Part shown: piece after piece, positions 1 through 64,000 of the stretch
Position numbering within the stretch: the stretch's first letter is position 1
How the letters are laid out: every line of letters begins with the position of its first letter
NCBI GenBank assembly: GCA_016926805.1
Contig: JAFGNV010000063.1
Location: 1-64,000, forward strand
Reading direction: 5' to 3'
Source of the DNA: Anaerolineae bacterium
Lineage (GTDB): Bacteria; Chloroflexota; Anaerolineae; 4572-78; J111
Length of the DNA stretch: 64,000 nucleotides
The notes under the pieces: model-generated
What the model was told of the DNA's origin: nothing
The model's input: only the letters and a program-made list of their open reading frames with translations
Databases searched by the model: none
Position numbers and translations under genes: made by a program

Positions 1-50
1 GTGGTTCAATTGTAAGTGATGAGATGTTTTTATTTTGCCCCCACCCCTGG

Positions 51-75
51 CCCCTCCCCCAAATTGGGGGAGGGG
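51..75. repeat. Perfect 10-bp hairpin CCCCTCCCCC-aaatt-GGGGGAGGGG
   Basis: Direct inverted repeat in a non-coding leader; translates antisense as the familiar PSPNLGEGPG artefact. Confidence 0.7.
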
Positions 76-84
76 GAAAAGGAA

Positions 85-153
85 TTGCTCCCCTGTTTTC
101 CTTGCTGAAAGAACGAGGCAACGCATCGCGGAATGCCGAGTTTGGGAACGAGA
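85..153 (+). repeat. Dispersed repeat family E, copy 1
   Basis: TTGCTCCCCTGTTTTCCTTGCTGAAAGAACGAGGCAACGCATCGCGGAATGCCGAGTTTGGGAACGAGA is nearly identical to 41244-41313. Confidence 0.8.
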
Positions 154-228
154 TAGGTGGTCCCCGCAAAGTTTTTTGAAGCCTTTGCGGTTTGGATTAG
201 CTCATATTGAACAGGAGTCAGCACCAGA

Positions 229-1500
229 ATGATTGATCAAACCCCAGACCTTTCTCCAATACGCCGTCAATTTCCGGCCTTACAACAACACGACGAGCAA
301 GGCCGTCCCTATGTTTATTTTGACGGGCCGGGCGGTACCCAGGTGCCTCAAGCCGTCATTGAAGCCATAACCCACTATTTGGTTCAGACCAACGCCAATC
401 ACGACGGGCGTTTTAAAACCAGCCGCCACAGCGACGAGATTATTCGGCAGGCTCGCGAGGCAATGGCTGATTTGCTCAACGCGTCTTTGCCCCAGGAAAT
501 TGTATTTGGACCCAATATGACCAGTCTCACCTTTAACCTCAGCCGTGCCATCGGCCGTACCCTTCAACCCGGCGACGAGATTGTGGTAACTCATCTGGAC
601 CACGATGCCAACATCGCCCCCTGGCTGGCCCTGGAAGAGCAAGGCGCAGAAGTTAAGTGGGCCGATTTTGATGTGGAAACCTATCAGCTCGATCTCGAGC
701 AGTTGGCCTCGCTGCTCACCGACAAAACAAAGTTGATCGCGGTCGGTCACGCCTCCAACGCCATCGGCACCATCAATCCCATTGGCCGCATTGCGGCGTT
801 GGCCCGGAATGTGGGGGCCTGGCTCTGGGTAGACGCCGTGCACTACGCCCCTCACGGTCCCATCGATGTGCAAGCCCTGGGTTGCGACTTTTTGGTCTGC
901 TCGGCTTACAAATTCTTTGGCCCGCATGTTGGCGTGCTGTGGGGCCGCCTGGAGCTATTGCAAGAACTACCCGCTTACAAGGTCCGTCCGGCCAATCCAG
1001 ACCCGCCCTACAAATTTGAAATCGGCACCCAAAATCACGAAGGAATCGCCGGCATTACCGCGGCGATTGATTATCTGGCGGCGATAGGTCAGGAATATGG
1101 AGCGCAATTTGCCGCAGAACTTGAGCAATACCAGGGTCGACGCAAAGCCTTGAAACAGGCCATGCGCTGTGTTGTTGCCTATGAGCGTTCCCTGTTTGCC
1201 TATCTTCTGGCCGAGGTGCAAAAGATTCCCGGCGTCACCGTTTATGGCATTACCCATCCCGACCAGCTCAACCAACGCTGTCCGACGCTGGCCTTTACCC
1301 GGCAAGGTTTTACCCCCCAGGAGATTGCCAGCTATCTGGGGGAACAAGGAATTTTTGTCTGGGACGGCAACTATTACGCGTTGGCCGTCACCGAACGCCT
1401 GGGCCTGGAAGACTCCGGCGGGATGGTCCGAGTCGGCCTGGCCCATTACAACACCCGTGAAGAAATAGATCGGCTGCTGACGGCTCTACAAGAAATGTAA
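229..1500 (+). CDS. Cysteine desulfurase-like protein (class V aminotransferase)
   Basis: 423 aa ORF; YFDGPGGTQVP start, DHDANIAPW and CSAYKFFGPHVGVLWG (PLP-lysine region). Confidence 0.85.
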   Translation: MIDQTPDLSPIRRQFPALQQHDEQGRPYVYFDGPGGTQVPQAVIEAITHYLVQTNANHDGRFKTSRHSDEIIRQAREAMADLLNASLPQEIVFGPNMTSLTFNLSRAIGRTLQPGDEIVVTHLDHDANIAPWLALEEQGAEVKWADFDVETYQLDLEQLASLLTDKTKLIAVGHASNAIGTINPIGRIAALARNVGAWLWVDAVHYAPHGPIDVQALGCDFLVCSAYKFFGPHVGVLWGRLELLQELPAYKVRPANPDPPYKFEIGTQNHEGIAGITAAIDYLAAIGQEYGAQFAAELEQYQGRRKALKQAMRCVVAYERSLFAYLLAEVQKIPGVTVYGITHPDQLNQRCPTLAFTRQGFTPQEIASYLGEQGIFVWDGNYYALAVTERLGLEDSGGMVRVGLAHYNTREEIDRLLTALQEM

Positions 1501-1576
1501 TCCCCGGACAATTTTTACGTTTTAGCACCTAATCAAGTATAATACTGAGCATCAAGCCGCCAGAGAAATTACAACT

Positions 1577-1990
1577 ATGAGCAAACCCAAAATTAGAGTA
1601 TTGGTAGCCAAACCCGGCCTGGACGGGCACGACCGTGGGGCCAAGGTAGTGGCCCGCGCCCTGCGCGACGCCGGGATGGAAGTTATTTACACCGGCCTGC
1701 GCCAAACCCCAGAAATGATTGCGGAAACGGCCCTCCAGGAAGATGTAAATGTGGTAGGGCTTTCTATTTTGTCAGGGGCACACATGACCCTGGCGCCCAA
1801 AATTGTCGCCCAACTCAAAGAAAAAGAACTGGGGGATGTGTTGGTGATTATCGGCGGGATCATCCCCAGAGAGGACATCGAACCACTGCGGCAGTTGGGC
1901 GTGCATGGCGTGTTTGGGCCAGGTACATCTACCGAAGAAATCGCAAGTTTTATTCGCCAGAATGTGGTAACCAACGGCCTGGATGCTTGA
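1577..1990 (+). CDS. Cobalamin (B12)-binding domain protein, methylmalonyl-CoA mutase C-terminal subunit-like
   Basis: [37 protein letters not shown] matches the DxHxxG B12-binding motif. Confidence 0.9.
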
Positions 1991-2077
1991 AAGAAAAATT
2001 TCTCCCGGTTCTGCCGGCTTGATGACCATAAATCACCGGCTCATAACGAGCGCGTTGCGCTCGGAATATCTCAAGCG

Positions 2078-2107
2078 GGGGCGTTCATAACGGAACGCCC
2101 TTCTGGT
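2078..2107 (+). terminator. Hairpin terminator-like element
   Basis: GGGCGTTC-ataacg-GAACGCCC followed by a T-rich stretch, between the B12-binding gene and prs. Confidence 0.5.
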
Positions 2108-2124
2108 TTTCGTCAGGGGGACAA

Positions 2125-3102
2125 ATGTACGGAGAAGTTGCTATTTTTAGCGGCAATGCCAATCCTGAACTGGCCCAGGACATCAGCCAAGCACTGGCGG
2201 TGCCATTGTGTCCAGCCGACGTGTTCAAATTTTCTAACCACAACATTTTCTGCCGCTTACAAGCCAGCGTGCGGGGCAAAGATGTGTTCATCATCCAACC
2301 CATCTCCAATTCCTGGAACAAAAATGGCGAATTTGCCTCGGTTAACGACAATCTGATGGAATTGTTGATTATGATCGAAACGGCCAAACGAGACTCGGCC
2401 GGACGCATCAGCGCGGTAGTGCCTTACTATGGTTACGGCCGCACCGACAAAAAAGACCAGCCTCGCGTGCCCATCACGGCCCGGTTGGTGGCCGACCTGA
2501 TTATCACGGCCGGGGCCGACCGTTTTTTGACCGTGGATTTGCACGCCGGACAGGTGCAGGGTTTCTTCAACATTCAAGTTGACGAAGTAACCGCCTTCTA
2601 CCTGCTGAGCGATTACATCAGAGACAAAAATATTGAAAACGCCGTGGTGGTAGCCGGTGACATTGGGGCGACCAAACGCTCGCGCAATTTTGCTCAAGCC
2701 TTAAATTTGCCGTTAGCCATCATCGAAAAACGGCGCATTCAGCTTGAAGATGGCAGTCGATCTGAAGCCCTTAACATTATTGGCGAGGTGGAAGGCAAAA
2801 ATTGCATTATCTATGACGACGAAATTGACACCGCCGGCACGATGGTCCAGGCGATGACCTACCTGAAGAAACAGGATGCACAAGACATTTACATCTGCGC
2901 CACCCATCCTGTTTTTTCCGACCCGGCCGGGCAGCGTTTGAGCCAGTCGCCGGCAAAGGAAGTTGCGGTTACCAATACCATTGCCTTGCCGCCCGATAAG
3001 AAGTTTGCCAAATTGACCATACTTTCCATCGCGCCGGTTCTGGCCGAAGTGATTCGGCGGATACATCTGGGGATATCGGTGGGAGAATTGTTCAATGAAT
3101 AG
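2125..3102 (+). CDS. prs: Ribose-phosphate pyrophosphokinase
   Basis: DLHAGQVQGFFNIQVDEV and IIYDDEIDTAGTMVQA (PRPP-binding) motifs. Confidence 0.95.
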   Translation: MYGEVAIFSGNANPELAQDISQALAVPLCPADVFKFSNHNIFCRLQASVRGKDVFIIQPISNSWNKNGEFASVNDNLMELLIMIETAKRDSAGRISAVVPYYGYGRTDKKDQPRVPITARLVADLIITAGADRFLTVDLHAGQVQGFFNIQVDEVTAFYLLSDYIRDKNIENAVVVAGDIGATKRSRNFAQALNLPLAIIEKRRIQLEDGSRSEALNIIGEVEGKNCIIYDDEIDTAGTMVQAMTYLKKQDAQDIYICATHPVFSDPAGQRLSQSPAKEVAVTNTIALPPDKKFAKLTILSIAPVLAEVIRRIHLGISVGELFNE

Positions 3103-3107
3103 GATTT

Positions 3108-3136
3108 TTGACATATCGGCCTTCTGGTGATAGAGT
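3108..3136 (+). promoter_or_regulatory. Sigma70-type promoter TTGACA-N17-TAGAGT
   Basis: Boxes at 3108-3113 and 3131-3136 with 17-nt spacing, upstream of the RRM gene. Confidence 0.65.
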
Positions 3137-3142
3137 TATTGA

Positions 3143-3366
3143 GAAAATAGAATATTCTTTAGTTAAGCAATGGTATATCTCTTCTCTCATCGGCTCCTGG
3201 CCGTACCGGATGTGTTTACGCAGGTGCTTTCTCTGACTATAACCATTAAACTAAAGAGGCATCGTAGACACCCGGTATTTTAAGCCAAATGAGTCGTTTT
3301 TCCATTGTTACTTAAGCCGCAAAATTATAAGGTGTGTCTATTTGATTATAGTTTGCGGCTTTTTGA
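3143..3366 (+). ncRNA. Structured leader or sRNA upstream of RRM gene
   Basis: Long-range stem CTTTAGTT/AACTAAAG (3157-3164/3249-3256) plus AATGGT/ACCATT; then hairpin AAGCCGCAAA/TTTGCGGCTT (3314-3323/3352-3361) followed by T-run. Confidence 0.45.
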
Positions 3367-3397
3367 ATTAATACAGGCCAAAAACAAGGAGATTAAG

Positions 3398-3697
3398 ATG
3401 CAAGGCAGCAAACTTTACGTAGGGAATTTGAGCTATTCTGTTACCAACGAACAGTTGGCCGAATTATTTGCCAACTATGGCGAGGTGCGGCAGGTCAACA
3501 TTATCGAAGGCAAAGGCTTTGGTTTTGTGGAAATGTCAAGCCCGGCTGAAGCTGAAAGCGCCAAAGAAGGGTTGAATAACACCGAGCTCGCTGGTCGCAC
3601 CATGCGAGTTGATGAAGCTCGCCCGCCCAAAAACCGCCAAAGAGGAGGCGACAGGGATAGACGACCAGGAGGGGGAAGAGGCCCGCGAAGATATTAA
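3398..3697 (+). CDS. RRM-type RNA-binding protein
   Basis: KLYVGNLSYSVTNEQL...GFGFVEM (RNP2/RNP1) with Arg/Gly-rich tail; ATG after AAGGAGATTAAG. Confidence 0.92.
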   Translation: MQGSKLYVGNLSYSVTNEQLAELFANYGEVRQVNIIEGKGFGFVEMSSPAEAESAKEGLNNTELAGRTMRVDEARPPKNRQRGGDRDRRPGGGRGPRRY

Positions 3698-3782
3698 TAA
3701 AACGTTTTTGTTTTGAAAAATTGGATTGACACCTTCAGACGCTGGTGCTATTTTTCCCTTTAAATTTGGGGGTAAGATTGGG

Positions 3783-4007
3783 ATGACTCATCAGGAGGCC
3801 CAGACCCTGCTCAGGCAGATTATCCAGGCCAAAGACAAAGACCAATTGCAACAAATCATCAGCCACAACGTCAGCCGCTGCGATGGCGTGTTCTTTGCCG
3901 AGTTAGAGAGGGTGGTGGAACAATTCCGCGTCAAAGGTGACGAAAGCAGCGCCCACAAACTGAAGGAGGTGGGCGACTTTATGGCCCGCTTGCGGTTTAT
4001 GATTTAG
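3783..4007 (+). CDS. Hypothetical protein (small, helical)
   Basis: 75 aa ORF starting MTHQEAQTLLRQ. Confidence 0.5.
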   Translation: MTHQEAQTLLRQIIQAKDKDQLQQIISHNVSRCDGVFFAELERVVEQFRVKGDESSAHKLKEVGDFMARLRFMI

Positions 4008-4037
4008 GATAAACATAGAGTCCAAATTTCCAAATAC

Positions 4038-4068
4038 AAAAGGCCCTGCAAAACTCGCAGGGCCTTTT
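4038..4068. terminator. Bidirectional intrinsic terminator
   Basis: AAAAGGCCCTGC-aaaactc-GCAGGGCCTTTT between convergent genes. Confidence 0.9.
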
Positions 4069-4084
4069 GTCGTGGGCAATTTTT

Positions 4085-5296
4085 CTACTCGTCTAAACCG
4101 GCCGCCTCGCGCAAGAGGTCGGCCTTATCGGTTTTTTCCCAGGGAGCATCGATGTCGGTGCGGCCAAAGTGACCATAAGCCGCGGTGGCCTGGTAAATCG
4201 GCCGGCGCAAATCGAGGTCGCGAATGATAGCGGCCGGGCGGAGGTCAAAATGGGTTTTGACCAGGCTAATGATCTTTTCATCGCTGATTTTGCCGGTGCC
4301 AAAGGTCTCTACGTTTAGCGACAGCGGGTGAGCCACACCAATAGCGTAACTGACCTGCAACTCGACGCGGTCGGCCAGACCGGCGGCCACAATATTTTTG
4401 GCAATATAGCGGGTCATATAGGCGGCCGAACGGTCCACCTTGGTGGGGTCTTTACCGGAGAACGCGCCGCCGCCGTGCCGGGCCACGCCGCCATACGTGT
4501 CAACAATAATCTTACGCCCGGTCAGCCCGGCATCGCCCATTGGCCCGCCGGTTACAAAACGGCCGGTGGGGTTGACGTAAATTTTGGTCTGGTCGTCAAT
4601 CATGTCGTGAGGTACCACGGGGGTAATCACCTCGCTGATGATGTCCGTCCGAATATCATCCTGGCGAGCATCCGGGCTATGTTGGGTGGAGATAACCACG
4701 GTATCGACTCGCTTGGGCTGGCCGTAGGCATACTCAACCGTGACCTGGCTTTTGCCATCCGGGCGCAGGTATTCAATGGTGCCATTTTTTCGCACTTCGG
4801 CTAACTGGCGGCAGAGCCGGTGGGCCAGGGAGATACTCAGCGGCATAAGTTCTTCCGTTTCGTTGCAGGCAAAACCAATCATCATGCCCTGGTCGCCGGC
4901 GCCGGTATCCAGATGGTCCTGTATCTGACCCGCTTTGGCTTCAAGAGCTTTATCAACGCCCATGGCAATATCGGGGGACTGTTCCTTAATACTGACAATG
5001 ACGCCACAGGTTTCAAAATCAAACCCGTATTTGGCCCGGGTATAACCAATATCGCGGATGGTCTGGCGGGCGATGTCGGCAATGTCAACATAAGTGTTGG
5101 TGGTGATTTCACCCATTACGCAAACCAGGCCGGTGGTGATGGCGGTTTCGCAGGCCACGCGAGCATACGCGTCGTCCCGGTAAATCGCGTCCAGCACGGC
5201 ATCGCTAATTTGATCGCACATTTTGTCGGGATGTCCCTCGGTTACCGACTCGCTGGTGAAGAACAGTTGGGGAGAAGTCATAAATGTTGTCGTCAT
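4085..5296 (-). CDS. metK: S-adenosylmethionine synthetase
   Basis: [25 protein letters not shown] and [19 protein letters not shown]. Confidence 0.97.
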
Positions 5297-5339
5297 AGGT
5301 TTGTACTCCTTGGAAATAGTGTTCCTTTACTCACTCCAA

Positions 5340-5753
5340 TTAATTAAAGCCGCCACTATCGACGGCGACGGCAAAAATGATAAAGCCAAGATAAATCAAC
5401 ACACACAAAAAGGCCAATAGCAAGAAAATAGCTCCCGAACCAAGACTGAGCCAGGACAAAAGTTTGGTTCGTTCCGGCTCAACCGAGTCTTTGGCCAACA
5501 CCAGACCCACAATCCCCAAAATAATGGGAATAAAAGGAAACGCATAATAGGCCAGGTTACAGGTGACACAACTCAGCAAAACCATACCGCCAATGGTCAC
5601 GCCGATCACCGCGGCCAGATCGTAGCCATTCCCGCGAAAAGTGACCGTGGGACTGCCGTGTTCGGCGGGCGGCAGCACGTCAACGGGCAGTTCAGGCGGG
5701 GATTCAGCCTGTTCCGGCGAGGTTAATTCCACGGCATCTGGTTTGTCGTCCAT
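5340..5753 (-). CDS. Small membrane protein (DUF4190-like)
   Basis: Two hydrophobic segments, short acidic/Pro-rich N-terminus. Confidence 0.6.
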   Translation of the reverse strand: MDDKPDAVELTSPEQAESPPELPVDVLPPAEHGSPTVTFRGNGYDLAAVIGVTIGGMVLLSCVTCNLAYYAFPFIPIILGIVGLVLAKDSVEPERTKLLSWLSLGSGAIFLLLAFLCVLIYLGFIIFAVAVDSGGFN

Positions 5754-5783
5754 ATAAGGTAATCCCTCCTCTTTTGGTGAATT

Positions 5784-8082
<2,299 letters not shown>

Positions 8083-8100
8083 TGGGCGACTCCTTTGCAG

Positions 8101-9171
8101 TTATTTTTTGCCAATTTTAGCCTGCTCCTCTTCCACCGCCCGGCGCAGATTGATGCTGTAGGGGGGGTATACCACGCTATGTTCGGTGACAATGCCGGTG
8201 ACATACTTGTAGGGGGTCACATCAAACGCCGGATTGCCAACTTTGGCGCCTTTGGGAACCACGGGCCGACCAAAAAGAGTCAAATCGGTTACTTCGGCGC
8301 TATCACGCTCTTCAATGGGGATGTCATCGCCGGTGGGGAGAGTCAGGTCAACGGTGGAGGTAGGAACCACCGGGAAAAAGGGAATGCCGTTTTCCCTGGC
8401 CACCACTCCCAACTTGTAGGTGCCTATTTTGTTGGCCACGTCGCCGTTGGCCGCAGTGCGGTCCGATCCCACAAACACAATGTCTACCTGGCCGGTACGC
8501 ATGTAATGTCCGGCGGCATTATCAACAATGAGAGTATAGGGAATGTTGTATTGCTCACATTCCCAGGCCGACAGGCTGGCCCCCTGTAGCCGGGGGCGGG
8601 TTTCGTCTAACAGCACGTGAATATTCTTACCCTGCTCGTTGGCCATCCGGATAACGCCCAAGGCCGTGCCCCAATCAACCGTGGCCAGGGAACCGGTGTT
8701 GCAATGGTGCAAAATGGTATCGCCTTCTTTGACCAAGGCGGCGCCATGGCGGGCCATACGTTGGTTGATTTCCACGTCCTCATCGGCCAGTTGCTGGGCT
8801 TCAACCAGCACGGCCTGGCGAATGTCGTCCACACGGGTGAGGTTTTCATCTTTGGCCGCTCGTAACATTCGCTCGATGCCCCAAAAAAGGTTGACTGCGG
8901 TGGGGCGGGTGGCCCGCAATATTTGGGCAGCGGTGTCCAGATCGTTTAACAGGGCAGCGCGGTTACTGGCATTGCTTTGCCGGGCGGCCAGAGCCATTCC
9001 AAAGGCAGCAGCGGCGCCAATGGCTGGCGCACCCCGGATGTACATCTCACGGATAGACATGGCCACGCCGTGGTAATCCGAAAATTCAGCCACTTCAAAT
9101 ACACCGGGTAACTGGCGCTGGTCGATCATTTTGACCAGGTTACGGCCATAATCCCATTCAACCGTCCGCAT
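8101..9171 (-). CDS. mtnA: S-methyl-5-thioribose-1-phosphate isomerase
   Basis: [54 protein letters not shown]. Confidence 0.95.
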
Positions 9172-9229
9172 TCATCTGTCCTCCTTTGGCGTTATCCAAA
9201 TAACAACACCAGGCTTTGCCTGGACTCCA

Positions 9230-9298
9230 GCTTTGTCTGTAACTAACAAGCATAAAGTGCGAGCGCAATATTATGCGGCGTTATCAATGGACAAAACC
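9230..9298. repeat. Dispersed palindromic repeat D, copy 1
   Basis: GCTTTGTCTGTAACTAACAAGCATAAAGTGCGAGCGC...GCGGCGTTATCAATGGACAAAACC; near-copy at 28397-28464. Confidence 0.8.
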
Positions 9299-9316
9299 TT
9301 TGTAATTGCAAAGGGC

Positions 9317-9357
9317 AAAAAAAACCTCCGCAAAAATCGGCGGAGTTTGCATTCTCC
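9317..9357 (-). terminator. Intrinsic terminator with overlapping antiterminator in mtnA leader
   Basis: On minus strand CTCCGC-cgattttt-GCGGAG then T8 (9317-9345); overlapping GGAG-aatgcaaa-CTCC hairpin (9342-9357). Confidence 0.7.
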
Positions 9358-9439
9358 ATCTCGCCAAATGGATAATTTGGTAAATCTTCCTCAACGGCTC
9401 GGACTATAACATAATGACCGCAACTTTACCCAACCGGCG

Positions 9440-9468
9440 ATGTTATCACAGGCAGGGAGGTTTGTCAA
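9440..9468 (-). promoter_or_regulatory. Sigma70-type promoter TTGACA-N17-TAACAT for the mtnA-metK operon
   Basis: Minus-strand TTGACA (9468-9463), 17-nt spacer, TAACAT (9445-9440). Confidence 0.75.
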
Positions 9469-9483
9469 ACAACTCTGCCACAA

Positions 9484-9595
9484 TGGTGCGTCCAGAATTT
9501 TGTGCAACCTTCAGTTGCCCGAAGTTTGGACAAACTTGGGGGGATTCGGGGGAATCCCCCCGCGCCCCCCTCTGTCCTAAAATTGTGGACAGACC
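9484..9595. mobile_element. MITE-like element C, copy 1 (112 bp) with 9-bp direct flanks CTGCCACAA
   Basis: Ends TGGTGCGTCCAgAATTTT and GGTCTGTCCAcAATTTT (inverted); CTGCCACAA at 9475-9483 and 9596-9604; internal hairpin GGGGGGATTC/GAATCCCCCC. Confidence 0.75.
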
Positions 9596-9739
9596 CTGCC
9601 ACAACTCGGCAGGTTGGCGAAAATGTAAAGAATATTTAACCCGGCCTTTACCTTCCCATAATGATGGTTTGATATAATCATTGTAGCCGGGTTGTTATAG
9701 ACAGAAGCGTTAGGTTAGAGGAATCTCAGGAGGGAAAAA

Positions 9740-9844
9740 ATGGGATCGTCTTGGGGATTATTGATCCTGGTGATTATCTTTGTTGTCCTGATTGGTCTGT
9801 TAGGCCTGAGCCTGCTGGCCAGATCGATACCGGGAGATTTATAA
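9740..9844 (+). CDS. Small single-span membrane protein (34 aa), not in ORF track
   Basis: MGSSWGLLILVIIFVVLIGLLGLSLLARSIPGDL preceded by CAGGAGGGAAAAA. Confidence 0.65.
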   Translation: MGSSWGLLILVIIFVVLIGLLGLSLLARSIPGDL

Positions 9845-9861
9845 TTAACCCGCGCAATAGA

Positions 9862-9898
9862 AAGACCTTAAAGGTTTTTGAAACCCTTGAGGTCCGGA
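9862..9898. repeat. Palindromic repeat F, copy 1
   Basis: AAGACCTTAAAGGTTTTTGAAACCCTTGAGGTCCGG; related to 46499-46532. Confidence 0.55.
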
Positions 9899-9927
9899 TC
9901 AGTTCAGTTTGGTAGGTTGGGCACACT

Positions 9928-11814
9928 TCAAGAAACGCCCCGTCGCAGACCTTCGGTAATCGCCTGCACCTGATCGTGAATGCGCCAGGTGATCAGAGGG
10001 AGTCGTTCTGAAGCAAGGTCAAGCCGGATTCTGGTAATAACCTCGCCAAGAACCTTGCGGACATCCCGGGCAGCGGTTATAGCAGTAGTGTAACTTTGCT
10101 GATACTGGTCAATGGTGAAAAGGGCTGCGTCCGCTGTTTTTTGCACGGTTCCCGCCGCCGATTTGAGTTGCGGCGCAATCTCCGCACAAACAGCACCCAC
10201 CTCAATTAATATTTCTCTGACTTCGTCTTCAAAAACTTCAGGGCTGATCGCCAGGGGGCTGGTTGCCGACTGTGGCCCTACTTCTAAACGTTCCTGGTCC
10301 AAAATTGTGGCAAAACCATCAGACAGGGCATTAATCGACGTCATCGCCTTGCGCAAAGCCGCATCGGCTTCGCTCAAACCCCGGCGAGCTTCCTCTAAGG
10401 TGTATGACGTTGCCCGAGGACGGCCGGCTTGGGTTATCTTCTCCTCTGGCTGGACGGGCGCCAGCATTTTACCCATTCTCTCGGCCAATCGAGCACAACG
10501 GGTAAGGACCTGAATCTGACGCAGCAACCCATCGCGCAAATAGTCCAGGAGAAAACCTTTCAAGGGGGTCTCAGGATCAGTCAGTAAAAAAACCAGGTCT
10601 GTTTGGCCCGCGTTGTCTTCGCTCACATAAAGTCCAGCCAGTTTTCCACGCCTGACTTTGAGATTATCATCAGCAACAAGCTCACCGCTGAATTTGAGCC
10701 GATAAGCCGTTGCCTGAGAATCGAGGGTAGTTTCAACTTTTAATGACGCATCGCCATGGCGAGTCACTAAAAGTCCATCTTTAAAAGGATGGGTAAGACT
10801 TTCGTCGATAACCGCGATTTTTGGGGCGGTATGTTTCCAGAGATACTGCCGCACCGCCCAGAATTTGGGCCGCACCGAACCATCGGCGCGGATAGGGGCA
10901 TTTTCCGCCCACACGGAACCGCCGCCCACGTCAACTGGGTCAGGCTCGATCTGGATAGGGTGCTGCAACTTTAGAATGACCCGTCGGCCGAGCATTTTCT
11001 GGCCTCGACCCAGAGCAGGCAACTGGGCTGAAGCGGTCAATGAATGGGAATGAATCAACGGCAAATCAGGGCTGGTATCCAGGGCGGTGGGGTAAACAGG
11101 TATCTGCCAACCGGCGTCAAGAAGAATCTGGGCGTAATCATCCTGGCTATTACCACGCATTTCGTCCAAGAATTTTTTGGCATCCTTTTCCAATGGCGTG
11201 GATTCATTGGCCCAGGTGCGGGGAAATTCAACCTCGCTCACCGTGCGAAATGAACTGCCATAGGCCAGGTTGAGTTCGTCGATACCTTCATAACGTTTGC
11301 GCAACCAGATCGGCCATTGCACCTCGGTCAGTTGGGGACTTAACCGGGGCGACCGACCTCCGGCTGGCTCGCCGTTTATCTGGAGGGCAACAATGGGGCC
11401 GGCGGGCCATTGTTGATCGACCAAGGCCTGGCTCACCGCCTTATACCAACGCTTAACCGCGGGGGGTAACACGTCATCGAGATTTTGATTGTCCTTTAAG
11501 AGCCAAGCAGGAATACCTTCTCCCAGAAGCCCACCATCACCGTAAGGACCGGGGCTGAGGACGCAAGGGAGATTGAATACCGTGCACAACCTCATTGCCT
11601 CAACCACATTACGGCGAGCGGAGGTTGTGCCGTTCAGGTCAACCGTACCCGGTTGAATCTCGTGAAAACCCCAGGGCAAGGTAACGGCCACCGCGTTAGC
11701 CCCCATCTGCTTAAGCCGAACCAGCATTAATTCCCACAACTCACGGGAAATGCGAAAATAATCAAACTCAGTGGCAAATAGGGGATTGGGGTTGGTTTCA
11801 AAATAATTTTGCAT
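9928..11814 (-). CDS. Glycoside hydrolase family 35-like beta-galactosidase
   Basis: TIM-barrel start FDYFRISRELWELMLVRLKQMGANAVAVTLPWGFHEIQPG, SPGPYGDGG, INGEP. Confidence 0.7.
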   Translation of the reverse strand: MQNYFETNPNPLFATEFDYFRISRELWELMLVRLKQMGANAVAVTLPWGFHEIQPGTVDLNGTTSARRNVVEAMRLCTVFNLPCVLSPGPYGDGGLLGEGIPAWLLKDNQNLDDVLPPAVKRWYKAVSQALVDQQWPAGPIVALQINGEPAGGRSPRLSPQLTEVQWPIWLRKRYEGIDELNLAYGSSFRTVSEVEFPRTWANESTPLEKDAKKFLDEMRGNSQDDYAQILLDAGWQIPVYPTALDTSPDLPLIHSHSLTASAQLPALGRGQKMLGRRVILKLQHPIQIEPDPVDVGGGSVWAENAPIRADGSVRPKFWAVRQYLWKHTAPKIAVIDESLTHPFKDGLLVTRHGDASLKVETTLDSQATAYRLKFSGELVADDNLKVRRGKLAGLYVSEDNAGQTDLVFLLTDPETPLKGFLLDYLRDGLLRQIQVLTRCARLAERMGKMLAPVQPEEKITQAGRPRATSYTLEEARRGLSEADAALRKAMTSINALSDGFATILDQERLEVGPQSATSPLAISPEVFEDEVREILIEVGAVCAEIAPQLKSAAGTVQKTADAALFTIDQYQQSYTTAITAARDVRKVLGEVITRIRLDLASERLPLITWRIHDQVQAITEGLRRGVS

Positions 11815-11890
11815 GCAACAATCCTCCCACCGTACACTACGCGCAAATATTAACCAGGTTGCAAAGGCTGCGGTTTGATTGACCGGAACT

Positions 11891-13507
11891 TCACTTCTCC
11901 CTGGAGGGCAAGGTCAGCTTGACCCGAGTTCCCTGGTTGGGTACGCTATCAATTTTGAATCTGGCCCCGCCCAGCAAAGAGACCCGTTTTTTCATATTAG
12001 CCAGGCCGTAATGGCCGTGTTTGATTTTGGTTGGTACCACAAAACCAGTTCCATCATCTTCTACTAGTAGAGTGACCAATCCATTATTTCGGGTCAGATT
12101 CAGCCGTATTTTCCGTCCTTTACTATGACGAATTACATTGGCCAGAGCTTCGTGGGCGATATGAAACACATGGCTGGCCTGAGACTCGTTCAGATAGCTA
12201 TTAATATCCAAGTCGATCTCAGACTTAATGGTAAAAGTGGTATTGATCTGAAGTTCTTTAATCAGACCATGCATCCGGGCGTAAAGGCCTTTATCCTTAA
12301 GCGCCTGCGGTCGCAGGTCGAAAATGTAATTCCGCACCTCGGTGATAACTTGGGCCAGACTCTTCAAACTAAGGTCAATTTGCTGCCGGGCCGCATCATT
12401 GGTGGGCGAAATGGCCGCTTTGGCGCTGTCCAGAGAAAGTCCAACGCCATAGATGGACTGGATAATGCCATCGTGCAAATCGCGGGCAAAGCGCTCTTGC
12501 TCTTCCAGAATTGCCAGGCGTTGGGTTTGCTCGTAAAGCCGGGCATTTTCAATGGCAATGGCCGCATGATAGGCTAACATTTCAATAAGTTGCTGATCCG
12601 CCTCGACAAATTCAGAACCATCCTCTTTATCCGCCAGGTAAAGCGCGCCAATCAACGCTCCTTTAGACGAGAAAATAGGAACTCCCAACAAACTCTGCAT
12701 CACCGGGTGATGATTGGGAAAACCAACCGTGTCGGGATGGTGGGCAATATCATTAATGATGACGGACTTGCCTTCGTGCAGGAGCAGACCCAATAAGCCC
12801 CGTCCAATGGGCATAGGCCCAATTTGGGCATGATCTGCCTGATTGATACCGGCGGTGATGAAATGGGAGAAATTTCCCTGGCTATCTCTCACACCCAACG
12901 CCGCAAACCTGGTTCTAACCAACGCCTGAGCCGACTCGGCTATTTTGTGCAAAACCTGCTCCAGCGAAAGCTCAGAGTTAATGGCCCGGGCGGCCTCATT
13001 CAACGCCTTTAACTCGTCGATGAGCCGCTCCCGTTCTTTTTCGGCCTGTTTACGCCGGGTAATGTCACGTAACACAACGGTAAAGATACGCTCGCCATCA
13101 ACTTCCAACTTTGAAATAGAGGCTTCAGCCGGAAAGACGGTACCATCTTTCCGGCGACCGGCAATTTCCTGACGCTCAGCCATCATGCGAACGTTTGCCT
13201 CGGAGTTGGCAAATTCGGTAATGTGCTGCCGGTGAATGGCCACAGACTTATCCGGGAGCAGAATATCCAGAGGTTGACCAATTGCCTCAGCCGGGGTATA
13301 GCCAAAAATATTTTCGGCCCCCTGGTTGTAAATAATGATATTTTGGGCTTCGTTGATGGAAATAATGGCCTCGTTAGCAATGTCAACGATGCTGGCCAGC
13401 TGCACCTGACTTTCACTGGTTGTACTTTGGCCTTGCCCGGTTGGCAAAGGATGAGGTTGCGGTAATTGTTTTTCTAATTCGGTAACCCGTTGGCGCAGTT
13501 TGATCAT
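11891..13507 (-). CDS. PAS-GAF sensor histidine kinase (NarX/HisKA_3 type)
   Basis: PAS, GAF, RFARDLHDGIIQSIYGVGL (H-box), DDGTGF and GHYGLANMKKR ATPase motifs. Confidence 0.92.
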   Translation of the reverse strand: MIKLRQRVTELEKQLPQPHPLPTGQGQSTTSESQVQLASIVDIANEAIISINEAQNIIIYNQGAENIFGYTPAEAIGQPLDILLPDKSVAIHRQHITEFANSEANVRMMAERQEIAGRRKDGTVFPAEASISKLEVDGERIFTVVLRDITRRKQAEKERERLIDELKALNEAARAINSELSLEQVLHKIAESAQALVRTRFAALGVRDSQGNFSHFITAGINQADHAQIGPMPIGRGLLGLLLHEGKSVIINDIAHHPDTVGFPNHHPVMQSLLGVPIFSSKGALIGALYLADKEDGSEFVEADQQLIEMLAYHAAIAIENARLYEQTQRLAILEEQERFARDLHDGIIQSIYGVGLSLDSAKAAISPTNDAARQQIDLSLKSLAQVITEVRNYIFDLRPQALKDKGLYARMHGLIKELQINTTFTIKSEIDLDINSYLNESQASHVFHIAHEALANVIRHSKGRKIRLNLTRNNGLVTLLVEDDGTGFVVPTKIKHGHYGLANMKKRVSLLGGARFKIDSVPNQGTRVKLTLPSREK

Positions 13508-13899
13508 CTCAGTTATAAGTTGCTTCTTTGTTTTCCTGCTATCGTTTATGGCGCCCCCCTTATTAACCGGTAAATCTTTACCGTGCTTCGGACTCAGGAT
13601 TTAAAAACCTCCCCATGCAACAACAAAATAGAAAGGTGTTGTTTTCGATGAAGGGAGTAAATTATTTTCCCAATTCTGAGTATAGCATAATTAGCGACAG
13701 CATCAAGTCGCACCTGATAATTCCATTCATTTCCATTGTCTCATCTGCCGCATGGGTGCACCTCTTGAGCCACCCCATTATCGTTATTTCTTGCACGTAA
13801 GGCTGATGTAGAGTACAATCCCCCGTGAGATGGTCAAGATCAAGATGGTTGGCCATCTGCTAAAAAAGCCTACAATTTTCAGTTTGGGGGAACTGTTTT

Positions 13900-14547
13900 G
13901 TGCGGATTATGGTTGTAGACGACCACGAAGTGGTTCGTCTGGGTTTGAACAACTTGTTATCGCGTCAGCCTGGTTGGGAGGTGGTGGCCGAAGCCGGTAC
14001 GGTGGCCGATGCGATCCAGCTAGCAGATGAATACGAACCTGATGTAGTGGTTATGGACATTCGCCTGAGTGATGGCAGCGGCATTGATGCCTGCTACGAA
14101 ATTGTGAGAGCGCACCCCAATACCAAGGTGATTATGCTGACCTCCTTTGCCGAGGATGAGCTTCTATTTAGTGCGATTTCGGCCGGAGCGGTTGGTTATG
14201 TACTGAAGCAAGTTGGGAATGATGATTTGGTACGAGCAATTGAAACCATTGCCCGGGGTGAGGCGCTACTAGACCCCAGTGTAACGGGACGCGTTTTGGC
14301 CAAATTGCGAGACACCACGCATTCAGAGGCGTTTGCCGGTTTATCAGACCAGGAACTTAAGGTATTATCGCTGATTACCCAGGGGAAAACAAACAAGGAA
14401 ATTGCCGCCCATCTCTATTTGGGTGAAGGTACAGTGCGCAATTATGTTAGCAACATCCTGGGCAAATTGGGATTGTCCAACCGCGCCGAGGCCACCGCTT
14501 ATGCCGTACGGCATAATCTTGATGATTATCTGAAATCTCTAGAGTAG
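13900..14547 (+). CDS. NarL/LuxR-family response regulator (GTG start)
   Basis: MVVDDHEVVRLGL...DVVVMDIRL...GKTNKEIAAHLYLGEGTVRNYVSNIL. Confidence 0.95.
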   Translation: MRIMVVDDHEVVRLGLNNLLSRQPGWEVVAEAGTVADAIQLADEYEPDVVVMDIRLSDGSGIDACYEIVRAHPNTKVIMLTSFAEDELLFSAISAGAVGYVLKQVGNDDLVRAIETIARGEALLDPSVTGRVLAKLRDTTHSEAFAGLSDQELKVLSLITQGKTNKEIAAHLYLGEGTVRNYVSNILGKLGLSNRAEATAYAVRHNLDDYLKSLE

Positions 14548-14588
14548 TGCCGGCAGGCATACTATCTGATCACATGTTTCGGTTGCCC

Positions 14589-14615
14589 ACCGCCCCTTCA
14601 GATAGGGCGGTTTTT
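14589..14615 (+). terminator. Intrinsic terminator
   Basis: ACCGCCCC-ttcagat-AGGGCGGTTTTTG; wider GGTTGCC/GGCAACC pairing surrounds it. Confidence 0.85.
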
Positions 14616-14712
14616 GTTTTTGGCAACCAAATTTCCCCGGAAAAGACAAGATATGACGATTGTCGGCACATAAGATGACATCTGTCACTATGAGTTTAAG
14701 GGATTTCCATTT

Positions 14713-14976
14713 ATGCTTAGGACATACCATTATGGGAGACCCTTGGCCATGGAGTTTAAAGCGCTACATGTGCATGCCCTCACCGAAGAAGTTGCGGCAA
14801 ATTTGGAAGCACTGCTGAGTAGCTTGTCTGGCATCGAGCAGTTTAAAATCACTCCAGAAACACAGGAATTGAATATAACATTTGACGAAAAACGGATAGG
14901 TTTTCAAACCCTGGCCGAAAAAATGGCCAAGGCGGGTTGTCCCTTGCGAGATATTGACGCGGCGCTACTCCTGTAA
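14713..14976 (+). CDS. Small HMA-like (ferredoxin-fold) protein
   Basis: FKALHVHALTEEVAANLEALLSSLSGIEQFKITPETQELNITFDEKRIG; likely start at internal ATG 14749. Confidence 0.5.
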   Translation: MLRTYHYGRPLAMEFKALHVHALTEEVAANLEALLSSLSGIEQFKITPETQELNITFDEKRIGFQTLAEKMAKAGCPLRDIDAALLL

Positions 14977-15004
14977 ACCTTGACCAGTTTCCTGAGACGA
15001 TAGT

Positions 15005-15036
15005 AAAAAGCAGTCAACCGGGTTGACTGCTTTTTT
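15005..15036. terminator. Intrinsic terminator
   Basis: AAAAGCAGTCAACC-gg-GGTTGACTGCTTTTTT. Confidence 0.9.
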
Positions 15037-15075
15037 ATTAAAGGGTTTTGATAGCAAGTACTGCTATGCCTGCTG

Positions 15076-15207
15076 CTAACGAAATTCAATCTTTTCTTTC
15101 TCATTCAGATTGACTCGGCTAGGGGTTTTCACCACCCCTCGGTGTAACTGGGCATAGCCAAATATTATGAATAAAATCACTAATAACACCAGAAAAAAGA
15201 AATCCAT
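15076..15207 (-). CDS. Small membrane protein (43 aa), not in ORF track
   Basis: MDFFFLVLLVILFIIFGYAQLHRGVVKTPSRVNLNEKEKIEFR preceded on minus strand by AGAGGAGG. Confidence 0.6.
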   Translation of the reverse strand: MDFFFLVLLVILFIIFGYAQLHRGVVKTPSRVNLNEKEKIEFR

Positions 15208-15433
15208 CGGTTGTCGTATCCTCCTCTGATTTGGTATTCAAAAACTTCTTGGTGTCACTACTGGACTGGTCAGTTTGAAATTGAAAGGATCCTTGCCAAA
15301 ACCTGATAAACAAATTCGCATTATACTCGCTTAAGGGATAATAGACAATTTCTGTCTTCCTGGCGGGTGCGTTAAGAATTTTGGGTAGGAGGCAGGTCTG
15401 AGACCTGCTTCTACTCTGTTGGCCGTATGACGG

Positions 15434-17320
15434 TTACGATCCTATTTTACCCTTGCCATCAGATGGTTTTTGGGGCAAAACCCCTTCTAACGAGGTTGAG
15501 GTAACACCAACCTCAAAATCCGGCAGGTCTGTTTGACGAGGAATGAGCAATTCAATCCTTGTTCCCTGATTAGGGGCAGATTGCACCACAATATTACCAC
15601 CAAAAAGTCTGGCCCGTTCTTGCAGACCCATCATGCCAAAATTGCCGTTACTCGCAAAATCGGTGAGCGCTTCTGGGACTTCAAAACCCTGCCCATTGTC
15701 CTGCACCACCAGTCTCACCTGTCGCCGGTCAAATTCGGCCAGCACATCAACCTGGGTAGCGTAGGCATGTTTTCTGACATTGTTCAAGGCCTCCTGCAAA
15801 ATACGATAGATCGCCACTTCCATATCGGCGGGCAATCCTTCGGCCTCGCCCTCTACGTTAAGATTTACTTCAATGCCTTCACTCTGGGCCAGTTGATTGA
15901 CCAGGTATTGTATGGCCGCGATCAGTCCTAGGTCTTCCAGAGTCAGTGGTCGCAAATCGCGGCTAAATTGGCGCACGCTGGCGATGGCGCCGGTCACCAT
16001 GGTTCTTACCTCACTCAACCGCATCCGGCCTTCTTCTGGGTCTTCCAATGTCTCCTTGATCAACTCAAGGCGCTGGCCCATCGCAATTAGTGATTGCACG
16101 GTGTCATCGTGTAATTCCCGGGCAATACGTTTGCGCTCTTCCTCCTGGGTTTTGGTAATGTCAGCTACATACTGCCGCACCCCGGCCCGATACTTACGAA
16201 TCTGCTGCACCATATCATTAAATGCCATACCCAGCTCTCTGATTTCTTTAATGCGACTCAATTCGACCTGGGCATCATAATCACCTGCAGCTACCTGTTG
16301 CGTTTGAACCGCCAAACTTTGAATGGGATCGGTCACCCGGCGGACTCCCACCGAAACGATAAAAGCAACCATAATCAAACCTAAAATAGCCACAATCGCC
16401 ACTGGTCTGAAGGCAATCTGGGCCGGTTCGATCACCTGGCTCCAGGGTTCACCAATAACCAGACCCCAGCCACTCACCGGCACAATGGCATACCCTTCAA
16501 CGCGAGTTTCGCCAGTTTCCTGACTGGTCAGCGCTCCTTCCGGGTCACCCCCTTGCAGTAGTTTAATCGCCTGACGGTCGCTGAAATCTGAGCCAATCAA
16601 ATAATCAATAGGATGATAAATCACTTGCCCGCTGTGATCTACCAGGTAAGCATCCCCCTGATCACCTACCTGTAGCTTTTGGATCTCCCGTCCCAGGCTC
16701 TGAAAACCAACATAAAACCGCCCGGCAATGATCCCGGCAAATTCACCGTCAAAATTGATAATAGGTACCGCCAAAACGATGACGGGCTGGCCAGTTGCCG
16801 GTTCATTGATAACATTAGAAAAAACAAACGTGCGTAAAGCCCTGGCTTGTTGGAAGTAAGGCTCCTGAGAAAAATTCTGCCCAACCAGATCAGGACGGCG
16901 GGGTTTGGTTATACTCACCACGCCGTTAGCATCAAGAATAATGACACCGCCATCCCAGTTGGTGAAATCAATTAATAAATCACTACCGCGCTCCAAAGTA
17001 GCCTCCTGGAGGGTAGGTTCGCCTGATCTCATTTCCGGCTGCCGGGCCAATACGGTCAACCCACGAATCAGGTCCTCCATCCGTCCGGATAGACGACTTG
17101 CTCCCACCACCACCAATTCCTGGTCCCGGCTTTCGGCCAGTGATTGAGACACTTGCCGGTAGGCCAAAAAGCCAACCCCACTGGTTAGAATAATCATGAG
17201 CAACAGCAGCAGTAGAATCAAAGCCAGAGCTTGGGCCCGTAATTGGGTCAACCAGCTAAAAATTCTGGCAAAAAAACGATTTGCTCTGGTAATTAAAGAA
17301 ACTCGGGATGATTGGGTCAT
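15434..17320 (-). CDS. Cache-HAMP sensor histidine kinase (HisKA_3 type)
   Basis: Two TM segments, Cache-like region, HAMP, RKRIARELHDDTVQSLIAMGQ, DNGQGF. Confidence 0.93.
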   Translation of the reverse strand: MTQSSRVSLITRANRFFARIFSWLTQLRAQALALILLLLLLMIILTSGVGFLAYRQVSQSLAESRDQELVVVGASRLSGRMEDLIRGLTVLARQPEMRSGEPTLQEATLERGSDLLIDFTNWDGGVIILDANGVVSITKPRRPDLVGQNFSQEPYFQQARALRTFVFSNVINEPATGQPVIVLAVPIINFDGEFAGIIAGRFYVGFQSLGREIQKLQVGDQGDAYLVDHSGQVIYHPIDYLIGSDFSDRQAIKLLQGGDPEGALTSQETGETRVEGYAIVPVSGWGLVIGEPWSQVIEPAQIAFRPVAIVAILGLIMVAFIVSVGVRRVTDPIQSLAVQTQQVAAGDYDAQVELSRIKEIRELGMAFNDMVQQIRKYRAGVRQYVADITKTQEEERKRIARELHDDTVQSLIAMGQRLELIKETLEDPEEGRMRLSEVRTMVTGAIASVRQFSRDLRPLTLEDLGLIAAIQYLVNQLAQSEGIEVNLNVEGEAEGLPADMEVAIYRILQEALNNVRKHAYATQVDVLAEFDRRQVRLVVQDNGQGFEVPEALTDFASNGNFGMMGLQERARLFGGNIVVQSAPNQGTRIELLIPRQTDLPDFEVGVTSTSLEGVLPQKPSDGKGKIGS

Positions 17321-18681
17321 GGCGTTACTTCGGTTACAGTTGACTGACTACGCTGCTGGGCCTCTTCCAGCGCCTGGCGCGGCGAAGCCCGATCATAAAA
17401 CGATAGCTTTACCGCATCCCAGAATGCCTCTTCGGCTTTGGGGAAAAGGTCCAAACGATAAGGACGAGCCGCATCAAGCTGTTTAAAAAAGGGGGTCAGG
17501 GAGAGATTTTCGGTGAATTCAGGTGATGTTTGCAGCCAAACCCGGGCCGGATAATGCCCCACGCGCCGGGCCATCGGAATACTGTATCTATCGCTGGAAG
17601 CCCATTTTATAAACTCAAAAGCTACATCCTGGTCTATAGAACCGCGCGGGATAAAAAACCCACTGCTCCCAAAAACCGAGGCTGCACTTTCACCGGCCGG
17701 CGTTTTGGGCAACTCAGCCACGCCAAGCGGAAAGTCGGGGTTGGTTGATTGGATAAGATGAATATCGTGTGGTTCCCCAAAGAACATGGAAATCTTGCCG
17801 TCAAGGAAGCCCTGCCTGACCTCTTCATAATCACGGGGACGGCTACTGGGGCGTGGGGCATATCCGTCTTTAACCAGGTTAATCAAAAAATTAAGAACAT
17901 CAATATTTGTTTCCGTGGCCAGAGCGGGTTTATATTCTCCCTCAGGGTCAAGCTCGACTACATCACCACCAGCCGCAGAGACCCAGGCGTAAACATACCA
18001 GGGGTCGGTAGTCAGGCCGATTCCGTAACGCCCTTCATCTGGCCTGGATAAAACGACAGCCGCATTTTGCAGGTCAAATAAGTTATAACCCGCTTCAGGA
18101 TAAGGCAGGTTTGCTTCATCAAAGTGGTTCCGGTTGTAAAGCAGAACCACCGTATAAACATCAATGGGCACCCCATAACGGATGCCCTGCCAGGTCACTT
18201 CATCCAACGCTGACGGCAAAAATTGCGATGTTGTTTCGGAGTCTGCCTCCTCCCATTCCAACCATCGTCGCTCCATCGGTTCAGCCAGGCCCAATGCCGC
18301 CGCCGTATAGACGTGTCCCTGAACGACGTTGGGCGGGAATTCATCTTTGGAGACATGCTCCATTCGTTGGAGAATACCCTCGCGCACAAATGAGTAAACC
18401 TCAACATCCACATGGGGATAAGCCTGTTCGAAATCTGCGGCCATCTCCTCAAAAAAGGTGTTGTCGCGGGTAAAGTCCAGATCAACCCATACTTCCAGGG
18501 AGATGGGGTCGGCAGAAATATCAGGGTTCACCGGCGGCAGGTCATCAGCAATAACCTGATTGGTTTCATCGGCTGCCGGAGTTGGAGGTGAAGACGCCAG
18601 CACACTGCAACTTACCAGCACCAAACCCAGCAGAATGAGAGGGATATGCTTTAACATCATTATCGGTCTGTGGTAATCCAA
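17317..18681 (-). CDS. Extracellular solute-binding protein (ABC sugar-type lipoprotein)
   Basis: Lipobox-like LVLVSCS; FEMAADFEQAYPHVDVEVYSF, FLDGKISMFFGEPHDI; ATGA overlap with kinase. Confidence 0.9.
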   Translation of the reverse strand: MDYHRPIMMLKHIPLILLGLVLVSCSVLASSPPTPAADETNQVIADDLPPVNPDISADPISLEVWVDLDFTRDNTFFEEMAADFEQAYPHVDVEVYSFVREGILQRMEHVSKDEFPPNVVQGHVYTAAALGLAEPMERRWLEWEEADSETTSQFLPSALDEVTWQGIRYGVPIDVYTVVLLYNRNHFDEANLPYPEAGYNLFDLQNAAVVLSRPDEGRYGIGLTTDPWYVYAWVSAAGGDVVELDPEGEYKPALATETNIDVLNFLINLVKDGYAPRPSSRPRDYEEVRQGFLDGKISMFFGEPHDIHLIQSTNPDFPLGVAELPKTPAGESAASVFGSSGFFIPRGSIDQDVAFEFIKWASSDRYSIPMARRVGHYPARVWLQTSPEFTENLSLTPFFKQLDAARPYRLDLFPKAEEAFWDAVKLSFYDRASPRQALEEAQQRSQSTVTEVTP

Positions 18682-19355
18682 CCATTACGGACCGCACACA
18701 TCACCGCCTCGGTTCGGGAGTTGACTCCCAATTTAGAGAAAATATTGGATAAATGCGCCTGCACCGTGCGATCACTAATGAATAACTCTTTGCCAATTCG
18801 TTTATTGCTGAGTCCCCGGCCTACCAAACGAAGAATACCCAATTCTCGTTCGGTTAAACCACTGTACTGATCCTGGCTGTGAGGCAAAACATCATGCACA
18901 GTTTTACCGCCAGTAAATTGAGCCACCACCTTACCGGCCACTGTGGGGGCCAGGGCAGACTGCCCGGCGTGCACGGTACGAATAGCCTTGACCAATTCAT
19001 CAATTTCTGCCGTCTTCAGCAAATACCCATTGGCTCCCGCTTGCAGCAGGGCAAACACATATTCATCATCATCGTGTGCGGTGAGCACCAACACCCGTAC
19101 TTCTGGATACTCGGCCTTAATGCGACGGGTGGCTTCAACGCCCGAAATTTTGGGCATGCGGACATCCATCACCACCACATCGGGCTGGAGTTCCTGAGTC
19201 AGGCGCACGGCCTCTTCTCCATCAACGGCTTCGCCCACAATGTGCAGGTCGGGTTGTCGTTCCAATAGCTCCCGGGTACCGGCTCTTACCACGGCATGAT
19301 CGTCAGCCAGGAGCAACCTAATCCGCTCGGTCGACTCTGGTGATATTTCACTCAT
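18660..19355 (-). CDS. NarL/LuxR-family response regulator
   Basis: RLLLADDHAVVRAG...DVVVMDVRMP...LTERELGILRLVGRGLSNKRIGKELFISDRTVQAHLSNIFSKLG. Confidence 0.95.
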   Translation of the reverse strand: MSEISPESTERIRLLLADDHAVVRAGTRELLERQPDLHIVGEAVDGEEAVRLTQELQPDVVVMDVRMPKISGVEATRRIKAEYPEVRVLVLTAHDDDEYVFALLQAGANGYLLKTAEIDELVKAIRTVHAGQSALAPTVAGKVVAQFTGGKTVHDVLPHSQDQYSGLTERELGILRLVGRGLSNKRIGKELFISDRTVQAHLSNIFSKLGVNSRTEAVMCAVRNGWITTDR

Positions 19356-19515
19356 TGGCTCTTTCCTTAAATTTTTTCTCTTCCAAAACCCAATTATACC
19401 ATTTTTCGGAGAGGGTGACCAAAGTTGGGGTATGGAAAAAATAGTTAACTTTATTTTTAGCTTGGCAGGATAAAGTATCTATTGTATCATATATATCTAT
19501 TGAGAAATCCCTCCT

Positions 19516-20796
19516 ATGAGAGTGAAAACCAAAAGTATGAACAATCGGCCAGACAAACCCAAACTACGCGATGTCAATGTCCAACAAATCACCTACCAGG
19601 GCAAACCTGTATTCTTGCTGCAAGATAGCCTGAAACTCACCGAGGCGGCTATTCTACTCCCTCAACCTTTAGGTCCATTAGCGCTGCTGTGTGATGGCCA
19701 GCATACCGTGTCGGAAATAAGGGCGGCGTTAGAAGTACGGTTTGGCCTGCGACTGCCGCAAAATGTCCTGGAAGACTTACTTCAGCAGTTTGATAAGGCC
19801 CTGTTGCTGGAAAGTGAAACTTTTTCCCGGGCCAAACAACAAGCTATCGAAAAGTATCGGACGACTCCCTTCCGACCACCGGCTTTGGCCGGCCCCTCCT
19901 ACCCTGCCGACCCCGATATACTGCGTCAGATGTTACGCGAGTATCTGGATCAGGCCAATGGGGTGCCTCTATCGCCTTCCAACAGCCAGGGCATTATCAG
20001 CCCCCATATTGACTACGATCGCGGTGGACTGACCTATGCCCAAGTTTGGGCCAGCGCGGCTGAGGCAGTGCGGCAGGCAGAATTGGTCATTATTTTTGGC
20101 ACCGACCATAACGGTGGCCTGGGCACCATCACCCTGACCACCCAGAATTATGCCACGCCCCTGGGCGTGATGCCCACCGACAAGGATTTGGTCAATCGCC
20201 TGGCCGGAGTACTGGGGCCGGAAAATGCCTTTGCCGATGAGTTACATCACCGGGGTGAGCATTCCATCGAGTTGGCCCTGGTCTGGCTACAATACCTGCG
20301 TAATGGTGAACCTTGCCCCATCCTGCCAGTTCTCTGCGGCAGCTTTCACCATTTTATGACCAGCCAAGCCAGGATTGAAGACGAGGGCAAATTCAAAGTT
20401 TTCACCGATACCCTGCGCGAAGAAATAACCAGGCGACGCACGGTGATTGTGGCTGCCGGTGACCTGGCGCATCTGGGCCCGGCCTTTGATGGCTTCCCCC
20501 TCGATGCTGTCTCCCAGGCCCGGATGAAAGTTGACGACGCCGCTTTGATGGAGGTAATTTGCCAGGGCAATGCCGGGGCATTTTTGGATTTCATGAAAAC
20601 CGAGCAATATAAACGTAATGTATGTGGCCTGTCTTCCTTCTACTTTATGTTAGATATTCTTGGCCCAAGCCAGGGACAAACCATCGCTTACGACCGTTGT
20701 CCGGCTGACCCTTACCATACCTCTTTTGTATCGATCTGTGGCATTGTTCTGCAACCATCCGCAGACAGAAAATCGGAAGCCGTAACCAGGGAGTGA
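19516..20796 (+). CDS. amrB: AmmeMemoRadiSam system protein B (MEMO1-like) with N-terminal extra domain
   Basis: GPSYPADPDILRQML, ISPHIDYDRGGLTYAQVWA, FGTDHNGG, HSIELALVWLQYL. Confidence 0.85.
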   Translation: MRVKTKSMNNRPDKPKLRDVNVQQITYQGKPVFLLQDSLKLTEAAILLPQPLGPLALLCDGQHTVSEIRAALEVRFGLRLPQNVLEDLLQQFDKALLLESETFSRAKQQAIEKYRTTPFRPPALAGPSYPADPDILRQMLREYLDQANGVPLSPSNSQGIISPHIDYDRGGLTYAQVWASAAEAVRQAELVIIFGTDHNGGLGTITLTTQNYATPLGVMPTDKDLVNRLAGVLGPENAFADELHHRGEHSIELALVWLQYLRNGEPCPILPVLCGSFHHFMTSQARIEDEGKFKVFTDTLREEITRRRTVIVAAGDLAHLGPAFDGFPLDAVSQARMKVDDAALMEVICQGNAGAFLDFMKTEQYKRNVCGLSSFYFMLDILGPSQGQTIAYDRCPADPYHTSFVSICGIVLQPSADRKSEAVTRE

Positions 20797-20806
20797 GTTC
20801 CTCTCT

Positions 20807-21385
20807 ATGGCTGAACGAACTCTCATCTTTTGCAAACCCTACCAGGTGCTGAGTTGTTTTACCGACCCCGACGGGCGCGCCACGGTGGGTGATTATGTAG
20901 ACGTGCCCCACGTTTACGCCGCCGGGCGGCTGGATTACGACAGTGAGGGGTTGCTGTTGCTCACCTCAAACGGGAAGTTAGCTCATCGTATCACTCATCC
21001 CCGCCACAAATTGAACAAAGTATACCTGGTTCAAGTTGAAAACATCCCTACCGAACCCGCCTTGCGCCAACTTCGACAGGGAATTTTGGTTAAAGGCACT
21101 TCGACGCGTCCGGCCAGCGTTGAATTACTTGCCGCAGCCCCAGACCTCTTTCCCCGTTCCAGGCCTATTCGCTATCGCCAAAACATTCCCACCGCCTGGC
21201 TCGAGATCACTCTCCGCGAGGGCCGCAAGCGGCAAATCCGCCGGATGACCGCCGCCGTGGGCCATCCAACCCTCCGCCTGGTGCGGGTTGCCATTGGCCC
21301 CATTACTCTGGGCAGCCTTCTCCCCGGCCAGTGGCGAGACCTGACCGATGACGAATTGAAAGTTTTGTGGCAGAACTTGCGCTAA
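20807..21385 (+). CDS. Ribosomal large-subunit pseudouridine synthase (RluE/RsuA family)
   Basis: FCKPYQVLSCFTDPDGR, YAAGRLDYDSEGLLLLTSNGKL, EGRKRQIRRMTAAVGHPTLRLVR. Confidence 0.92.
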   Translation: MAERTLIFCKPYQVLSCFTDPDGRATVGDYVDVPHVYAAGRLDYDSEGLLLLTSNGKLAHRITHPRHKLNKVYLVQVENIPTEPALRQLRQGILVKGTSTRPASVELLAAAPDLFPRSRPIRYRQNIPTAWLEITLREGRKRQIRRMTAAVGHPTLRLVRVAIGPITLGSLLPGQWRDLTDDELKVLWQNLR

Positions 21386-21640
21386 AACGCTTTCCCCCCA
21401 ATTTTTGGTTAGTTCTCCCCCCCCAATTTTGAGACTCAAACTCCCCTTTTTCTTTGGCTTACCTAAAGGCTCAATTCGTGTTACCTTAAAATTATCAGGA
21501 ACTTTTGGGCAAGAATACGCGGCACTTATGGATTGGTTTTCTAAACTTGCTACTCTCTGGATCAGTATCAGCGTTTTAATTGCTTTCCTGACCTTACTTG
21601 AATTGCTATTACGATAAACCGCTATCCGACAGGAGGCGCA

Positions 21641-21793
21641 ATGATGGTCTGGTGGTTGAAGTTTGTAGTGCTCTGGCTCTGTCTCGACGTGGTGATTTTG
21701 TCCACCGTCTGGTATGCAATCAATGAAATCAGACCGCGCTATCCAAACTGGTGGAAACGTGTCATTGTGGATGACGACCCCAACCGATATTAA
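21641..21793 (+). CDS. Small membrane protein (50 aa), not in ORF track
   Basis: MMVWWLKFVVLWLCLDVVILSTVWYAINEIRPRYPNWWKRVIVDDDPNRY after GACAGGAGGCGCA. Confidence 0.65.
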   Translation: MMVWWLKFVVLWLCLDVVILSTVWYAINEIRPRYPNWWKRVIVDDDPNRY

Positions 21794-21941
21794 TGTCCCC
21801 CAGCAGTCAACGTAGGCAAGCTGCGCTCCCTAATTTTTAACTATTTTATCCCCCCAAACTATTGGCTTTCAATTCCCTCCACTTCAGGGCTAGCACCAAC
21901 CCCATATTGCCGTTATTATAAAGACAGTAATAAGGGCTGGG

Positions 21942-23966
21942 ATGTATCCCGTGTTCAAGAACTTATCTCGTTTTCGCCACATCTTGCCTCTTTCCTGTTT
22001 AATTTTCGGTCTGAACCTGATCCTCTCCCCCGTTGCCCTGGGTGACGAGTTGAATCCGGCCAATGGCTCTTATCTATGGATTCAGGCCTCCAATCGGCAA
22101 ACTCAACCCGACTCCCCCCTGATACCAACCTTCATCTTACTGACCGGCCACCAGCCCAGCCGGTTGGCCCAGATTCAGACGATCATCAAAACCAACGGCG
22201 GGCAGATTACGCATACCTTCCCCCATCAGGCCCTTATTGCCAACATGCCCGCCGCTATTCACCGGCAACTTACCGCGTTACCTGATGTCGCGGTTGTTCT
22301 TGCGGAACCGGTTGATCTGGCCACCATCGACATTTATGGTCCCGACGCACGCCGCTATGCCAGTGTGTGGAACAGCCTAGTTACGCCGCAGCCAGAAACA
22401 ACCACCTCCCTCGCCTCGTTAGCGGCAGAACACCCTGCTGAATCCCACCCCGACGCGCTCACTGCCCCAGACCTGCCCGCAGATGGCGGGCTGGGTGTGG
22501 CCGCCACCTCGGTTACGCCCGGCTATTATCAAACCAGCGAATATATGGCCGGTTCCGTTGCTGTGGGTATAGTTTTGGTGGAAAGCGACGGCAGCCAGGA
22601 CCTCTCCACCGAAAATTGGACCAACGACGAAAAACAGCAAGTCTTTAATGAGATTGTGGCGGCCTTCAACTGGTGGGCCGGGTTGGAACCCCGGGCCAAC
22701 CTCAGTTTTGTCTACGATGACCACCTCAGCCAGCCTCTGCCCACCGGCGTCGAACCGATTACCCGGCCCTATTACCACCAGCGCTACTGGATTGGCGACG
22801 CCATGAGCACTCTGGGCTACAGCGCCTTTTCCTACTTTACCCAGGTTCGCGATTACAACAACGCCTTGCGGACAACCTATCAAACCGATTGGGCCTTTAC
22901 CATCTTTGTGGTTGACAGTTCCGCCGACCAGGATAACCGTTTTAGCGACGGTTACTTTGCTTATGCCTATCTGGGCGGGCCATTTATGGTAATGACCTAC
23001 GGCAACAACGGTTATGGCCCCGGCAATATGGACGCCATCGCCGCCCATGAAATGGGACACATCTTTCTTGCCCTGGATCAATATTACAGCGCTTACCAAA
23101 GTTGTACACTTCGATCCGGCTATCTGGATGTCGAAAACCAAAATAGCCAATATGGTGGCTGCGCCTCCAACGTAGCCAGTATTATGCGCGGCCAAACCTA
23201 TCCTTACACCATCCGGGCAATTGACCCCTTTGCCGCCGGACAAATCGGCTGGCGCGATAGTGACGGCGACAACATTCTTGACCCCCTGGACACCGAGTTG
23301 CCCATCACCATCGACAACATCGCTCAAGATGAAAACAATGTTACCATTAGCGGCGCCACGCAAATCATCCCCTATCCCTCCCCCCGCCGCACCGATGTTA
23401 CCATCAACACCCTCACCGCCGTGCAATATCGTTTCAACAACGGTGCCTGGCAATCGGCCACCGCCACCGATGGCGCTTTTGACAGCACCGCCGAAACTTA
23501 TCATTTTTCCACATCACTCCCCCCCGGCCTGTACCATCTGGATGTCGCCGCCCTGGACTCGGCTGGCAACCTATCAGACGTGTACGCCACCGCAACCATC
23601 ATCATTCCTGACCCGGTCGATGGCGGTCTCAACACCCAGCTCTACCCGCCGGATCATCCCCTGTATATCGACGAGCCCATCACCCTTGAGGGTTTGGCCT
23701 ATCACCTGGCCGACGGCATTGTTACCCAAGTTGAGTATCAACTGGATGGCGGGGTTTTGCAGCCAGCCGAGGCTCAAGACGGTGCCTTTGATAGCGGTTA
23801 TGAAAGCTTTAACCTGAATATCACCCCTCTTTCTGCCGGGATACATACCGTTGAAGTTACTGCCACCGACGATGAGGGCAATGTTGAAATCAATGCCGCC
23901 AGCCTGGAAATCCAGGTGTCCGAACCCCGCAGCTACCAGGTCCTCTTACCACTGATTATAAAATAA
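21942..23966 (+). CDS. Secreted zinc metalloprotease-like protein with Ig-like repeats and YLPLxxK tail
   Basis: Signal peptide, AAHEMGHIFLALDQYY zinc motif, two bacterial Ig-like segments, C-terminus SYQVLLPLIIK. Confidence 0.8.
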   Translation: MYPVFKNLSRFRHILPLSCLIFGLNLILSPVALGDELNPANGSYLWIQASNRQTQPDSPLIPTFILLTGHQPSRLAQIQTIIKTNGGQITHTFPHQALIANMPAAIHRQLTALPDVAVVLAEPVDLATIDIYGPDARRYASVWNSLVTPQPETTTSLASLAAEHPAESHPDALTAPDLPADGGLGVAATSVTPGYYQTSEYMAGSVAVGIVLVESDGSQDLSTENWTNDEKQQVFNEIVAAFNWWAGLEPRANLSFVYDDHLSQPLPTGVEPITRPYYHQRYWIGDAMSTLGYSAFSYFTQVRDYNNALRTTYQTDWAFTIFVVDSSADQDNRFSDGYFAYAYLGGPFMVMTYGNNGYGPGNMDAIAAHEMGHIFLALDQYYSAYQSCTLRSGYLDVENQNSQYGGCASNVASIMRGQTYPYTIRAIDPFAAGQIGWRDSDGDNILDPLDTELPITIDNIAQDENNVTISGATQIIPYPSPRRTDVTINTLTAVQYRFNNGAWQSATATDGAFDSTAETYHFSTSLPPGLYHLDVAALDSAGNLSDVYATATIIIPDPVDGGLNTQLYPPDHPLYIDEPITLEGLAYHLADGIVTQVEYQLDGGVLQPAEAQDGAFDSGYESFNLNITPLSAGIHTVEVTATDDEGNVEINAASLEIQVSEPRSYQVLLPLIIK

Positions 23967-24120
23967 TCAGGACTTACGCAAACATGTCATTTTGAGCGAC
24001 CAGAGAGAGCGAAAAATCCCTAAAACGTGGTCTTGCCAATAGAATTTCTTGGGATTCTTCACTCCGCTTTAGCCACTTCGCTTCCAAGCTTCGTTCAGAA
24101 TGACATGCGTAAGCCCTGAT
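23966..24120. repeat. MITE-like repeat B, copy 1
   Basis: Terminal inverted repeats ATCAGGACTTACGCA/TGCGTAAGCCCTGAT; internal TGTCATTTTGAGCG and GAATGACA arms; related copy 60231-60370. Confidence 0.8.
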
Positions 24121-24447
24121 AATGATACCATTGGGGCGGTTGGAATAACTAATGACATGCCTGAGTCTTAAATTAGATTCCCTCTTGGGGAAGCATTTCA
24201 GTTTGAAGACAGCAACCATCTAACCCCAGAGACACCGATAGAAAAAATACAGAAAAACCTCTGTGTCTTCGTGCCTCTGCGGTGAAGTCTAGGCCACAAT
24301 CAATGAAACTCGCCCAAAAATGAAATACCCCCTCCTCTTGTCCACTACTTTTGAAAAAACCAGTTGTTACATTATAATTGAGTCCGGAAGACAATTTCTG
24401 AAATCGGGTGTCAAAAATTCAAGCTACAATAGTGGAGAGATAATTGA

Positions 24448-24873
24448 ATGTCTCTTAAAGCATCGGTTGACCCCAAAGAGGCCTACATTTTAGTAGTTGA
24501 AGATAATCTGCAAAATGCTGTGCTCATTTCCAGGCTATTGGATCGACTTGGGGTGAGTCACTATGAATGGAAATCATCCGGCTGGGAACTGCTGGAGGTG
24601 GCCAACAAGATGCCGCGTCTCGACTTGGTGCTGCTGGATTTAAATCTACCTCTGGAAAATGGGTACGAAGTGCTGGCCAAACTGCGCAACGACCCTCGCT
24701 TTGCCCAAACGCGGATCGTCGCCGTTACGGGCGACTCCGACCAGACCTCGATGGCTAAAGCCAAAAAAGCCGGGTTTGACGGTTTTTTGGGTAAGCCGAT
24801 TGTGGTAAGTAAATTTCCGGAGCAGATAACCGACATCCTGCGGGGTAAACCCGTGTGGGACTTAGGACGCTAG
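24448..24873 (+). CDS. CheY-like single-domain response regulator
   Basis: YILVVEDNLQNAVLISRLL...LDLVLLDLNLPLENGYEVLAKLR...VAVTGDSDQ...AGFDGFLGKPI. Confidence 0.9.
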   Translation: MSLKASVDPKEAYILVVEDNLQNAVLISRLLDRLGVSHYEWKSSGWELLEVANKMPRLDLVLLDLNLPLENGYEVLAKLRNDPRFAQTRIVAVTGDSDQTSMAKAKKAGFDGFLGKPIVVSKFPEQITDILRGKPVWDLGR

Positions 24874-25023
24874 TGCAGTTGGGCGTAAATACCCCCATAG
24901 TAATCCCAAGTTTCAACGCCCAACTGCCAAAGTGTTTCGCGGTAGATTAGCACCATCATAGGCGCTTAGCGTTGATAATTGGCAATCCTTAACTGTAGGC
25001 TTATCTACGCCGCGAAACACTAG
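24870..25023. repeat. 154-bp structured repeat A, copy 1
   Basis: CTAGTG...CACTAG ends; inverted repeats CAGTTGGGCGT/ACGCCCAACTG and AGTGTTTCGCGG/CCGCGAAACACT; same-length copy at 45135-45288. Confidence 0.85.
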
Positions 25024-25052
25024 AGAATCTACCAAAAACCTGGGAGCAAACC

Positions 25053-25814
25053 ATGACGCCAAAAGTTGGACAAATCGCCCCGGACTTCACCCTGGAAAGC
25101 CACCTGGGACACAGAGTCAGCCTCAGCGACTATCGCGGCAAAAACAACGTGGTTTTGGCCTTCTTTCCGCTGGCCTGGACCCCCGTCTGAACCGGCCAGA
25201 TCCCCTCGTACCAGGTCGCGTTGGACCGGTTCGAGCGGGTGCGGACCCAGGTTCTGGGTCTCAGCGTTGATAGCGTGCCTTGCCTCCAGGCATGGGCCGA
25301 AAGTTTAGGCGGCATTACGTATCCCCTGTTGAGCGACTTCTATCCCCATGGACGGGTGGCGCAACTTTACGGCATTTTGCGATCGGAAGGCTATGCGGAA
25401 CGGGCCATCTTTGTGATTGACAAACGTGGCATCATCCGCTATGTGGACGTCCACGACATCGACGAGCAGCCCGATAACGAGGAACTATTCCGCGTGCTGG
25501 AGGAAGTGGAACCCAACCCAGTGGATATACCCGTCGCCACCCCCCCGGCTACCGCGCCCGAACCTGCCCCCGAACCGGAGGCCGACGTGGTGATGTATTG
25601 TACGCCGTGGTGTCCGGCCTGCCGCAAAGCCCGAGCCTATTTGCACGAAAAAGGTGTTGAGTTTGTGGAAGTCGACATCACCCGCGACCGGGAGGCAGCC
25701 AAACATCTCCGCAATTGGACCGGCGGCTACGAAACTACGCCCACCTTCCGGATTAAGGGCGAGATTATTATCAATTTTAATAAAGAGAAGCTCGACATCG
25801 CCCTGACAGGTTAA
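25053..25814 (+). CDS. Probable selenocysteine-containing peroxiredoxin fused to glutaredoxin domain (TGA at 25188-25190 read as Sec)
   Basis: [77 protein letters not shown]... continuous in one frame; C-terminal [23 protein letters not shown] glutaredoxin. Confidence 0.85.
25188..25232 (+). promoter_or_regulatory. Bacterial SECIS-like hairpin following the in-frame TGA
   Basis: GAACCGG(25189-95)/CCGGTTC(25226-32) plus CCA/TGG; possible apical CCT-CGTACC-AGG about 16 nt after TGA. Confidence 0.6.
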
Positions 25815-25934
25815 ATATTTGTTAGCCCTTACCCAAAGATAAAAACGGCTTAAAACCAAAAGGTAACCCACCACGATTATCATCTTTGGCTTACATGGGT
25901 GGCAGATTGAACTGGATTCAGGTCAATTTCACTG

Positions 25935-27203
25935 TCACGGCTTCAGCCGGTACAACATTTCCCCGGCTTTGGGCACTACCAGGATACCCTCGTCCTCGCG
26001 GCCTTGCCACGCCTCCAGGTTGATGCTGGCCGGGTCCAGATAACCCAAATTCAACCGGCGGCAACGTTCCTGGGGGATGCCGGTGGCCAGGGTAACCTTG
26101 ATGCGGGGGGTTTCAACGCCTGTTGCCGCGTCATACTCCCCCATGCCCCGCAAATGGGTGCTGTGGGCCAGCACCCCGCCGGGATAACCCTTGAATTTAT
26201 CCCACTGTTTCAAAAAATAATCCCGCACGTGATACCCTACCTCGTCCAGATATTTACCGTGGGTATAACTGACCTCGTTGATGTGCGGGGCGTAGATAAC
26301 CACCTCCCCGCCGTCGGCGACGGCCGGTTCCATTTTGTACATGCCCTTGGCCCCGGTCCAGAGATCATCGTACATTTTGGGCATCACGGCCAGCACCCGC
26401 TGGTAGGGCCGGTCAACCCACTTGATATGCAGTTTGGCCGACAAATCCGCCGCCGCGTCGTAGGCCGCTTCGGGCGGGCCAATGTAAAGCCCGGCCAGGT
26501 TATACCCGGTCACGACCATACTGAAGCACAGCTTGGGCCGGTCGATAAAAGAAGCGGCTTTGTCAATCACCCGACGAACGGGGGTGTATTTAGTGCCAAT
26601 CACCTGGTAATTAGTGATGACCGCACCCAGCCAGTGCGAAAAGTTGATCACCTCCGCGCCGCCAATGCCGGGGAAAAAATATTTGTTGCCCCCGGAAAAT
26701 CCTACCACCTCGTGCGGAAAGGTGGGGCCGCAGATGATAATCTGGTCGTAAGCAAACACCAGCTTGTTCAACCGGACATCCACGGCCTGACGCATCAGCC
26801 CGCCCGTAATCTCTTCGATGTCCGCCTCGGCAATCTGCCCCAGCGTAATTAATGCCTCCGGCACGTCCCAGCGATGGTTGAAGATGTTGACCCTGGCATA
26901 TTTACCGCTTCGTTCGGCAGGCGTCACCCCGACCAATTGGTTGATAGCCGCCTCACTCATAGCCGAATGAGTTCCCAGGGCAATCAGATAATCCAGCGCT
27001 GCCACCGTGTCGCCCAAAAACTCGAAAAACAGCCGGAACATCAGAGGGATGGGTGCGGTTCGCGTGCTATCGGGGATGATAATGAGCACCCGTTTTCCCT
27101 CCAAACCCGCCTGCGCCAGGGCCGACGACATCAAATTGCCAATTTCACCTTCGGTCAAGAATCTGTCTTCATAACCTTTACCAATGAGCATAGTAACCTC
27201 CAC
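25935..27203 (-). CDS. larA: Lactate racemase-like (LarA/DUF2088) protein
   Basis: IIPDSTRTAPIPLMFRLF, ALGTHSAMSEAAINQLVG, HEVVGFSGGNKYFFPGIGG. Confidence 0.88.
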   Translation of the reverse strand: MEVTMLIGKGYEDRFLTEGEIGNLMSSALAQAGLEGKRVLIIIPDSTRTAPIPLMFRLFFEFLGDTVAALDYLIALGTHSAMSEAAINQLVGVTPAERSGKYARVNIFNHRWDVPEALITLGQIAEADIEEITGGLMRQAVDVRLNKLVFAYDQIIICGPTFPHEVVGFSGGNKYFFPGIGGAEVINFSHWLGAVITNYQVIGTKYTPVRRVIDKAASFIDRPKLCFSMVVTGYNLAGLYIGPPEAAYDAAADLSAKLHIKWVDRPYQRVLAVMPKMYDDLWTGAKGMYKMEPAVADGGEVVIYAPHINEVSYTHGKYLDEVGYHVRDYFLKQWDKFKGYPGGVLAHSTHLRGMGEYDAATGVETPRIKVTLATGIPQERCRRLNLGYLDPASINLEAWQGREDEGILVVPKAGEMLYRLKP

Positions 27204-27265
27204 CGTTAATCATACCCCGCCTTCATCACCCCGGAAAAAGGATAATTCATCCTTCAGCCCTCAGA

Positions 27266-28099
27266 CTACACGCCGCTAAAGGCGGCAAAACCACCATCAA
27301 TGGGTATCACCACCCCGCTTACAAACCCTGAAACCGGCGAGAGCAGCCACAGCACGGCGCCAACCAAATCTTGGGGATCACCAAAGCGGGCCATGGGGGT
27401 ATGGTCGATAACGGCTTTGCCGCGGGGCGTTAATTCGCCGGTTTGTTCATCGGTCATGAGAAAGCGATTCTGATCGGTCAGGAAGAAGCCAGGGGCAATG
27501 GCATTGACCCGGATCTGGGGCGAGTATTCCTGAGCCATGTGAACCGCCAGCCATTGGGTAAAATTGCTCACCCCTGCCTTGGCCGCCGAATAGGCCGCCA
27601 CGCGGGTCAGGGGTCGAAACGCGCTCATCGACGAAATATTTAAAATGACCCCCTCCTTCTGCTCGGCCATGATTTTGCCAAACACCTGGCAGGGGATGAT
27701 GGTGCCTAAAAGATTGAGGTCGAACACAAAGCGCAGCGCTTCCGGCGGTAAGTCAAAAAAGGGTAAATCAGGCGTGGTTGTGGCCCGGGGATTGTTGCCG
27801 CCAGCCCCATTGATCAGACAGTCAACGCGGCCAACTTCCTGCATAACCTGTTCGGCCGCCTGTTTCATCAGATCGGGATCGAGCACATCGCCATACACCA
27901 CAATGGCTTTGCCGGAACAGAGGTCGAGCCGGTCCACCAGTCGTTCGGCCATCTCTGGATTGCGGTCAATAATCGCCACATCGGCCCCAACCTCGGCCAG
28001 GGCGCAGGCAATCTCTCCCCCCAAAATTCCGGCCCCGCCGGTAATCACCACCGACCGGCCGGTAAAATCGTACATTTTGGTGAGTTCTTCAAGATACAT
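27266..28099 (-). CDS. SDR-family oxidoreductase (mannonate/gluconate dehydrogenase-like)
   Basis: VVITGGAGILGGEIACALAEVGADVAIIDRN, NISSMSAFRPLTRVAAYSAAKAG; RBS CCAGGAGGTGAAGC. Confidence 0.9.
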   Translation of the reverse strand: MYLEELTKMYDFTGRSVVITGGAGILGGEIACALAEVGADVAIIDRNPEMAERLVDRLDLCSGKAIVVYGDVLDPDLMKQAAEQVMQEVGRVDCLINGAGGNNPRATTTPDLPFFDLPPEALRFVFDLNLLGTIIPCQVFGKIMAEQKEGVILNISSMSAFRPLTRVAAYSAAKAGVSNFTQWLAVHMAQEYSPQIRVNAIAPGFFLTDQNRFLMTDEQTGELTPRGKAVIDHTPMARFGDPQDLVGAVLWLLSPVSGFVSGVVIPIDGGFAAFSGV

Positions 28100-28165
28100 G
28101 CTTCACCTCCTGGAAAATCACAACGAGACGTGTTTCATCACCAACAGCAAATGGTTGTTTTTTGG

Positions 28166-28187
28166 CTTATGCACACGTGTGCATAAG
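28166..28187. promoter_or_regulatory. 22-bp perfect palindromic operator CTTATGCACACGTGTGCATAAG
   Basis: Exact palindrome with central CG positioned around +1 of the SDR-larA promoter. Confidence 0.75.
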
Positions 28188-28192
28188 TCGGC

Positions 28193-28221
28193 ATTATATC
28201 GTATAATCAAAAGACTGTCAA
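28193..28221 (-). promoter_or_regulatory. Perfect consensus promoter TTGACA-N17-TATAAT (SDR-larA operon)
   Basis: Minus strand TTGACAGTCTTTTGATTATACGATATAAT. Confidence 0.9.
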
Positions 28222-28268
28222 TCTCAACGCTGAGGGAGGTTGGAAGCCGGAACCATGTCCGTTCCTTC

Positions 28269-28344
28269 CGGCAGAATTTATCCCTTCAGGCAGAATTTAT
28301 CCCTTCAGGCAAAGTTTGCCCCTTCAGGCAAAGTTTGCCCGTTA
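28269..28344. repeat. Four tandem 19-bp units (two sequence types)
   Basis: GGCAGAATTTATCCCTTCA x2 then GGCAAAGTTTGCCCCTTCA and GGCAAAGTTTGCCCGTTAT. Confidence 0.85.
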
Positions 28345-28396
28345 TCACAAAACTGGTAGAATGAAGAGTAAGGAGTTGTTCAAAAACAACTCCCTA

Positions 28397-28464
28397 GCTT
28401 TGTTCGTAAATAACAAGCACAAAGTGCGAGCGCATACCATGCGGCGTTATTTATGGACAAAGCC
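28397..28464. repeat. Dispersed palindromic repeat D, copy 2
   Basis: GCTTTGTTCGTAAATAACAAGCACAAAGTGCGAGCGCATACCATGCGGCGTTATTTATGGACAAAGCC; arms GTAAATAAC/GTTATTTAT. Confidence 0.8.
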
Positions 28465-28510
28465 TAACCATATCCAAAAATAGAGAACCGATTTTTGCGG
28501 CAATAAGACA

Positions 28511-30067
28511 ATGGCTGAAGAGTCCAGTAAAGAAAATATACGCAATACAACTTTGTACACCCTGGTGCGACACGTTGGGTTTACCCCGCAAGAAGTGGCT
28601 CAACTCCGGTTGGCGGATCTGCACCTGGCTGGCAAAAATCCCAATATCAGGTTCACTCCCATTGGCAGGGATGAGACCAAAACCATAGACCTGGATTTAG
28701 ACGCGCACCGGGCCCTGGTGGGGTGGCTGGTGGCTCGGCCGGACTCGGCGAGTGATTTTTTGTTTCCCGGTTCGGGCGCCGAAGCCATGGACTGGCAGGA
28801 AATTCAACAACTGGTAACCAAGGCCGAAATGGCCTCCAAAGTCTCTCCCAAGGAAGAACCAGGTGAGGCTGATAGTCGGCTGGCAGCCGAAGAACCAAAA
28901 CCACCGCCGATTGCGCCTGAAGCAACCCCCGGTCAGGCCAAACCTACGCCGCCACGTTCTACACCAGAATTAGGCGCACCACCGCCGGGTATGGCTGCGG
29001 CGGTTGCATTCCAGCCGCCGCCACCCACCGCCCCCGAAGAAGAGCCGGTGAGTATTCCTCTGCCCTCTTCCGCTCCCAAACCTCCACCACCCTCCCGGCC
29101 CATCCCCCCGCCGACGAGTCGGCCGGGGCAAACACCGCCGCCAAGCAGGCCGGCTCCACCACGTCCGGTAACTAAAAGAGAAACCGCATCGGTCGAGAAT
29201 CTGGCCCAAAAGACCGAACGACCACCCCAGAAAAAAGAACCTGTTTCCTCTCCAGCCACCAAAATAGGACAGCTCAGAGCGCAGGAGGCGGCATCCCAGG
29301 CAGCAAGTAAACGGTCGCGCTGGCTTGTTCCGGCAATGGCCATTATACTGGTTCTATTGTGTGCGGGCTGCGGCAGTGGCATCTGGTTTGTCTGGCAAAG
29401 CGACACCGGCCAACAGATACTGGCCCGGTTGGGGATGGCAGACATATCCGCGGGAGCTTTTCCCAGCGAGCAAGATATCATCGCGTCACTTACACCGGCG
29501 CTGACCCCTCTGCCCACTCCTACCCTCCCGCCTACCTCCACGCCGACTCCGCTGCCGCCAACAAATACGCCTCTTCCGACCGACACCGCCACGCCTGTAC
29601 CCACCGATACCCCCGCCCCCCCAACCGACACTCCTATTCCCGCTGATACGCCTGTGCCCACCGACATCCCAGCTCCAACCAATACCCTTGCTCCAGCCGA
29701 AAGTCCAACCTCAGTCGATACCCCTACCCCGGCCATGAAGTACGACGCACCGGTTTTACTGGAACCAGAAGATAGAGCGCGCTTCAATGAAGGTAACCTG
29801 GTTGTGCTGCGCTGGCAATCAGTCGGTGAGTTGGCCTCAGATGAACAATATGCAGTCCGTTTGATCTACCAATTCCAAAATCAAACAACCTATCAGGGAA
29901 CAAACCTTAAAGAGACAGAATGGACCCTACCGCCATCACTCTATGGGCAGATAGACGGTCCTGAATATCTTTACGAATGGTTTGTGGCCGTGGAAAGGCT
30001 CAACGACGACGGTTCTGGCACCCCTATTAGCCCTGAAAGCAACCGGCGCACCTTCATCTGGAAATAA
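28511..30067 (+). CDS. Chimeric membrane protein: integrase-fold-like N-terminus, Pro-rich cytoplasmic region, TM, TPTP linker, extracellular domain
   Basis: GFTPQEVAQLRLADLHLAGKNPNIRFTPIG... resembles tyrosine recombinase core; TM WLVPAMAIILVLLCAGCGSGIWFVW; TPTPLPPTNTPLPTDTATPVPT linker. Confidence 0.7.
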   Translation: MAEESSKENIRNTTLYTLVRHVGFTPQEVAQLRLADLHLAGKNPNIRFTPIGRDETKTIDLDLDAHRALVGWLVARPDSASDFLFPGSGAEAMDWQEIQQLVTKAEMASKVSPKEEPGEADSRLAAEEPKPPPIAPEATPGQAKPTPPRSTPELGAPPPGMAAAVAFQPPPPTAPEEEPVSIPLPSSAPKPPPPSRPIPPPTSRPGQTPPPSRPAPPRPVTKRETASVENLAQKTERPPQKKEPVSSPATKIGQLRAQEAASQAASKRSRWLVPAMAIILVLLCAGCGSGIWFVWQSDTGQQILARLGMADISAGAFPSEQDIIASLTPALTPLPTPTLPPTSTPTPLPPTNTPLPTDTATPVPTDTPAPPTDTPIPADTPVPTDIPAPTNTLAPAESPTSVDTPTPAMKYDAPVLLEPEDRARFNEGNLVVLRWQSVGELASDEQYAVRLIYQFQNQTTYQGTNLKETEWTLPPSLYGQIDGPEYLYEWFVAVERLNDDGSGTPISPESNRRTFIWK

Positions 30068-30095
30068 GGTCTAGCAAGGGAAAGGAACGTGATTT

Positions 30096-30794
30096 TTGGC
30101 AAAAATAACCCTGTTTGACACCTGGCCCGCAACTTCGAGTAAGTCAGAAGGTACGGCCGAAAACTGGTATGTCGAGCCATTTACCAAACAACAAGGCTGC
30201 CAGACTCCCGGCCAATGCGGCGACGACTGCGATTGTGGTTGCCCTTACAACACCATGACCGAACTCGAAGGTCTGCCCCTGATTGAAGATATTGCCAAAA
30301 TTTTCCCCAACGAATGGCTGGCGTTTATCACTTCTCCGGCAGAAGACGACGAGTACGAACCAATCCATGGCAAGCTCATCGCCCACAGCCCCAAACCAGA
30401 TGAAGTTTACGATGCCGTGGACATCGTTTTGTGGAATCAGCACGTCTACGTTTTTTTCAACGGCAACTTTGAAGCAATGAAGGCCAGCTACGGCGATAGT
30501 TGGGATCAAAAACTCAACGTCAGCACCGCCTCATCGATCTCCCGGGTAAACTCCCCAGCTCCTCCTGATCTGTCTGATGACCTTGTCGAACTGATCTATA
30601 GCGCCATCGACCAATTGTCCAATACACCCAATCTCAACGAAGCGATTCGGCGGTTGCGCCTGGCCCGGACGCGGGCCGCTGCCGCAAACGGCTCATTTGT
30701 CGACATCCTGGATAGTGCGCTTAACCAGTTGGAAACGCCCTCACCCCGAATTGACGAAGTGGTGTGGCAACTTGAAGAAAGGTTGGCAGAGTAG
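30096..30794 (+). CDS. Hypothetical protein with Cys cluster (TTG start)
   Basis: CQTPGQCGDDCDCGCPY; RBS AAAGGAACG. Confidence 0.6.
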   Translation: MAKITLFDTWPATSSKSEGTAENWYVEPFTKQQGCQTPGQCGDDCDCGCPYNTMTELEGLPLIEDIAKIFPNEWLAFITSPAEDDEYEPIHGKLIAHSPKPDEVYDAVDIVLWNQHVYVFFNGNFEAMKASYGDSWDQKLNVSTASSISRVNSPAPPDLSDDLVELIYSAIDQLSNTPNLNEAIRRLRLARTRAAAANGSFVDILDSALNQLETPSPRIDEVVWQLEERLAE

Positions 30795-30810
30795 AGGCTT
30801 TTCCTTAAAT

Positions 30811-30833
30811 ACCCCTAAAAATTGGGGGTTTTC
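30811..30833 (+). terminator. Weak intrinsic terminator
   Basis: ACCCC-taaaaatt-GGGGGTTTTC. Confidence 0.5.
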
Positions 30834-30956
30834 ATTACCCCAAAAATATGGTATACTAACCTGAGTATATCCATTTTAGCCCCTTTCTATCGTCAAAACC
30901 AACGTTCGACGCAATTCCCATACAGAAAACAAGGTGACATTAAAAACTAACTCTAT

Positions 30957-31170
30957 GAGAGAGTAAAAACAACTTCAAGGCGTACCTGGCCGTCGTTTTG
31001 CATGTAAATAACCAGGCAAAACGGCGCAGGTATGGACCACCAGCACGATACTTCATCCCTCCGGTGCCGGGGAGCAGAACAATGGTTGCATAGAGAAGAG
31101 TAAGTTGGAACCTGACTTTGATCAGGTACCATTGTGGGGGAAACGTCTAATTTCTCTTCTCACTGGTTTT
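30957..31170 (+). ncRNA. Candidate structured RNA upstream of lipB
   Basis: Hairpins TACCTG..CGTTTTGC/GCAAAACG..CAGGTA (30983-31032), CTCC/GGAG (31059-31074), GAGAAGAG/CTCTTCTC (31093-31161) enclosing TGGaACCTGA/TCAGGTaCCA. Confidence 0.5.
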
Positions 31171-31250
31171 ATCAAATTCTTCTAACAACGTTTTCAAAAT
31201 AGAATATCTGTTTAAGGGGTAAACTTTTCAACGATGAAAAGGAGAAAACC

Positions 31251-32030
31251 ATGAATGCTTCTTGTGAGATAAAGTGGCTGGGGCAGGTAGATTATGGGCA
31301 GACGTTGGAACTTCAAAAGGAATTGATAGCCAAACGGCTGGCTAATCAGATTCCCGATACCGTGCTGCTATTGGAACATCCTCCCACTTATACTATCGGG
31401 GTTGACGGCCACCGCCAGCACCTCTTAATCAGCGAGCAAGAATTTGCCCGCATGGATCTGGCCTGCTACCGGGTCAATCGAGGAGGGGGCATCTTTTATC
31501 ACAGTCCAGGTCAACTGGTGGTTTATCCCATTCTGAAATTGAGTAGAAATTGCTGCAACTACCACGATTATATCAGTTTGTTGGAAAGCGTCATTATTCA
31601 CGCGCTGGCGATGTTAAAGGTGCGCGCGTTCCGGCAGCAGGGCCAGCGAGGGATATGGGTTTTTGCCGGAAATGTTCCCGCGCCTGGCTCCGGCCAATTG
31701 GATAGCTCGGTGGCCAAAATAAGCTCAATTGGGGTGCACATTACCAGAGATAACATTTCCAGCCACGGTTTTTGGATAAATGTCAATCCAAATTTGCAAT
31801 ATTTCGACCTGATCGTGCCCGGTGGGGTCAAAGATCGCCTGGTAACCTCGCTGCAACACATTTTTCAGAAACCGGTTCAAATTGGTACAGTCATTAAGCC
31901 TGTGATACAATCCTTCTGTGAAATTTTTGAACTGGAACCTGTTACGGTTACCCCGGAACCGGCGTTGGCCAGGGGTCAGGGGCCAGTTCGGGAAGCCCTA
32001 ACTTTAAGGCCTGATGACAAATTTAATTGA
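31251..32030 (+). CDS. lipB: Octanoyltransferase
   Basis: [57 protein letters not shown]. Confidence 0.93.
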
Positions 32031-32940
32031 TCCAAAGAGTATTCCCATTCAGAACAACTTGCCCAAACGCAAACCCGAATGGTTAAAAGTTCGCCTCCCG
32101 GCCAGTGATGGCTACAGCCGGCTTAAGAAATTAATGCGGGAGAACAACTTGCACACCGTGTGTGAGGAAGCCATGTGTCCCAACATTGGCGAGTGCTGGC
32201 ACCGGGGTACGGCGACTTTTTTGCTGATGGGCGACATCTGCACCCGGTCGTGCGGCTTTTGCCATATCAAAACAGGCCGGCCCCCCGCCCTAGATGAGGA
32301 TGAACCTCGCCGTGTGGCCGAGAGCGTGGCAACGATGAACCTGAACCATTGCGTGCTGACCTCGGTTAACCGGGACGAGTTGCCTGACGGCGGCGCCCAT
32401 ATTTTTGCCAACACCATCCGCGAGATTCGCCAGCGGCTGTCTCACTGCACTATCGAGGTGCTCATCCCCGATTTTAAAGGGGATGGCGATGCTCTACAAA
32501 AAGTGATGGACGCCCGGCCCGAAATTTTGAACCACAACGCTGAAACCGTGCCCCGACTTTATCGCACGGTGCGCCCCCAGGCCAATTATCAGCGTTCGCT
32601 CAAGGTGCTGGCAATGGCCAGAGAAATGGACCCCGGCACCATCACCAAAACCGGCATAATGGTTGGCCTGGGTGAAACCAAAGAAGAAGTTCTGGCCGTG
32701 ATGCGCGATTTGCGGGACAACAACGTGGACATTCTGACCATTGGCCAGTACCTGCGCCCTTCATCGTTGTACCTGCCCATCTATCGTTATGTTCACCCCG
32801 ACGAATTTCAGGAATTTCACGATGTGGGTATGGCTATGGGATTTCGCTGGGTAGAAAGTGGCCCGCTGGTTCGCAGCAGTTACCACGCCGAGGGACAGGC
32901 CAAGGCCATGGCCATACCGGCGCGGCAACTTTCAACATAG
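32014..32940 (+). CDS. lipA: Lipoyl synthase
   Basis: [41 protein letters not shown]; overlaps lipB end by 17 nt. Confidence 0.97.
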
Positions 32941-32946
32941 CCTCTC

Positions 32947-33921
32947 TCACATCGAACCGCGTTCCATCTCAAAACCGGCAGCGGCGAGCATTTGCCTGAC
33001 CTGATCCGTCCCAACCTCGTCGGGAATTTCCCACACCTTGTCTAATATGTCGAACCGCCGCCCCCGAATATTTTTTATCGCGGCCAGCATCTCCTGAAAA
33101 GACCCGCCGGACACCACAAACGGGAACACGCCTACCCGAATCCGAATGCGGTCACCGCCAGGCCGGTTGGCCGGAGTTGGGGAACGGGTTGAACCGGCTA
33201 ACGGCGCCACAACCGGCGCAGCTTCGTCGTTGGCAAAATCATCAGGAGGTGGCGGCGGCTCATGCTCCCACCAATCAGGGGGTTCGGGTGGGGATGGCAG
33301 GGGTTCATTTTTCAGCCAATCGGGAGGTTGAAAAGGAACGGCATCATCATCAATAAAGAAGTCTGGCTCTTCAAAAGGAGGTGGCTCATCGATCTCTCCA
33401 AATCGGAGTGGCTCCATGGGCGGCACCGGGGAGTGGGGAATTTTCTCCGCGCCTTCAAGGGAATATCCGGCGGCCTGAAGCATGCCCTGAACAACGTCCA
33501 GATCACCCGGAATCTCCCAGATTTTGGCCTCACCGTCATAACGGCGACCGGGTAAACTTTTGACCACGGCCAACATCTCCTGAAAGCTGCCGCCCACCAC
33601 GGCTAGGTGATGCCCCGCCACCATCACCCGAACCCGGTCACCGCCAGGTTGAGACGGCAGGAACTGGTCGCCGGCGATGGATTCGGTTATCGGCGTTTCC
33701 CCTTCCAGAGAATACCCGCTCATTTCGAGTTGCCGCCGTACCTCTGGCAGCGGACCCGGTAATTGCCACACCTTCAACTCGCTCACAAAGCGACGACCGT
33801 TAATTTGTTTGACCGCCGCCAACATGTCATAAAATTCGCCACCCACCACATTGAAGGCTTTACCTTCAATATGAACCCGAATACGATCTTTATCAGCCAT
33901 TTGGCAAAACCTTTCTACCAA
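32947..33921 (-). CDS. Hypothetical protein with three repeated HARP-like modules
   Basis: Three copies of (F/L)xVVxGxFxxMLAxxKxxxGRRxxxxxKxWxxPx..vxxxLxxxGyxxE; likely start at 33900 (MADKDRIRV). Confidence 0.7.
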   Translation of the reverse strand: MVERFCQMADKDRIRVHIEGKAFNVVGGEFYDMLAAVKQINGRRFVSELKVWQLPGPLPEVRRQLEMSGYSLEGETPITESIAGDQFLPSQPGGDRVRVMVAGHHLAVVGGSFQEMLAVVKSLPGRRYDGEAKIWEIPGDLDVVQGMLQAAGYSLEGAEKIPHSPVPPMEPLRFGEIDEPPPFEEPDFFIDDDAVPFQPPDWLKNEPLPSPPEPPDWWEHEPPPPPDDFANDEAAPVVAPLAGSTRSPTPANRPGGDRIRIRVGVFPFVVSGGSFQEMLAAIKNIRGRRFDILDKVWEIPDEVGTDQVRQMLAAAGFEMERGSM

Positions 33922-33923
33922 CC

Positions 33924-34832
33924 ATGGATGCGGAAATAATTGGTCTCATTGCTATCAGAAGCGAAGCGCGCCCCCTGCTCAACTCTATTGATGTCACAAT
34001 GTCAGCAGAACATATCCAGGCCCGTTTCCACCAGGGCCACCTGGCCGGACAGCCGGTTGTGCTGGCCGAAGTAGGGCCGGGCAAGGTGCAAACCGCAGCC
34101 GTTACCCAGCACCTGATTGACCATTATCGCACTGGCCTGATGGTGAGCTGCGGTTCGGCCGGTGCGCTCTCCCCGGCCTTACAGATTGGTGATGTGATTC
34201 TGGCCAAGCGCATAACCATGCACGATGTCGGCCTATACGCGAATAACAGGTTTCAACATCTGGGTTTTTACGACTACACTCACCCCGACGGGCTGCACTT
34301 CCACCGCGCCCTCGTTGTTGATCCGGCGCTGCTGGCCACAGCCCGGCAAGCTGCCGCCGCCCTTAACTGGCCCAGGACCCCTCCCGCAATCCACATCGGC
34401 GGTCTGGCCAGTGGCGATCAGGTGATGGCCGATAATGTCAAGAAACAGTGGTTGTACAACACTTTTGATGCGCTGGCGATTGATATGGAATCCGGCGCAA
34501 TGGCCCAGGTGGCTTCTCTCAACCAGGTCCCCTGGCTGGCCATTCGGGCGATTAGTGACAACGCCGACGCCACGCTTGATTTTGGCCAATTAGACTTCAT
34601 CAGCTATAGCGATGCGCCGGGCGGCAGATACAGCCAACTCCAAAAAGCTGCGCGGGTTATTGTTAACATGGCTCAAAAACCGTCCCGACTCACCTCGGCT
34701 TTAAAATTTCGACAGGCCATGCGGCGCGCTGCGGAGAATGCGGCCCGGGTGACCATCGCCACTATTGCTACTAAAAAACTGCCGGTGGGTGGGGGAGGTG
34801 TCCCCCCATCAGTTTCTTTTCCGATTGAATAA
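33924..34832 (+). CDS. MTA/SAH nucleosidase-like phosphorylase superfamily protein
   Basis: GLIAIRSEARPLL, VGPGKVQTAAVTQHLI, SCGSAGALSPALQIGDV, IDMESGAMAQVA, AIRAISDNAD. Confidence 0.85.
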   Translation: MDAEIIGLIAIRSEARPLLNSIDVTMSAEHIQARFHQGHLAGQPVVLAEVGPGKVQTAAVTQHLIDHYRTGLMVSCGSAGALSPALQIGDVILAKRITMHDVGLYANNRFQHLGFYDYTHPDGLHFHRALVVDPALLATARQAAAALNWPRTPPAIHIGGLASGDQVMADNVKKQWLYNTFDALAIDMESGAMAQVASLNQVPWLAIRAISDNADATLDFGQLDFISYSDAPGGRYSQLQKAARVIVNMAQKPSRLTSALKFRQAMRRAAENAARVTIATIATKKLPVGGGGVPPSVSFPIE

Positions 34833-34863
34833 GGCCCCGCCTCAGATTCAATAAACTATAACA

Positions 34864-34898
34864 AAAACGCCCCGGTACGGGTTGTACTGAGGCGCTTG
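34864..34898. terminator. Bidirectional hairpin terminator-like element
   Basis: AAAACGCCcCGGTAC-gggtt-GTACtGaGGCGcTT between convergent genes. Confidence 0.55.
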
Positions 34899-34916
34899 TG
34901 CTCATTTATCACCAAC

Positions 34917-35447
34917 TCACTCCCACAAAATATATTTTCCCCAGGCCTGCTTGGCTTCGACGCTGGACAGGGTGGCAACCGCCAGGTAACGGGGTCGCCT
35001 GGGTGGGGCCGACAATTTCATGTTGGCCTCCTCCGGAGTCCGGTTGCCCTTGCGCCCATTGCATCTTTCACAGGCGGTCACCACATTTTCCCAGGTGGTC
35101 TTGCCCCCGCGAGATCTCGGAATAACGTGATCTACGGTTAAATATTTGCGCGGAGGCGTTGTGCCACAGTACTGGCAGGTGTAATAGTCGCGTGACAACA
35201 CCCCGCGCCGGGTGACAGGCAGGGAAATTCGAGGCGGTATCTTGACAAAGTACACCAGACGAATAACCAGCGGCACCGGCAGACAGCAACTCTCCGAACG
35301 GAGTTTTGCTTCGGCCGCCTCAACCAGTTCCGCCTTTTCCTTGAGCAACAATACCACCGCCCGCTTCACCGAAACCACATTCAGCGGTTCGTAGGTTGCA
35401 TTTAGAACTAAAACGTCTCCCACCAGAGTGCCTCCTTTATAACTCAA
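34917..35447 (-). CDS. HNH endonuclease
   Basis: CQYCGTTPPRKYLTVDHVIPRSRGGKTTWENVVTACERCNGRKGNRTPEEA; likely GTG start at 35423. Confidence 0.9.
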   Translation of the reverse strand: MSYKGGTLVGDVLVLNATYEPLNVVSVKRAVVLLLKEKAELVEAAEAKLRSESCCLPVPLVIRLVYFVKIPPRISLPVTRRGVLSRDYYTCQYCGTTPPRKYLTVDHVIPRSRGGKTTWENVVTACERCNGRKGNRTPEEANMKLSAPPRRPRYLAVATLSSVEAKQAWGKYILWE

Positions 35448-35634
35448 GGGGAGTAATCGGCTAACATTATAGCAAAGTCGATTTAAAGGGTCAAGTAAAA
35501 TTTGTCAATTTATTACTACTAGATATGGATACTGTTACAGCTATCCCCCCTATATCTGGGAGACATCAGAAACAGTCAAAGACTGTCAGAGGCTTTGTCA
35601 AAAAAACAAAAGCCTTGTATATTTGGGTAAACAC

Positions 35635-35719
35635 GGGTCTGTTCCAAATTTTGGATAGATCAGGGGGAAAACACCCCCCGGCCTGCGGCGCAATGCGTTC
35701 TAAAATTGGGGACTCATCC
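35635..35719. mobile_element. MITE-like element C, copy 2 (85 bp) with 8-bp direct flanks GTAAACAC
   Basis: GGGTCTGTTCCAAATTTT...AAAATTGGGGACTCATCC; GTAAACAC at 35627-35634 and 35720-35727. Confidence 0.75.
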
Positions 35720-35751
35720 GTAAACACTCACTCAATTGATTGGAGAAAAAA

Positions 35752-36081
35752 ATGGCAACTTCCGTACCTATCACCGATGCCAGTTTTGACGCCGAAGTAT
35801 TGAAGTGTGATATTCCGGTGCTGGTTGATTTTTGGGCGGAGTGGTGCGGCCCCTGCAAAACAATTGCGCCCACCCTGGAAGAGATTGCCGCCGAAAATGA
35901 AAATCGGCTTAAGGTTACCAAGCTAGATGTTGACGCCAACCCCCTGGCGGCGAGTCATTACTCTGTGTTGAGCATTCCCACCCTCATTCTTTTCAAGTTT
36001 GGCCAGCCCGTTGAATACATCGTCGGCGCCCAACCTAAAAAGGCTATCCTGGATAAAATAACGCCTTATCTGGACGAATAA
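35752..36081 (+). CDS. Thioredoxin
   Basis: VLVDFWAEWCGPCKTIAPTLEEIA, SIPTLILFKFGQP. Confidence 0.96.
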   Translation: MATSVPITDASFDAEVLKCDIPVLVDFWAEWCGPCKTIAPTLEEIAAENENRLKVTKLDVDANPLAASHYSVLSIPTLILFKFGQPVEYIVGAQPKKAILDKITPYLDE

Positions 36082-36084
36082 GCC

Positions 36085-37767
36085 TCATTCTTTGAACACT
36101 ACCGGCAGGTAAGTTTGATAAGGCCCGGCGGCAATGCTGACCTCGTCGATAAAAATATTGGCCCCTGCGCCGCCGTTGTAACTGAAATTAACGCCGACAC
36201 TGCCGGTATACACGTCAGTGGCACCCAATGCCATGATAAAGTGGGTCCACTCCCCAACCGCCTCAAGCGTACGGGTTTGCTGCGGGTTTAAATCTGTTGC
36301 TCCCAACCATGTTGTACCAACACCTTCTCCCAAAAATTCAACCGTAAATGGGACATCATTTTGGTACCACAACGAGAGCAAGGGCCGCTGCATGCCCGTG
36401 ACCACCCCCGTCTGAGAAACGTTGACCGCGTTTGACAACCGCAAACTGCCATGGCCCGTGTGCCGGTCAAGCGTCGAAACGCCGGCCGCCGCGCCATCGC
36501 TCACGCTCCAGTCAGATAGGTCTGTTTCAAAATCGTTGTTGCGGATGGCCTGCTCAACGTCGGTGGGGCGGAGGGTGATGGTCAAATAACCTGCGCCACC
36601 GGGCGGAACTGTCACGGCGGCGGCAGGCGGGGCCACCAGACCGTTGAAATTGTTGGCGATTACCTCAAAATCGCCGGGGCCGGTAACCAGGTTAAACTGG
36701 CCGCCACTACTAATGGTGGATGTTGTTGTACTGCTCACCATCACCGTGACTCCGCTCAAACCCATCCCGGCATGGTCGGTCACTTGGCCGGTTACTACGT
36801 TACCCACCAGCACACTGGTTTCAACCCATAAGCCGGGCAAATCCAGGGTTCCATCGGTTTGCCAGGTGCGCGCCCGGATGGTGTAGGTATGACCGGCCTG
36901 TCCCATAAAAGAGCCGCTGGTGCTCTGATTGGTTTTGTCCTGCAAAGTGATCCAATCACCCCCGGCCTGATCCTGGTACTGCACTTCGTACCCTTTGATA
37001 GACGGGCCAGGGGCCGGGCTGGCCCAATTAGCATTTATCAGCAGGCCGGTAGTCGAGGCGTTCAGGGTGGTAGTTGGGCCGGGCAGAACATATTCCAGGC
37101 GAGCATCCTCAAAAAAGACCATGTCCAAATCGGTATGATTGTAAGAGTCATTTTCAGGGGCATCCACTTTGGCAAACACGGTCATGGCGTTGCCTTCGGC
37201 CGTTGCGGCCACCTGCATGCCGACCCAGGCTTTATCATCGGCATCGGTATTGCTCCAGATAACATCGGGACTGGTAGGGTCGGTGCCGCCGTAGGGGTCA
37301 ATCCCTACCTGCTTGACCATAACCCCATTGGTGTCGGAGTAACCCGGCCCGCGCCAGAAGGTGGCCATTTTGATAAAGAATTTATAGCCATTGCCACGGC
37401 TCAAACTGCTAACCTGCTGGTAAACCCCGGCGTCGTACTCGTAAGAAGACCACATCACCTGGGAGGCATCGCCTTCGATAAAATAATCATACCCGCCAAA
37501 GGCACTGGCAAATTGGGCCGAACTCATCCAGTGCAGTTTGGAAGCATTACCACTGCCGGGATAGGTAGTTTCATCAAGGTAAAAATGGGACCAACCGTCG
37601 GCAATTTTTTCATACTGGCCGTTCCACACCCGGTCAGGAATGTCATTAAAGGGTTTGTTGAAACCGCCGTTAGTCAAAAGATTGGTGGCGATAATGGTGA
37701 GGGGCAAAATTCCGAGGAGAATCAATAAACTACTGAGAACAACAATAATTGATTTAAGACGCTGCAT
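36085..37767 (-). CDS. Secreted multi-domain protein with carboxypeptidase-regulatory-like domain and YLPVVFKE tail
   Basis: Signal peptide; VTGQVTDHAGMGLSGVTVMVS; C-terminus YQTYLPVVFKE. Confidence 0.75.
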   Translation of the reverse strand: MQRLKSIIVVLSSLLILLGILPLTIIATNLLTNGGFNKPFNDIPDRVWNGQYEKIADGWSHFYLDETTYPGSGNASKLHWMSSAQFASAFGGYDYFIEGDASQVMWSSYEYDAGVYQQVSSLSRGNGYKFFIKMATFWRGPGYSDTNGVMVKQVGIDPYGGTDPTSPDVIWSNTDADDKAWVGMQVAATAEGNAMTVFAKVDAPENDSYNHTDLDMVFFEDARLEYVLPGPTTTLNASTTGLLINANWASPAPGPSIKGYEVQYQDQAGGDWITLQDKTNQSTSGSFMGQAGHTYTIRARTWQTDGTLDLPGLWVETSVLVGNVVTGQVTDHAGMGLSGVTVMVSSTTTSTISSGGQFNLVTGPGDFEVIANNFNGLVAPPAAAVTVPPGGAGYLTITLRPTDVEQAIRNNDFETDLSDWSVSDGAAAGVSTLDRHTGHGSLRLSNAVNVSQTGVVTGMQRPLLSLWYQNDVPFTVEFLGEGVGTTWLGATDLNPQQTRTLEAVGEWTHFIMALGATDVYTGSVGVNFSYNGGAGANIFIDEVSIAAGPYQTYLPVVFKE

Positions 37768-37891
37768 AAATCTTCCCTTTTGCCTATATTGCTTCCCTCC
37801 CCCTTCCGATATTTTTACTGAGTATCCTATGTGATACGCTTCCGAAAAACAATGGGACTTCTCTCCTTTTTAGCATAGTCTTTTCGTCCTA

Positions 37892-37920
37892 TAAAAAACC
37901 GCCGGCAATTGCCAGCGGTT
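37892..37920 (-). terminator. Intrinsic terminator downstream of rimO
   Basis: Minus strand AACCGCtGGCAATTGCCgGCGGTTTTTTAT. Confidence 0.75.
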
Positions 37921-37945
37921 GACGTTTTTTCCAGAGTCCAGCCAG

Positions 37946-39322
37946 TTATAACACCAGTATCGGCTCATTGGCGGGGATGGCCACCAGATCGTATTCCAGC
38001 GCACCGGTGACCAATACCGGGATCATTTGCCCCACCGGCAATTCTTTTTCCACCATCACCAAACCATCGATTTCCGGCGCATCACGATAACTGCGGGCCA
38101 TACTGACTCCATCACCCATACCTTCAACCAGCACTTCCAATTTTTGGCCGACCAGTTGCTGATTGCGGACCAGTGAGATGGGCTGCTGCAGGGCCATCAA
38201 CCGTTCCCAACGCGCTTGTTTGGTTTCTTCGTCAATCTGGCCGGGCAGGTCAAAAGCGGGCGTCCCTGGCTCCGGCGAAAAGATGAACGCGCCAACCCGG
38301 TCGAACTGGACTTGCTGCATAAAATCGAGCAAACCTTGAAACTCGGTTTTCGTTTCACTGGGATATCCAACAATGAAGGTGGTGCGCAAAACGGCGTCAG
38401 GCATGATCTGGCGGTAATGTTCAATCCAACGCAGAAGTTTGTCTACGTTGTGGGGGCGGCGCATGCGTTTGAGGGTGTCGGGATAGCCGTGTTGCAGCGG
38501 CAGGTCAAGGTAAGGAATAATTTGCGGATGAGTCGCCATCACCTCAACCAGCCGGTCACTGGCATGGCCGGGGTAGGCATACATCAGACGAAGCCATGTA
38601 ACTTCCGGCGCGGCAGCCACCATCTGTTCCAGTAACAAAGGCAAACCATCCAGCTCACCCCAATCGCGGCCATAAGCGGTGGTATCCTGGGCAATGATGA
38701 TGATTTCCTGAACGCCCGCCGCAACCAATCGCCGGGTTTCGGCCAGAATGTGTTCACGGGGCCGGCTGCGATTGAGGCCCTTGAAGCCGGGAATGGTGCA
38801 AAAAGCGCATGGCGCGGAGCAGCCGTCGCTGATTTTCAGGTAGGCGCTGGCCCGGCCAAATGCCACCTGCTGCCGGTTAAGGGCGATAGTTTCCGGGGCG
38901 ACATCACCCGTTTCGGGCAGGTGGTAAAGCGGCGCAGGACGTTTCTTGGCGCGCAGTTTTTGGATGAAGGGTACAATATCGGCCCAGGCCCGTGTGCCGA
39001 TGAGACCATCCAGACCTCTAACCTGCTCCGCTACCTCGCGGCCAAAACGTTGGGCCATGCAACCGGCGGCAATGAGCAACTGGTTTTTCCTTTTCCGGGC
39101 AGCCAGCGCTTGCAGCGCTCCCATCGACTCGTCTTTGGCGGCCTGTAAAAAGCCGCAAGTGTTAACAATTAACACATCGGCCCGGCGTGGGTCGGCGGTG
39201 TAGCGATAGTTGGCTTGCCCCAGCATCTCGGTGATGCCTTCGCTATCGTATTCGTTTTTGGGGCAACCGAGGGTCAAGAGAAAAAAGGTCGGTTCTTTTG
39301 GTTTGTTTTGTTTTTTGGCCAT
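37946..39322 (-). CDS. rimO: Ribosomal protein S12 methylthiotransferase (RimO-like)
   Basis: FFLLTLGCPKNEYDSEGITEML, YLKISDGCSAPCAFCTIPGFKGLNRSR, TRAM-like C-terminus. Confidence 0.92.
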   Translation of the reverse strand: MAKKQNKPKEPTFFLLTLGCPKNEYDSEGITEMLGQANYRYTADPRRADVLIVNTCGFLQAAKDESMGALQALAARKRKNQLLIAAGCMAQRFGREVAEQVRGLDGLIGTRAWADIVPFIQKLRAKKRPAPLYHLPETGDVAPETIALNRQQVAFGRASAYLKISDGCSAPCAFCTIPGFKGLNRSRPREHILAETRRLVAAGVQEIIIIAQDTTAYGRDWGELDGLPLLLEQMVAAAPEVTWLRLMYAYPGHASDRLVEVMATHPQIIPYLDLPLQHGYPDTLKRMRRPHNVDKLLRWIEHYRQIMPDAVLRTTFIVGYPSETKTEFQGLLDFMQQVQFDRVGAFIFSPEPGTPAFDLPGQIDEETKQARWERLMALQQPISLVRNQQLVGQKLEVLVEGMGDGVSMARSYRDAPEIDGLVMVEKELPVGQMIPVLVTGALEYDLVAIPANEPILVL

Positions 39323-39616
39323 CAGTAATTGAAAAACAAAACCGGGCGTGGCCCGGCAAAGAAAGTGATGAAGCAAACATACCATAAAATTCAGTTTTGA
39401 CAATTCTGCAAAGCCAACTTATTTTCTGTCCTACTTCAATTGTTTCTCAATAAAAAGCCTCTGACAAGCTGGGAACAGGCAAACTTTATAAATTGAACCT
39501 TAAAAAATGTCGGAGGGTATTGATATTCGTATTAATCTATGTTAAAAATATTAATGTTTATTATTAGTTGATGTCAGGAATATTTACGATGATCAGTACC
39601 AGAACAAGGTGATTCA

Positions 39617-39937
39617 ATGAAAACAGCCAAAACTTACAAATTCAGTCAAATCACGCTCAACCAAATTAGCGACCTGGCCAAATGGTTACCCGCAGAAAGC
39701 GCTACCCACGCTATTGAGATAGCCATCTCTAATTTGCACTCGCAGATTAGAACAGAAGTTGAATTGGACAATGACGAATTAAGTGACCTGATTGGCTTGG
39801 TTTCGCAGGAGCTACAAGACCGGCGAAAAATCACCAACCCTCCCCTTGATACCACCCACGAAATATCCCAACTGAAGACATTGCTGGCCAAACTCAATGC
39901 CTGCTTTGGTGACTATGCCAACTTGCGCCGGCTCTAA
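39617..39937 (+). CDS. Hypothetical protein
   Basis: 106 aa ORF, no recognised domain. Confidence 0.5.
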   Translation: MKTAKTYKFSQITLNQISDLAKWLPAESATHAIEIAISNLHSQIRTEVELDNDELSDLIGLVSQELQDRRKITNPPLDTTHEISQLKTLLAKLNACFGDYANLRRL

Positions 39938-39947
39938 TGTAATTGAA

Positions 39948-41162
39948 TTACTCTCCCAAATGTACTATCACAGGTAACTGTTTTGCCCTATCAGGCAACC
40001 AAACCACTGTCGCAAACAAGGTAAGTATGGCTGGCCCAACCGCAATGATGAAGACAGGTCCAAATTGGCCGGTTGAGCTGTAAATAATTACCGCCAACAA
40101 TGGACCGATGAACAACGAGAGATCCATTAAAGAGTCAAACGCGCCCATCGACACGCCGATGTATTTGGGGTCAAAGGCGTCGGTGGCGTAGACAAAACTG
40201 AGCAAATAGCTGATGGTTTCACCCACGCAAAAGAGGGCATACCAGATTAATATCCCCGCAAAGCCGTGACTGAGCCAGAGGCCCATCCCGGAAACCACTA
40301 TAAATACCTGAGCTACAATCGCAAATGCCCGGCGACCCCACCGGTCTGATAGCGCGCCAACGGAATATGAGACAAAGCTGAAAATCAAGGCGCCGCTGCT
40401 CAAAATCAAGCCAATGTGCCAGGCAGATAAACCAATCACCTGTGATTTGGTCGGCACAAAACTGTAGAAGATGCCAAAACTGAACATCCCGGAGATACCC
40501 AGCAACAAATAGAGATATACCCGCTTGTCGGCAAAAACCGAGCGCAAACCGTAAAACACGCTCAGGCTATGTTCCGACTTTACCCGGCCGGTATCTCGCA
40601 ACAACCCTATTGCGGCCACAAAGGCCACCAACGAAAACAACCCATCTACCACAAACGGCGTTCGCAACGAAACGAGTGAAAACACACTCCCCAGGGCCGG
40701 TCCGGCAATAACGGACAAACCCTGGCTACCGCGCAGAATGCCGAAGAACTTCCCCGGCTGGTCCGTTCCCAATGTGGCCGTAATGGCCAGCAGGGCGGGC
40801 ATGGCAATGGCATCGGCAATGCCACCAGCGACGCGCAGGGCGGTCAATTGCAGCCAATGCGTCGCCACCACGCAAAGCAAGGATGAAACCGAGCCGATGA
40901 GCGTGCCGATGAGAATGAGCGTACGCCTGGCGTAGCGGTCGGCCAGGATGCCGGTAAAGAATTGCACCAATACTACCGTGGCCAGCGCCGCCGACACCAC
41001 TATTGGAATTTCGGCGGAACTTGCGCCCAATTCCCGGGCCAGTTGCGGCAGCACCGGCACCGCCACCAGATTGCTGAGGAAGATGATGAAGGCCATCACC
41101 CCAACGCCGTACATCCGGGTTAGATTTTGTGGGTCAGCCTTAGTTTTTTGAGCCTGCGCCAT
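39948..41162 (-). CDS. MFS transporter
   Basis: Twelve-TM-like; GILADRYARRTLILIG and GALSDRWGRRAFAI loop motifs. Confidence 0.92.
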   Translation of the reverse strand: MAQAQKTKADPQNLTRMYGVGVMAFIIFLSNLVAVPVLPQLARELGASSAEIPIVVSAALATVVLVQFFTGILADRYARRTLILIGTLIGSVSSLLCVVATHWLQLTALRVAGGIADAIAMPALLAITATLGTDQPGKFFGILRGSQGLSVIAGPALGSVFSLVSLRTPFVVDGLFSLVAFVAAIGLLRDTGRVKSEHSLSVFYGLRSVFADKRVYLYLLLGISGMFSFGIFYSFVPTKSQVIGLSAWHIGLILSSGALIFSFVSYSVGALSDRWGRRAFAIVAQVFIVVSGMGLWLSHGFAGILIWYALFCVGETISYLLSFVYATDAFDPKYIGVSMGAFDSLMDLSLFIGPLLAVIIYSSTGQFGPVFIIAVGPAILTLFATVVWLPDRAKQLPVIVHLGE

Positions 41163-41177
41163 GATTTCCCTCCCCTG

Positions 41178-41314
41178 TTCTCGTTTCCAAACTGCCAAGG
41201 AAAACGCCGTAGACCAGGGGGCTTGGGGATAGCTCCCCCCAACTTGCTCCCCCTGTTTTCTTTACTGAAAGAACGATGCAACGCATCGCGGAATGTTGAG
41301 TTTGGAAACAAGAA
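41178..41314. repeat. Dispersed repeat family E, copy 2, with 16-bp terminal inverted repeats
   Basis: TTCTCGTTTCCAAACT/AGTTTGGAAACAAGAA; right half matches 85-153. Confidence 0.75.
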
Positions 41315-41398
41315 AAAATAGAGCATACCACAAAACCAAATTTTGAGACAAATCAGGATGAGACCCAAAATTCCTCAACCCCTTAGCCCCTCAACCCC

Positions 41399-41426
41399 TT
41401 GCCCTCCCTCCAAAAAAAGGTATAAT
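41399..41426 (+). promoter_or_regulatory. Promoter TTGCCC-N16-TATAAT upstream of sdhC
   Basis: Boxes at 41399-41404 and 41421-41426. Confidence 0.55.
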
Positions 41427-41495
41427 GCGGCTACCCTCGTAACACACCACGCCTGGCTGATGGGGTAAACTTTTTACTAGCCAAAGGAGTTTTTT

Positions 41496-42200
41496 ATGAG
41501 CGTAAGAGATTTAAGTATTGTTGCCCTTCCCCAAACCACCGTTGGAAAAAAGGTGATTATGGCCCTTTCCGGCGCTATCTGGATTGGGTATTTACTGATG
41601 CACATGTACGGGAACTTAAAAATCTTTACCGGCCCGGAACACTTCAACGAATACGCCGCCGGTTTGCGCACATTGGGTGCGCCGATTTTTGGTTATGCTA
41701 ATTTACTTTGGGTGGCCCGAATTGTGCTCATTCTCTCATTTGTGCCGCATGTTTGGGCCGGCCTTGTGCTTTACTTCCGCAAACGGAAAAGCCGTGGCAC
41801 CACCAATTATGTTCAACGCAAAAGTCTGCGGGCCGGGCCGGCCACCCTGACCATGGTTTTTGGCGGCATTGCCATTGGTTTATTTATTATTTATCACTTG
41901 TTGCACTTTACCTTTGGCGTGACCGGTATCCATCCCGACTTTAGAGCCCACGATGCCTATCATAATGTTATTATTGGGTTCACCTCATACGCCTATATCC
42001 CCGCTATTATTTACTTAGTCGGTCTGGTGGCAGTGGGGTTTCACTTATACCACGGTGCCTGGAGTATGTGGCAAACGTTGGGATTGAACAACAAAGCCTA
42101 CACCGGTTTGTGGCGCGGATTGGCCTGGCTGCTGGCCCTGGGTATTCCCCTTGGCTTTGCCCTGATTCCCATTGCCGTTATCTTCGGTATTGTGAGTTAA
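41496..42200 (+). CDS. sdhC: Succinate dehydrogenase/fumarate reductase cytochrome b subunit
   Basis: [26 protein letters not shown]; conserved TM His residues. Confidence 0.93.
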
Positions 42201-42207
42201 GGGGGAG

Positions 42208-44148
42208 ATGATGACATTGTTTAAAAAAGGTTCAATAAAATTGGATGCCCATATCCCCACCGGTCCTATTCAGGATAAATGGGATAAACACCGCTTTGAG
42301 ATGAAATTGGTCAACCCAGCTAACAAACGAAAGTACAAGATTATTGTGGTCGGCTCCGGTCTGGCCGGTGGCTCGGCAGCGGCCAGCTTGGGCGAGCTTG
42401 GCTACCATGTTGACTGTTTTTGCTACCAGGATAGCCCGAGACGCGCGCACAGCGTAGCCGCGCAAGGTGGCATTAACGCAGCCAAAAATTATCAAAATGA
42501 CGGCGACAGTATCTTCCGCCTCTTTTACGATACCGTGAAAGGCGGTGACTACCGCTCCCGCGAGGCCAACGTGTACCGGCTGGCCCAGATCAGCAACGCC
42601 ATCATCGACCAGTGCGTGGCCCAAGGCGTGCCTTTTGCCCGCGAGTACGGCGGCATGCTCGACAACCGTTCCTTCGGCGGGGCGCAGGTATCGCGCACAT
42701 TTTATGCGCGCGGGCAAACGGGCCAGCAGTTGCTGCTGGGCGCGTACCAGGCGCTGTCCCGACAAATTGCGGCGGGCACGGTCAACATGTACACCCGCAC
42801 CGAAATGCTCGATCTGGTGGTCATCAATGGCCGGGCGCGCGGCATTGTCACCCGCGATATGGTGACCGGCGAAATTCGGGCACACATGGCCGATGCGGTG
42901 GTGCTGGCAACCGGCGGCTATGGCAACGTTTTTTATCTCTCCACCAATGCCAAGGGGTGTAATACCACCGCCATCTGGCGAGCCTATAAACAGGGGGCGT
43001 TGTTTTCCAACCCCTGTTTTACCCAAATCCATCCCACCTGCATTCCTCCGGCGGGCGAGCACCAATCGAAACTCACCTTGATGAGCGAATCGCTGCGCAA
43101 CGATGGCCGCATCTGGGTGCCCCGGAAACAAAACGAAACCCGCGCGCCCAACAACATTCCCGAAGACGAGCGCAACTACTACCTGGAAGAAAAATATCCC
43201 GGCTTCGGCAACCTGGTGCCGCGCGACGTGGCCTCGCGGAATGCCAAAACTGTGGTTGACGCGGGCTACGGCGTGGGTGAGCAAAAGAATGGCGTTTATC
43301 TGGATTTTGCCGAGGCCATTGGCCGGCTGGGCCAGAATGTGGTGAAGGACCGCTACGGCAATCTGTTTGATATGTATCAGAGCATCACCGGCGAAAATCC
43401 GTACGAAGTGCCCATGCGCATCTATCCGGCCTCGCACTACACCATGGGCGGGCTGTGGGTAGATTACAATCTGGAAAGCACCATCCCCGGCCTGTTTGTC
43501 ATTGGCGAGGCCAATTATTCCGATCATGGAGCCAACCGCCTGGGCGCCAGCGCCTTGATGCAAGGTCTGGTCGATGGTTATTTTGTGGTGCCGTATACAA
43601 TGGGCAATTATCTGGCCCAGGCCGAGTTGGGTCAGATCGACACGAGCCATCCGGCGTTTCAGGAAACCATGGCGGGGATCAACGCTCACATCAGCCGCTT
43701 GCTGAGCATCGACGGCAACCGCACGCCCGACTCCTTCCACCGGGAATTGGGGAAGGTGGTGTGGGATTACTGCGGCATGGAGCGTAACGAGGCCGGACTG
43801 AAGAAAGCGCTGGAACGTATCCCCGAAATCCGGGCTGAGTTCTGGGAAAATGTCAAAGTGCCCGGCGAAAACAACGACTTGAACCAAAGTTTGGAAATGG
43901 CCGGTCGCATTGGCGATTTTATGGAACTGGCCGAACTGATATGCCTTGACGCCCTCCACCGTACCGAATCGTGCGGCGGACACTTCCGGGAAGAGAGTCA
44001 AACCGAAGAGGGCGAGGCCCTGCGGGACGACGAAAACTTTGCCTACGTGGCCGCCTGGCAGTATGACGGTGATGACAAACCACCCCTACTCAACAAAGAA
44101 TCGCTAAAATTTGAGTATGTGGCCTTAACCCAGCGCAGTTATAAATAG
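42208..44148 (+). CDS. sdhA: Succinate dehydrogenase/fumarate reductase flavoprotein subunit
   Basis: [76 protein letters not shown]. Confidence 0.97.
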
Positions 44149-44162
44149 GGGATGAAAATAAC

Positions 44163-44933
44163 ATGAATCTGACCTTAAGAATATGGCGACAAAAGAATGC
44201 CCAAACGCCAGGGCAATTGGTAACCTACCAGCTTGAAGACGTTAGCCCCGACTCCTCGTTTTTAGAGATGCTGGACCTGTTGAATGAAAAACTCATTTTG
44301 CAGGGCGACGAACCGGTAGCCTTTGACCACGATTGCCGCGAGGGCATTTGCGGCATGTGCGGTTTGATGGTCAACGGCGTGGCCCACGGCCAGGACCGGG
44401 AGGATGTGAAGGCCATTACCGTGTGCCAGCTTCATATGCGCCACTTCCATGATGGCGAAACCATCACTATTGAACCGTGGCGCGCCCAGGCCTTTCCGGT
44501 ACTCAAAGACCTTATTGTGGATCGCAGCGCCTTTGACCGCATTATTCAGGCCGGCGGTTTTATCTCGGTGGGCACCGGCAGCGCGCCCGATGCTAACGCC
44601 ATTCCCGTTCCCAAAACCAAAGCCGACATGTCGATGGATGCAGCGGCGTGTATTGGCTGCGGGGCGTGTGTGGCGGCGTGCCCCAATGCCTCGGCCATGC
44701 TTTTTACCGCGGCCAAAGTGACCCATCTAGGCACGCTACCCCAGGGTGAAACCGAACGCTACCAGCGGGTGGTGGATATGGTGACCGCAATGGACCAGGA
44801 AGGTTTTGGTGGCTGCACCAATATAGGCGAGTGCGAAGCGGTTTGTCCCAAAGAGATCAGCCTGGATTTCATTGCTCTTATGAACCGAGATTTGATCAAA
44901 GCAACGCTGCAGGGAGTAAAAGCCAAAAAATAA
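44163..44933 (+). CDS. sdhB: Succinate dehydrogenase/fumarate reductase iron-sulfur subunit
   Basis: [37 protein letters not shown]. Confidence 0.97.
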
Positions 44934-44957
44934 ACCTCAAATACCTGCTTCAAGATG

Positions 44958-44990
44958 AATGCCTGAGGATAACATCCCCGGGCATTTTTT
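44958..44990 (+). terminator. Intrinsic terminator after sdhB
   Basis: AATGCCtGaGGAT-aac-ATCCcCgGGCATTTTTT. Confidence 0.8.
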
Positions 44991-45134
44991 ATAACACTCT
45001 TAAAATCTGCCACATAAGCGTATCCTTATTCTTTTTTCTTAGACTCATAACTGGGTTCTGTTGACATTTGCCGATTTCGCCACCTCAATACGTCTTATGC
45101 GAAAGCGGCTCCAAAAACGCATCCTGAGTAGGCG

Positions 45135-45288
45135 CTAATGCAGTTGGGCGTAAGTAACTCTATAATAATCCTAAGTTTCAACGCCCAACGGCCTGAGTGT
45201 TTCGCGTCAGCCTACGGCTTATATCAGGCATTTAGGTTAGGTGCTTAGAGAAACAACTATCGATCTATTTAACGCCGCGAAACACTAG
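45135..45288. repeat. 154-bp structured repeat A, copy 2
   Basis: CTAATGCAGTTGGGCGTAAGTA...AAGTTTCAACGCCCAAC...GTGTTTCGCG...CGCCGCGAAACACTAG. Confidence 0.85.
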
Positions 45289-45452
45289 CCGTATCGAAGC
45301 TGTGCCCTGAGCTTGTCGTAAGGAGGGCGTTTTTGGCTAGCTTGGTAAAATATCAACAGAATCTATGAAACATCGGGACCGAGCAAATTCGAGTCCTGTC
45401 TTAACAAAATAGGCCTGGCAAAATTGACACAACCCCTGAGGAGGAGGATTTA

Positions 45453-46082
45453 ATGTCGACCATTAAGACCCGCCCTGATGGTTTGTACATTTCAACGCAC
45501 ACTACCTGGCCCCAACTGGCCACCGATGAAACGCTGCGTAGCTTTGCCAATGGGCTGATTCCGATGGCTCTCAACGGCCATCAGGAGACGTGGACCCTGG
45601 CCGAGTTGCTGCATCACTCGGGTCCCCAAAGTTATCCCCTGCTAACCACCTTACTCGTTCTTGACGCCGAAGTAAATGCCGTGGTTGAGGACAAACAACC
45701 TGTTTTTCCCTTGCCGGGATTTCTTGCCTATCGTTCCCGTCTGTCTCCTGACAAATTTCCTCTCAGTGCCGTTCACCTCCCACCACATAACCGTAATGGA
45801 CACTACCTGCTGAGCCTCGCCAGCGACGGCTTTTGTTCCGCGGTGCGTCTGGATTTGCACCCGAAATTCAAAATAGCCGGACACGTTCGCCTGGCCATCA
45901 GTAGCCCAACCCGTTTGCCGGTTCGTTTGCAGGCAACGGAACATCGCCTGGAACGACAGCCATTAACTGAAGAGCTTATCCAAACAGCCATTGCGGTTGG
46001 CAGCAAAGATTTGCCGAAACCCCTAACCACAGCAGAACAAAGTCGGGTGGCCGAAGTATTACAGGGGTTTATTGGTCATTGA
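45453..46082 (+). CDS. Protein resembling CO-dehydrogenase/xanthine-dehydrogenase FAD subunit C-terminal part
   Basis: GFCSAVRLDLHPKFKIAGHVRLAISSPTRLPVRLQATEHRLERQPLTEELIQTAIA. Confidence 0.45.
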   Translation: MSTIKTRPDGLYISTHTTWPQLATDETLRSFANGLIPMALNGHQETWTLAELLHHSGPQSYPLLTTLLVLDAEVNAVVEDKQPVFPLPGFLAYRSRLSPDKFPLSAVHLPPHNRNGHYLLSLASDGFCSAVRLDLHPKFKIAGHVRLAISSPTRLPVRLQATEHRLERQPLTEELIQTAIAVGSKDLPKPLTTAEQSRVAEVLQGFIGH

Positions 46083-46498
46083 GTAGAGAAAATACATTAA
46101 CACCATTAAATTCTGAACATATCCCGTAACTTTATCTCCCATATTTTGGACATATTAAACGGAATGTGAAATAAATAACACTAATGGGGCAGATCAGAAT
46201 ACCACGTTATCTTGACAAAGGAGGATCATTTGGCGGCAGCAACAACTGGCGCAGATGGATCGTCTATCTCTGCCCGCACGCCAAGGCCCCAACTGATAAC
46301 TAACAAAAAGCCACATCAATTTGAAGATGGGTTCTCTGGATCCTGGCCGGGCTTCTCCCCCGCACTGCCCCCCAAACTATCCTTCCCTATCTCCTGTAAC
46401 ATGATAACAATATGCTGCATGGTTTGTCGGTTAAGTCTTGTCCCTGCTATTCAAGGAGGTTGGCATCAACCCCAACATCCTGGCTTCCTTACAGTATG

Positions 46499-46532
46499 AA
46501 GACCAAGATTTTTGAAACCTTTGAGGTCTGGA
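46499..46532. repeat. Palindromic repeat F, copy 2
   Basis: GAAGACCAAGATTTTTGAAACCTTTGAGGTCTGG. Confidence 0.5.
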
Positions 46533-46600
46533 TTGGCTACTCTAGAAAAGATTTATCTTACAAACAATAATCACCACCCTTTTCCCATCAGGAGGACTTA

Positions 46601-49114
46601 ATGACCTGGCGGCGTGTGTTTATTATCACTTTTCTTACCGGTATTTTTTTCATCCTTGCCACCAGCCTGGGGCGGGCGCAGGGCGGCACCACCTATTACG
46701 TATCCGCTTCCGATGGCGCAGATACCAACACCGGTTTAACCCCAACACCCGGTTCCAATGGTCCTTTCAAAACCATCGCCCACGTAAACTCGCTCGATTT
46801 AGAACCCGGCGACCAGGTATTGTTCAAATGCGGCGATACCTGGCGCGGCGAACAATTGATCATCAGCAAGTCCGGCACCTCAACCGATCAGATCACCTTT
46901 GGCTCGTATCCCACTACTGACTGTGCCAATAAACCCATTATTTCCGGCTCGCTGCCAATTACGGATTGGGTCGATCAGGGCGGTAATATCTATCAGGCCG
47001 ACCTTTCAGCAGGGGACAATGCGGGCAAATTTCCTGATGGCATCAACCAGCTTTTTCGCAATGATGAACGCATGATGATGGGGCGTTGGCCCAATATTGA
47101 CGCCCCCAATAGCGGCTACTCGTTTGTGGATAGTCACACTGCCGATAGCAACCAGATCACGGATAACGAACTGCCATCCGGCGTGAACTGGACCGGGGCC
47201 ATTATCCACCTCAAGAATATCCGCTGGTCGATGATTGACCGCCAAGTGACCGGTTCCAGCGACCATACCTTAACACTTAACACCGACTTTTCTTGCCTGA
47301 TCTCGGGTTGGGCGGATTGCATCGGTTGGGGATACTTCATCAACAACCATCTGAGTACACTCGACCAGGAGGGGGAATGGTATTACGACGCCCCTACAAA
47401 TCAGGTATATCTATTTTCAACCGGCGGCATGCCGAGTAACATTGAAGGGTCGGTTGTCAAAGAAACCGACCCCGATCCTGCCGCCATCAGACACGGCGGC
47501 ATTATGCTCAGTGATACCCCTCCCTCCAGTTATGTCACCATCGACAACCTGGAAATCAAAAACTGGTTCAATCACGGGATTAGTGCTTTGGGAAGTATCA
47601 GAGGTGATATCTATCATCATATCACAATTCGCAATAGCACCATCAAAGATGTTGAGGCGGCTGGAGTCAGACTCAGTACCTGGGTTCGGAGTGCAAACAA
47701 TGGTCGAGATGGCACCCGCGGCGGGCATCATATGACCTTTGCCAATAATATGATTGATGGGGCCAATCATTTTGGTATCACCGGCTACATGGCCGAATCT
47801 ACGTTTGAAGACAATGAAATAAAGAATATTGCGCTCATCAAAAATCTAAACAAATCGGGGATGGGGTGCGGCATTACGCGCGGTGAATGTACCGAAAATG
47901 GCGATGGGTTTCGGATCAGGGTGTACAATGTTTTAGACTCCGGTTTTAGCAACACCCTGCACTACAATCGTTTTGAGAAAATCGGCTATAACGGCATCGA
48001 CATATTTGGCCCCCATAACACCGTTACCAACAACTTCATCACCCGGGCGTGTTACTCAAAAGCCGACTGCGGGGGTGTGAGAACGTTTGGCGGGTCTACC
48101 CTATCCTCCACCAATGTGCACGATGTGAGCCTGGTTAACAACATCATTGTTGATATTCCCGGCAATGTGGACGGCTGCCACGCCTCGCGCCCCGCGTTTG
48201 GCATGGGGCTTTACATTGATCATTATTCCCGCGATATGGAGGTGCGGGGCAACACCGTAATCAGCACCACTATCACGGGTATCCTCTATCAAAATTCCAC
48301 CGGTGAGATTCGCGATAATACGGTATACAACGCTTCGTCGGGTACGGCGTTTGCCGGCCAGATTAATGTTGCCGATAGTGGCAGTGTCAGCGTCGCGCGG
48401 GCCAGCCTGAGTAATAACATTATGTACGGTCTGGGCGATTACGCCTGGCTGCTGGTGATGGATGAACGGGCCAACATCACCGCCTCTGATAACAACTACT
48501 TTTTCCATCCCTATGAGCACACGGCCTATGAAGACAAGAAAATTATTGTAGGCGGCTGGAGCGGTCGCCGCAATCTGGCCGAATGGCAGGCTTACAGCGG
48601 ACTGGACAACAATTCCAAAAAACATTGGTTCACTTTAAATGCAGGTGATCCACCACTTTCCACCATCTTTTATAACGATACCACCACTTCCCAAACAGTT
48701 GATCTGGCCAACCGGAAATATCTGACTTTGGATCAGCAAGAGGTCACCGGAAGCATTATCCTGGCGCCCTTTACTTCCAAAGTATTGATTGACAGCGGTG
48801 AGGTGGCACTGGCACCAGCGAGACTGGTGTTTGATACTTCCTCAAGCCCGCCACAGATTGTCACGTTGAAAAACATCACAGACAACCCGCTCCAGATTAC
48901 AGACATCAGCGTGACCGCAGGCTTTTCCATTGACAGCGAAACCTGCCCGGCAACTCTGGCCGTTGATGAAACCTGTACCATTACTATCAGTTTTGATTCA
49001 GCTGAAACCGGAGTCACCGGCACGTTGAGCGTTACCCACGATGCTGGAAACCCTTACACGGTCACCCTGACAGGTGGGCTGCTAAAAAACTACCTGCCGG
49101 TTGTACTCAAGTAG
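46601..49114 (+). CDS. Secreted right-handed parallel beta-helix protein with YLPVVLK tail
   Basis: Signal peptide, TTYYVSASDGADTNTGLTPTPGSNGPFKTIAHVN, repeated N/G/I beta-helix coils, C-terminus KNYLPVVLK. Confidence 0.85.
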   Translation: MTWRRVFIITFLTGIFFILATSLGRAQGGTTYYVSASDGADTNTGLTPTPGSNGPFKTIAHVNSLDLEPGDQVLFKCGDTWRGEQLIISKSGTSTDQITFGSYPTTDCANKPIISGSLPITDWVDQGGNIYQADLSAGDNAGKFPDGINQLFRNDERMMMGRWPNIDAPNSGYSFVDSHTADSNQITDNELPSGVNWTGAIIHLKNIRWSMIDRQVTGSSDHTLTLNTDFSCLISGWADCIGWGYFINNHLSTLDQEGEWYYDAPTNQVYLFSTGGMPSNIEGSVVKETDPDPAAIRHGGIMLSDTPPSSYVTIDNLEIKNWFNHGISALGSIRGDIYHHITIRNSTIKDVEAAGVRLSTWVRSANNGRDGTRGGHHMTFANNMIDGANHFGITGYMAESTFEDNEIKNIALIKNLNKSGMGCGITRGECTENGDGFRIRVYNVLDSGFSNTLHYNRFEKIGYNGIDIFGPHNTVTNNFITRACYSKADCGGVRTFGGSTLSSTNVHDVSLVNNIIVDIPGNVDGCHASRPAFGMGLYIDHYSRDMEVRGNTVISTTITGILYQNSTGEIRDNTVYNASSGTAFAGQINVADSGSVSVARASLSNNIMYGLGDYAWLLVMDERANITASDNNYFFHPYEHTAYEDKKIIVGGWSGRRNLAEWQAYSGLDNNSKKHWFTLNAGDPPLSTIFYNDTTTSQTVDLANRKYLTLDQQEVTGSIILAPFTSKVLIDSGEVALAPARLVFDTSSSPPQIVTLKNITDNPLQITDISVTAGFSIDSETCPATLAVDETCTITISFDSAETGVTGTLSVTHDAGNPYTVTLTGGLLKNYLPVVLK

Positions 49115-49300
49115 GCATATCCAGGACGATAGATGTGTATTTACCCGTAGTACTCAAGAATTGATGGGGGCGACGATTATTGAAGGAAGGACGAAACATG
49201 GTAAAAAAAGGTAACCACTCTGATGAAGGAACTACACAAACTATATGGGAAGCTTTTATCAACTACCAAAACTAAATCAAATTCCTGGAGGAAATATGAA

Positions 49301-51541
49301 ATGAAAACCCAAAAACTATTTAATCACTTTTTCTTATTTATTCCATCGATAGTCATCGTCGGACTCATTATATCATTCACCTTTGGCTCGCAAGCAAACG
49401 TGGTTGGCGCGGCAGAAAACAAAAAGCCGCTTCCCGAATTCAACAGCCAGGCTACAGCGCCCATTATTGTTGACCACACCACTACCGACATTACCGCCAT
49501 TCCCCAATACTGGATAGAAGAAGCCAAACGCACCCTGCACATTGGCTACGGACACACCTCGCACGGTAGCCAACTGACAACCGGCATGTCGGGGTTGGTG
49601 GGCTTTGCCAATAATGGTGGCCTAGGACTTTCGCTCCCCAGTGATATTTTTCAGTTCAATCACAATGGGAATAACGGCGGAGAGTATTTGCATCTCTTTG
49701 AAGGAGATGGCTACGGCTCCGGCGATTTAGATCATGACTGTGGTTATTTCCCCAATTGGATTGACGAAACCAGAGCATATCTGGGCGCGTCTGATCCCTC
49801 TACCGGGCGGGGGCAATCTCATCCCGAAATCAATGTCATCATCTGGTCCTGGTGTGGTCAGGTGGACGAAAAGTATGCGGCGGGAACGCTGTATAGTGAG
49901 TATCTGGACCCGATGACTCAACTGGAAACGGAATATCCAAACGTCACATTTGTTTATATGACCGGGCATGTGGATCACTGGGACGATGCAGACAATAAAG
50001 CGGCCAATCAGGTAATTCGGGATTATACCAATGCCAACAACAAAGTATTGTATGATTTTGCCGATATTGAAAGCTACAACCCTGATGGCACTTTCTTCGA
50101 GTTTCCCCATGACAATTGCGATTATTACGATGCTGCTGATGGAAACCTGCTGGGTAACTGGGCCACAGAATGGCAAGCCTCACACACCCAAAACACCGAC
50201 TGGTACAGTTGCTCCTGCGCTCACTCCCAATCATTGAACTGCAATCAAAAAGCGTACGCTGCCTGGTGGTTATGGGCCCGTCTGGCTGGCTGGGATGGCG
50301 AAATAACGGGTCAGAACACCGCCCCCAATACTCCGGCCAACCCCAACCCGGCCCACCAAGCCGCCAACGTTTTCTACAAAAAGAACCTGACCTGGCAGGG
50401 CGGCGACCCCAACGGCGATCCGGTGACCTACACCGTTGCCTTTGGAACGGTGAACCCGCCGCCGGTTACTGCCACGGTCACCACACCGCTTTACGCTCCA
50501 ACCATGGCCACCAGCACTACCTATTACTGGCAAATCACCGCCACCGACGGCATCAGCATGGCGGCCAGCCCGCTATGGCAATTTACCACCTCCGCCGAAA
50601 CCACGTTAAAACTGCACCTGCCCCTTATCCTCAAAAACAGCGCCGGTTCAACGCCCTCCGGCAGCGCGCCCCAGGTGGCCGGGTGCGATGTTTTTCCCGC
50701 CGACAACATCTGGAACACGCCCATCGACACCCTGCCGGTCCACCCCAACTCGGCGGCCTACATCAATACCATTGGGTACAACACCGGCCTGCACCCCGAC
50801 TTCGGTTCCGGCACCTGGGAAGGGTTTCCCATTGGCATCCCTTACACCACTGAAACGGGCACACCGGTAGACGTTACTTTTGATTACGATGATGAGAGTG
50901 ACGACGGTCCCTACCCCATCCCGCCTAACCCACCCATTGAGGGCGACCCCAACGGCGACGGCGACCGCCACATTCTAATTGTGGATAGCGAGACCTGTAC
51001 CCTATACGAGCTTTACGCCGCTCACCACGAAACTGACGGCTGGTACGCCGGTTCCGGCGCAATTTTCAATCTGAGCTCGCACGAGTTGCGTCCTGATACC
51101 TGGACCTCCGCCGATGCGGCGGGACTGCCCATCCTGCCCGGCCTGGTGCGCTACGACGAAGTTGCGGCCGGAGAGATCAAACACGCCCTGCGTTTTACTG
51201 CGCCGCAAACCCATGATAGTTACGTGTGGCCGGCGCGCCATGAAGCATCAGATTTAACCGGTTCGCAATACCCGCCCATGGGCCAGCGATTTCGTTTGAA
51301 AGCCGATTTTGATATCTCCGGTTTTGATGAGGATATGCAGGTCATCCTGCAGGCGATGAAGACCTACGGCATCATTCTGGCCGATAACGGCAGCAGTTGG
51401 TACATCTCCGGCGCGCCCAACGAAAATTGGATTAACGACACCCTGGTGGAGGAGTTCGGCTGGGTGCATGGCCACGACTTTGAAGCCGTTGATGTCTCAT
51501 CATTGATGATCGACCCAGATTCGGGCCAGGCTCGGCAGTAA
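49301..51541 (+). CDS. Two-part secreted protein with internal LHLPLILK tail-like motif
   Basis: Signal peptide; IGYGHTSHGSQLTTGM...; Ig/FN3-like NTAPNTPANPNPA; LKLHLPLILKNSAGS; second unrelated domain CDVFPADNIWNTPID. Confidence 0.8.
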   Translation: MKTQKLFNHFFLFIPSIVIVGLIISFTFGSQANVVGAAENKKPLPEFNSQATAPIIVDHTTTDITAIPQYWIEEAKRTLHIGYGHTSHGSQLTTGMSGLVGFANNGGLGLSLPSDIFQFNHNGNNGGEYLHLFEGDGYGSGDLDHDCGYFPNWIDETRAYLGASDPSTGRGQSHPEINVIIWSWCGQVDEKYAAGTLYSEYLDPMTQLETEYPNVTFVYMTGHVDHWDDADNKAANQVIRDYTNANNKVLYDFADIESYNPDGTFFEFPHDNCDYYDAADGNLLGNWATEWQASHTQNTDWYSCSCAHSQSLNCNQKAYAAWWLWARLAGWDGEITGQNTAPNTPANPNPAHQAANVFYKKNLTWQGGDPNGDPVTYTVAFGTVNPPPVTATVTTPLYAPTMATSTTYYWQITATDGISMAASPLWQFTTSAETTLKLHLPLILKNSAGSTPSGSAPQVAGCDVFPADNIWNTPIDTLPVHPNSAAYINTIGYNTGLHPDFGSGTWEGFPIGIPYTTETGTPVDVTFDYDDESDDGPYPIPPNPPIEGDPNGDGDRHILIVDSETCTLYELYAAHHETDGWYAGSGAIFNLSSHELRPDTWTSADAAGLPILPGLVRYDEVAAGEIKHALRFTAPQTHDSYVWPARHEASDLTGSQYPPMGQRFRLKADFDISGFDEDMQVILQAMKTYGIILADNGSSWYISGAPNENWINDTLVEEFGWVHGHDFEAVDVSSLMIDPDSGQARQ

Positions 51542-51739
51542 GCAGCCTGTTGAACTATTTGCAAATGAAGTAAAATTTGACGCTTCTGCCGCTTTATCTA
51601 TAATTACTGCCCAGGAATAAAAAAATGTTTTTCCAAAATCCTGCGCTCAACACAACCGTGAATACAAGCTATCAAACTTCCACCAACGTGGACGCCCCAG
51701 CGTAGTGCGTCCACTTGCCAGATATTATGTAAACTTAGA

Positions 51740-51771
51740 ACCGTGGACGCCCGCCTGTCCACGGTTTTTTG
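51740..51771 (+). terminator. Intrinsic terminator
   Basis: ACCGTGGAC-gcccgcct-GTCCACGGTTTTTT. Confidence 0.85.
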
Positions 51772-51820
51772 ATTCTTTCTCCAGGATGGACAGGTACCTG
51801 TCCCGGTTTTTTGGATCACA

Positions 51821-53470
51821 ATGGAGGAAAATCAAATGATTGTTTCACGTCTGGATAATCTTACTTTCAGCCATCCCGACGGTCTGGTGCTGGAAAACCT
51901 GAGTTGGGCCATTCAAGATAACGACAAAATTGGCCTGGTCGGCCCCAACGGCGCCGGTAAAAGCACCATTTTAAAGCTGCTCACCGGCGAGTTAACCCCG
52001 GACAGCGGCCTGGCGGTTGCAGCCAGGGGAGTCACCGTGGGCTATCTTCCCCAAGAAGTAGACTTTGACCCATCCCAAACGGTGCTGGCCGAAGCCCTGA
52101 CTGCCTCGACCCGACTTGCTGAACTTGAAAAAACGCTGCACGAGGTTGAACACTCCCTGGCCAATCCGGCGGTTTACAACAACGCAACCACCCTGAACAA
52201 AACCCTCGAGCAACAGGCGCGATTGCTGGAAGCTTACAAAGAGGCTGGCGGCCTGAGCTATGAGAAAACCGTCCGGGCCACTCTGCGCCAGTTAGGGTTT
52301 ACCGACGCCGATTTTGACCTGTCGACCGCTGTTCTCAGCGGTGGACAAAAAAAGATGCTGGCCCTGGCCAAACTGGTGGTCAATAGCCCGTTGGTATTGT
52401 TGTTGGACGAGCCGGATAACCATCTGGACCTGGCCGGTAAAAATCTGCTGGAGCAATTTATCCATCGGTTTGCCGGAGCCGTGGTCATTGTCTCGCACGA
52501 TCGTTACCTGCTTGATGAAGTGGCCAGCGGAATTATGGAACTTGAAGGTAGCAAGCTGGACTTCTACCCCGGCAACTACTCTGCCTACGTGGCCGAAAAG
52601 GAATTGCGGCAACTGCGTCACGCGCAGGTATACGCTGCCCAGCAAAAAGAAATCGCCCGGCTGGAAGCAGCCATAGCTCGCTTTGAGTTGTGGGCCAGTC
52701 TGGTGGTCAACGAGCGCCATATCAGGCAGGCCCGCAACAAACGCCGCCAAATCGAACAGATGGACAAAGTGGATAAGCCGTTTGAACAAAAGAATATGAG
52801 CCTGCAACTGAACGGCTGGCGCGGGTCGGACAAGGTGTTGGAGATTGTCGACCTGATCAAGGCGTTTGACGATAACCTCCTCCTGGCGGGTATCAATCTG
52901 ACTCTCTGGCACGGCCAGCGGGTCGGGCTGATTGGTCCCAACGGGGCGGGCAAAAGCGTGCTGTTTCGCTGCATTACGGGGCAAGAAGAACCAACCGAGG
53001 GCATGATCAAAATCGGTCCCAGTGTGAAAATGGGGATTTATACCCAGGAACATCAGAACCTGGATTATCACAAAAACCTGGTAGAAACGGTGCGCGAGGT
53101 CAAACCGATGTACCGGGACCAGGCTGTGGCTTTTTTGGGTAAGTTTCTGTTTCCGTACCAGCAGGCAACCACTCAAACCGTCGGTAATTTGAGCGGCGGC
53201 GAACGCAGCCGGTTGCAAATGGCCCTGCTGATGCTCCAGGAACCCAACTTTTTGTTGCTGGACGAGCCGACCAATAATCTCGACATCCCCTCGGCGGAGG
53301 TGCTGGAACAAGCCCTGGATGACTTCAACGGCACAGTGCTGGTCATCTCACACGACCGCTATTTTTTGGACAAGGTGGTGGATAAAGTGGTGGAACTTGA
53401 CCCCGGCCGGGGCGAGTTAGCCGAATATTTGGGGGGCTACACGGATTATTTGGCCAGTAAGCAGGGGTAA
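51821..53470 (+). CDS. ABC-F family ATPase
   Basis: Two Walker A (GPNGAGKST, GPNGAGKSV), two signature LSGGQ/LSGGE; likely start at 51836. Confidence 0.94.
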   Translation: MEENQMIVSRLDNLTFSHPDGLVLENLSWAIQDNDKIGLVGPNGAGKSTILKLLTGELTPDSGLAVAARGVTVGYLPQEVDFDPSQTVLAEALTASTRLAELEKTLHEVEHSLANPAVYNNATTLNKTLEQQARLLEAYKEAGGLSYEKTVRATLRQLGFTDADFDLSTAVLSGGQKKMLALAKLVVNSPLVLLLDEPDNHLDLAGKNLLEQFIHRFAGAVVIVSHDRYLLDEVASGIMELEGSKLDFYPGNYSAYVAEKELRQLRHAQVYAAQQKEIARLEAAIARFELWASLVVNERHIRQARNKRRQIEQMDKVDKPFEQKNMSLQLNGWRGSDKVLEIVDLIKAFDDNLLLAGINLTLWHGQRVGLIGPNGAGKSVLFRCITGQEEPTEGMIKIGPSVKMGIYTQEHQNLDYHKNLVETVREVKPMYRDQAVAFLGKFLFPYQQATTQTVGNLSGGERSRLQMALLMLQEPNFLLLDEPTNNLDIPSAEVLEQALDDFNGTVLVISHDRYFLDKVVDKVVELDPGRGELAEYLGGYTDYLASKQG

Positions 53471-53625
53471 GGTGTGTTGCGCGCCTGCCCGATTTTCCGA
53501 CCCGGATAATTTGATTAGCGCACTTGCAACCCCGATAATTGCAGGGGCCAGGTCTGATTCTCTCAAGAACTTGATGTTATGTAAGCTACACTATAGAGTC
53601 GCCGGATTGAGCCAGTCAATCCCCC

Positions 53626-53653
53626 TTGCCAACATCTGGATTTGTGGTATAAT
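53626..53653 (+). promoter_or_regulatory. Promoter TTGCCA-N16-TATAAT
   Basis: Boxes at 53626-53631 and 53648-53653. Confidence 0.6.
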
Positions 53654-53718
53654 GGCTACAAGAAATGCATTATGTCGAGTTAACCGGATTTACGTGCTAA
53701 CGAGAAACGGGGGTGTTT

Positions 53719-55059
53719 ATGGCCACGTCTCTGGAATTAGCCATTACGGCCATTCGCTCAAACCGCAAGGACGAGGGGCGACAATTATTGAATTTACTCA
53801 TCCAGGAAAATCCCAACAATGAGCTGGCCTGGTTGTGGATGAGCAGCGTGGTGAATACCGACGAACAGCGCGCTCGCTGCCTGTACCACGTGCTGGCCAT
53901 CAATCCCGATAATGAAGCTGCCCGGCGCGGTTTGCAACTCCTGGGCATTGTGGTCTCCGACTCGCGACCGGTCAAGGTGCCGCGCGACTCGCAGCCCATC
54001 CAAATCCCAAAACCCTCGCCACCCAATACGCAATTCATTCCGGATACCAAACCGCTGGAACAACCGTCGCCGTCCCCCCCCGCTCAAGCACAACCCATCT
54101 CAAGCGCAGAGCGACGGCCGTTCCGCCTTGATCGCCAGGCCGTAGTAGAGGAACTTCCGTTTAAGCCTATCACCAAACCTTTTACCGATATCCAGCAGTC
54201 GGGTGCGGCAACACCACCAGCAACAACCGCCGAACCGGCCCAACCGGCCGTTCACCCCTCCGAGCCGGTGCCGGTAGCTCAAACCAATGGCGGTTCAGCC
54301 GCCGGGGAATCCGGGCCAATGCCGGCAGCGGCGCAGGCCAACCAACCTTCGGAGCCAATGCTGGCGGTTCAAACCGGCCCGCTGCCGCAACCGACCGTTC
54401 AGCCACAAGCCGTGGCTGGAGGTCAACCTGTGGCGCAGCCCACGCCATACTATCTTCCTCAGCCTGCGCCTGCCTCGCCGCAATATTTTGCCGGGGCAAT
54501 ACCCAGCCCAGATACGCGACCCTCGCAGCCAGTACCGGTAGTTCAAGGGCCAAGCCCCTCCCAACCGATGTCGGTGGTTCACGCCAATGTGACCATGGGC
54601 ATGCCCACTCAATACGGGCAAATACAGGGCTACGGCCAGCCGGGAGCGCCAATCCATTCCGATACAACTATGATGATGCCCCCTCCCAACCAGCTACCCT
54701 ACGGGAATGCCCCCTATCCTTCCGAGCCGGTACCTGCGGTTCATTCTAACCCAACTATGGGTATGCCCACTTACGGACCAGCGCAGGGCCAACAACCCTA
54801 TCCCTATTATCAGGCCGGGCCTTCAAACTCAACCGTGATGCCGGTTGGCGGAGGGCAATTCTTCCCGGAAGGTCAGCTTGATTACCGCGTGGCCAACGCT
54901 CCCCAGGCAGCCAAAGGGTCTCGCTCAAACCAGGCCAAAAACAAGAACGAGGATGAAGAGGAAGAAATCAACGTGCTGGCTGTTGTCATTTTTGGTTCGC
55001 TCTCGGTTACTGCGTTGGGCGGGTTGGGAATGCTCATTCTCCTGATGTTTGCCACCTGA
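53719..55059 (+). CDS. TPR-like N-terminus, Pro/Gln-rich repeat region, C-terminal TM protein
   Basis: GRQLLNLLIQENPNNELAWLWMSSVV; repeats PSEPVPAVHSNPTMGMPTYG; C-terminal hydrophobic segment. Confidence 0.7.
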   Translation: MATSLELAITAIRSNRKDEGRQLLNLLIQENPNNELAWLWMSSVVNTDEQRARCLYHVLAINPDNEAARRGLQLLGIVVSDSRPVKVPRDSQPIQIPKPSPPNTQFIPDTKPLEQPSPSPPAQAQPISSAERRPFRLDRQAVVEELPFKPITKPFTDIQQSGAATPPATTAEPAQPAVHPSEPVPVAQTNGGSAAGESGPMPAAAQANQPSEPMLAVQTGPLPQPTVQPQAVAGGQPVAQPTPYYLPQPAPASPQYFAGAIPSPDTRPSQPVPVVQGPSPSQPMSVVHANVTMGMPTQYGQIQGYGQPGAPIHSDTTMMMPPPNQLPYGNAPYPSEPVPAVHSNPTMGMPTYGPAQGQQPYPYYQAGPSNSTVMPVGGGQFFPEGQLDYRVANAPQAAKGSRSNQAKNKNEDEEEEINVLAVVIFGSLSVTALGGLGMLILLMFAT

Positions 55060-55126
55060 TGCGTCCTGTTCCCTCACTTTGATGACTTTGCGTTTTTTAC
55101 CTCGTTCTGCCGTTTTCTGTGGTTGG

Positions 55127-55205
55127 GGTCTGTCCCAATTTTTAGGTCATAGGGTAGGGACAGGACAATGTCCTGTCCCTACCGCCAAAATTTTGGGACG
55201 CACCC
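55127..55205. mobile_element. MITE-like element C, copy 3 (79 bp) with 10-bp direct flanks CTGTGGTTGG
   Basis: GGTCTGTCCCAATTTTT...AAAATTTTGGGACGCACCC; CTGTGGTTGG at 55117-55126 and 55206-55215; internal palindrome GTAGGGACAGGACAaTGTCCTGTCCCTAC. Confidence 0.8.
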
Positions 55206-55225
55206 CTGTGGTTGGTATGGTTCAA

Positions 55226-55286
55226 CGTAGTCACGCTTGCAGCGTGACGTATTCCCAGAGAAGTCACGTTAAAAACGTGACCTACG
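55226..55286. repeat. Tandem-hairpin element GTCACGCTtgcAGCGTGAC ... GTCACGTTaaaAACGTGAC
   Basis: Two adjacent 8-bp perfect hairpins within CGTAG...CTACG ends. Confidence 0.75.
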
Positions 55287-55423
55287 GGTTTGAAACCACA
55301 GAATCCCACAGAACCAGTTTTCTACAGTGCAGAGCACCCGACCCGTGTTCTGTTTTTTTGTCCTCTGGCTAACTTCGAGTAAAATCAGTTTGTCCGGCCA
55401 AAAGAGAGAGGTAACAGAAAACA

Positions 55424-56098
55424 ATGACCCGCTCCGAACTACTCAAACAACTGGTTCAGCAACTGTTGGCCATCAAACGCCCCCACCCCATCCGGGTAGC
55501 CATTGATGGGGTAGACGCGGCAGGTAAAACCAACCTGGCCGATGAATTGGTTCAACCGGTTCAAGACCAGGGCCGGCCTGTCATCCGAGCCTCTATTGAC
55601 GGCTTTCACAATCCCCAGGCCATCCGGCACCAGCGAGGCTCCATTTCGCCCGAAGGGTATTATTTTGACTCCTTTGACTACCAGGCGGTCAAATCGCTCC
55701 TGCTCGAGCCGCTTGGCCCCCAGGGCAACCGGCAATACCAAACCGCCATGTTCAGCTTCCGCGCCGATGCGCCCATTCTCTCCCAAATCCGCACGGCACA
55801 CCCAGAATCGATACTTCTCTTCGACGGTGTCTTCCTGCTGCGCCCGGAGTTGTCCAACTGCTGGGATTACAAGATATTTGTGGATATAACCTTTGAAAAT
55901 TCGGTGGCCAGAGCTTCGCGGCGAGATCAAATGCTGTTTGGCACAGCAGAAGCGGTGATCGCCCGCTACCAACAGCGTTACGTGCCCGGACAACATCTCT
56001 ATTTACAGAGTTGCCGGCCCAAAGAACGCGCCGATGTGGTAGTCGACAATAATAATTTTCTGAACCCAACCCTGATTTTTCTAACTGGGAATTCATAG
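55424..56098 (+). CDS. Uridine kinase-like P-loop protein
   Basis: RVAIDGVDAAGKTNLADEL; RASIDGFHNPQAIRHQRG. Confidence 0.85.
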   Translation: MTRSELLKQLVQQLLAIKRPHPIRVAIDGVDAAGKTNLADELVQPVQDQGRPVIRASIDGFHNPQAIRHQRGSISPEGYYFDSFDYQAVKSLLLEPLGPQGNRQYQTAMFSFRADAPILSQIRTAHPESILLFDGVFLLRPELSNCWDYKIFVDITFENSVARASRRDQMLFGTAEAVIARYQQRYVPGQHLYLQSCRPKERADVVVDNNNFLNPTLIFLTGNS

Positions 56099-56136
56099 AA
56101 AAAAATCAGGGCGTAGCCAATGTTGGTGAGGCGTCC

Positions 56137-57147
56137 GTGTCAACATCCAAACCCAACCCATTGACTTACCTCATCACCGGGGGGGCCGGTTTTATTGGCT
56201 CCCATGTGGTCGATGCGCTGCTGGCCGCCGGGCAGCGGGTATTAGTTATTGACAATCTGTCAACCGGGCGTTTAGCCAACATCGCCCACCAACTGGACCA
56301 TCCCGCCTTCCACTTTGCCCGGGCCGACATCACCGACGGCATTGTCATGGACCGGCTGGCTTCAGACGCCGACATCATTATTCACCTGGCGGCGGCGGTG
56401 GGGGTCAAACTCATTGTCGAACACCCGGTTCATACCATCGAGACCAACGTGATGGGCACGGAGGCGGTGCTGCAAACTGCGTTGCGCTACAATTGCCGGG
56501 TTCTGCTGGCCAGCACCTCCGAGGTGTACGGCAAAGGCAGCAAGATACCTTTTAGCGAAGAAGACGACGTGTTACTGGGCGCCACCAGCAAAAGTCGCTG
56601 GTCTTATGCCGCCAGCAAAATGGTGGATGAGTTTCTGGCCTTTGCCTATCAACGCGAGTTTGGCCTGCAAGTGGTTCCACTCCGGCTGTTCAACACTGTT
56701 GGCCCGCGCCAGACCGGACGCTACGGCATGGTGGTGCCGCAGTTTGTCCGCCAGGCCATCCGGGGGGAACCCATCACGGTTTATGGCGACGGCTCGCAAA
56801 CTCGCTGTTTTTGCCACGTGCAGGATGTTACCCGGGCCATCATCGGTTTGGCCCAACACCCGGACGCGTTGGGACAGGTGTACAACATCGGCAGCACCGA
56901 AGAAATAACCATTGGTGAGCTGGCGGAGCGGGTCAAAACTATCACCCACAGTCAATCTCCAATTATCACTATTCCCTACGCCGAGGCCTACGCACCCGGT
57001 TTTGAGGACATGCAGCGCCGGGTGCCCGATACCAGCCGCATCCAGACCCTGCTGGGCTGGCAACCGCGTTATTCGCTGGATGAAATCTTGCGCGCAGTTA
57101 TGGAATACGAGCAGAACAGGCTCAAGGAAATAACAGGGGGAGAATAA
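56137..57147 (+). CDS. NAD-dependent epimerase/dehydratase (GTG start)
   Basis: YLITGGAGFIGSHVVDALLAAGQRVLVIDNLSTGR; YAASKMVDEF. Confidence 0.93.
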   Translation: MSTSKPNPLTYLITGGAGFIGSHVVDALLAAGQRVLVIDNLSTGRLANIAHQLDHPAFHFARADITDGIVMDRLASDADIIIHLAAAVGVKLIVEHPVHTIETNVMGTEAVLQTALRYNCRVLLASTSEVYGKGSKIPFSEEDDVLLGATSKSRWSYAASKMVDEFLAFAYQREFGLQVVPLRLFNTVGPRQTGRYGMVVPQFVRQAIRGEPITVYGDGSQTRCFCHVQDVTRAIIGLAQHPDALGQVYNIGSTEEITIGELAERVKTITHSQSPIITIPYAEAYAPGFEDMQRRVPDTSRIQTLLGWQPRYSLDEILRAVMEYEQNRLKEITGGE

Positions 57148-57221
57148 AACAGATGGCCCAATTAACCCATACCAATCCCTTCCGGGCGTTTGCCCGTTAA
57201 GGAACAGAAAGCGGGGCAGCG

Positions 57222-58421
57222 GTGCGTATCCTTTTTATCAGCCCATATTTACCTTCGCTCATCCGGGTGCGCCCCTATAATTTGATTCAGTATCTGGCCC
57301 GGCGGGGCCATCAAATTACGCTTTTGGCCCTGGAGCCGCCCCACGAAGACCGGAGCGGGCTAGACTCGCTACGCCAATGGTGCCAGCAGGTACAGACGGT
57401 TCCCCTGCCGCGCTGGCGTACGTTATGGAACGCCCTGCAAGCGTTACCCGGCCGGACACCCTTGCAGGCGGCCTACTCCCGCTCCCCGGCCATGAGCCGT
57501 CTTGTTGAAGTAATTCAGGCCAAAGCAACCTTTGATGTGGCCCACGTGGAGCATCTACGTGGCGCCGAACTCAGCCCGGCGGTGCGAGGTATCCCCATTG
57601 TTTTCGACTCGGTAGACTCGATTGCCCTCCTGTTTGACCGGGTGAGTCGCTCCGGTCCAACCTGGCGCAGCCGGCTTTTGGCCAGGCTGGACCTGGCCCG
57701 CACCCGCCGCTACGAGGGGCGTTTGTTGGAACGTTATCCCCGCGTGCTGGTCACCTCGCCCCACGACCGGGAGGCGTTGGCGGACCTCTCCACCATACCG
57801 GACGCTACCGCCCGGCTGGTGGTGTTACCTAATGGCGTCGACCTGGCTTACTTTACCCCCTTGAGTGTGCCCCGCGACCCGGCGACGCTCATTTTCACCG
57901 GGAAGATGAGTTACCATGCCAACCTGGCCGCGGCAAAACACCTGATAACTGAAGTGATGCCCCTCGTCTGGCAACACCTGCCAGAGGCCCAATTGAAAAT
58001 CGTGGGCAAAGACCCGCCCGACCACTTGATCTCTCTGGCCAATGATTCTCGCATTACCGTTGCTGGCACCGTGCCTGACCTCCGTCCCTATCTGACCCAG
58101 GCTACCATCGCCGTAACCCCCATGCGCTATGGGGTGGGGATTCAGAACAAAGTACTGGAAGCAATGGCCATGGTTACGCCGGTCATCAGCACGCCGCAGG
58201 CGGTCAGCGCCTTGCAGATACATGCTGGCCAGGACGTGCTGGTCGCCGACACTGCCGGAGCCATTGCCCAGGCGGCGGTTACCTTGCTCGCCGACCACAC
58301 CCTGGCCGAGCAAATTGGACAGGCAGGTCGCCGCTATGTTGAAACATATCACGATTGGAAGGTGGTGGCGGAAAATTTGGAGGATATCTATGGCGAGGTG
58401 ATCGCAGAAGCCAGTCAGTAG
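57222..58421 (+). CDS. Glycosyltransferase family 4 (GTG start)
   Basis: RILFISPYLPSLIRVRPYNLIQYLARRGHQITLLAL; C-terminal VTPMRYGVGIQNKVLEAMAMVTPVIST. Confidence 0.92.
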   Translation: MRILFISPYLPSLIRVRPYNLIQYLARRGHQITLLALEPPHEDRSGLDSLRQWCQQVQTVPLPRWRTLWNALQALPGRTPLQAAYSRSPAMSRLVEVIQAKATFDVAHVEHLRGAELSPAVRGIPIVFDSVDSIALLFDRVSRSGPTWRSRLLARLDLARTRRYEGRLLERYPRVLVTSPHDREALADLSTIPDATARLVVLPNGVDLAYFTPLSVPRDPATLIFTGKMSYHANLAAAKHLITEVMPLVWQHLPEAQLKIVGKDPPDHLISLANDSRITVAGTVPDLRPYLTQATIAVTPMRYGVGIQNKVLEAMAMVTPVISTPQAVSALQIHAGQDVLVADTAGAIAQAAVTLLADHTLAEQIGQAGRRYVETYHDWKVVAENLEDIYGEVIAEASQ

Positions 58422-58427
58422 AAGTGA

Positions 58428-60119
58428 TTATTGACGCGCCGAGAGACGCTGAGCCATCTCACCCGCGTAGATCGACAGGTCTTCCCGATTTTGCGTGCCC
58501 CACCACCAGACTAAATAGTTGAGTTCATCCAGTAGATAACTCTGAGATTCAACTTCACGAAAGCGCGCTTCAGCCGCATCTAGCTGCCCAGTCCAAAGAT
58601 AGGCCAAACCCAGGGCCTTGATAACGGCCTGATTTGTCGGTTCCTGGGGGTAGGCCCGTTCCAGGTAGGCTCGCGCGCCCTCAAAATCCTGTCGCTCCAG
58701 GGCCAGCATGCCCAACCGGCGATTGGCCACGGGGTTTACCGGATTCAGGTTAAGGGCCTGGTTAAAATACGTTACCGCTCGACCCGCTACAGTTTCACGG
58801 GCTGCCTCGTTTAGATTGGGGGCCAGGAAAGCCCGGGTGTCGTAAACAGCCCCCAGGTTGGCATACCAGGCCGAAAGCCAAGGTCGCCCAAAAACCACGA
58901 CCAGCGCCGGGAAGACAACAAGGGCAACAACCAATCCTATCCAGTACCGTCGTCTATTCCCCCGCGAAGTCTCATTTTTGGGCGTATCCGCTTCCAGCCG
59001 CAAGGCTGGGCGGCCTGTGGCTACCGCCAGCCCGCCCAGCGCAAACAACATCGGCATGGTCCACCAGGCCTGGGAGAACTGAACCGCATCCGTCAGACCG
59101 TGTACCAAACTAACGTTCACTCCTAACCAGGCAGCCCGGTACAGGGACAACGACTGTTTTGGCAGACCAACCCGTTCTACCCGCATAACAAAAACATAAA
59201 AGGCTAAAATCAACCCAACTAACGCCAACACGCCTAACAACCCCTGTCCCAACCCTACCGACAGGAACAGGTTGTGGGCATAATAGAGGTACGGTACATG
59301 CATGAGCAATTGGTAGCGAGAATAGACCATGCCAAAGGTGTCGCCCAGGCCAATCCCGGTGAACGGGTAATCCTTTAACAATTGCAGACTGTTATGGTAC
59401 AAAGTCAGGCGACTGTGGGCCGTGTCCAGGGCCGAACTGATAAATAAAATTTGCCGACCTGGTGAGGCCAAAAGCATTACCAGGTAAAGGCCACCCAAAA
59501 TGCCAACCACGAGTCCAAACCCGGCCACCAGCAACTGTAGCGCTCGCTCTCGAAACGCCAGCAGCGCCCAAATTCCTACGGCCACAACTACCCCTAACCA
59601 GGCCCCGCGTGATCCGGTTATTAACAAGGCGTAAACGATGAGAACGGTGATGATGCCCCATATCCAACGGCTGATACCCCGCGTCTCACGGGTCAAAACC
59701 AGGCTGAGCAGTAATGTACCCTCCACAAATCCGGCGGCGGCATTGGGATGAGGAATAAAAAAGACCAGCTTGGGCATCACGGAGCCGGTCATCCGGCCCA
59801 GGTCGGCCAGCAGACCGACCTCACCCTGGTAGTCAAAATGGGCGTATTGGCCGACAAAATAGAGTGCAAACAGACCGGCAAGCACCACCAACACCCGGCT
59901 CACCCCCCAAGGTGAGATAGCGGCATAAGCAAGGGCCACAAACAGGCTCACACTGAACAGCATGCTCAACAATACAGGCCAGCTTAGCGAGGAATCATAC
60001 GCAGCCCACATCCCTACAACGGCACTGGCCACAAACAAGCACAGCATCCCGCCGGTAAAAATGCGTTGGGCCGGTTTACCAAGAAAAAACAAAGACGTAA
60101 ACAAAAACATCAGCTTCAA
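58428..60119 (-). CDS. O-antigen ligase/polymerase-like membrane protein with C-terminal TPR
   Basis: Multiple TM, ITGSRGAWLGVVVA, YYAHNLFLSVGLGQGLLGVLAL; TPR-like C-terminus. Confidence 0.88.
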   Translation of the reverse strand: MKLMFLFTSLFFLGKPAQRIFTGGMLCLFVASAVVGMWAAYDSSLSWPVLLSMLFSVSLFVALAYAAISPWGVSRVLVVLAGLFALYFVGQYAHFDYQGEVGLLADLGRMTGSVMPKLVFFIPHPNAAAGFVEGTLLLSLVLTRETRGISRWIWGIITVLIVYALLITGSRGAWLGVVVAVGIWALLAFRERALQLLVAGFGLVVGILGGLYLVMLLASPGRQILFISSALDTAHSRLTLYHNSLQLLKDYPFTGIGLGDTFGMVYSRYQLLMHVPYLYYAHNLFLSVGLGQGLLGVLALVGLILAFYVFVMRVERVGLPKQSLSLYRAAWLGVNVSLVHGLTDAVQFSQAWWTMPMLFALGGLAVATGRPALRLEADTPKNETSRGNRRRYWIGLVVALVVFPALVVVFGRPWLSAWYANLGAVYDTRAFLAPNLNEAARETVAGRAVTYFNQALNLNPVNPVANRRLGMLALERQDFEGARAYLERAYPQEPTNQAVIKALGLAYLWTGQLDAAEARFREVESQSYLLDELNYLVWWWGTQNREDLSIYAGEMAQRLSARQ

Positions 60120-60180
60120 AAGAGTTTTTTAGGTTGAATCTGGGAAGATGAATTGGAGCGACGATTAAAAAATTAGTAAT

Positions 60181-60210
60181 GGAGCCCCAAAACTAAACTT
60201 GGGGCTTCCA
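60181..60210 (-). terminator. Hairpin terminator-like element
   Basis: GGAGCCCCAA-aactaaac-TTGGGGCTTCC. Confidence 0.5.
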
Positions 60211-60230
60211 GTTCATTACATATCATTCAT

Positions 60231-60370
60231 AGGACTTGCGCGGTTGGTGATTAAAATGTCATTTCGAGCGACGAAAGGAGCGAGAAATCTCTAAATAGGC
60301 GTTTTGCAGGCAACATTTTAGGGATTTCTCGTCGCAAGCTCCTCGAAATGACATGAACTGCGTAAGTCCT
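60231..60370. repeat. MITE-like repeat B, copy 2
   Basis: AGGACTTGCGC...ATGTCATTTCGAGCGACGAAAGGAGCGAGAAATC...GATTTCTCG...CTCGAAATGACAT...TGCGTAAGTCCT. Confidence 0.85.
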
Positions 60371-60407
60371 AATTCAATCAAAGCCTGAAGCATCTACTCA
60401 AAGGCAG

Positions 60408-62057
60408 TTACTTGGCGGCAAACAGGCGTTGCCACCAATGACGTTGTCCGGTACGATGTATTCTATTTGCCATCCCATATTCACTGCGAGTGTAATAGGA
60501 TTTTGATGAGTAGTAGCCCCCCTCCTTACCGGAAACCTGATTAAGGACGGCACCCAGAATATTGGCCCCAACCTGATTTAAGCGTTTCATCGCTTCTCGG
60601 GTGGTATCCCGTCGGGTCTGTTTGGCCTGAATTACCAGAATGACACCATCAACCCGATTGGCCAGTACAGAGGCGTCGGTTACGGCCAGAATGGGAGAAC
60701 TGTCAAAGATGATGACATCGGCCATTTCTCTTAAGAGCCGGACCATGTCGGTCATCCGTTGCGAACTCAACAACTCTGCCGAATTGGGATGTAAGGGGCC
60801 ACTGGGGAGAATTCTCAGATTTTCGATGCCGGTTTCTCTCAGATGGCCCTCAATTTCAAGGCCGATATTTTGTGATCGCAACAGATCGGTTACCCCTTCC
60901 AGGTTAGGCACCCGGAAGATCTTATGCAAGATTGGCCGTCTCAGGTCGGTATCTACAATAATGGTTCTAAGATTCGCCTGGGCCATAATTACACCCAGGT
61001 TGGCCGCCGTGAGACTCTTGCCTTCGCCGGGGTTAGGGCTGGTAACCATAATAGATTTGGCTGGTTGGTCAACGGCCAAAAACTGGACATTGGTTCGCAC
61101 CATCCGATAAGCTTCTGAGAGAGGGGAATAGGGGCCATGCGCGGTAATTAACTTGTCATTATGATCGCCGCCCTTGATTCGACCAATACTACCCAAAACC
61201 GTCAACCCCAAGGTAGTCCCCAGGTCTTCGGTTGACCTGAGGGTATCATCCAGGTATTCCAACACCAGAGCGGCGCTAACGGCCAAAACAAAACCTACCG
61301 CCGCTGCCAGGAGAACATTCATCTTGACATTGGGGCTAATGGGGCTATACGGCAGTTGGGCCGGTTCGATAACACTAAGATAATTGGGGCTATCACTGCC
61401 GGTAAGAAAACCTAATAACCCCAGATAATCCTTTTGCCAATCATTAATCAACGTTTCCAGGCTGGTAATTTCTTCTTGTAAATCTTGAATCTCCCGGGCG
61501 CTCATGGCGGTAGCCAATTTTGCCTCCAGTTCTTCCACTCTGGCCCGACTTGTACTGATTCTTTTCTCCAGATCATCCAGTCGCTCGTGCACAAAGCCGC
61601 TACGCTCCTGGCGCTTCTGGTTTTCCGGCGAGTTTGGACTCTGCAAAACCAATTGATAGGCGACCTGATCGGCAATCGCCACCGCTCGTTCGGGCGAAAT
61701 ATCCTCTACCGCAATGGCCATGAGCTGCGTTCGAGGGATAGAATAAGCATAAACTTGCCCCCTCAGTTCCTGCCAACTCATGTTCAACCCCAGGCTGTCA
61801 ACCGTGGCCTGCAAAACAGGTTGCCGGACCGCCATTGAAGCATACGATTCGGCCAGCATCTCCGTAGTGGCAAAATCCGAACCGGTAGGATTCTCTTGCT
61901 GCATCACCTGTCCTACAATGAGGGTGGTTGTAGTTTGGTAAATGCGGGGCATCTTTGAACTGGCATAGTAGCTTGCCCCCGCCGCCAGACAGGTACTCAG
62001 CGCAATCAACCACCACCACCTGAAAATTCCCCTGACATATTGACGTAACTCTACCAT
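60408..62057 (-). CDS. Polysaccharide biosynthesis tyrosine autokinase (Wzz + BY-kinase)
   Basis: Wzz TM start, VTSPNPGEGKSLTAANLGVIMAQANLRTIIVDTDLRRP, DVIIFDSSPILAVTDA. Confidence 0.95.
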   Translation of the reverse strand: MVELRQYVRGIFRWWWLIALSTCLAAGASYYASSKMPRIYQTTTTLIVGQVMQQENPTGSDFATTEMLAESYASMAVRQPVLQATVDSLGLNMSWQELRGQVYAYSIPRTQLMAIAVEDISPERAVAIADQVAYQLVLQSPNSPENQKRQERSGFVHERLDDLEKRISTSRARVEELEAKLATAMSAREIQDLQEEITSLETLINDWQKDYLGLLGFLTGSDSPNYLSVIEPAQLPYSPISPNVKMNVLLAAAVGFVLAVSAALVLEYLDDTLRSTEDLGTTLGLTVLGSIGRIKGGDHNDKLITAHGPYSPLSEAYRMVRTNVQFLAVDQPAKSIMVTSPNPGEGKSLTAANLGVIMAQANLRTIIVDTDLRRPILHKIFRVPNLEGVTDLLRSQNIGLEIEGHLRETGIENLRILPSGPLHPNSAELLSSQRMTDMVRLLREMADVIIFDSSPILAVTDASVLANRVDGVILVIQAKQTRRDTTREAMKRLNQVGANILGAVLNQVSGKEGGYYSSKSYYTRSEYGMANRIHRTGQRHWWQRLFAAK

Positions 62058-62077
62058 AAGATTCTCACTTTCCTCTA

Positions 62078-64000
62078 TTAATTTCGCGGTGCATCCTCAG
62101 GCGGAGCCGGGTTGGGATATTTAACCCAGACGGGCGCCCAATCATTGTAAGGGGTCCAGTTGTCCCACCCCAGTAACAGTCTTTGGTCGCTGCCATCGGC
62201 GTTCATGATCCATAATTGTTGGTTCCCGGTACGGTTTGAGGCAAATATGATTTGTTGGCCATCCGGTGACCAAGAAGGCGATTTGTCCCACTCCCAGGTG
62301 TTGTGGGTCAGTTGGCGAACGCCGGTGCCATCGTAATTAATGACCCAAATTTCATCATTTTGACTTTCAGTAGCCACAAAGGCAATTTCATTGCTCACCG
62401 GCGACCAAGCCGGCCCATATACAATGCCGGTCCCCATCCGGGTTACAATTTTCTCCTGTTTGTATTTGTAATCATAGTAATGAATCGCCAATTCGATGGT
62501 AGGGGTTCGCGATCGTCTCCCATTCGACTGATCCACCTCCAACAGGTTCGTCCATAAGAGTTTCTTGGTATAGGCTCGATAGACTGTATCTGCCGATAAC
62601 ATATCCCGCTCCCGGGCCATCAGATAAGGCCAGGCGCTGGTCAAGCGGCCCAACTCGCCGGTTTCAGGATCATAAACATAAACCACCTTCTCGCCCTCAT
62701 TCTCGTCCCCCCCCAGATTCGAGCCTTCCCGATCCGACAGGAAAAGAATCGTTCCAAGCAATTCGGGAGGCATAGAACTGGGCGTAGGAGCAGCTGTTGC
62801 GGTTGGGGTTGGCGTAAGCAAATGGGGAATTAAATTAAAAACGGGGGTCGGGGTGGCGGTAACCACGTTTGAGGGTGTCGGAGTAGGCGTGCCCGTGGTC
62901 ACGGCAATGGCCGTAGCCAAATCGGCGATGGCCTGCACGGTGGCTTCATTAATCGGCGTAGGGGTTTCGGTCACCACAATGGGAGTAACCCAATTGAGCG
63001 GCAGCGAGGTTGGCGTGCCGATGTTACGCGCCAGAGCCGTCGCCGCGATAGCTTGGGTTGCCGCGGCAAAGATTGTTTCGGGTGTAGGAGTCGAAGTGAT
63101 CAGAATGTAGTTAGCCGGGGTAACTGTCGGGGTGGCGGTTGCAGTAGGTGTAGGGGTGGCTGTAACCGCATTGGTAGAAATTGGCGTAGCCGTACCGGTG
63201 GTCAAAGCCTCGGCCGTAGCCAGCGCCTCCAATACTTGGGCTGTCACCATGTTTTCCGGCGTTGGGGTAGGTACAAGTACCAAATAGTCGGGAAAAGGAG
63301 TGGCGGTAACCATATTGGGGGGGACCGGCGTGGCCGTACCGAATTGTACAGCGTCAGCCGTAATTTGCATCAACATAGCGGCGGCTGTCATTACATTCTC
63401 AGGGGTTGGCGTGCTGGTAATAATCACATAATCGTAGGGTGGGGGAGTGGCTGGCGGCGGGCCAACCTCGAGCAACAAGGTCACTTTATTTCCCCGGCTT
63501 TGTGGACCGTAGCCGGTATCCCAGCCAAACAGATTATCCGGTCCTACCAATGGCCCTTCTACTCGAAAGGAAATGACCGGGTTTTCTTTATCAACAATGC
63601 GGGTTTCGAGGATTTTTATCTGGGCCGGAGTCAAGGCAAAAGTATTGCTTGTATTTTCGGCCAAATCTTGGGCGCTCAGAATCGGACTCAACGTCTGTAA
63701 CGCTGACGCATTGAAAATTTCTTGAAAATTGCGTCGGTGCCAGTCTTCATCAATGTCAGAATCCAACAGCCGAACCGTCCAGACCCCGGCAGCATCGGAT
63801 TGATCATTTTGTACAGCCAGGCGATCATCACGCAGGCCGGTCATCTGCAAAACAGCGGAGTAAATGGGCGCGCCTCGCGGAACGGAGGCCAAATTAAATT
63901 GAAAAGCGCCATTATAGATTTGCCCTTCAGCTATGCCGGCATAGAGAAAAGAATCACCAAAATGATTACCACGTTCTTCAGCGTCGGTTAGCCAGCCAAT
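62078..64000 (-). CDS. TolB/PD40-like protein with TPTPEN repeat region (partial, runs off right edge)
   Basis: NEIAFVATESQNDEIWVINYDGTGVRQLTHN, PSWSPDGQQIIFASNRTGNQQLWIMNADGS; frame stays open from 63892 to 64000 (IGWLTDAEERGNHFGDSFLYAGIAEGQIYNGAFQFNLAS). Confidence 0.8.
   Translation of the reverse strand: MGWLTDAEERGNHFGDSFLYAGIAEGQIYNGAFQFNLASVPRGAPIYSAVLQMTGLRDDRLAVQNDQSDAAGVWTVRLLDSDIDEDWHRRNFQEIFNASALQTLSPILSAQDLAENTSNTFALTPAQIKILETRIVDKENPVISFRVEGPLVGPDNLFGWDTGYGPQSRGNKVTLLLEVGPPPATPPPYDYVIITSTPTPENVMTAAAMLMQITADAVQFGTATPVPPNMVTATPFPDYLVLVPTPTPENMVTAQVLEALATAEALTTGTATPISTNAVTATPTPTATATPTVTPANYILITSTPTPETIFAAATQAIAATALARNIGTPTSLPLNWVTPIVVTETPTPINEATVQAIADLATAIAVTTGTPTPTPSNVVTATPTPVFNLIPHLLTPTPTATAAPTPSSMPPELLGTILFLSDREGSNLGGDENEGEKVVYVYDPETGELGRLTSAWPYLMARERDMLSADTVYRAYTKKLLWTNLLEVDQSNGRRSRTPTIELAIHYYDYKYKQEKIVTRMGTGIVYGPAWSPVSNEIAFVATESQNDEIWVINYDGTGVRQLTHNTWEWDKSPSWSPDGQQIIFASNRTGNQQLWIMNADGSDQRLLLGWDNWTPYNDWAPVWVKYPNPAPPEDAPRN

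Follow-up and report, generated by a model that had tools for sequence, protein, structure and literature searches.

An attenuator-like leader of a SAM-cycle operon in an Anaerolineae bacterium, probably descended from a SAM-I riboswitch leader

The window, which is the whole stretch of 64,000 nucleotides analysed here, carries a methionine/SAM-cycle operon headed by an attenuator-like leader whose sensor part is absent or unproven. This leader probably derives from a SAM-I riboswitch leader by loss of the aptamer, the terminator having been kept as a fixed attenuator. The conservation of its promoter and terminator, the free drift of the RNA between them and the SAM-I riboswitches found at the same place in sister families point to this reading.

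Promoter, terminator and operon in the window

The features of the leader and the operon, all on the minus strand, are as follows.

9440..9468, minus: sigma-70-type promoter, TTGACA-N17-TAACAT with extended -10 (TG), TGTGATAACAT; found by scan and present in all ten aligned family leaders
9410..9439, minus: first ~30 nt past the -10 with the transcript start, CGCCGGTTGGGTAAAGTTGCGG...; partly conserved in some relatives in the alignment
9346..9409, minus: unconserved part of the spacer with CCAAA/TTTGG, TCCAT/ATGGA and a GGAG pairing with CTCC; similarity to the genus-mate equals that of shuffles
9317..9345, minus: intrinsic terminator CTCCGC-CGATTTTT-GCGGAG-G-TTTTTTTT; operon-specific and conserved in sequence
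9183..9312, minus: dispersed palindromic repeat between terminator and mtnA; further copies in the genome, short gap in the genus-mate
8101..9171, minus: mtnA, S-methyl-5-thioribose-1-phosphate isomerase; TIGR00512, 399 bits against a cut-off of 279
7075..8082, minus: PfkB-family carbohydrate/nucleoside kinase; PF00294
5784..7049, minus: ahcY, adenosylhomocysteinase; TIGR00936, 640 bits
5340..5753, minus: 137-aa protein between ahcY and metK; no Pfam/NCBIfam match
4085..5296, minus: metK, methionine adenosyltransferase; TIGR01034, 597 bits

The preliminary description had read a consensus promoter and a strong intrinsic terminator on the minus strand ahead of an mtnA-pfkB-ahcY-DUF-metK operon. 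Both elements were recovered by the scan and recur in relatives, and the gene order was confirmed by the profile matches. The promoter (9468-9440) agrees with the consensus at 10 of 12 positions. The terminator stem (9345-9326), which lies 94 nt from the -10, is followed by a G and a T8 tail (9324-9317), and its GC-rich hairpin, U tract and conservation are those of an intrinsic terminator. Translation of mtnA starts at 9171 with MRTVE..., as in relatives; in family members without mtnA at that place, pfkB is the first gene of the operon. The leader thus shares with SAM-I riboswitches both its place in front of a methionine/SAM-cycle operon and an expression platform with an intrinsic terminator.

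The 150-nt stretch between the terminator and mtnA is mostly an inserted repeat and lies outside the leader design. Some 113-130 nt of it belong to the dispersed repeat at 9183-9312, which has four copies in the genome (82-85% identity), two of them inside the window (9183-9312 and 28389-28465), and one 24-nt fragment; in the genus-mate (G001) only 35 nt separate the terminator from mtnA.

Conservation of the leader in the family

The window's family (f1) was represented by twelve genomes, in which ten terminator-bearing leaders were readable. These leaders precede mtnA in the window genome (G000), its genus-mate G001, G002, G006 and G011, and pfkB-ahcY in G003, G005, G008, G009 and G010; in the remaining two genomes the region is cut by a contig end (G004) or has the promoter without the terminator (G007). 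In the G007 leader (L159), which precedes pfkB-ahcY, the -10 element is flanked by an 11-bp inverted repeat (CGTCCGCCCTG/CAGGGCGGACG).

All ten leaders share the promoter and have a terminator of the form CTCCG...CGGAG followed by T6-T8, its loop being long in G003 and G009; a strict detector recognised the terminator in eight of them against 0.55 expected from shuffles. The exact terminator pattern occurred once per genome in 7 of the 12 genomes, always at this operon, and the backward control gave zero matches; in the window genome it was found once even when two mismatches were allowed. Pairwise conservation within the family reached z values of 6-16 for the promoter and 4.5-16 for the terminator, and the window genome and its genus-mate gave 11.5 and 8.5, respectively. 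The similarity of the spacers of these two genomes was confined to the first 30 nt, beyond which it equalled that of shuffles (z 0.2, p 0.45). The first ~30 nt of the transcript are themselves mostly missing in G008 and G011. Retention of the terminator beside a freely changing spacer shows that the terminator is under selection. Another genus pair, G006 and G010, does share its spacer (z 19); in both (L008 and L038, respectively) the spacer is taken up by inverted repeats of the GTAGACGGTAGAC type that resemble repeat insertions.

The distance from the -10 to the terminator stem also varies widely, being 94 (G000), 90 (G001), 35 (G002), 110 (G006) and 15 nt (G011) before mtnA and 120 (G003), 111 (G005), 17 (G008), 43 (G009) and 115 nt (G010) before pfkB-ahcY. 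If transcription starts ~7 nt past the -10, only ~8-10 nt of RNA would precede the hairpin in G011 and G008, and spacers of 15-17 nt are too short to accommodate an aptamer, an antiterminator or a leader peptide. The preliminary description had itself held that a lack of conservation in relatives would tell against a metabolite-sensing leader, and this lack is what the alignments gave, the spacer being unconserved past 30 nt and reduced to 15-17 nt in two relatives.

Search for known and new regulatory RNAs in the leader

In the window, no match to an Rfam family reached the threshold of that family, and when the leader region was searched permissively, only chance matches came up. SAM-I (RF00162) was not matched in the leader either at the gathering threshold or at E<=10, and the covariance models of the other Rfam leader classes (SAM-II, SAM-IV, SAH, T-box and others) gave no match there, in agreement with the preliminary description, which had judged the leader unlike SAM-I/IV, SAM-II, SAH and T-box. 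Our own SAM-I model with filters off scored 3.1 bits over the leader (E 0.74) with the outer-stem ends alone aligning, and a relic aptamer was rejected on this non-significant match. A SAM-I-type antiterminator, in which the 3' strand of P1 competes with a terminator arm, was likewise not recognised in the leader, where only UAUCCAU/AUGGAGA resembles P1 ends at the same E value. A cobalamin riboswitch, suspected by eye in the long G003 spacer, had no Rfam match. By inspection, the leaders contain neither a conserved ORF for a leader-peptide attenuator, for which the spacers of 15-17 nt are too short and the longer ones unconserved, nor a G-run start for a reiterative-start (pyrG-like) model.

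The possibility of a new, species-specific riboswitch or attenuator, in which a GGAG/CTCC antiterminator and upstream stems respond to SAM, SAH, MTA or adenosine, was also weighed. Such pairings exist on paper, the operon is fitting and no known class matches. The hairpin scan listed the alternative stem TGGAG-AATGCAAA-CTCCG, and the predicted energies were -3.4 kcal/mol for GGAG/CTCC (-4.9 with flanking bases), -2.7 for CCAAA/TTTGG and -6.2 for TCCAT/ATGGA, against -8.9 for the terminator. When the full-length transcript is folded, the terminator stem wins with a predicted probability of 0.99. The whole leader up to the T tract folds like shuffles (z -0.21), as does the leader without the 3' arm of the terminator (z 0.03). 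A pairing that sequesters the terminator arm was equally strong or stronger in 41% of shuffled spacers, a test of little weight because known SAM-I leaders do not stand out in it either.

In the family alignment few sequences have letters at the proposed alternative stems, where no convincing covariation was seen, and the GGAG/CTCC pairing is not conserved; pair counting on this alignment is weak, since the spacer hardly aligns and even the terminator stem reached only 73%, MAFFT having misplaced it in some rows. A covariation check on the leaders of relatives, as the preliminary description had proposed, thus gave nothing convincing, and its mutually exclusive folds sharing the CTCC strand, which can be drawn, are no better than those of shuffles and are unconserved. 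The conserved, covarying aptamer structure that a novel riboswitch would show was not found among the relatives, two of which have no room for an aptamer, and even the genus-mate's spacer is unlike the window's beyond 30 nt. Finding a promoter and a terminator and drawing competing stems is not sufficient to call a riboswitch, and a new riboswitch in this leader is very improbable. What stands of the metabolite-sensing attenuator described earlier is a promoter-leader-terminator unit with a conserved terminator at the head of a SAM-cycle operon; its aptamer and conserved antiterminator are unsupported.

SAM-I riboswitches at the same operon in relatives

The link to SAM made in the preliminary description was strengthened by evidence that could not be seen in the window, namely the SAM-I riboswitch that sister families of the same order have in this position. 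In family f2 it lies upstream of mtnA in all three genomes tested (86-88 bits), and in family f3 before pfkB-ahcY (87-88 bits). Across the class sample, SAM-I was found in 42 of the 79 readable mtnA upstream regions, and a promoter followed by a terminator without an aptamer in ten (five in f1, three in f4, one in f7 and one in f22); the rest had neither pattern. In five SAM-I leaders before mtnA (L020, L025, L026, L107 and L110), one stem is enlarged by repeat-like inverted sequences of up to ~100 nt.

No SAM-I was found at the f1 operon leaders. It is present elsewhere in 11 of the 12 f1 genomes, including that of the window, where an intact SAM-I riboswitch on contig C117 (L192) stands before a further metK, additional to the one at 4085-5296. 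As the family keeps SAM-I elsewhere, it would have lost only this copy and not the riboswitch class. Ten of twelve SAM-I leaders of the family (L192-L203, e.g. G000:C117:11255-11367 and downstream) have one aptamer followed by two intrinsic terminators ~45 nt apart, the 5' arms of both being complementary to the P1 3' strand (GGAAGATGAGAG); no account of a single SAM-I aptamer with two terminators was found in the open-access literature.

An independent origin was considered as well: a terminator with no relation to SAM-I would have appeared de novo downstream of a strong promoter, the product of the promoter-terminator unit would be a short RNA, and the operon would be fed by read-through. 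The f1 terminator does differ in sequence from the SAM-I terminators of f1, f2 and f3, and its CTCCGCC...GCGGAG has only the CTCCG/CGGAG core in common with those of f2. Against this, it occupies the same place at the same operon as the SAM-I leaders of the sister families, and the RNA body, being unconserved, is unlikely to do a job that depends on its sequence. We regard an independent origin as improbable.

Loss and decay of the aptamer elsewhere in the class

The step proposed for the window's family can be followed in family f22, where the mtnA leaders of G043 (L226) and G078 (L234) have the upstream gene end and the promoter in common, and both carry a terminator before mtnA. Their terminators (GCGCGCTCCTCGGAGCGT-N-T8GC) are identical at all but one base, and the SAM-I aptamer is present in G078 and absent in G043. 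Judged by these sequences, the pair is evidently a natural and clean case of SAM-I aptamer loss in which promoter and terminator stayed in place. A half-decayed SAM-I aptamer before mtnA in G066 (L222, L104; 22 bits, 3' half intact) is a plausible intermediate of such loss. In family f4 (L236, L238, L241) a conserved terminator (AGGTCTCTCTC...GAGAGACCT-CTTTCTTTG) lies 15 nt past the mtnA promoter with no aptamer present, and one mtnA leader of f7 also has a promoter and terminator without an aptamer. Nothing relevant was found in the open-access literature on riboswitch loss, tandem-terminator SAM riboswitches or SAM riboswitches at MTA/SAH genes, nor an account of a series from intact through decaying to lost SAM-I leaders.

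These leaders bear on the main rival explanation, which is also the most interesting open reading: a factor acting in trans or some general signal may still control the terminator, at the hairpin or the transcript start, with no particular spacer needed. Candidate regulators would be an RNA-binding protein, NusG/NusA or an antitermination factor, nucleotide levels or the overall state of elongation. Clear purifying selection on the hairpin while the spacer varies from 15 to 120 nt fits such regulation, as do the promoter-immediate terminators at mtnA in f4, f7 and f22. On the other side, no partner gene or RNA site was identified, G007 manages without the terminator, and most of the initial 30 nt is missing in G008 and G011. 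We consider regulation of this kind rather unlikely, if a serious contender.

Discussion

We favour descent from a SAM-I leader with the terminator acting as a fixed attenuator. A promoter, a SAM-I aptamer and a terminator would have controlled the mtnA/pfkB-ahcY operon in the order's ancestor, and the window's family would have lost the aptamer and retained the other two. RNA polymerase would start at the old promoter, make a leader RNA of 35-150 nt and meet the old terminator, where a fraction of polymerases would be released, so that the operon would live on read-through at a fixed, low level; alternatively, the terminator would be overcome by a signal independent of the leader sequence. 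That the f1 terminator derives from the expression platform of a SAM-I leader is inferred, with f22 and G066 showing the proposed step. So are the release of part of the transcripts in the cell and the role of fixed attenuator; the simplest role that the terminator could have is that of a constant brake, the operon having a good promoter. Three points stand against this explanation. The resemblance of the f1 terminator to the SAM-I terminators of f2 is limited to the CTCCG/CGGAG core; a fixed terminator of no use might just be lost, as happened in G007, yet the other genomes keep it, which hints at regulation; and the partly conserved first 30 nt are left unaccounted for.

More broadly, the SAM-I aptamer may have been lost repeatedly in the class (f1, f22 and probably f4 and f7) and the bare terminator kept for leader-independent regulation, a sensor-free attenuator replacing a riboswitch; this idea we put forward only tentatively, as doubtful on balance. 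Riboswitch loss is rarely seen, and one class here shows intact, decaying, cleanly lost and promoter-terminator-only SAM-I leaders, a series that allows a direct test of the role of a bare terminator after sensor loss.

Among known systems, the trp-, pyr- and T-box-type attenuators resemble the window leader in having a promoter-proximal intrinsic terminator, and differ from it in the conserved antiterminator, leader peptide or sensor, none of which was found in the window leader. SAM-I leaders (RF00162, S box) share with it the kind of promoter, the U-tract terminator just before the gene and, in sister families, the operon and position; the difference lies in the aptamer, the window leader scoring 3.1 bits and intact SAM-I leaders before mtnA 47-117 bits. 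The mtnA leader of G043 represents an independent loss in another family, and its terminator is that of its SAM-I relatives, which for the window is suspected; as in the window, its promoter is followed directly by a terminator with no aptamer in between.

Follow-up and report, generated by a model that had tools for sequence, protein, structure and literature searches.

A family of short, geneless mobile elements found at a fixed distance upstream of promoters in Anaerolineae

The mtnA locus and its inserted element

The analyzed window, a 64,000-nucleotide stretch of an Anaerolineae genome, contains a methionine-salvage/SAM operon comprising mtnA, a PfkB-family kinase gene, ahcY and metK (Table 1). 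The operon promoter, TTGACA-N17-TAACAT, was kept in six relatives (G001, G002, G006, G011, G016 and G018), apart from minor differences in the -10 hexamer. Upstream of it lies a 112-bp element bracketed by exact 9-bp direct repeats (CTGCCACAA), as the initial annotation had described. Sister copies of this element usually end in GGGT...ACCC, so that C9596 is possibly the last base of the element, which would leave a duplication of 8 bp (TGCCACAA). The same annotation gave the gap between the insertion and the -35 box as 7 bp; in fact 6 bp separate the box from the repeat, and 15 bp separate it from the element.

Both termini matched the proposed consensus with 0 mismatches, and as inverted repeats they are imperfect, the left and right ends being identical at 14/17 positions. 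The perfect hairpin reported earlier was present with arms GGGGGGATTC and GAATCCCCCC, and the element folded as single-stranded DNA was much more structured than shuffled sequence (z = -4.8). No gene is contained within the 112 bp, an 87-aa frame at 9414-9677 continuing into both flanks, and because it carries no gene the element is classed as a MITE. An Rfam search of the window gave no match at gathering threshold; CssrB and Brucella CII26 matched at low threshold, with scores far under gathering, and these matches were judged to be chance.

Table 1. Features of the mtnA locus, the element and related copies
Feature	Position	Strand	Remarks
MITE, 112 bp	9484..9595	+	C9596 is a possible last base
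Target-site duplication, left copy	9475..9483	.	CTGCCACAA; from sequence and family statistics
Target-site duplication, right copy	9596..9604	.	CTGCCACAA; TGCCACAA at 9597-9604 if C9596 is element
Left terminal inverted repeat	9485..9501	+	GGTGCGTCCAGAATTTT; end toward mtnA promoter
Right terminal inverted repeat	9579..9595	-	GGTCTGTCCACAATTTT; matches consensus
GCAAC-CTTCA-GTTGC hairpin	9504..9518	+	distinguishes the 112-bp subfamily
Perfect 10-bp hairpin	9538..9561	+	arms GGGGGGATTC at 9538-9547, GAATCCCCCC at 9552-9561; 4-base loop
-35 box TTGACA, mtnA/SAM-operon promoter	9463..9468	-	15 bp from element; invariant in six relatives
-10 box TAACAT	9440..9445	-	spacer 17
Intrinsic-terminator-like hairpin, operon leader	9326..9345	-	kept in relatives
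mtnA, S-methyl-5-thioribose-1-phosphate isomerase	8101..9171	-	first gene of operon
PfkB-family kinase	7075..8082	-	
ahcY, adenosylhomocysteinase	5784..7049	-	
metK, methionine adenosyltransferase	4085..5296	-	
Sister element, 83 bp	35636..35718	.	duplication GTAAACAC
Sister element, 78 bp	55127..55204	.	direct repeat CTGTGGTTG(G)
37-bp elements, relative G007	L126, L150, L164, L170, L184, L242, L261		8-9 bp duplications

The element was absent beside the mtnA promoter in all six relatives and, since the promoter itself is kept in them, it predates the insertion. The initial annotation had proposed such an ortholog comparison as a check. The absence of the element stood, while the empty site could be seen on the promoter side only, as the DNA beyond the insertion is not alignable in the relatives; G001 and G006 have one single stretch similar to the repeat (TTTTGGTAGAC, TTTTGGCGCAG). 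None of the orthologs compared carried both repeats without the element, the arrangement which had been named as speaking against transposition. The insertion left intact the native 15 bp that precede the -35 box. Judging from this arrangement, basal mtnA transcription is probably little changed and the effect of the insertion near-neutral, and regulatory input from beyond about -51, if there was any, would have been lost.

The operon leader showed some variation of its own. In G016 and G018 a SAM-I riboswitch (RF00162) precedes the terminator of this leader (L215 2897-3028; L216 2592-2704), and no aptamer was detected in the mtnA leader of the window (9326-9436) or of G001, G002, G006 and G011. 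These aptamer-free leaders keep the promoter and the terminator-like hairpin. Between the leader terminator and mtnA lies a repeat of approx. 70 bp (9229-9299) with a second copy at 28396-28465, 84-90% identical in two pieces, whose ends resemble imperfect inverted repeats; it may be a small mobile element as well. The window contains two more pairs of dispersed repeats, 24868-24941/45133-45206 and 90-153/41250-41313 (86% and 89% identical).

Copies in the host genome and in related genomes

The genome-wide search for the element ends suggested by the initial annotation returned many additional copies. Approximately 40 paired copies were found in the host genome, where BLAST gave 47 matches (best apart from self, E = 5e-40) and the terminal inverted repeat pattern gave 105/103 matches compared with 39/39 for the reversed control (approx. 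2.7-fold). Full copies were mostly 95-114 bp, within a range of 78-131 bp. Exact flanking duplications of at least 8 bp (8-11 bp) were present at 21/37 host copies and at 0 in 1000 shuffles of mismatched flank pairs, so that the earlier reading of a MITE-like, transposed element is borne out by a multicopy family with target duplications far beyond chance. At both ends, about 90% of copies had a G (read outward, a C) directly outside GGT; the copy at 9484-9595 has T at its left end instead. Neither of the two sister elements in the window has a strong promoter 15-17 bp away. The one at 35636-35718 lies shortly ahead of an ATG start codon near 35752.

Matches to the family were obtained in G001, G004, G007, G009, G017 and G018, and weak ones in G015 and G019, all of one order. 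By its identical match positions, G007 corresponds to the public record series RFJV01 (Chloroflexi bacterium isolate J111). In a sample of 400 Chloroflexota genomes there was no match beyond the host genome at 1e-6, and the relatives of the element are confined to the order of the host. Their copies align only to query positions 38-114, that is without the GCAAC-CTTCA-GTTGC hairpin; because they match only the remainder of the consensus, the 112-bp form is seen in the host genome alone. Three exact 18-bp matches were found in viral contigs.

Spacing between element copies and promoters

All collected copies were scored in a scan for sigma70-like promoters facing away from either end. The start of the -35 box peaked at 16-18 bp from GGT ends, which is 15-17 bp from GGGT ends, on both the left and the right. 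A promoter at this spacing was found at 37/94 non-redundant copies, a fraction which is probably underestimated since the set includes some short fragments, and at 21/39 copies in the host genome, about half of the host copies lacking a strong promoter at that spacing. The peak promoters lay on the left of 23 copies and on the right of 14, and never on both sides of one copy. Other 3-bp windows held 0-7 copies, and shuffled flanks gave a mean of about 0.65 with a maximum of 3. An open reading frame of at least 100 aa was present downstream of 34/35 promoter-bearing sides and of 99/141 other sides. As sibling copies keep the same promoter distance, the placement reflects targeted insertion and not chance; the closeness to the -35 box, treated at first as incidental, is the insertion rule of the family.

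A second MITE family was present in G007 (L195-L210, ends GGGTGCGTTTCAAATTTTTG), with a promoter -35 box 16 bp away at 11/19 ends. Repeats at contig ends of G007, considered as possible autonomous copies of the first family, proved to belong to this second family.

Candidate transposase and alternative explanations

Guerillot et al. (2014, PMC3942029) reported that TnGBS/ISLre2 and the ISKra4 group, though not IS256, insert at sites lying 15-17 bp before the -35 box of sigmaA promoters. In the same study p-MULT elements gave 8-9 bp duplications, and promoters flanked ISKra4 elements at either end where the two ends were nearly symmetric. The MITE family agrees with the ISKra4 group (p-MULT 4) in its GGG/CCC ends, its 8-9 bp duplication, its 15-17 bp promoter spacing and its use of promoters on either side. 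It differs in carrying no transposase gene and in length, 78-131 bp compared with over 1 kb for ISKra4, and its terminal sequence GGGTGCGTCC was on none of the ISKra4 elements examined. TnGBS integrative and conjugative elements and ISLre2 (p-MULT 3) share the -35 spacing, but insert in a single orientation with IRR beside the promoter, whereas the MITE family uses both ends. Among relatives in the Chloroflexota, ISKra4-family elements had GGG-type ends (GGGTGTGACT, GGGTGCATTA, GGGCGCAACT, GGGTCTATTT), exact 9-bp duplications surrounded four of them (L095, L098, L101, L107), and at two with well-defined ends (L101, L103) a promoter lay some 17 bp beyond one of the ends.

From these shared features we consider it very likely that the MITE is mobilized in trans by a promoter-reading transposase of the ISKra4 group. 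Such an enzyme, a DDE transposase belonging to p-MULT 4 among the prokaryotic Mutator-like families, would select target sites 15-17 bp before the -35 box in sigma70/sigmaA promoters, possibly by recognizing promoter-bound RNA polymerase. At the present locus the pre-existing mtnA/ahcY/metK promoter would have been chosen, the target cut with an 8-9 bp stagger and the element inserted, leaving the core promoter and its native upstream 15 bp untouched and displacing the DNA farther upstream by about 121 bp. No autonomous element with ends GGGTGCGTCC...GGACAGACCC was found in the host genome, in relatives or in 38 named genome loci, and in the single-contig genome G018 there was no close-matching end pair at IS spacing among the matches listed; the autonomous partner, usual for a MITE though not needed for that name, may be extinct or unassembled. 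Two ISKra4 candidates for this partner were rejected. The ISKra4 transposase of the host genome is present as fragments only, with flanks lacking the MITE ends, and no convincing ends were found for the intact ISKra4 gene of G001 (L096).

The missing partner would also fit with a transposase of another family, such as IS256 (p-MULT 1), inserting without regard to promoters, the closeness to -35 boxes then being accident or a bias toward intergenic survivors. IS256-family elements likewise give 8-9 bp duplications, but had no promoter preference in the same study (Guerillot et al. 2014, PMC3942029). IS256 transposases went undetected in 6/7 element-bearing genomes searched, and the ends of the sole IS256 element, in G018, bear no relation to GGGTG. 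A peak limited to three positions cannot be explained by general intergenic survival, and we regard insertion by a promoter-blind transposase as improbable. The fact that copies adjoin promoters could also mean that the element carries or creates a promoter and is selected as a regulatory module, as with Correia elements; outward-facing promoters have been described in MITEs (PMC10969869). At mtnA this is already contradicted, the promoter being entirely outside the element and kept in six relatives which lack it, and the scan found no sigma70-like promoter inside the element and promoters on one side only per site, which leaves selection as a regulatory module highly improbable for the family. 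The strong hairpins and palindromic subunits of the element recall a REP/REPIN-like repeat or a structured RNA gene, with flanking repeats arising by coincidence. This reading is scarcely credible: it is already contradicted by the statistics of exact 8-11 bp duplications, and the defined GGG/CCC ends and the lack of an Rfam match at gathering threshold also stand against it. REPINs are likewise short, palindromic and multicopy, but are not known to have target duplications.

The family also differs from other bacterial MITEs. Correia, QMITE and MITEAba12 (PMC10969869) are likewise short, geneless, multicopy and hairpin-forming, with terminal inverted repeats and duplications, but regulate through internal promoters or IHF sites, whereas the present family is placed at constant spacing from a promoter that was already there. 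The element is an ordinary-looking MITE with an insertion rule which is not ordinary; the family is new and its promoter targeting is a new result. Our literature search, itself incomplete, turned up no previous description of such targeting by MITEs of the ISKra4 group. Dozens of natural insertions pinpoint promoters in uncultured Chloroflexota with a precision of one or two bases, the promoter-upstream targeting of ISKra4-group and TnGBS elements extends to very small non-autonomous DNA, and transposase recognition of bacterial promoters becomes testable on minimal substrates.

Still shorter forms were found in G007, where at least seven 37-bp units consist of two abutting inverted repeats with exact 8-9 bp duplications. 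That the promoter-reading system mobilizes elements cut down to this size is possible but rather unlikely; 37 bp would not suffice for the usual circular intermediate, and units of this length, if mobile, would need a different transposition substrate. The long elements contain GGACAAACC internally and GGACAGACC at the terminus; slippage between these two sequences would produce exactly the 37-bp form, and we favor such an in-place collapse of longer copies as its origin.
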